In this document: in pieces, positions 1-20,338 of the stretch
Position numbering within the stretch: the stretch's first letter is position 1
Layout of the letters: every line of letters begins with the position of its first letter
Virus record (IMG/VR): IMGVR_UViG_3300032342_001375
Span: 1-20,338 of that record
From: a virus
Direction: 5' to 3' (one strand)
Length of the DNA: 20,338 bases
Made by a program: the position numbers and the translations under genes
The notes under the pieces: model-generated
Database searches by the model: none
What the model was told of the DNA's origin: nothing
The model's input: the letters and a program-made list of their open reading frames with translations, nothing else

Positions 1-1
1 T

Positions 2-628
2 TTTGATGCCCTTCAGGCAAGCCCAACCAATCTTCTGCATGGCATCTGGGACTACAGCATGACCCAGCCACATCAGATTTTAGTAGTTGCCCTAGATCCA
101 AATGATGACCCGATCACAGTTGGTCCAAGTCTCAGCCTGCTTTCCAGGGACACCCACCAAAGAGGCACCTTTCCATTTTGTGACAAGGTTTATGACACGG
201 CCCTGAGTGTAGTTTTTGATACCTCTGGAAATATCAAATCTTTCCCAGTTGGTGGCGGAACGGCTCCCGATGACCCTGCTGTGGGCGTGGACGCCACAGA
301 CGGTACAGCGATGACCCTCTCAGGTAACTTTGGCATTAACCACAAAATGCATCTTGCCATGACCTCCTCGGACGGCAAGAACATTGGCATTTTGATTAAT
401 CCCCGTGGCGGGCAGTGGGGCGGCGCGGTGTGGGCAATGTCGGGCGTTTTCCCAAGTGGAAAGTTTCTTATCCCGGCCGGAACTACCTCCACCGGGGACA
501 ATACCAAGGGTGCCGTAGAGGGCAAATATGCCCCTGGCACTGGAAGTCTTAATGTCTGGGCGCAGTTTATGCCAACAGGTGGGTCTTCTTTGCCAGTCAG
601 ATTCGTCCTGGTCCCGTATACTCCATGA
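2..628 (+). CDS. C-terminal part of a probable virion protein (5' end outside window)
   Basis: The frame is already open at base 2 and runs without a stop through an internal ATG at 59, so the gene very likely starts before the window; 208 residues are visible. The visible part is rich in Gly, Thr, Ser and Pro, has no Cys after residue 60 or so of the ATG-59 numbering, and ends in a hydrophobic beta-strand-like segment (RFVLVPYTP). This composition suits the C-terminal receptor-binding or decoration domain of a phage structural protein, but I recognise no family. It is followed after 15 bases by the patatin-like gene, whose ribosome binding site (AGAGG) lies directly after this stop codon. 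The structural role is inferred from composition and position only. Confidence 0.6.
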   Translation, partial: FDALQASPTNLLHGIWDYSMTQPHQILVVALDPNDDPITVGPSLSLLSRDTHQRGTFPFCDKVYDTALSVVFDTSGNIKSFPVGGGTAPDDPAVGVDATDGTAMTLSGNFGINHKMHLAMTSSDGKNIGILINPRGGQWGGAVWAMSGVFPSGKFLIPAGTTSTGDNTKGAVEGKYAPGTGSLNVWAQFMPTGGSSLPVRFVLVPYTP

Positions 629-643
629 AAAGAGGTTAAACAC

Positions 644-1564
644 ATGATCAAAAGAGCCTTAGTTCTCTCAGGTGGAGGAAGTAAAGGAGCCTACCAGGTG
701 GGTGCTATCAAAGCTCTTTGTGAAGCCGGAAGCTCTTGGAATTCTGTTCATGGTATATCGGTAGGGGCTCTGAATGCAGCCTGGTTTGCGATGCTCAAGC
801 CGGAAGAACAAGCTGGTTCCATCATGGGTCTCTTGGAAATTTGGAACAACGTCAAGTCGAGCGCGGACATTTATAAGCCCTGGGCTCCATTTAAACTCAA
901 CTATATCGCGTCTTTGTGGAAAGGGTCCCTGAACACCGGGGCTCCCCTCCGTGGGCTTGTCTCCCAGTTTTGGAATCTTGACAAGGCCAGAAACAGCGGA
1001 GTAAGGCTCACGGTGGGATGTTGTTCCCTAACCACTACCAGATATCACGACATTGACCAAACAAACGACAATATAATGGAATATATTCTGGCTTCCTCAC
1101 ATTTGCCGGTTGTGTTTGAGCCACTTCTTATTGACAACGAAAAGTGGGTAGACGGCGGGGTAAGACACCAAATTCCTATTTTGGAGGCCATAAGAGAAAA
1201 CCCAGACGAAATAGACGTAATCGTGACACAGCCAATCGTCAACCTTGAGTCTGCGAACATATCAAACGACTCCCTAAAGAGCGCCGTGAACGTAAGTCTT
1301 CGTGGGGCAGGTATTTTCTCAGATCAAGTATATTTTGAGGACTGTCTGGACGTTATCCGTGTGATAAACCAACATGGCAAAAAGCACGACATCAAAGTTA
1401 GATTCTTTATTCCATCCAAGCTTCCAAATGAGGACAGTATGAACTTTGATGGACCTACCATCCAAAGAGTTATTCTCATGGGTTATGAGGAAACCAAGGC
1501 CAAGCTAGAAAAACTAGAAGAAAACTCTGAAACTGCTCTCTTGGAACACCAAGAGCCAATTTAA
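644..1564 (+). CDS. Patatin-like phospholipase
   Basis: This 306-residue protein has all landmarks of the patatin/RssA acyl-hydrolase family. They are the Gly-rich oxyanion loop SGGGSKGAYQVG at residues 9-20, the nucleophile elbow GISVG at 37-41 (Ser39), and the D-G-G dyad motif at 170-172 (Asp170). Family members cleave acyl chains from phospholipids with a Ser-Asp dyad. No signal peptide is visible, so it should act in the cytoplasm or be carried in the virion. AGAGG stands about 10 bases before the ATG. It sits between a probable structural gene and two unknown genes on the same strand, which is an odd place for an enzyme. It could help host lysis, remodel membranes or be injected; the sequence does not decide. 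The fold assignment is firm, the role is not. Confidence 0.9.
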   Translation: MIKRALVLSGGGSKGAYQVGAIKALCEAGSSWNSVHGISVGALNAAWFAMLKPEEQAGSIMGLLEIWNNVKSSADIYKPWAPFKLNYIASLWKGSLNTGAPLRGLVSQFWNLDKARNSGVRLTVGCCSLTTTRYHDIDQTNDNIMEYILASSHLPVVFEPLLIDNEKWVDGGVRHQIPILEAIRENPDEIDVIVTQPIVNLESANISNDSLKSAVNVSLRGAGIFSDQVYFEDCLDVIRVINQHGKKHDIKVRFFIPSKLPNEDSMNFDGPTIQRVILMGYEETKAKLEKLEENSETALLEHQEPI

Positions 1565-1584
1565 AGAGACCAAGTACGTTTTTC

Positions 1585-2157
1585 ATGGTACTGCCTACAC
1601 CACCATACCTCTACGATGACCCCAGGCTCGTCTACGACGAGCACTGCTTCTTTTATGACGGAGGCTATGACTCGGTGTGTCTAGGTGCCCCTACGGCGGT
1701 TGTAGTCCGCCCAGGAGGCTCCAGGAGACAACCAAAACCCTATCTCAATGTCTTCGTCAGGTGTTGTGTCTGTAAGGTCAACGGGGAAGAAATCCCCTGC
1801 GACGAACTTGCAGGATGGGTGAGATTTGCAGGAGAAGACGAGCCCCTGACAGTTTTCATCAACGGTATCGCCGTTAAAATGAAAACCCCTTACGCCTCAG
1901 GTTACTTAAAAAATCTTGTAACTGGCACAAATGGAGTAGATGCAGTTAACCTAACTCTACAATTCCTTCAAAAGCTGAAAGATGAGGGTCCAGAGTGCTT
2001 CATCGAGCCGGAAACCGACACAAACAACAACATAGACGTGAAAATCATTGAACCTTATGATGATATTGAAATCAAATGCGACCTTATTCCGGTGAGCACC
2101 GGCTCGTTAAAGGTCGAGAGCAAAATAATTACCCCTAAGAAGACAAAAAATGAGTAA
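1585..2157 (+). CDS. Hypothetical protein, possibly structural
   Basis: A 190-residue protein that I do not recognise. The N-terminus is rich in Tyr, Asp and Pro with the near repeats LYDDPRLVYDE and CFFYDGGYD. A Cys-rich stretch follows (RCCVCKVNGEEIPC, about residues 59-72) that could bind metal or form disulfides. The rest alternates hydrophobic and charged residues as in beta-rich proteins, and the C-terminus is basic. The ATG at 1585 has only a weak purine stretch upstream. Its 3' end overlaps the next start by 8 bases (ATGAGTAA), so the two genes are probably translated together. A virion or assembly role is suggested by the neighbours only. Confidence 0.65.
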   Translation: MVLPTPPYLYDDPRLVYDEHCFFYDGGYDSVCLGAPTAVVVRPGGSRRQPKPYLNVFVRCCVCKVNGEEIPCDELAGWVRFAGEDEPLTVFINGIAVKMKTPYASGYLKNLVTGTNGVDAVNLTLQFLQKLKDEGPECFIEPETDTNNNIDVKIIEPYDDIEIKCDLIPVSTGSLKVESKIITPKKTKNE

Positions 2158-2752
2158 AATTACCCTAAAACTTGATGAGGCAAATGACCTGAATTTTCAA
2201 TTCAAGGTCCAGGGGACCAGTTCGGAGCCTGGGGCGTCTGCCCCGACCTTTAGATTTGTTGTGTTTGAGAAAGCCAGACAGGATGGAATGGGCTTTATTT
2301 TCCCTGTTACGGCCAAGGAAGACAACGGTACAATCACCGTTACAATTCCAGTATTAAAGGACACCTTTAAGGAAAAAGAGCTGTATATTGGCAGGGTTGA
2401 GGTTGTTATCGGTACACGACTTCTCGTTCCCACAACCCTAGAATTGGAGTTTGTCAGGTCTTTGGCAGTAGAGGTTACCCCAATTTTCTCAAATGACGCA
2501 AAAGAAGAAGAAGACGACAGAAAGACGGTCGAGGAACTTCTTCCAGAAATTGAAGCCCTTGAAAACAAATCGCCCCCACCCAACGTCAAGATGGAAACTC
2601 TTGAGGGCGGGAAGAGAAAAATAACAATGACCCAGAAGCAGCTTCAAGCCCTGATACAGGAAAGAAAGAAGCTGGTCCAAAAGAATCCTTTGAAAAACTC
2701 TCTCAAGGACATGATGAAGTCTGCCCTGTCCGACGACGACGAGGAGGATTGA
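2150..2752 (+). CDS. Hypothetical protein with beta-rich N-domain and acidic tail
   Basis: A 200-residue protein of unrecognised family. Residues 1 to about 110 look like a beta-sandwich of alternating hydrophobic strands. An acidic stretch around residues 116-125 follows, then a charged helical region about 150-195 (KQLQALIQERKKLVQKN), ending in DDDEED. A compact beta domain followed by a charged helix and acidic tail resembles phage scaffold, chaperone or head-core proteins, but no motif proves this. It overlaps the upstream gene by 8 bases, which implies coupled translation. It is the last gene of the plus-strand block and ends one base before the stop of the convergent gene at 2754, with no terminator hairpin between them. 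Confidence 0.65.
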   Translation: MSKITLKLDEANDLNFQFKVQGTSSEPGASAPTFRFVVFEKARQDGMGFIFPVTAKEDNGTITVTIPVLKDTFKEKELYIGRVEVVIGTRLLVPTTLELEFVRSLAVEVTPIFSNDAKEEEDDRKTVEELLPEIEALENKSPPPNVKMETLEGGKRKITMTQKQLQALIQERKKLVQKNPLKNSLKDMMKSALSDDDEED

Positions 2753-2753
2753 C

Positions 2754-2945
2754 TTAGTTTTTAAGGGTTTCCAGAACGGAGCCGAGGAACCATCTTTTGC
2801 TACCGTCAGCAAACTCCACATAGTATTCCCGTAGGAAGTTTACCACGGTAGTCCCAACTACCTTGCCCTTAAAATCCTCTCCGTTGAATGAAAGTTCAAC
2901 GGAGTCACCTAGCTTTAATGTTTTTTTTGTTACGTCATGGAACAT
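2754..2945 (-). CDS. Small SH3/KOW-like protein
   Basis: A 63-residue protein of unknown family. The pattern GDSVELSF, FKGKVVG, YYVEFADGS and WFLGSVLE resembles the five-strand barrel of KOW, Tudor or SH3-type modules, which bind nucleic acid or partner proteins. The frame is open up to 3077, but that extension overlaps the upstream gene and looks like noise. The ATG at 2945 has a strong GAGAGG ribosome binding site and starts 26 bases after the upstream stop, so I chose it. The binding site lies in a small hairpin (2953-2965, TGCCT/AGGCA). It is the last gene of the leftward block that carries the DNA ligase, which makes a nucleic-acid role plausible but unproven. Confidence 0.6.
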   Translation of the reverse strand: MFHDVTKKTLKLGDSVELSFNGEDFKGKVVGTTVVNFLREYYVEFADGSKRWFLGSVLETLKN

Positions 2946-2971
2946 TGTGGATTGCCTCTCAGGCACCGTAA

Positions 2972-3493
2972 TCACCCTGCGGCGCGCGTCAAGACCCCTT
3001 TCTGAGGCAAGGTTGCGATCAAGCCTCCCATGGCCGGGACACACTTCTGCAAGATTTCTCGCATTTTCGTCTTGCAAACCCCGGTTTGCATGTGAAGCTT
3101 TCGGAACTCCTCCTCCAATTTGGCATACTGTCGTTCCAAAACCTGACGGATGGCAGGGTTATTGGGACCTGAGAGATCCACCGGAACCTGGACAATGATT
3201 TTCCTGGGCTCTAGGAGAAGCCTGGAGCGTTCTTTCTCTGCTGCCTCCTGCTCCGACATGGGCGGGGCGGTGATCTTCACATTGAACGCCTGGAGCAGTT
3301 TAAAAATGGCAATCTTGGAAGAGGGAGGAAAGTCCCACATTTTGATCACCGGATTCCAAGACCCACTATAGGACTTGAAGTGCTCAATCAGGTCATCCCT
3401 AACGTCTTTCCCTAGGTACTGGAAAAACATGGGAAGGGACACAGAGAAGTGAGACGAGCGGTTAAAGAGGGTTGCTGTGATTGCGTGTTTCAT
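2972..3493 (-). CDS. Small protein with possible HARP-like domain
   Basis: A 173-residue protein. Around residues 18-70 it has an aromatic strand, a helix with KSYSGSWNP, then IKMWDFP and a helical LLQAFNV segment. That order resembles the HARP module, a roughly 50-residue unit of SMARCAL1-type annealing helicases with a pattern like F-K-x-x-x-G-x-x-(Y/W)-x-P-x-x-K-x-W-x-F-P. The second half is helical and charged and may be a coiled coil. The start overlaps the DNA ligase stop as ATGA, so the two are translated in tandem, pointing to a shared role in DNA end or fork handling. No helicase motifs are present. The HARP comparison is from memory of the pattern and is tentative. Confidence 0.6.
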   Translation of the reverse strand: MKHAITATLFNRSSHFSVSLPMFFQYLGKDVRDDLIEHFKSYSGSWNPVIKMWDFPPSSKIAIFKLLQAFNVKITAPPMSEQEAAEKERSRLLLEPRKIIVQVPVDLSGPNNPAIRQVLERQYAKLEEEFRKLHMQTGVCKTKMREILQKCVPAMGGLIATLPQKGVLTRAAG

Positions 3494-4674
3494 TCGTAGT
3501 CCCTTGCTGACACAAAGCTCGGGAACCGGGGAATTCCTGCCTCAGTAAGCTCCTGGTATCGGAAGGTAATCTTGGTTCCAATGGCCGGGGGGCTCTTGCG
3601 TTCCTCGTCCTTGAGGCCGGTTCCAACCTCAAACTGAACGTCTCCCCAGGAACACACCAGGGCTCCAACCCTGCCCTTGTGCTTACCCTTGCCCTCCGTG
3701 TACCCAAGGATAACAGCCTCGTCATCGAAAAAGGTCTTAACCTTGAGACAGGTGTTGGAACGGCCAGCCTCATACAGGGACCCGGGCTTACGGAGCATTA
3801 CGCCCTCTGCGCCCTTCTTTTCCAGAGCAAGAAGATGCTTCTTGAGGTGGTCCGTGCCCTCGCACCGAATTTGCTCAACGACCTCTGCAAGTCCGCCACA
3901 GTTTCCAAGGTGGTCTGTGATTTCTTCCTTGAGCCACTGCTGGCGGGTTTCAAAATCCCCGGCTGCTGTGCCGTCCTCACCAGGGAACCACCCGCCATCG
4001 AAAATCATAAACTTGACGTTCTGCCACTCGCTGTCGGTGGGAACAAGCTTACGAACAGCAGAAATCGTCTCCTGAAATCGCTTACGTCCAACAAAAAGCT
4101 CACCATCCAGAACCACCGGGGGCATTTCTGCCTTAAACCAATCCGGGGCATGATAGGTGTTCCCCAGGCGAGAGATGAAATCGGTTCCATTCCACCAGGC
4201 TCGCACGCCATCCAGCTTCTCCGACATCCACCACCCGGTCGGGTCCTCATCTTCCCACTTGTGGGCAAGGAGACACGGGGGAGCCGTGTCCTTTACAACC
4301 GCCCCGCCAACGGCCGTGGAAATCTTCCCGGTCTTGGTGAGCCTGGGACCAACGACGGTCGTACCAACGGTCACAGCGGGACCCGTGCCAGCCTGCGCCT
4401 GCTTAATGGCAACGGCCATTGGCATAGCAAGACCAGCCTTTGGCAGCACTACGCCGCCATTAAACACGGCCTGAGCCTGGGGCAAGAGACAAGCGGGGTC
4501 GATATTCGCCTTAATGTGCTTGCACACCCGAACGTCAATAGGTCCGCCTAGATTTCGCCACGCAGGACAGGAGCAGTCCACGACTCCGCCAATCCTGCGG
4601 AGAAGATAGGGCTTCTTGCCGGAGCCCTGAACTTCAGTCTTGTCGCCTTCGTTGAGGTATGTGAGATTTGCCAT
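3490..4674 (-). CDS. ATP-dependent DNA ligase with N-terminal SWIM zinc finger
   Basis: A 394-residue enzyme that seals nicks through a lysine-AMP intermediate. Residues 34-53 form a SWIM-type zinc finger (C34-x-C36 and C51-x-H53). Residues about 72-130 are a linker rich in Gly, Ala, Val and Thr. The adenylation domain follows, with motif I SEKLDGVRAWW (Lys153 is the nucleophile), motif III LDGELF (189-194), motif IIIa KFMIFD (221-226), motif IV EGVMLRK (290-296) and motif V LKVK (310-313). A short OB-fold-like domain (about 320-394) ends the protein. The size fits the small Lig E-like class plus the finger. The finger may add DNA binding. The start codon sits just downstream of a candidate promoter with a palindrome in its spacer. 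Confidence 0.93.
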   Translation of the reverse strand: MANLTYLNEGDKTEVQGSGKKPYLLRRIGGVVDCSCPAWRNLGGPIDVRVCKHIKANIDPACLLPQAQAVFNGGVVLPKAGLAMPMAVAIKQAQAGTGPAVTVGTTVVGPRLTKTGKISTAVGGAVVKDTAPPCLLAHKWEDEDPTGWWMSEKLDGVRAWWNGTDFISRLGNTYHAPDWFKAEMPPVVLDGELFVGRKRFQETISAVRKLVPTDSEWQNVKFMIFDGGWFPGEDGTAAGDFETRQQWLKEEITDHLGNCGGLAEVVEQIRCEGTDHLKKHLLALEKKGAEGVMLRKPGSLYEAGRSNTCLKVKTFFDDEAVILGYTEGKGKHKGRVGALVCSWGDVQFEVGTGLKDEERKSPPAIGTKITFRYQELTEAGIPRFPSFVSARDYE

Positions 4675-4680
4675 GACCTG

Positions 4681-4708
4681 AGCATAGCACTCCCCTCTTG
4701 GGAGTCAA
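4681..4708 (-). promoter_or_regulatory. Candidate promoter before the ligase, with palindrome in the spacer
   Basis: Read on the minus strand there is TTGACT, a 16-base spacer and TATGCT with an upstream TG (an extended -10 element). The spacer and the end of the -35 box hold the inverted repeat ACTCCC-5-GGGAGT (4689-4705), placed where a repressor operator often lies. The -10 box is only 6 bases from the ATG of the ligase, so a transcript from here would be nearly leaderless. This is pattern matching by eye with no transcription data. Confidence 0.4.
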
Positions 4709-4723
4709 GAAAGAACAGAGAGA

Positions 4724-5047
4724 TCAGTCTTCGATGGCTGGCGTCTTCTGCATTTCTTCTTGGTGCCGCTTGGCTTCCTCATTGAGCTTCAAAATCATGG
4801 TATTGTACGCCTGAACATACTCGGGCGTTACCGTCAGATAAGAAGGCTTCTCTTCGGTTGCTTCCATTTGCAGGGCACGGAAGTGGTCAACGACATTTGT
4901 TCCGGTGAGCAAGGAAAGCTGTACCAACTCCCTTATCATCGAAATAAGATCGTCTGCCATCTTAAATACCTGACGCTCTGCTACGGGCGGCGCCGCCACT
5001 GGCTCTGGTGCCTGAACTGATTCTGGTGCTGTGTTTTCTTCTGACAT
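4724..5047 (-). CDS. Hypothetical protein, Ala/Pro-rich N-terminus, helical body
   Basis: A 107-residue protein of unknown family. The first 27 residues are acidic and rich in Pro and Ala, probably disordered. Residues 28-65 look helical (DDLISMIRELVQLSLLTGTNVVDHF), and a second helix covers about 78-100. It starts one base after the stop of the preceding gene and has a good ribosome binding site, AAGGAA, about 8 bases before the ATG, so it belongs to the same transcription unit. About 50 bases with a candidate promoter separate it from the ligase downstream. No enzymatic motif is visible. Confidence 0.7.
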   Translation of the reverse strand: MSEENTAPESVQAPEPVAAPPVAERQVFKMADDLISMIRELVQLSLLTGTNVVDHFRALQMEATEEKPSYLTVTPEYVQAYNTMILKLNEEAKRHQEEMQKTPAIED

Positions 5048-5048
5048 G

Positions 5049-5417
5049 TTATTGTTCCTTGTTTTTCTTTTTTGGCTTAATTCCGGCTAACTGCTGCATG
5101 CGATCAGGCTTTAACATGACCGGCTCTTTTGCCCTCAGTAAGACGCCTGCCAACTTTTTTCTATCCTCTACCGACAAGAGAACTTCGTCGTAGTCACCAG
5201 AATTCGTGGTCACTCCAAGGATATATTTTAAGGCAACCCAAACACGCTTATACCACGGTAACCAGTGGTTCAACTTTACTTGAACAGTTACTTCGTCGTC
5301 TGTTCTATCATATAGAACAAAAAAATTGTGGTCAGGGTGCCAGCACTCACAGAAAAATGCAATTCTCTCAAGGCCTATATCCAGCTTACTTTTCGGGCTC
5401 TCTATATTTTCACTCAT
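5049..5417 (-). CDS. Conserved-looking phage protein with C-x-C-x-HPDH motif
   Basis: A 122-residue protein. It has CECWHPDHNF at residues 24-33, a beta-type stretch (VTVQVKLN), then WYKRVWVALKYILG and a conserved-looking end with DYDEVLL and a Leu-rich helix, followed by a very basic tail. I recall small phage proteins of unknown function with the same order: Cys/His-rich start, W-x-R-x-W-x-A-x-K-Y-x-x-G, then D-E-x-x-L. The Cys/His cluster could bind a metal, though only two Cys and two His are seen. It lies between the nucleotidyltransferase gene (15 bases away) and the 107-residue protein (one base away). The function is unknown. Confidence 0.7.
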   Translation of the reverse strand: MSENIESPKSKLDIGLERIAFFCECWHPDHNFFVLYDRTDDEVTVQVKLNHWLPWYKRVWVALKYILGVTTNSGDYDEVLLSVEDRKKLAGVLLRAKEPVMLKPDRMQQLAGIKPKKKNKEQ

Positions 5418-5432
5418 GGCTATAGTATTGAT

Positions 5433-6540
5433 TTAGAAGTTATCCTTGTTTAAGGCTTCTTCGATTAATTTTTGACACAATTCGTTCAAAAATTTATGAT
5501 CGGGCTCCTTTGGCAGAGCCTTGGAAGTCTTATATAGGTCATTTAGTTCCTTTTCTTGGGTATCTGACCACTCAATCAGTTTCTCATACGACCAGATGCC
5601 GTGATTTTTAATTGCCAGGAGTTCTTCCCTGTCCTCGGTCCTCTTGACAATAACCTTGCCCTGGGTAAGAATTTCCCTACACATCTTCATAAGACGCACA
5701 AGATGCGACCCATGTTTGGTGTCATAGCCAAACTTGGCCTCAAGGGCTGCGCGTTTTGGGTTGCGGGTGTTGAGCCAGCTTCGGTATTGCTCCCACTCAG
5801 TTTGTTTGCCTTTGAAGGCACGTTCCTTTTGAAGGAGGGCAAGGAAGTTATCATCAAATCCCAGGGACCGACCAGTACGGGTCCATACTTCATCAGAGGT
5901 AAGGTTCATTTCGGCAAAGAAGGAAGAAATGCACCCCTGAAGATTAATCCTCTGGGACTCATCCAGTACGGACCAGTCAAAGTCAAAGGTCTCGATCTTC
6001 TTCTTGATTTCTGCCTCAACCACCCCAAGTTGATCCCTTGGGATAAGGGTAAACTCAGGGAGGTCAAAATCCTTACGGGTGGGCGGAGCCTTCGGAGGAT
6101 TGGATAGCCACTTGTAGTGAGTCTGGATGCGCTTTAGCTGGGCGTGGGCATACCCGGAAAATGTGTGCTTGGCCTTGAGGGACAAAAACCTGTCCTTGTT
6201 CTCAAGGAGGAGGGTCCCAGCTGGTGCTACCTTCACCCACACGCTTGGGTCTGTGTGCAGGACCTCAATAATGTTTGGGTTGCACTGAGAAGCAAGTTTG
6301 AAGAACTTGCGAATTTCATAGATTACAAGGTCATAGGGCTCCTTGCCTTCTGCCTGTTCAAATCCCTCCGTGTACCCAAGATATACGTTCCTGGGGGCGA
6401 TACAAAGTCCCTTCACGTCAATGTCGGAGGTCTCGGTGGCCAGACCATAAGCGTGGCTACCATGCAAAGATAGTCCTGTCCTTCAGCCAACTTACGTTGC
6501 CGTTGTACATCAGGTCAAAGTCTGGTTTAATGTTGGTCAT
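5433..6540 (-). pseudogene. RlaP-type nucleotidyltransferase (Pol beta superfamily) with frameshift near its N-terminus
   Basis: The main frame (6467 to 5433) carries the nucleotidyltransferase signature H-G-S-H-A-Y-G-L-x(4)-S-D-I-D-V-K-G, the G-S plus D-x-D metal site of the Pol beta superfamily, as in the YcgL/RlaP family (COG3541). This family is associated with RNA repair. The frame only allows a TTG start placed directly at the catalytic motif. The 73 bases upstream encode, in another frame from ATG 6540, MTNIKPDFDL and then NVSWLKDRTIFAW followed by a stop. That is how such proteins normally begin. The two parts need a +1 shift (or -2) near 6460-6470 to join. The ATG at 6540 is 28 bases after the preceding stop, which fits the real start. 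A base-calling error, short deletion, true pseudogene or recoding site are all possible. Confidence 0.75.
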
Positions 6541-6568
6541 GGTGTTGCCTGATAAAACTAGCATAAAG

Positions 6569-6949
6569 TTACCAGCTGTCAAACTCTTCGATATCAAACG
6601 GAAGCTCATATAGGACTTCCTCAAGAACCCTTGGCGGAAGCGTTGGATTACCATGAAACCAAGGTCTAACTTCGACGCTAATTTTAAGTGTTGTAAGTGG
6701 TGGCTTTGGAGGATGCTCAAAACTAAGACGAAAATCTATTTCTTCCCCATGGCCTAGGGATTTAAGATGTTTCTCAGCCTTCCCCAATAAAAAATCTGGA
6801 GATATTCTGTGATACGCCCACATATCCACAAGCATCTCAGAGCTTATCCTTACTCGACTTTCAAAAAAATGCCAACATCTGTCACTTTCATTTATTGTCC
6901 ACTTATAGGAACACATTTTCAATAACTCTTCTGCTGACAGATGTTCCAT
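6569..6949 (-). CDS. Hypothetical protein
   Basis: A 126-residue protein of no family I recognise. The N-terminal half is helical with several Trp, Cys and His residues (CSYKWTINESDRCWHFFESR). The middle holds the strand-like pattern IDFRLSFE, then LKISVEVRPW, and the C-terminus is acidic and ends in Trp. The ATG has AAGGA about 8 bases upstream and follows the previous stop by three bases, so it is translated from the same message. The next gene down is the nucleotidyltransferase, 28 bases away. Nothing visible gives a function. Confidence 0.65.
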   Translation of the reverse strand: MEHLSAEELLKMCSYKWTINESDRCWHFFESRVRISSEMLVDMWAYHRISPDFLLGKAEKHLKSLGHGEEIDFRLSFEHPPKPPLTTLKISVEVRPWFHGNPTLPPRVLEEVLYELPFDIEEFDSW

Positions 6950-6952
6950 TTC

Positions 6953-7300
6953 TCAGTCCTTGAGCAGAATTACGTCGTGTGCTGTTGGGCTAGTTGGTGG
7001 ATTAGTGGCCGGGACGATTTCTTTGTCAAGTTCATCTTTTATGGTCCCTAGGAGAGCATATCCGGCAATATCCCTGTAAGGGCTTTCCCCAAAGGCATCC
7101 TTATTGGTGGCGATTCTTTTTAATTTGTCGAATATACGAACTATGCAAAGTGCGTCAGTGTAGGCGCTGACCGGAATTCCGTTTGGATACAGAATCTCGA
7201 GAAATTTGCCTACTTGTCCGAAGCTGTCGCCATAGGCTTTGTTTTTTTCATCCACGAGGGCTCCAATTTGTTTTCCGAGTTCTTCGTATTTTTCGGTCAT
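6953..7300 (-). CDS. MazG/DUF1599-like phage protein
   Basis: A 115-residue, mainly helical protein. It carries DEKNKAYGDSF at residues 17-27, then DALCIVRIFDKLKRIA at about 48-63 and ESPYRDIAGYALLG. The order K-N-x-x-Y-G-D, R-x-x-D-K-x-x-R-I, then D-x-x-G-Y-A-L matches small phage proteins related to the all-alpha NTP pyrophosphohydrolases (MazG) or the DUF1599 nucleotide-modification-associated family. Such proteins may act on nucleotides and keep the dNTP pool clean. The acidic residues needed for magnesium binding are only partly evident, so activity is not certain. It is the first gene of the leftward block and is preceded by a candidate promoter. Confidence 0.75.
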   Translation of the reverse strand: MTEKYEELGKQIGALVDEKNKAYGDSFGQVGKFLEILYPNGIPVSAYTDALCIVRIFDKLKRIATNKDAFGESPYRDIAGYALLGTIKDELDKEIVPATNPPTSPTAHDVILLKD

Positions 7301-7313
7301 AGACAGAGCCTAA

Positions 7314-7341
7314 CACATAGACACTTTGTTTTCTACGTCAA
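7314..7341 (-). promoter_or_regulatory. Candidate leftward promoter in the divergent gap
   Basis: The 55-base gap between the divergent genes at 7300 and 7356 holds, on the minus strand, TTGACG, a 16-base spacer and TATGTG, 13 bases before the ATG at 7300. The layout (TTGAC plus 16 plus TATG) equals that of the candidate promoter before the ligase. No equally good box is seen for the rightward gene. Identified by eye only. Confidence 0.35.
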
Positions 7342-7355
7342 AGCCTAAGATGTAA

Positions 7356-8354
7356 ATGGCTTCACTGACAATTCACGAACTCAGGAAGAGGAACAACTTA
7401 GATGTCCTCCTAAAGAAAATTCAAACAAGCCAACATTTTGAGCTTACCAAGGAAAAACAGACCGAACTAGGGAAAGAGAACGTCGTCGTCAAGCCGAACC
7501 CAGACCTGATAGAACGACTCACAAAGGCAAGTCTCAATCCAGACGTAAGCATATATGAGATTCTCGGGTGTCACGTCCACAACAAGTGCCTTTTGTTAGA
7601 AACGGAGACAGGAACAATCACTTCTGGAGCCCTTCAAAAAACCTGGGAGTTTGGCAGCAAGACCCCGGAGATGGTATACAGTAAGGAAACCAAGGAACAG
7701 AAAAATATCCAGGCTGCGCTCCGCAAGACAACCGTCTTCGGTCTCAAGCCGGTAACGCTTCTTGTAAAGACCACAACAAATAACCTCTACAGGTACAAGG
7801 ACGTTTTCTCCCTGAGAATGCCCACGGCAACAAAGGGGGAACTAGGAAAGGCAGATTTTGAATTCCTGGACAAGGACGGAAACGTTCTGTTTCGTGTTTC
7901 CCACAAGGACGGCAGAAGACCCAGACACTTTCGTCAGTGGTCCGGGCTAAGAGACTTCAAGGACCACCCGGAGGTGAAACAGTTTGGTATTGACCTCAAG
8001 CAGTTTCTAACGAAAGATAACCCAGGTCTTCCAATAGGAGTCTTCCCTACCAGGCTCTCGGTCGGCAAGGAGATAAAGGACGAGGAACTTAAAAAACTTG
8101 CTATTTTTGGCAACAAGGAGGTTGACTTCCTAATCCAGGGCGAGTGCGGCTTTATCAAGAGCAATGATTTTGAGTTCATTATGAGCGCCCCACTCATACT
8201 GGCTGCTCAGGAAAGCCTGGACGCCCTTCCTGAGGGTTATCAGCCTGTATTCCTGGCCCGGAGGGGAGACCTAAAAAGAGGCGCTTTTGGCATCAAGGGG
8301 TGCAGGGGCATGATATATCCTCGGTCTGGACGTAAATTTCACAATTTTCTGTGA
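7356..8354 (+). CDS. PD-(D/E)XK-like nuclease-fold phage protein
   Basis: A 332-residue protein. The centre has D167-F-E-F-L-D, a turn K-D-G-N, then L-F-R-V-S-H-K184, followed by DGRRPRHFRQWSGL. The layout D, hairpin, then S-x-K with a following Q-W-x-G helix is that of a PD-(D/E)XK-type core, the fold of many restriction and recombination nucleases, and I recall phage proteins with a similar S-x-K-D/A-G and Q-W-G-G. The acidic residue usually before the Lys is replaced by Ser, so cleavage activity is doubtful. The N-terminal 150 residues hold no motif I know. It starts divergently from 7300 and is followed after 16 bases by the putative ART-fold gene. Confidence 0.65.
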   Translation: MASLTIHELRKRNNLDVLLKKIQTSQHFELTKEKQTELGKENVVVKPNPDLIERLTKASLNPDVSIYEILGCHVHNKCLLLETETGTITSGALQKTWEFGSKTPEMVYSKETKEQKNIQAALRKTTVFGLKPVTLLVKTTTNNLYRYKDVFSLRMPTATKGELGKADFEFLDKDGNVLFRVSHKDGRRPRHFRQWSGLRDFKDHPEVKQFGIDLKQFLTKDNPGLPIGVFPTRLSVGKEIKDEELKKLAIFGNKEVDFLIQGECGFIKSNDFEFIMSAPLILAAQESLDALPEGYQPVFLARRGDLKRGAFGIKGCRGMIYPRSGRKFHNFL

Positions 8355-8370
8355 CTATTTATCCCTTGCA

Positions 8371-8847
8371 ATGAGATATATTCATTTTACCGACGAAGCC
8401 GGAGCCAGAGACATTGTTGACACGGGACTTTTATTAAAGTCCTCAATTTTGGATGGTGTCTTTGCTGTGGCCGAAGGAGGCAGCTATATCCCAGGCGTGC
8501 AACAGACGAAACTTGGCAGAGCCAAGAGCCGGGACGCAGCTGTGGTCTTTGAGACGGACGAACTCCCGGATACCGCCTTCGCGGAGGAAGTTATTTGGCA
8601 CTTGCAGAAACTCCCAATCCGCAACGCTCAGATTGTCTCAGCGAAGGAAGCCAGAAGTCTTCTGGATAATTCCCTTCCGATCAAAATGGACGACACCTTG
8701 GATATTCCATTACATCCGTCCGTGACAGATAGGAAAACTCTTGAAAAGGTCCGTCTAAACAAAAAATCAGTAGAAGCCTTTTTCGAGAATCTTCATCACG
8801 AAGAACGTTTGAGAAAGCTAAAGCTCTCAGGTAAACGGTCCTACTAA
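8371..8847 (+). CDS. Putative ADP-ribosyltransferase-fold (DarT/RNA phosphotransferase-like) protein
   Basis: A 158-residue protein that opens with YIHFTDEAGARDIVDTGLLL. This has the H-F-T, helix, I-x-x-x-G-L-L pattern found at the start of DarT, RNA 2'-phosphotransferases and related NAD-using folds. Residues about 30-50 (VFAVAEGGSYIPGVQQTKLG) and AEEVIWHLQKLPIRNAQIVSA at about 70-90 form the next strands, with Glu residues that might be catalytic. The C-terminus is basic. The call rests on pattern only. The start has no obvious ribosome binding site (upstream is TTTATCCCTTGCA). Its last 21 bases overlap the end of the convergent thyX gene. It could modify a host protein or nucleic acid, or be a virion protein of unknown use. 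Confidence 0.6.
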   Translation: MRYIHFTDEAGARDIVDTGLLLKSSILDGVFAVAEGGSYIPGVQQTKLGRAKSRDAAVVFETDELPDTAFAEEVIWHLQKLPIRNAQIVSAKEARSLLDNSLPIKMDDTLDIPLHPSVTDRKTLEKVRLNKKSVEAFFENLHHEERLRKLKLSGKRSY

Positions 8848-9531
8848 AATTCCAGATTCATTTTTGAGACCAAACGCCATGAGCGTCAGGTTAAAGTCCC
8901 CTGTTTTGTCAACAATTTCAAGCATGGTTCTCGCCAGGTCTCTGACTTCCATTTGGGCATGAGAAGAGTATCTCAGGGTGAGAAAATGATAGAAGGATCG
9001 CCAGTTGAACATCACATCTGCCTGGATTTGATTTCCGTAGGGCACATATAGTCTTGCAGACTCCTTGGCTCTCTTGCGGTCCATTCCCTTGGCAACCAGA
9101 CGCTCAATGGCATTGTGATAGGTTCTGAGACTTTGTTCAAGGTGCTGCACGTAGAGGAGCACCTCGTCCTCTGGCCAGTCCTGGGGGATATAAAACTTGT
9201 CATCCTTCAATTCCTTGTACCTGGCGGACTCACCATTTACGGAGACGCCGATGCGGTGCTTGATTATGTGGATGTGGGTGGCAATGTCCGTGGTAACCAG
9301 AAAGTGTATTGCAGACTTCTCAAAGGGAGTCTCGTGGTGATTCTTTGCAAGCATTCCAAGAAGTTTTGGAATTCTCTTTATCTTGTCCTCGTTTAGGTCT
9401 CTGGAAGTGGAGGTCCAGGCAGAAAGAGCGTGCGTGATGTCTCCGCCATAGGTTCCAAGAAGCTCTACCTTGTTGCGGTGAAGTTCCTTGTGGTGCTGCG
9501 CTACTTCCTTGTAGTCAAACCCTTCGCTCAT
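8827..9531 (-). CDS. thyX: Flavin-dependent thymidylate synthase ThyX
   Basis: This 234-residue enzyme converts dUMP to dTMP using methylene-tetrahydrofolate, FAD and NADPH, normally as a tetramer. It has the family landmarks NHHETPFEKSAIHFL at 64-78 and K91-H-R-I-G-V-S-V-N-G-E-S-A-R-Y105. The usual signature is R-H-R-x-x-S-x-N-E-x-S-x-R-Y; here the first Arg is Lys and one residue is added before the Ser, a form I believe occurs in other phage ThyX proteins. Conserved RLYVPYGNQIQ and WRSFYHFLTLR blocks follow. The length is typical. The start lies 17 bases inside the upstream gene, so translation is coupled. It is the last gene of the long leftward block and converges with the gene ending at 8847. 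Confidence 0.95.
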   Translation of the reverse strand: MSEGFDYKEVAQHHKELHRNKVELLGTYGGDITHALSAWTSTSRDLNEDKIKRIPKLLGMLAKNHHETPFEKSAIHFLVTTDIATHIHIIKHRIGVSVNGESARYKELKDDKFYIPQDWPEDEVLLYVQHLEQSLRTYHNAIERLVAKGMDRKRAKESARLYVPYGNQIQADVMFNWRSFYHFLTLRYSSHAQMEVRDLARTMLEIVDKTGDFNLTLMAFGLKNESGILVGPFT

Positions 9532-9877
9532 GTTTTTTGTCCTCTATGAAAATGATCTTGGAAATCTCTTCTCTCAAGAGAAGATAGGTCACAAGCCTAG
9601 TATTGCTTCCTTGCCTTTTAACGACGTTAATTTCCAGAGTGTCAATTCTGGCGGGTTTAATGCCCTGCTGGTCTGTTCGGATGACGAACCCCTCGATCTG
9701 ACAAGTCCTTACATCCTCCTCATCGAGTCGCTGGTAGGTCAGGGATTGGGTGTCGGAAACGATACCAACCGATTTGGGGTCCTTCAGGTGCAACCTAACA
9801 AAGTCCCCGGGCAGGAGTTCTTCCCAGGTTTCACTTGCCCGGGGAGGGGAAACCAAGCTCTTGAGCCAAGACAGCAT
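9515..9877 (-). CDS. Hypothetical small protein
   Basis: A 120-residue protein I do not recognise. It starts with a hydrophobic helix-like MLSWLKSLVSPP. ELLPGDFVRLHLKDPKSVGIVSD at about 20-42 has the spacing of an SH3/KOW-type barrel, and several beta-strand-like stretches follow. The C-terminus is basic. It overlaps the thyX start by 17 bases and follows the 82-residue gene by 25 bases. No good ribosome binding site is seen before the ATG. The protein pattern and the tight packing support it as real; the function is unknown. Confidence 0.6.
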   Translation of the reverse strand: MLSWLKSLVSPPRASETWEELLPGDFVRLHLKDPKSVGIVSDTQSLTYQRLDEEDVRTCQIEGFVIRTDQQGIKPARIDTLEINVVKRQGSNTRLVTYLLLREEISKIIFIEDKKHERRV

Positions 9878-9902
9878 TCGTTCAGCTTACACCGACCAGA
9901 GG

Positions 9903-10151
9903 CTAGAATGAACCGGAGATGGACCCGGACATAAGCTGCCAGACAGCGTTAGCGATTCTTTGTTCCAGCTTAAAGACGATCGTGGGCTTGCCGGAGCCGT
10001 CTGCAAGGTTTTGAAGCTGTACCTCGGGCACCAGTCGAATTCCGACATAAATACGGTCTACTCCATCGGAGTCGGTAATTCTCCTTACGGTCTGAGACCC
10101 TGTAAGGTAGGTGGAAGAAAACGTGAGGAATGTGTTGTCAGGTGTTGCCAT
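9903..10151 (-). CDS. Hypothetical small protein
   Basis: An 82-residue protein without recognised family. It has a Thr- and Ser-rich N-terminus, a beta-type centre (RIYVGIRLVPEVQLQNL) and a helix RIANAVWQLM before a Gly/Ser-rich tail. It starts 20 bases after the ParB-like gene. The upstream GGAG is 14 bases from the ATG and is the 5' arm of a short inverted repeat (10153-10167, GGAG/CTCC) that ends one base before the ATG. The gene fills the gap between two others on the same strand, which supports it as real. Confidence 0.55.
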   Translation of the reverse strand: MATPDNTFLTFSSTYLTGSQTVRRITDSDGVDRIYVGIRLVPEVQLQNLADGSGKPTIVFKLEQRIANAVWQLMSGSISGSF

Positions 10152-10171
10152 AGGAGTAAATATCTCCAGAA

Positions 10172-10969
10172 TTATGTTTTCGCATCTTCCCCTAGTCCCA
10201 TTCTTGGGGGATCGTGTGAGTAAGGCTTTCTGTGAAGGTTCTTGGAGACCTTCGCCATCACGTCCTTAGTTCTCTTTTTGTTGGGGTCGTGTCTGTCCAT
10301 GTAGACTGCCCCGCCCCCTATCATGCCCCGCCTTACAGACTTAGTAGCCTTCTCCAGGCCCATGTCATCCAGAACGTTCTCTATAAGGTCCATCAGAACT
10401 TGGTGGTCCTCTGGGAGCTTTCTTTTCTTCCTTCTTCTGACCGGCGTGCCCCCGGACCACATGGTCCTGTGTTGTGGGCCCATGTCAATGCCAAGAGGCT
10501 GTCCACCCGTGGCAGAGACACCCCCGCCACCAACGGCATTAAACTCATTTTGCATCTTTGGGATATTTTCCAGGTCACTAGGGGAAATCAAATACCCCCG
10601 AAGACCCTTTAGTCCCATCTCTCTTGCTTTCCAAAGCCGATGCATCCCGTCAGCGATAAAAACTCCATCTGGATACTCAACTGCTATAATCGGAAAGGAA
10701 ACATCTGCCTTGTCTGCTCGTGCAACAAACTCGGGACTACCTGGAACTTCATCAGTGTCCTGCATTGAGTCGGGTCCCAGGTTTGTGTCAACGAGACTTT
10801 CAACACTCAAGACCCTGGCAGGAATCTTGTTTTGTCTGATATATTCTATGATGTCCCCAACGCGATATACTCCGTTGTTGTCGCTAAATTGCTGATCGCT
10901 GAAGTTTACTTCTGTAAGCTCTTGCTCGACAAGCTCCTCTATGAGTTGTTGGATATTGTTACCAGTCAT
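10172..10969 (-). CDS. ParB/sulfiredoxin-fold protein with N-terminal tag
   Basis: A 265-residue protein. Residues 6-18 (IQQLIEELVEQEL) match the amphipathic tag shared with the next three upstream genes. Residues about 93-128 form a ParB/Srx-like core: FPIIAVEYPDGVFIADGMHRLWKAREMGLKG, with the D-G-x-H-R motif at 107-111. In ParB-like proteins this motif binds nucleotide or takes part in DNA binding or cleavage. A Gly-rich linker follows (about 140-165), then a very basic stretch RRRKKRK and a helical basic C-terminus that could bind DNA. The start overlaps the end of the preceding kinase-like gene by 11 bases (ATGACTGGTAA), implying coupled translation. It may be a virion-delivered DNA-binding protein, which is inference from the tag and the basic regions. 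Confidence 0.75.
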   Translation of the reverse strand: MTGNNIQQLIEELVEQELTEVNFSDQQFSDNNGVYRVGDIIEYIRQNKIPARVLSVESLVDTNLGPDSMQDTDEVPGSPEFVARADKADVSFPIIAVEYPDGVFIADGMHRLWKAREMGLKGLRGYLISPSDLENIPKMQNEFNAVGGGGVSATGGQPLGIDMGPQHRTMWSGGTPVRRRKKRKLPEDHQVLMDLIENVLDDMGLEKATKSVRRGMIGGGAVYMDRHDPNKKRTKDVMAKVSKNLHRKPYSHDPPRMGLGEDAKT

Positions 10970-11585
10970 TTATCCCCAAGTCCACACAAACAAGTCTGCC
11001 ATTTCCGGTTATTCCCCAGTGGTCCCACCTGTCGGTGTCATGCAAGCCCCCTGCACTTAGGTGAGCCATCTTTTTAACTAGTTCCTTACCAAGGGGAGTT
11101 GGATTCACGTCCGGGACATGCCAGGGCTTTTTGGCCGAGAATATCCCAAGGAGCCTGTTTGGTGGAATCTTGTTTACCATTTGGAAATCCAGGGCTGCTG
11201 TCAGCCAGTCCTCGGCAAGTCCTGTTGCCTGTTCAAACTCTGTTGGACTATTCCATGTGGTGGCATGCTCGGAAACCAACCACCAGAAATTTGGATCGTG
11301 GTCATAAATTACCGGGGCATATTTTGGTCCGAACTTTTGAAATGCCTCAAACTCCTTTGAGTTTTGTCCTGGGCCCTTGCCTATTTTAATCACCTTGGTG
11401 GGCGTCAGGACATAGGCGCACCGGGAGATCCCGCACCCAACACGCACCAGCCCACGGTCCTGAACATAGTTCATCCTGGCCTTATAGTCAGCCAGGGCTT
11501 TAAACTCTTCCATGTCAAAGGCACTTGACAAAAAGGCTTCTTCCACAAGCCGATCCAAGACCTCTCTGAGATGTTGATTTTTCAT
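10959..11585 (-). CDS. Protein kinase-like fold protein, copy 2 of a tandem pair
   Basis: A 208-residue protein, paralogous to the one encoded directly upstream. It begins with the shared tag (LREVLDRLVEEAF, 6-18), then FDMEEFKAL. GCGISRCAYVL at 50-60 acts like a glycine loop, with Lys67 in VIKIG as the candidate ATP lysine and E78/E80 as a helix Glu. A hinge-like WWLVSEHA is at about 101-108. The end has LHDTDRWDHWG (181-191) and RLVCVDLG (197-204), which match the catalytic-loop Asp and the D-x-G metal motif of kinase and aminoglycoside phosphotransferase folds. The usual Asn five residues after the Asp is Asp188, so activity is open. It overlaps the upstream gene as ATGA. Uncharacterised phage proteins of this kind are known to me only by pattern. 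Confidence 0.65.
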   Translation of the reverse strand: MKNQHLREVLDRLVEEAFLSSAFDMEEFKALADYKARMNYVQDRGLVRVGCGISRCAYVLTPTKVIKIGKGPGQNSKEFEAFQKFGPKYAPVIYDHDPNFWWLVSEHATTWNSPTEFEQATGLAEDWLTAALDFQMVNKIPPNRLLGIFSAKKPWHVPDVNPTPLGKELVKKMAHLSAGGLHDTDRWDHWGITGNGRLVCVDLGINDW

Positions 11586-12259
11586 TCGGTACTAATCCCC
11601 GGGTCCACACAAACCAATCTCCCATCACTGGCCCATCCCCAGTGATCTGCCCTGGTTATGTCAATCAAGCCATTAGCGTTTAGGTGGTGGTGTTTCTCAA
11701 TATACTGTTGGCCAAGTGGCGTGAGGCTTTCCCAGTCTGGAACCTCTTCACCGGACCACATAAATTTGTCTTTTTCTGATTTAAAATTCTGCCACTGTTC
11801 AGCGGTATCACTTGCGGATAATCGTCCCCGCTGCCCCAAATACGTCTCGAAATATCTTGCAAGATGATAACTTAGGCCAGTTTTTTCTTTAAATTCCCAC
11901 CCAGAGGAAAAGGTCCTGGCAGGCTCCACTATCAGCCAAGTATTATTTTCATCGAAGTCAAATATCCTTGGAACATACTCCGGGCCAAATTTCTTGAAGG
12001 CACTTATTTCACCTTCATTTTGTTCTGTGTCTGGATATTCAGGACGGACCAGCAATTTTAGCACCTTGCCGGAGGATAAAATATAGGAACACCTCGCGGA
12101 TCCACAGTTAAGCAAAGTTAACGTCTTGTCCGCGTAAGTTTTTTGGTCGCTGGCAGTAGGAAGCTTCTTGAAATAGTTCAGGTCAAATCCGCCCCTAAGC
12201 TTTTCATCCAGGGCTTCTTCCACAAGAAAATCAAGATATTCTTTTAGGTGGGTGGGCAC
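11582..12259 (-). CDS. Protein kinase-like fold protein, copy 1 of a tandem pair
   Basis: A 225-residue paralogue of the gene that follows. The tag LKEYLDFLVEEAL (5-17) is followed by FDLNYFKKL. NCGSARCSYIL (51-61) and Lys68 (KVLKLL) form the nucleotide site, FGPEYVPRIFDFDENNTWLIVE the hinge region, and LIDITRADHWG (199-208) plus RLVCVDPG the catalytic end. Most of these blocks align with copy 2, which proves common origin, although about 25 residues between them differ. Metal-binding Asp200 and Asp219 are kept in both copies. The start is a GTG whose ribosome binding site AAGGA lies in the arm of a perfect 7-bp hairpin (12261-12279). The target, if it is a kinase, cannot be told. Confidence 0.65.
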   Translation of the reverse strand: MPTHLKEYLDFLVEEALDEKLRGGFDLNYFKKLPTASDQKTYADKTLTLLNCGSARCSYILSSGKVLKLLVRPEYPDTEQNEGEISAFKKFGPEYVPRIFDFDENNTWLIVEPARTFSSGWEFKEKTGLSYHLARYFETYLGQRGRLSASDTAEQWQNFKSEKDKFMWSGEEVPDWESLTPLGQQYIEKHHHLNANGLIDITRADHWGWASDGRLVCVDPGISTE

Positions 12260-12260
12260 A

Positions 12261-12279
12261 ACGTCCTTAATTAGGACGT
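12261..12279 (-). promoter_or_regulatory. Hairpin covering the ribosome binding site of the kinase-like gene
   Basis: The 21-base gap between the nucleotidase stop and the GTG start at 12259 is nearly all a perfect inverted repeat, ACGTCCT-5-AGGACGT. On the minus-strand RNA the 3' arm contains AAGGA, the only ribosome binding site, and the hairpin ends one base before GTG. Formation of the hairpin should hide the site. It lacks a U-run, so it is not a classic terminator. Confidence 0.55.
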
Positions 12280-12280
12280 G

Positions 12281-12955
12281 TCACCCCGGCAATCCTCTTG
12301 ATTTGAGAATATTTTCAAGTTGCTGTAGTGTGTCCGCAGGATTTTTGTGCAAAATGGCAGTTCCCCCGTTGGCCTCAAACTTTGAGGTGTACTTGGTCCG
12401 GTCATCGATCAAGATTGCGTTGGAATTCGCGTACTTGTGCTTGTCCTGGGTGCAGATGAACTCCGAGAACATCCCAGGGAAGTTCTTTTCTACCCACTGA
12501 CGCTTTTCTGCCTCACACCTGGCCGTGTCCCCGTCAATTGGGGCTGTCAGGATATTGGGCTTCTTGCCAGTTAGGCCAGCAGCCCGGGAGAGCATTTCCC
12601 CTGCCCCATCCAGAACCGGAAGGCTCAGGAAGAACCCTGGCTGCCCTGCCACGGCGAATTTCTGCTCCCGGTACCTCTGCCAGGCTTTCTTCAGGGCTTT
12701 CATTCCTGGGTCAGCCTGTGGGCCAGCAAGCCGCGCCTTGAGTTCATCGTCCCCAAGGGAGGCAAACTCTGGGAAATTCCCAACAAGTTCCTCAAAGGCT
12801 TTCTTGGTTTTGTTGTTGTCTCCCCCGGTCTGAGCGGCAACTCCCTGGGAAAAATCGGCAAGAACCCCGTCCATGTCGAAGTAAATCACGGGTGTGTCAA
12901 GGACATTTAGTTCGGCCTCAACGATGGTTTCAACTAGTTCTTTAAGAAGGCTCAT
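12281..12955 (-). CDS. HAD-type 5'(3')-deoxyribonucleotidase-like protein with N-terminal tag
   Basis: A 224-residue HAD-superfamily phosphatase. Residues 3-16 (LLKELVETIVEAEL) are the shared tag, and the catalytic domain starts at about residue 22. The HAD motifs are D27-M-D29-G-V-L-A-D-F (motif I, Asp nucleophile and acid), ILT137AP (motif II), Lys172 or Lys174 near QDKHKYA (motif III) and ILIDDRTKY with D184/D185 (motif IV). The D-x-D-G-V-L-x-D-F form and the final GGTAILHKN pattern are typical of NT5C-like deoxyribonucleotidases, which dephosphorylate dNMPs. A large cap region (about 45-125) sits between motifs I and II. With ribonucleotide reductase and ThyX near, a part in dNTP balance is likely. 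The start follows the protease stop by 6 bases and has no clear ribosome binding site. Confidence 0.85.
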   Translation of the reverse strand: MSLLKELVETIVEAELNVLDTPVIYFDMDGVLADFSQGVAAQTGGDNNKTKKAFEELVGNFPEFASLGDDELKARLAGPQADPGMKALKKAWQRYREQKFAVAGQPGFFLSLPVLDGAGEMLSRAAGLTGKKPNILTAPIDGDTARCEAEKRQWVEKNFPGMFSEFICTQDKHKYANSNAILIDDRTKYTSKFEANGGTAILHKNPADTLQQLENILKSRGLPG

Positions 12956-12956
12956 G

Positions 12957-12971
12957 TGCTACTAAGTAGCA
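12957..12971 (-). repeat. Perfect 15-base palindrome at the protease/nucleotidase junction
   Basis: TGCTACT-A-AGTAGCA is symmetrical around one base. It includes the protease stop codon (12962-12964) and ends one base before the ATG of the nucleotidase at 12955. As RNA it would give a 6-bp stem with a 3-base loop. It may control initiation of a gene that has no visible ribosome binding site. Confidence 0.45.
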
Positions 12972-13846
12972 TGAGTTCCGGCATCTGCAATGGCTGGTAT
13001 TTCTGTCCCTAAAAGTCTTCTAATTACCTCAACGCTGTAGTAGATGGTAATGTGAGAGTGAGAGCCCCTGCCAAGGATGGCGTCAGCAAAACCGACAATT
13101 TCTCCTCTGGAGTTCACGAGTGGACCGCCAGAACATCCAGGGGACGTTGGAACGCTCACCTGAAGGATATTGACCATACTCGCGTCAGTTTCATCACTGC
13201 TCACGAGTCTGGTTACGATTCCGTTAAAGAACATCCAGGGTACTCCAAGAGGATGACCCGCGTGGAAAACTTCATCTCCTATGGCAGGAACGCCCTCTGC
13301 GAGGGGAGAGAAAGCTCTTGGACGAAAGTCTCCGTGTCTCACACGGAGAATAACAACGTCGCTGTCCTCATCATAAAGAGTTACCTGAGCCTCAACCGGA
13401 GTGCCGGTTATTTCACCCTCCCAGTTAATTTCTCCATATTGTACGAAAAAGGCTCTTTGTCCAAGCGGATTAGAGGTCATCGGGATTTGAATAATCAATC
13501 CCGGGGCTATTTCTACCGTGGCTATGTCCTGGAAACAGTGTGCGGCACTGACCAGGTGGCTTTCGTCAATAAAGAAACCGGAACAATATGGGCCATCCCA
13601 AGTAACGTCGGAAACTGGCTCGCCTGTGTCGTCCGACAACTCTGAAGGTACAACAAAGGCAACTGTTGACTCCAGAAGTTGAGTGACATTAACATCACTT
13701 AAGTCTACTCTTGAAAGTGGTGGACGCGCTATGCGTTGTGCGCAGCTTACGCAACACACAAACACTGAGCCAATCATCGCAAAAACCATCAAGCTCACAA
13801 ACAAATTAAAAATTTTACTATGTTTTACCGTCCCGTGTGTTGTCAT
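12962..13846 (-). CDS. Membrane-anchored or exported trypsin-like serine protease
   Basis: A 294-residue protein of the trypsin/HtrA-like (S1) family. Residues 11-35 are a hydrophobic segment after a basic start (KHSK, then FNLFVSLMVFAMIGSVFV), which is a signal peptide or membrane anchor. Cys36 follows V-S, a poor fit to a lipobox. The catalytic triad is visible: His103 in SAAHC, Asp163 in DSDVVILRV and Ser239 in GCSGGPL. HAGHPLG and the VGFADAILG end resemble HtrA-like protease domains, but there is no PDZ domain. It should cut proteins outside the cytoplasm or at the membrane. An exported protease is unusual amid nucleotide genes. The start has GGGAG and GAGGGA close to the ATG and lies at the end of a 9-bp inverted repeat. 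Confidence 0.9.
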   Translation of the reverse strand: MTTHGTVKHSKIFNLFVSLMVFAMIGSVFVCCVSCAQRIARPPLSRVDLSDVNVTQLLESTVAFVVPSELSDDTGEPVSDVTWDGPYCSGFFIDESHLVSAAHCFQDIATVEIAPGLIIQIPMTSNPLGQRAFFVQYGEINWEGEITGTPVEAQVTLYDEDSDVVILRVRHGDFRPRAFSPLAEGVPAIGDEVFHAGHPLGVPWMFFNGIVTRLVSSDETDASMVNILQVSVPTSPGCSGGPLVNSRGEIVGFADAILGRGSHSHITIYYSVEVIRRLLGTEIPAIADAGTHAT

Positions 13847-13848
13847 TC

Positions 13849-13887
13849 CCTCTGTCTCCCATAGGAAATAAATATAGAAGACAGAGG
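13849..13887 (-). promoter_or_regulatory. 9-bp inverted repeat before the protease start
   Basis: CCTCTGTCT (13849-13857) and AGACAGAGG (13879-13887) are perfect inverted arms 21 bases apart, in the 56-base gap before the protease gene. In the minus-strand RNA the 3' arm includes the purine-rich ribosome binding region and ends 2 bases before the ATG. The loop is AT-rich (TATATTTATTT). It could be a translational control hairpin or an operator. Confidence 0.5.
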
Positions 13888-13902
13888 CAACCTTGTGACA
13901 TT

Positions 13903-15768
13903 TTAAGACAATCTACGAAAAATCTCTGTTTCTCTACGTTCCATCTCTTGGCCTAGTTCCTTGCCGGAGAACCCTTGTGACTGCAACTCAAGACCAGTAA
14001 TGGATGGTTCATATCGAAGAAAAATGTTAACGAGATGATCGTCAGGTTTTCCAACCAGCCCTGAAAACTCCACTAAATCTTGCCCGCCCAGGCGGGAGTT
14101 TTTGAAAAACTTCTTCATTTTAAAGGCGTTGTTGACGTTCAGTGCCATAAACATTGGAAAAAATGATACCTGAGCAACTTCGTCTGCTGAATATTTTAAG
14201 TTATTCAGTTTTGCCATTAATATTTTTGAATCATTTTCTCTCAAAAGAACTCCTAGGGCTACCGGAATGTTCTTGGTGTCCCTGAAGTCCTTGGAGACGT
14301 TCAGGCCAGGAAAAACCTGGGGCCAGAGGTCATATTCTGAGATAAGATTATAGAACATCGGCACAGACTTCGCACTCTTGATTCCCTTTAGGAACTCATC
14401 TCGGATTCGTTCTGCCGAAACCCCGACCAGGGAGTTGTTCCCCTTGATTGCCTGGGCCGTGGCCGGGTCGAGCCCAGAACCGATCCTGGCCGCGAACCTG
14501 AGGGCACGAAGTACCCTAAGCCTGTCCTCCCCGAAACGCTCCTCCGGGCTTCCTACGGTCCTGATGGTACCCTTTTCAATGTCCTCCATGCCCCCAACGT
14601 AGTCAACGATCTCCCCGGTCTCAATGTCATAAAAAAGAGCATTGATGGTGAGGTCTCTTCTGGCTACGTCCTGGTCGATGGTCGTGAAGGCAACTGCGTC
14701 TGGCCTGCGCCCTACTCCGATATCGCGCCTAAAGGTGGCAATTTCATATTCGTTGCCCTCTGCGGTGATTGTTTTCACCACACCGAAAGCCTTACCAATT
14801 TCGAGAATCTTAAGGGAGGGATCTTGTTGTAAAATTGCAACAACATCATCTGGTTGGGCGTCTGTGGCTATGTCCAGGTCTTTTGGTTCCTTACCCATGA
14901 GGGCGTCCCTGACGGCTCCCCCGACAAGGTAGAACTGTTTCCCGGCAGTCTGGAACATCTTAGAAATAGCTAGAAGGTCAGCCGGGAGGGGGATGTGGAA
15001 TTTTTTTTTAATGGGCTGGGTGGGTTCCGTCTCAAGTAAAACTTGTTCTAATAGTGTCTGGCGTTTCTTCTTGATACCGGCCAAAAGAGCCCATCGGCCT
15101 GGTGAAAACAAAGTTGACTCCGCAACGTTTTCCGAGGCAAGGTTTCTCAACATTTCTCTGTTGTCAACCGACAGGACTTTATCAAAACCTTCGTCGCCGG
15201 ACGGTTTTTGAAAGGCAGCAAACATTCGCTGGATTGCCGCAGGGGGAACCGTCTTACTCTTGCCCATTCTTTTGGCAGTCTCAGCTCTTTTAAGGGCAAT
15301 TTTTTGAATTACGTCCTCTGCTCCCTCAAATTCAAAAACGACAGCAATTTTTTCGTATTCTCCCTCGGAACCTTGAATGATGGAAAGGGCTCTTTTCCTA
15401 GCTGGGGCGTTCATGTTTGTCATGTCAACAACAATATTGTCTTGCCCCTTGGCTCCAGCTACTCTTGAGGTGAACTCGGCTTCAACCCTGTTGTTTGCCT
15501 CTAGAATTTTAGAGAAAGAAAGAGCTTGCCAGGTCATCCACCCCGGGGACTTGACAACCTCACCGTACTTTTCGTCCACGTCACCTATCTGGGCATCCGT
15601 AGGAGGTCCAACAAACATGTCGTCATAGGTCCACCCATAAGAGGAAGCAACTTGTTCTGCCAGGTCGTCTCTATTAACAATATAGGGATCCGTGCCTGCG
15701 AAAGTACCCTGAATCCAGGTGGACTTGCCAACGGAGGGCGGTCCGATTAAAACGAATATTTTTTTCAT
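13903..15768 (-). CDS. Fusion of a polynucleotide kinase-like P-loop domain with a CCA-adding type tRNA nucleotidyltransferase
   Basis: A 621-residue two-domain protein. Residues 1 to about 210 form a P-loop kinase of the T4 Pnk/AAA_33 type: GPPSVGKST (9-17), VNRDDLAE (31-38) and VVDMTNMNAPARKRAL (113-128). After a linker (about 210-258), residues 279-430 carry class II nucleotidyltransferase motifs: LVGGAVRDALMG with D297-L-D299 (metal site), the FRRD block, RRDLTINALFYD (370-381), D-Y-V-G-G and EDRLRVLRALRFAAR (414-428). These add CCA or A tails to RNA 3' ends. The frame opens with a GTG 18 bases upstream, but ATG 15768 overlaps the previous stop as ATGA and starts at the kinase strand, so I use it. 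No HD domain is seen. It probably repairs RNA ends. Confidence 0.9.
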   Translation of the reverse strand: MKKIFVLIGPPSVGKSTWIQGTFAGTDPYIVNRDDLAEQVASSYGWTYDDMFVGPPTDAQIGDVDEKYGEVVKSPGWMTWQALSFSKILEANNRVEAEFTSRVAGAKGQDNIVVDMTNMNAPARKRALSIIQGSEGEYEKIAVVFEFEGAEDVIQKIALKRAETAKRMGKSKTVPPAAIQRMFAAFQKPSGDEGFDKVLSVDNREMLRNLASENVAESTLFSPGRWALLAGIKKKRQTLLEQVLLETEPTQPIKKKFHIPLPADLLAISKMFQTAGKQFYLVGGAVRDALMGKEPKDLDIATDAQPDDVVAILQQDPSLKILEIGKAFGVVKTITAEGNEYEIATFRRDIGVGRRPDAVAFTTIDQDVARRDLTINALFYDIETGEIVDYVGGMEDIEKGTIRTVGSPEERFGEDRLRVLRALRFAARIGSGLDPATAQAIKGNNSLVGVSAERIRDEFLKGIKSAKSVPMFYNLISEYDLWPQVFPGLNVSKDFRDTKNIPVALGVLLRENDSKILMAKLNNLKYSADEVAQVSFFPMFMALNVNNAFKMKKFFKNSRLGGQDLVEFSGLVGKPDDHLVNIFLRYEPSITGLELQSQGFSGKELGQEMERRETEIFRRLS

Positions 15769-16532
15769 AGGTGTTTTAGTATCCACTTAATCGCAGCGAG
15801 GTCAAACCCAACCCTGCTTTTGATGGGCTTAGTCTGGGGGGTTTCCAGGGTGGTTGTTTCCTTGCACCCGAGGTCAAAGACAAAGGTCTCGGAGGTTCCC
15901 TTGTACTCGGGACTTTCCCACAGCCCCTTCTTTTTGGAGACTCCAAGAGCAGCCTGAAGACTCCGAACAACTCCCTTAACCTTCAGGTTTCTGAAGATAT
16001 AGGGCTCTTTGTCCTTTATAGTCGAGTCCTCGTGAATGTCAACAAAGATCGAGGGGTTGAAGTTCTTGATTTGTCTTTTAAGTTCGTGGATATACCGAGG
16101 AGCACGCTCTCTAGCCCAAACCGAGTTTAGATTTGTCTTGGCGTTCTCCAGGCGGGTTCTCTTGTTCCAGGCATCATGCCCAACAAGAGGGCATATAAGA
16201 AGAGACACGTTCTTTGGAATCAGACTGCCTCTCTTGGACGCCTCAAGCCAGGTCAAAAGAGAAATTGGCCCGGATCTTTCTTCCCCGTGAACGCCGGAGA
16301 TGATGGCGATCTTGCTTGGACCATGACCCAGACAGTATACAAATCTGTTATCGTCAAGGTATCTTGCGCGAAAGCCGTGTCTTTTCGCTGCCTTCGCAAA
16401 CCTGTCCATGTATTTTTGGGCCGACAAGTTGTTGATTATATTAAGCTTTCTTGACAGACCAAACAAGGCGGCGACCTCCTGAGAAACCAGGGGTTTGTTC
16501 CAAGCAGAACTTTTGGACTTGGTGGTCACCAT
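15765..16532 (-). CDS. M14-like zinc carboxypeptidase / AspA-AstE family protein
   Basis: A 255-residue protein with metal-binding and catalytic motifs of the zinc carboxypeptidase and succinylglutamate desuccinylase/aspartoacylase fold. These are GVHGEE (H82 and E85 as first ligands), LENAKTNLN (128-136, substrate Asn), FVDIHED (H167 as third ligand) and TTLETP (E230 as general base). The family hydrolyses peptide or N-acyl amide bonds. No signal peptide is visible, so a cytoplasmic or virion site is likely; a peptidoglycan peptide is one possible substrate. It overlaps the kinase-CCA gene as ATGA. No ribosome binding site is evident before the ATG; instead a palindrome (16534-16549) lies there. 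Confidence 0.85.
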   Translation of the reverse strand: MVTTKSKSSAWNKPLVSQEVAALFGLSRKLNIINNLSAQKYMDRFAKAAKRHGFRARYLDDNRFVYCLGHGPSKIAIISGVHGEERSGPISLLTWLEASKRGSLIPKNVSLLICPLVGHDAWNKRTRLENAKTNLNSVWARERAPRYIHELKRQIKNFNPSIFVDIHEDSTIKDKEPYIFRNLKVKGVVRSLQAALGVSKKKGLWESPEYKGTSETFVFDLGCKETTTLETPQTKPIKSRVGFDLAAIKWILKHL

Positions 16533-16533
16533 T

Positions 16534-16549
16534 CTGGTAAATATACCAG
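16534..16549 (-). promoter_or_regulatory. 16-base inverted repeat before the zinc peptidase start
   Basis: CTGGTA-AATA-TACCAG is a perfect 6-bp-arm inverted repeat ending one base before the ATG at 16532. On the minus strand it also holds TGGTATATT, which looks like an extended -10 element 7 bases from the ATG. That distance is close to the one before the ligase. It could be a promoter with operator, or an RNA hairpin. Confidence 0.4.
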
Positions 16550-16587
16550 CCTGGGCTCAAGGAAAGTCTAGAACATTATTTCGGTTT

Positions 16588-16610
16588 TAAAGAAATCCTT
16601 GATTTCTTTA
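16588..16610. repeat. AT-rich perfect hairpin, 10-bp arms
   Basis: TAAAGAAATC-CTT-GATTTCTTTA is a perfect inverted repeat with a 3-base loop, in the 99-base gap between genes ending at 16632 and starting at 16532. AGAAATCCT occurs again at 16615-16623. On the minus strand the hairpin follows the upstream gene's stop by about 21 bases but lacks a GC-rich stem and U-run, so it is at best an atypical terminator. It may instead act in RNA processing, stability or protein binding. Confidence 0.5.
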
Positions 16611-16631
16611 TCGAAGAAATCCTAATATCTT

Positions 16632-16910
16632 TTATTCGACTGGGATCTTTTGGAGATAGTTGCCGTTGCTCATCCAAAACTTGACCCCAGTTTCAGCATT
16701 CTCTAGAAAAATGGCACCCTCAAACTCATCTAGAATGTAAAATTCATTATCCCTGAGAGAAAATGCCGGATCCCATCCCGTGTCAATGTTATATATTTTA
16801 TTGACATGCCAGTTCAGACTTGCGTTCGCACAAGTCTCAACGTATGATCTTGCACTGTCCCCAAAATACAAGACACCAGTTAGGTGATTGCTAATTTTGT
16901 AACGTTGCAT
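16632..16910 (-). CDS. Hypothetical small protein
   Basis: A 92-residue protein with no recognised family. It is rich in aromatic residues, with several Trp and Tyr, and alternates short strand-like segments (EFYILDEFEGAIFLENAETGVKFWMSNGNYL), suggesting a compact beta-rich fold. It starts three bases after the ribonucleotide reductase stop, with GGGTGA as likely ribosome binding site, so it is on the same message and may assist or follow the reductase. Nothing more can be said from sequence. Confidence 0.6.
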   Translation of the reverse strand: MQRYKISNHLTGVLYFGDSARSYVETCANASLNWHVNKIYNIDTGWDPAFSLRDNEFYILDEFEGAIFLENAETGVKFWMSNGNYLQKIPVE

Positions 16911-16913
16911 GTG

Positions 16914-19403
16914 TCACCCACACTTGCTGTGTCCACAATCCTTACAGGAGACACAGCCCTCCTGATACACAAGATTCTCAGAGCCACAGGCAGGACATTT
17001 TTTCTCAGATGCCTTGGTGCCGTCTGCGATGTAGTGCTTGAGAACTCTGCTGACAGCCCTGGAGAAACTGAAGAGGTCGTCTTCTTTCTCGGAACCCTTC
17101 AGCAGTTGCTCAACAATGTACTGTACCGGGGTTCCGTGTCTGAGGGCAAGGGAAATGGTTCTTGTGAAGGCTGCATTGGTGGCGTTCTCAAACACGGCAG
17201 CGATATCCCTGATGACGGTCTCGTCCTCGGTGGACTTCTCAAAGTCATAGTGGAAGTCATATCTCGGCACAGGATTTTCCAGGCCATTGTGCTTGATAAT
17301 CTTCCCCATCTTGGCTCTCTTTGGAATAGAGATATACTTGGACAGTCCTCCCATGATCTCATAAGGTCTGTCCTCGTGGACACCTATGAAAAAAGTCCAC
17401 TTTTCCCCCTGTACGGTCGTGTGGATAACCTCGCACGGAAGCTCCTTAGGGCGTTTTGGGGCATGGCGGTCCATGAACTTGCCGGAGGTGTCTATTTTCT
17501 TTTCTGTGTTCTCTGCTGAAATCAAGACGCCGGACCTGCATCCGTCACGATAGACGGTCACTCCCTTACATCCAGACTCCCACCCGGTCATGTAAATGTT
17601 TTTAATGACCTCAACCGAAGTTTCTTTTGGTACATTGGTTGTGTTAGAGATGCTGTGACAGACCCACTTTTGGGCAGCAGCCTGAACCAGAACCTTGTTA
17701 ACCCAGTCAATGTCATTTGCCTTGGACTTGTTGTAGGGAGAATTTTCTACTCCCGTCTTTCCTGTTGTCTCCATCCAGACTTTGAACTGATGATGATAGA
17801 CCTCAAATTCCTGCCACTTGTCTCCCATGGGATCCACGAAGTCAATTCTGGCTTCCTTGTCATTTGGATTGATTTTCTTACGACGCTTGTAGGCGACTTC
17901 AAACACTGGCTCAATGCCAGAGGTGGTCTGGGTTAGTACCGACACCGATCCTGCGGGGGCTGTTGTGGTGAGGGCTACATTTCTTCTCCCGTATTTTTTC
18001 CAATTCTCCGCAAGGTCTCCTCCCTTGTCAAGGGCAAACACTCGCTGCAAGAAAGGATGATCTTTCTCAAGCTCATAGTCAAATGCAGGAAACGCTCCAC
18101 GTTCCTCTGCCATTGTGACCGTGGATGTGTAGGCTCCCAGGGCCAGGAGGCTGTAGATATTGTCCGTGACCGTAATGGACGCCTGCGACCCATACTGGAG
18201 ACCTAAGGCAGCAAAGGTGTCCCCGATGGCAGTGAGACCAAGGCCAGTTCTCCTGCCCCTCTCACATGCGTTCTTGATTTTGAGCCAAAGGTCTTTCTCA
18301 ATTTTCTTTACGTCCTCTGGTTCAGGATCGTTATTTATCTTGGTCAGGATTGAGTCGATACACTCAAGTTCAAGATCAATCAGGTCATCCATAAGACGCT
18401 GTGCCACGATCACGCACTCTTTAAATTTCTTCGTGTTAAACTGAGCGTTCTTGTGGAATGGCCTGTCAACAAAGCTCAGGGCATTAACCAACAAAAGCCT
18501 ACAACTATCATACGGGCTGAGAACTATTTCCCCACAAGGATTTGTTGAAGTGGACTTAAACTCCTCATAGCAGTGACTCGGGGTTTCTCTGTCTATGGTG
18601 TCCCAAAAAAGCAATCCGGGTTCTGCGCTCATGTGGGCCGCTTCAATTATTTGGGTCCACAAAGTTTTTGCGTCAACATTTCTAGTGATAGAAGGGTGGC
18701 GGGAGTCAACAGGAAATCTCAACTGTACCGACTCTCCCGCCTGAACCGCACGCATGAACTCATCCGAGAGCCTTATGGAAATATTTGCACCGGTAACTTT
18801 CTTGAGGTCCTGTTTGATTTTAATGAAGGTTTCGATCTCTGGGTGATGGACAGAAATCGTGAGCATGAGGGCTCCCCTGCGCCCACCCTGGGCAACTTCC
18901 CTGCATGTGTTGGAGAACCGCTCCATGAAGACTCCGATGCCGTCCGTAGTCTTTGCTGCGTTAGAGGTGGAAAGCCCCCTTGGGCGAATTGTGGATATGT
19001 CAAATCCTACTCCCCCACGACGCTTCATAAGCTGCGCCTCCTCCTGATCGGTCTTGAGAATGCCCCCATAGGAGTCAAACGGCGACTGAATAACGAAGCA
19101 GTTGCTCAGGGAAACTGTCTGGAAAGAATTTCCGATACCAGACATGGGAGAACCTTGTGGAATAATGTATTTGAAGTCCTTGAGCCACCCGTAAATCTCT
19201 GACTCTGAAAGTGGATTCGGATACTTGTTCTCTATTCTCGCAAATTCCTTGGCAAGCCTTCTGTGCATTTCGTCTGGAGTTGTCTCTAGAATATATCCAG
19301 TGGTAGGATTTGTTAGGGCATATTTTCCAAGGAAAACTTGCGCCGCTAATTCATCACCATTAAAATATTCAACCGATTTCTTTAAAGCTGTACCGTAATC
19401 CAT
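16914..19403 (-). CDS. nrdJ: Adenosylcobalamin-dependent (class II) ribonucleotide reductase
   Basis: An 829-residue enzyme that reduces ribonucleotides to deoxyribonucleotides by a radical mechanism. Visible hallmarks are SNCFVI with the redox Cys102, KRRGGVGFDIS (128-137), the QGGRRGA loop (172-178), N-P-C290-G-E292 with the thiyl-radical Cys and the catalytic Glu, the second redox Cys301, and TTAPAGSVS further on. The last 30 residues (CPACG, then CVSCKDCGHSKCG) form a Cys-rich zinc-binding tail usual in class II NrdJ. No small radical-generating subunit is encoded nearby, which also favours class II. I see no intein or insertion. The ATG at 19403 has AGGAAG upstream and follows the helicase gene by 14 bases. 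A B12 supply from the host is implied. Confidence 0.92.
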   Translation of the reverse strand: MDYGTALKKSVEYFNGDELAAQVFLGKYALTNPTTGYILETTPDEMHRRLAKEFARIENKYPNPLSESEIYGWLKDFKYIIPQGSPMSGIGNSFQTVSLSNCFVIQSPFDSYGGILKTDQEEAQLMKRRGGVGFDISTIRPRGLSTSNAAKTTDGIGVFMERFSNTCREVAQGGRRGALMLTISVHHPEIETFIKIKQDLKKVTGANISIRLSDEFMRAVQAGESVQLRFPVDSRHPSITRNVDAKTLWTQIIEAAHMSAEPGLLFWDTIDRETPSHCYEEFKSTSTNPCGEIVLSPYDSCRLLLVNALSFVDRPFHKNAQFNTKKFKECVIVAQRLMDDLIDLELECIDSILTKINNDPEPEDVKKIEKDLWLKIKNACERGRRTGLGLTAIGDTFAALGLQYGSQASITVTDNIYSLLALGAYTSTVTMAEERGAFPAFDYELEKDHPFLQRVFALDKGGDLAENWKKYGRRNVALTTTAPAGSVSVLTQTTSGIEPVFEVAYKRRKKINPNDKEARIDFVDPMGDKWQEFEVYHHQFKVWMETTGKTGVENSPYNKSKANDIDWVNKVLVQAAAQKWVCHSISNTTNVPKETSVEVIKNIYMTGWESGCKGVTVYRDGCRSGVLISAENTEKKIDTSGKFMDRHAPKRPKELPCEVIHTTVQGEKWTFFIGVHEDRPYEIMGGLSKYISIPKRAKMGKIIKHNGLENPVPRYDFHYDFEKSTEDETVIRDIAAVFENATNAAFTRTISLALRHGTPVQYIVEQLLKGSEKEDDLFSFSRAVSRVLKHYIADGTKASEKKCPACGSENLVYQEGCVSCKDCGHSKCG

Positions 19404-19417
19404 CGAATTTATCTTCC

Positions 19418-20338
19418 TCAGTCTACGAGCTTCTCAATTTTTACGGCTTCATTACTTTTTTCTTTTTGCTGGTCCCTGTAAAGTTTTCTTAGAACCGAGA
19501 CCGCACTAGAAGCTGTTGAACCTCCGTTACCGTTGTTTTGGCCATATGGCTTTGGGTCATTGCTGCCCTCTCCAAAGGAATCGGGTTCTATTTCAGAAAC
19601 GAACCTCAATTTTGACTTTGAGGTATCAAGGTGTACATAGTATTGGATACCATCTTTCCCGGCTCTGTTCTTTGAGATGAAGAACGTTCCATAGCCGGTA
19701 GCCTTGAGTTCGGGCTTTCTGTGAAAGCCAAAAATAACATCACATGCGTGACTCTGGCCATAGGATTCGGCCATATTTGTCATGTCAATGAAGTCCGCCT
19801 TGCCGCCCTCCTTGTTAGACTGAGTGGCTGTCCAAATAGGAACATTGAGTTCCTGAGCTAGACCGCGAAGTTCCTCAAAAATTCTTTGAAGTTCCATTCT
19901 CGGCAGGTCATATCTTTCCGTAGAGCGCATTATGCCGGAATAGTCAACAATTACAAGGTCTGGTCTAAATCCGGTCAGGGCGAGGCGATCCATGTGATTG
20001 CGGAGGGTTTGCACGGTTGCTGTTCTAGTTGGGAATTCTTTGATAATAAGCTTCCCGTACTTATCTTCGTTTTCTTTGTAGTGGTCTTTGATTTTTTGAA
20101 TGTGCTCAGAGCACTCCAAAGAATTTATATCGCACAAATAACTATCGTATCTAACGCCCATTACTCTCTCGCGAAGCTCGAAAGTATAGTGAACTACGTT
20201 TTTTCCTCTCTTAATTGCTTCCGCTCCGAAGCCAATAAGAATATGAGATTTTCCAACCCCGGACATAGCGATAACAGTACCAATTTCTCCCGATCCAAGT
20301 CCTCCGTTTAGAATTTTCCTGGTGTCCAGTTCCGCGAT
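19418..20338 (-). CDS. DnaB/T4 gp41-type replicative helicase, C-terminal part (5' end outside window)
   Basis: The frame is open to the window edge; 306 C-terminal residues are visible, so the start lies beyond 20338. The RecA-like core shows Walker A (AMSGVGKSH, encoded near 20245-20270), the helicase segment YTFELRERVMGVRYD, Walker B (LVIVDYSGIM), a motif with WTATQSN and the arginine-containing ISKNRAGKDG near the end. These are the features of hexameric 5'-3' replicative helicases of the DnaB/gp41 family that unwind DNA with NTP. The last 60 residues are Gly, Asn and Ser rich and then charged, probably a flexible tail for partner binding. It lies directly upstream of ribonucleotide reductase, 14 bases apart, a usual link of replication and dNTP supply. 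Confidence 0.9.
   Translation of the reverse strand: MAELDTRKILNGGLGSGEIGTVIAMSGVGKSHILIGFGAEAIKRGKNVVHYTFELRERVMGVRYDSYLCDINSLECSEHIQKIKDHYKENEDKYGKLIIKEFPTRTATVQTLRNHMDRLALTGFRPDLVIVDYSGIMRSTERYDLPRMELQRIFEELRGLAQELNVPIWTATQSNKEGGKADFIDMTNMAESYGQSHACDVIFGFHRKPELKATGYGTFFISKNRAGKDGIQYYVHLDTSKSKLRFVSEIEPDSFGEGSNDPKPYGQNNGNGGSTASSAVSVLRKLYRDQQKEKSNEAVKIEKLVD

Follow-up and report, generated by a model that had tools for sequence, protein, structure and literature searches.

A shared N-terminal amphipathic tag on unrelated proteins of a probable huge phage, a likely capsid-targeting sequence of the T4 type

Four adjacent genes share an N-terminal tag

Why should adjacent genes encoding unrelated proteins begin with the same short peptide? 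The question is raised by a virus record of 20,338 bases, the sole contig of that record, which was analysed over its full length (from now on referred to as the window) and whose source is probably a huge phage. Four consecutive minus-strand ORFs at 10172-12955 each open with a 13-residue amphipathic segment: a HAD protein (12281-12955, minus strand; MSLLKELVETIVEAEL), kinase-like protein 1 (11582-12259, minus strand; MPTHLKEYLDFLVEEAL), kinase-like protein 2 (10959-11585, minus strand; MKNQHLREVLDRLVEEAF) and a ParB-like ORF (10172-10969, minus strand; MTGNNIQQLIEELVEQEL). A common tag on these four proteins had been proposed in a first-pass annotation and is confirmed beyond chance (leave-one-out p ≤ 2e-4). 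When a 13-column profile was trained on three tags and the fourth was sought, the left-out tag was recovered at shuffle p-values of 5e-5 (HAD), <5e-5 (kinase-like protein 1), 2e-4 (kinase-like protein 2) and 2e-4 (ParB-like). Only 1 of 6,228 other 13-mers from the 27 predicted window proteins scored as high, and this with the ParB profile only. The hydrophobic moments of the tags lie within the top 0.4-6% of 13-mers. Scored with the full profile, the next-best window segment is a helix at the C-terminus of RlaP (residues 327-339), which was set aside as an integral part of RlaP because the PHROG match of this protein spans nearly its whole length.

The two kinase-like proteins are paralogues sharing 40% identity and the window thus contains three independent tagged bodies, not four. 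The ParB-like label has as its sole basis a weak match to a PHROG family whose function is unknown. At the codon level, the tag of kinase-like protein 2 differs from that of its orthologue by eight synonymous codons and one amino acid change. Differences among tag orthologues are mostly synonymous or conservative, indicating that the tag peptide is under selection. Hairpins are found just upstream of the start codons of kinase-like protein 1 and the HAD protein, however, across all genes they show no excess (8 of 23 vs 5.5 in shuffles).

The tag is a portable module

The tag occupies residues 1-19 in the four ORFs, with two further copies located internally in fused ORFs. In the HAD protein, residues 1-18 (MSLLKELVETIVEAELNV; 12902-12955, minus strand) include a candidate prohead-protease site between IVE and A and precede a 5'(3')-deoxyribonucleotidase body of the HAD/NT5C type (12281-12901, minus strand; Pfam NT5C, 1.1e-9; phrog_2643, 1.6e-27), the putative cargo. 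The tag of kinase-like protein 1 (MPTHLKEYLDFLVEEALD; 12206-12259, minus strand) is followed by a body (11582-12205, minus strand) that is paralogous to the second kinase-like body and matches phrog_4301-type proteins of relatives in phmmer searches. Kinase-like protein 2 carries a profile-matching tag (MKNQHLREVLDRLVEEAFL; 11529-11585, minus strand) ahead of a phrog_4301 body (10959-11528, minus strand). This body was modelled by AlphaFold with a pLDDT of 87 and resembles APH(2'')-Ia and PRPK in Foldseek (probability 1.0), with a TM-score of only about 0.4, so that the predicted kinase-like assignment denotes likeness at the level of the fold only. The tags are helical in both AlphaFold models. 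That of the HAD protein forms a helix at residues 2-19 with pLDDT values of 54-65, compared with >90 in the core, and that of kinase-like protein 2 forms a helix at residues 6-19 (pLDDT ~55) outside the well-folded body.

Relatives were reached via the HAD body, specifically, the 320-kb contig L009, identical to G002, and the 65-kb contig L007, whose proteins are also encoded by a further contig, L008. A close-relative scan with kinase-like protein 1 and tblastn searches with kinase-like protein 2 and the ParB-like protein retrieved no relatives. The window orthologues found in L007 and G002 are also tagged, as are their CCA-adding enzymes, which bear the tag of the window lineage (MAMKNQYLRRYVEYLVENILLE), and a 553-amino acid ORF of L007 (MATETIKKLIEALVENVLDDMG). 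The tag is thus common to unrelated folds, including HAD, kinase-like and ParB-like proteins in the window as well as a CCA-adding enzyme and an ADP-ribosyltransferase (ART) in relatives, and its profile finds more than paralogues and chance helices. HAD homologues in XacN1, Cr30, Atu_ph07 and LR745206 are untagged and start directly at the HAD motif, so that for HAD the segment is not an integral part of the fold in homologues outside this lineage.

Fused ORFs carry the same signature. The CCA enzyme of the window is fused behind a polynucleotide kinase-like (PNK) domain, with a degraded tag (KKKRQTLLEQVLLE, residues ~238-254; 15025-15075, minus strand) remaining at the joint where relatives have the N-terminal tag of a free-standing CCA enzyme. 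Comparison with relatives divides the ParB-like ORF into tag 1 (MTGNNIQQLIEELVEQELT; 10913-10969, minus strand; profile match) and a body (10172-10912, minus strand) made up of a ParB-like domain, a EFNAVGGGGVSATGGQPLG body and a second tagged module. The internal tag of this module (QVLMDLIENVLDDMG, residues ~190-204; 10358-10402, minus strand) is a copy of the N-terminal tag of the 553-amino acid ORF. In relatives, the EFNAVGGGGVSATGGQPLG body directly follows tag 1, whereas in the window the ParB-like domain lies in between. As judged by these sequence comparisons, the window tags mark the joints of modules that have been shuffled between ORFs. The portability suggested earlier is borne out in four ways: the tag is conserved in relatives, free-standing HAD homologues lack it, it is modelled as a separate helix, and modules have been shuffled.

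Other huge phages use other dialects

An unsupervised analysis was carried out for each genome by comparing N-termini pairwise after removal of pairs with homologous bodies; an internal segment of each protein, residues 61-83, served as control. Similar N-terminal pairs outnumbered internal pairs in G002 (22 vs 3) and Slicko01 (13 vs 1) at a score of at least 38, and in LR756500 (143 vs 1) and LR745206 (308 vs 5) at a score of at least 42. T7 and crAss001, which lack an S77 protease, gave 0 vs 0 and 1 vs 0, respectively, while T4, with few internal proteins, gave 2 vs 0. For Cr30 and HTVC008M, both of which encode S77, this N-terminus test gave nothing above chance, and S77 therefore does not imply a widespread dialect, as the tag form used by a given phage is called here.

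Iterated profiles identified 111 tagged ORFs among 955 in LR745206 (634 kb) and 38 among 686 in LR756500 (462 kb), with 0.5 expected by chance; ORFs were taken as the longest frames and some starts are wrong. The 111 tagged ORFs of LR745206 are many for packaged cargo, which was counted against capsid targeting. The S77 match of LR745206 is weak and below the curated cut-off. Homologues of NrdJ, DnaB, RlaP, tail sheath and protease found in these two genomes are untagged. In Slicko01, an Alishewanella phage, about eight nearby genes (eight or nine) begin with MKIxxLYES[LMI][LI]xE. Atu_ph07 encodes about ten ART-like (YRGM) paralogues starting with M[RK]WxQL[TN]E at 39.5-49.5 kb. Counting annotated CDSs, they correspond approximately to CDS 53-62, within the CDS 31-76 cluster, for which, as a whole, 29 virion proteins were identified (PMC6102473). 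Profiles of the window lineage gave no matches beyond chance in XacN1, HTVC008M, Cr30 and Atu_ph07; Atu_ph07 and XacN1 use other dialects and none was detected in HTVC008M and Cr30.

The same cargo can carry different dialects. The CCA enzyme, which in L007 and L009 bears the tag of the window lineage, begins in LR745206 (E-value 6.5e-73) with MILKKYKMFLES, resembling that phage's own dialect. Members of the kinase-like family have the window tag in the present sequence, but MKQVRLSQFLSEA in ORF170 of XacN1 and MKIYNLYSTLLEA in Slicko01. Cargo proteins apparently exchange dialect between phages, the CCA enzyme across two lineages and the kinase-like protein across three. Kinase homologues in RaK2 and Munch, both phages with S77, are untagged, as are CCA homologues in Atu_ph07 and XacN1 despite the presence of S77 in both, which weighs against capsid targeting.

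A likely role in capsid targeting

In T4, the first ten residues of the internal protein IPIII suffice as a capsid-targeting sequence (CTS), with residues 4 and 7 important for targeting and residues 8 and 10 for processing (PMC9026906). The peptide MKTYQEFIAE is the N-terminus of two internal proteins in the T4 genome. The LR756500 dialect, Y-x-x-F-[IL]-x-E, has the same spacing as CTS positions 4, 7, 8 and 10, and YLDFLVE of kinase-like protein 1 fits this spacing as well, in register with YQEFIAE of T4. The window-lineage profile places the tagged proteins of LR756500 above the rest (p about 1e-13). In contrast, T4 IPII and IPIII rank only 16th-17th of 269 with it, and the rank of Alt is 4th or 21st according to the choice of profile columns. 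Given these ranks, the tag and the T4 CTS are alike in pattern, which does not amount to proven homology.

A gp21-like prohead protease, sought on the basis of the first-pass annotation, is present in the 320-kb relative G002 (Peptidase_S77, E-value 2.2e-27), near a T4-type portal (8e-64) and major capsid protein (MCP, 7e-74). G002 also has a candidate scaffold protein of 792 amino acids. Neither S77 nor any head gene is present in the window, a 20-kb fragment. Among G002 proteins outside the training set, those with a tag of the window type (type A) include two more phrog_4301 kinase-like proteins and the product of one ORF that has an Arr-type ADP-ribosyltransferase domain. A second tag form, M-K-[IV]-T-x-x-[QE]-L-x-x-[ML]-[IV]-x-E-A, is found on some eight additional ORFs, including an immediate neighbour of the protease gene. 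Half of the tagged genes (9 of 18) lie in the head/tail region, among 32 genes at 100-132 kb, for which the hypergeometric p-value of 5e-8 is generous given that neighbouring genes are non-independent and that inspection of this very region first drew attention to two of the nine.

We consider it likely that the tag represents a phage-specific capsid-targeting sequence of the T4 type carried on a portable amphipathic helix. Sequence comparison shows that different proteins have the tag in common, that it is conserved and detachable and is found on changing bodies, and that the protease is encoded in a close relative; docking to the scaffold, cutting, packaging and injection are what we infer from this. 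Strong indirect support for capsid targeting comes from the S77 protease of G002, the enrichment of its tagged genes in the head/tail region, the tag on an Alt-like ART, the T4 CTS-like dialects across the genomes of other huge phages and the change of dialect on the same cargo. The N-terminal helix would dock cargo enzymes to the scaffold core as the prohead assembles. The gp21-type protease (Peptidase_S77) would then cut after an [LIVM]-x-E close to where the helix ends, leaving trimmed enzymes that would be retained inside the capsid and delivered to the host along with the DNA.

Alternatively, the tag could be a docking helix for a hub other than the capsid, for example, a chaperone common to these proteins, a compartment for replication or transcription, or a complex of nucleotide and tRNA-repair enzymes. 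The tagged genes of the window are indeed located near nucleotide and tRNA genes (ThyX, PNK-CCA, NrdJ) and not near head genes, and an amphipathic helix by itself does not reveal its binding partner. However, untagged enzymes of the same pathways (ThyX, NrdJ, ligase and RlaP) adjoin the tagged genes, the tagged genes of G002 cluster in the head/tail region, and the dialects bear the T4 CTS pattern together with a prohead protease-like site, making a non-capsid hub unlikely.

The proposed cleavage site bears on a variant of capsid targeting in which proteins are directed to the head by a tag that the prohead protease leaves uncut. The first-pass annotation had noted that L-V-E and I-V-E fit the [LI]-x-E rule of gp21. 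The candidate [LI]-x-E site at the end of the tag is enriched over shuffles, at variable position, and N-terminal [LIVMFY]-x-E-[AGSNT] motifs exceed shuffles in every tag set (type A: 13 of 19 vs 6.4, p 0.0015). The exact L-V-E is not universal, as L-V-Q-Q takes its place in ParB orthologues, although these have further [LIVM]-x-E sites in the vicinity. The loss of L-V-E in these orthologues is what an uncut tag would allow, but the enrichment in all tag sets argues against it and we regard this variant as improbable.

That the helices are integral to each protein, or alike by chance in two paralogues and two other proteins, is very improbable. The paralogy of the kinase-like proteins and the similar helix at the RlaP C-terminus would fit such a reading, which is nevertheless refuted, as far as sequence allows, by leave-one-out significance, low pLDDT outside the body, untagged HAD homologues, tags on unrelated proteins, module shuffling and the unsupervised comparison with internal segments. 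Least probable of all is an encapsulation peptide for a phage- or host-made shell resembling a bacterial microcompartment (BMC), as suggested by the very similar N-terminal amphipathic helices of microcompartment enzymes: the BMC shell protein PF00936 was sought in G002, LR745206, LR756500 and Slicko01 and is absent from all four while control genomes match, which argues against a shell encoded by the phages themselves.

Comparison with known systems and implications

Since most huge phages are uncultured, little is known about the proteins that they inject. If the tags are capsid-targeting sequences, cargo could be listed from a genome by identifying the dialect of a phage and listing its carriers. 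Huge phages would then deliver translation-repair and host-modifying enzymes at time zero, such as a CCA-adding enzyme, a deoxyribonucleotidase, and kinase-like and ART-like proteins. We tentatively propose, as a possibility held with clearly less confidence than capsid targeting itself, that each huge phage loads its head by means of an N-terminal address code of its own, acquired or swapped by enzymes on entering the lineage. As many as about a hundred proteins in a given phage (tRNA repair and nucleotide enzymes, kinase-like proteins, ADP-ribosyltransferases) might thereby be pre-packed and injected, and the packed proteome of uncultured phages might be readable from sequence. The dialects also represent new candidate packaging signals for laboratory tests.

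Capsid targeting of the T4 type is known in kind, while the dialect, cargo and scale found here appear to be new, as no paper describing them was found in the open-access literature. Similar to the T4 CTS of IPI-III and Alt, the tag is short, N-terminal, common to unrelated bodies and has a candidate [LI]-x-E site towards its end, a gp21-type protease is found in a close relative, and YLDFLVEEA of kinase-like protein 1 gives an ungapped alignment with YQEFIAEA of IPIII. T4 Alt is an ADP-ribosyltransferase packed into the head by its capsid-targeting sequence (PMC9026906; PMC5694885), and the Arr-type protein of G002 places an enzyme of this kind among the tagged cargo of relatives. In contrast to T4, the dialect of the window is longer and helix-repeat-like, tags can be internal to fused ORFs, the cargo includes a 5'-nucleotidase, a CCA-adding enzyme and kinase-like proteins, and packaging is deduced from sequence. 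In SPN3US, a giant phage of the phiKZ type, gp53 and gp54 show identical N-termini on diverged head proteins that are removed by the prohead protease (PMC5694885). These ejection-protein propeptides resemble the tag in that N-termini are common to different proteins, however, they are mostly longer than 100 residues and have an A-x-E motif, compared with about 18 residues and [LIVM]-x-E here.

A further parallel lies outside phage heads. Encapsulation peptides of the PduP and PduD type are N-terminal amphipathic helices that take enzymes into the protein shell of bacterial microcompartments. The tag resembles them in being an amphipathic N-terminal helix on enzymes, as predicted by AlphaFold models and hydrophobic moment, but occurs in phages without a BMC shell gene, and the likeness between the two is probably convergent.

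N-terminal tags of other huge phages

Iterated profiles, run over ORFs called as longest frames, revealed distinct N-terminal dialects in two other huge phages. In LR745206 (634 kb), variants of MK[YH]LK-x-[FY]-[EN]-[ES] are found at the start of 111 out of 955 ORFs, with 0.5 expected by chance, and the tagged ORFs are spread over the entire genome. Tags of the MKYIKEYEEFI[LN]E type head 38 of the 686 ORFs of LR756500, several of them borne by one paralogue family. In LR756500 the NrdJ-type ribonucleotide reductase (256359-260485) also appears to be divided over two ORFs, perhaps through an insertion.

Genes and repeats surrounding the tagged genes

Short perfect inverted repeats are located directly upstream of the start codons of the kinase-like kin1 (12259-12285, ACGTCCTAATTAAGGACGT) and the HAD nucleotidase (12955-12975, TGCTACTTAGTAGCA), with no surplus of such upstream repeats over shuffles when all genes are counted. 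The tagged genes are adjoined by a trypsin-like protease (12962-13846, minus strand) with a signal-peptide-like N-terminus (VFVCCVSCAQ). This protease is kept in the related 65-kb contig L007; no trypsin-like protease is present at the matching position of the 320-kb contig L009.

At its C-terminus, the RlaP-type nucleotidyltransferase (5433-6467, minus strand) carries a tag-like helix, LNELCQKLIEEAL, which is also kept in relatives and probably belongs to RlaP's own fold. The tRNA CCA-adding enzyme is fused to a polynucleotide-kinase-like domain in a single window ORF (13903-15786, minus strand), whereas in relatives the CCA part is a free-standing, tagged ORF.
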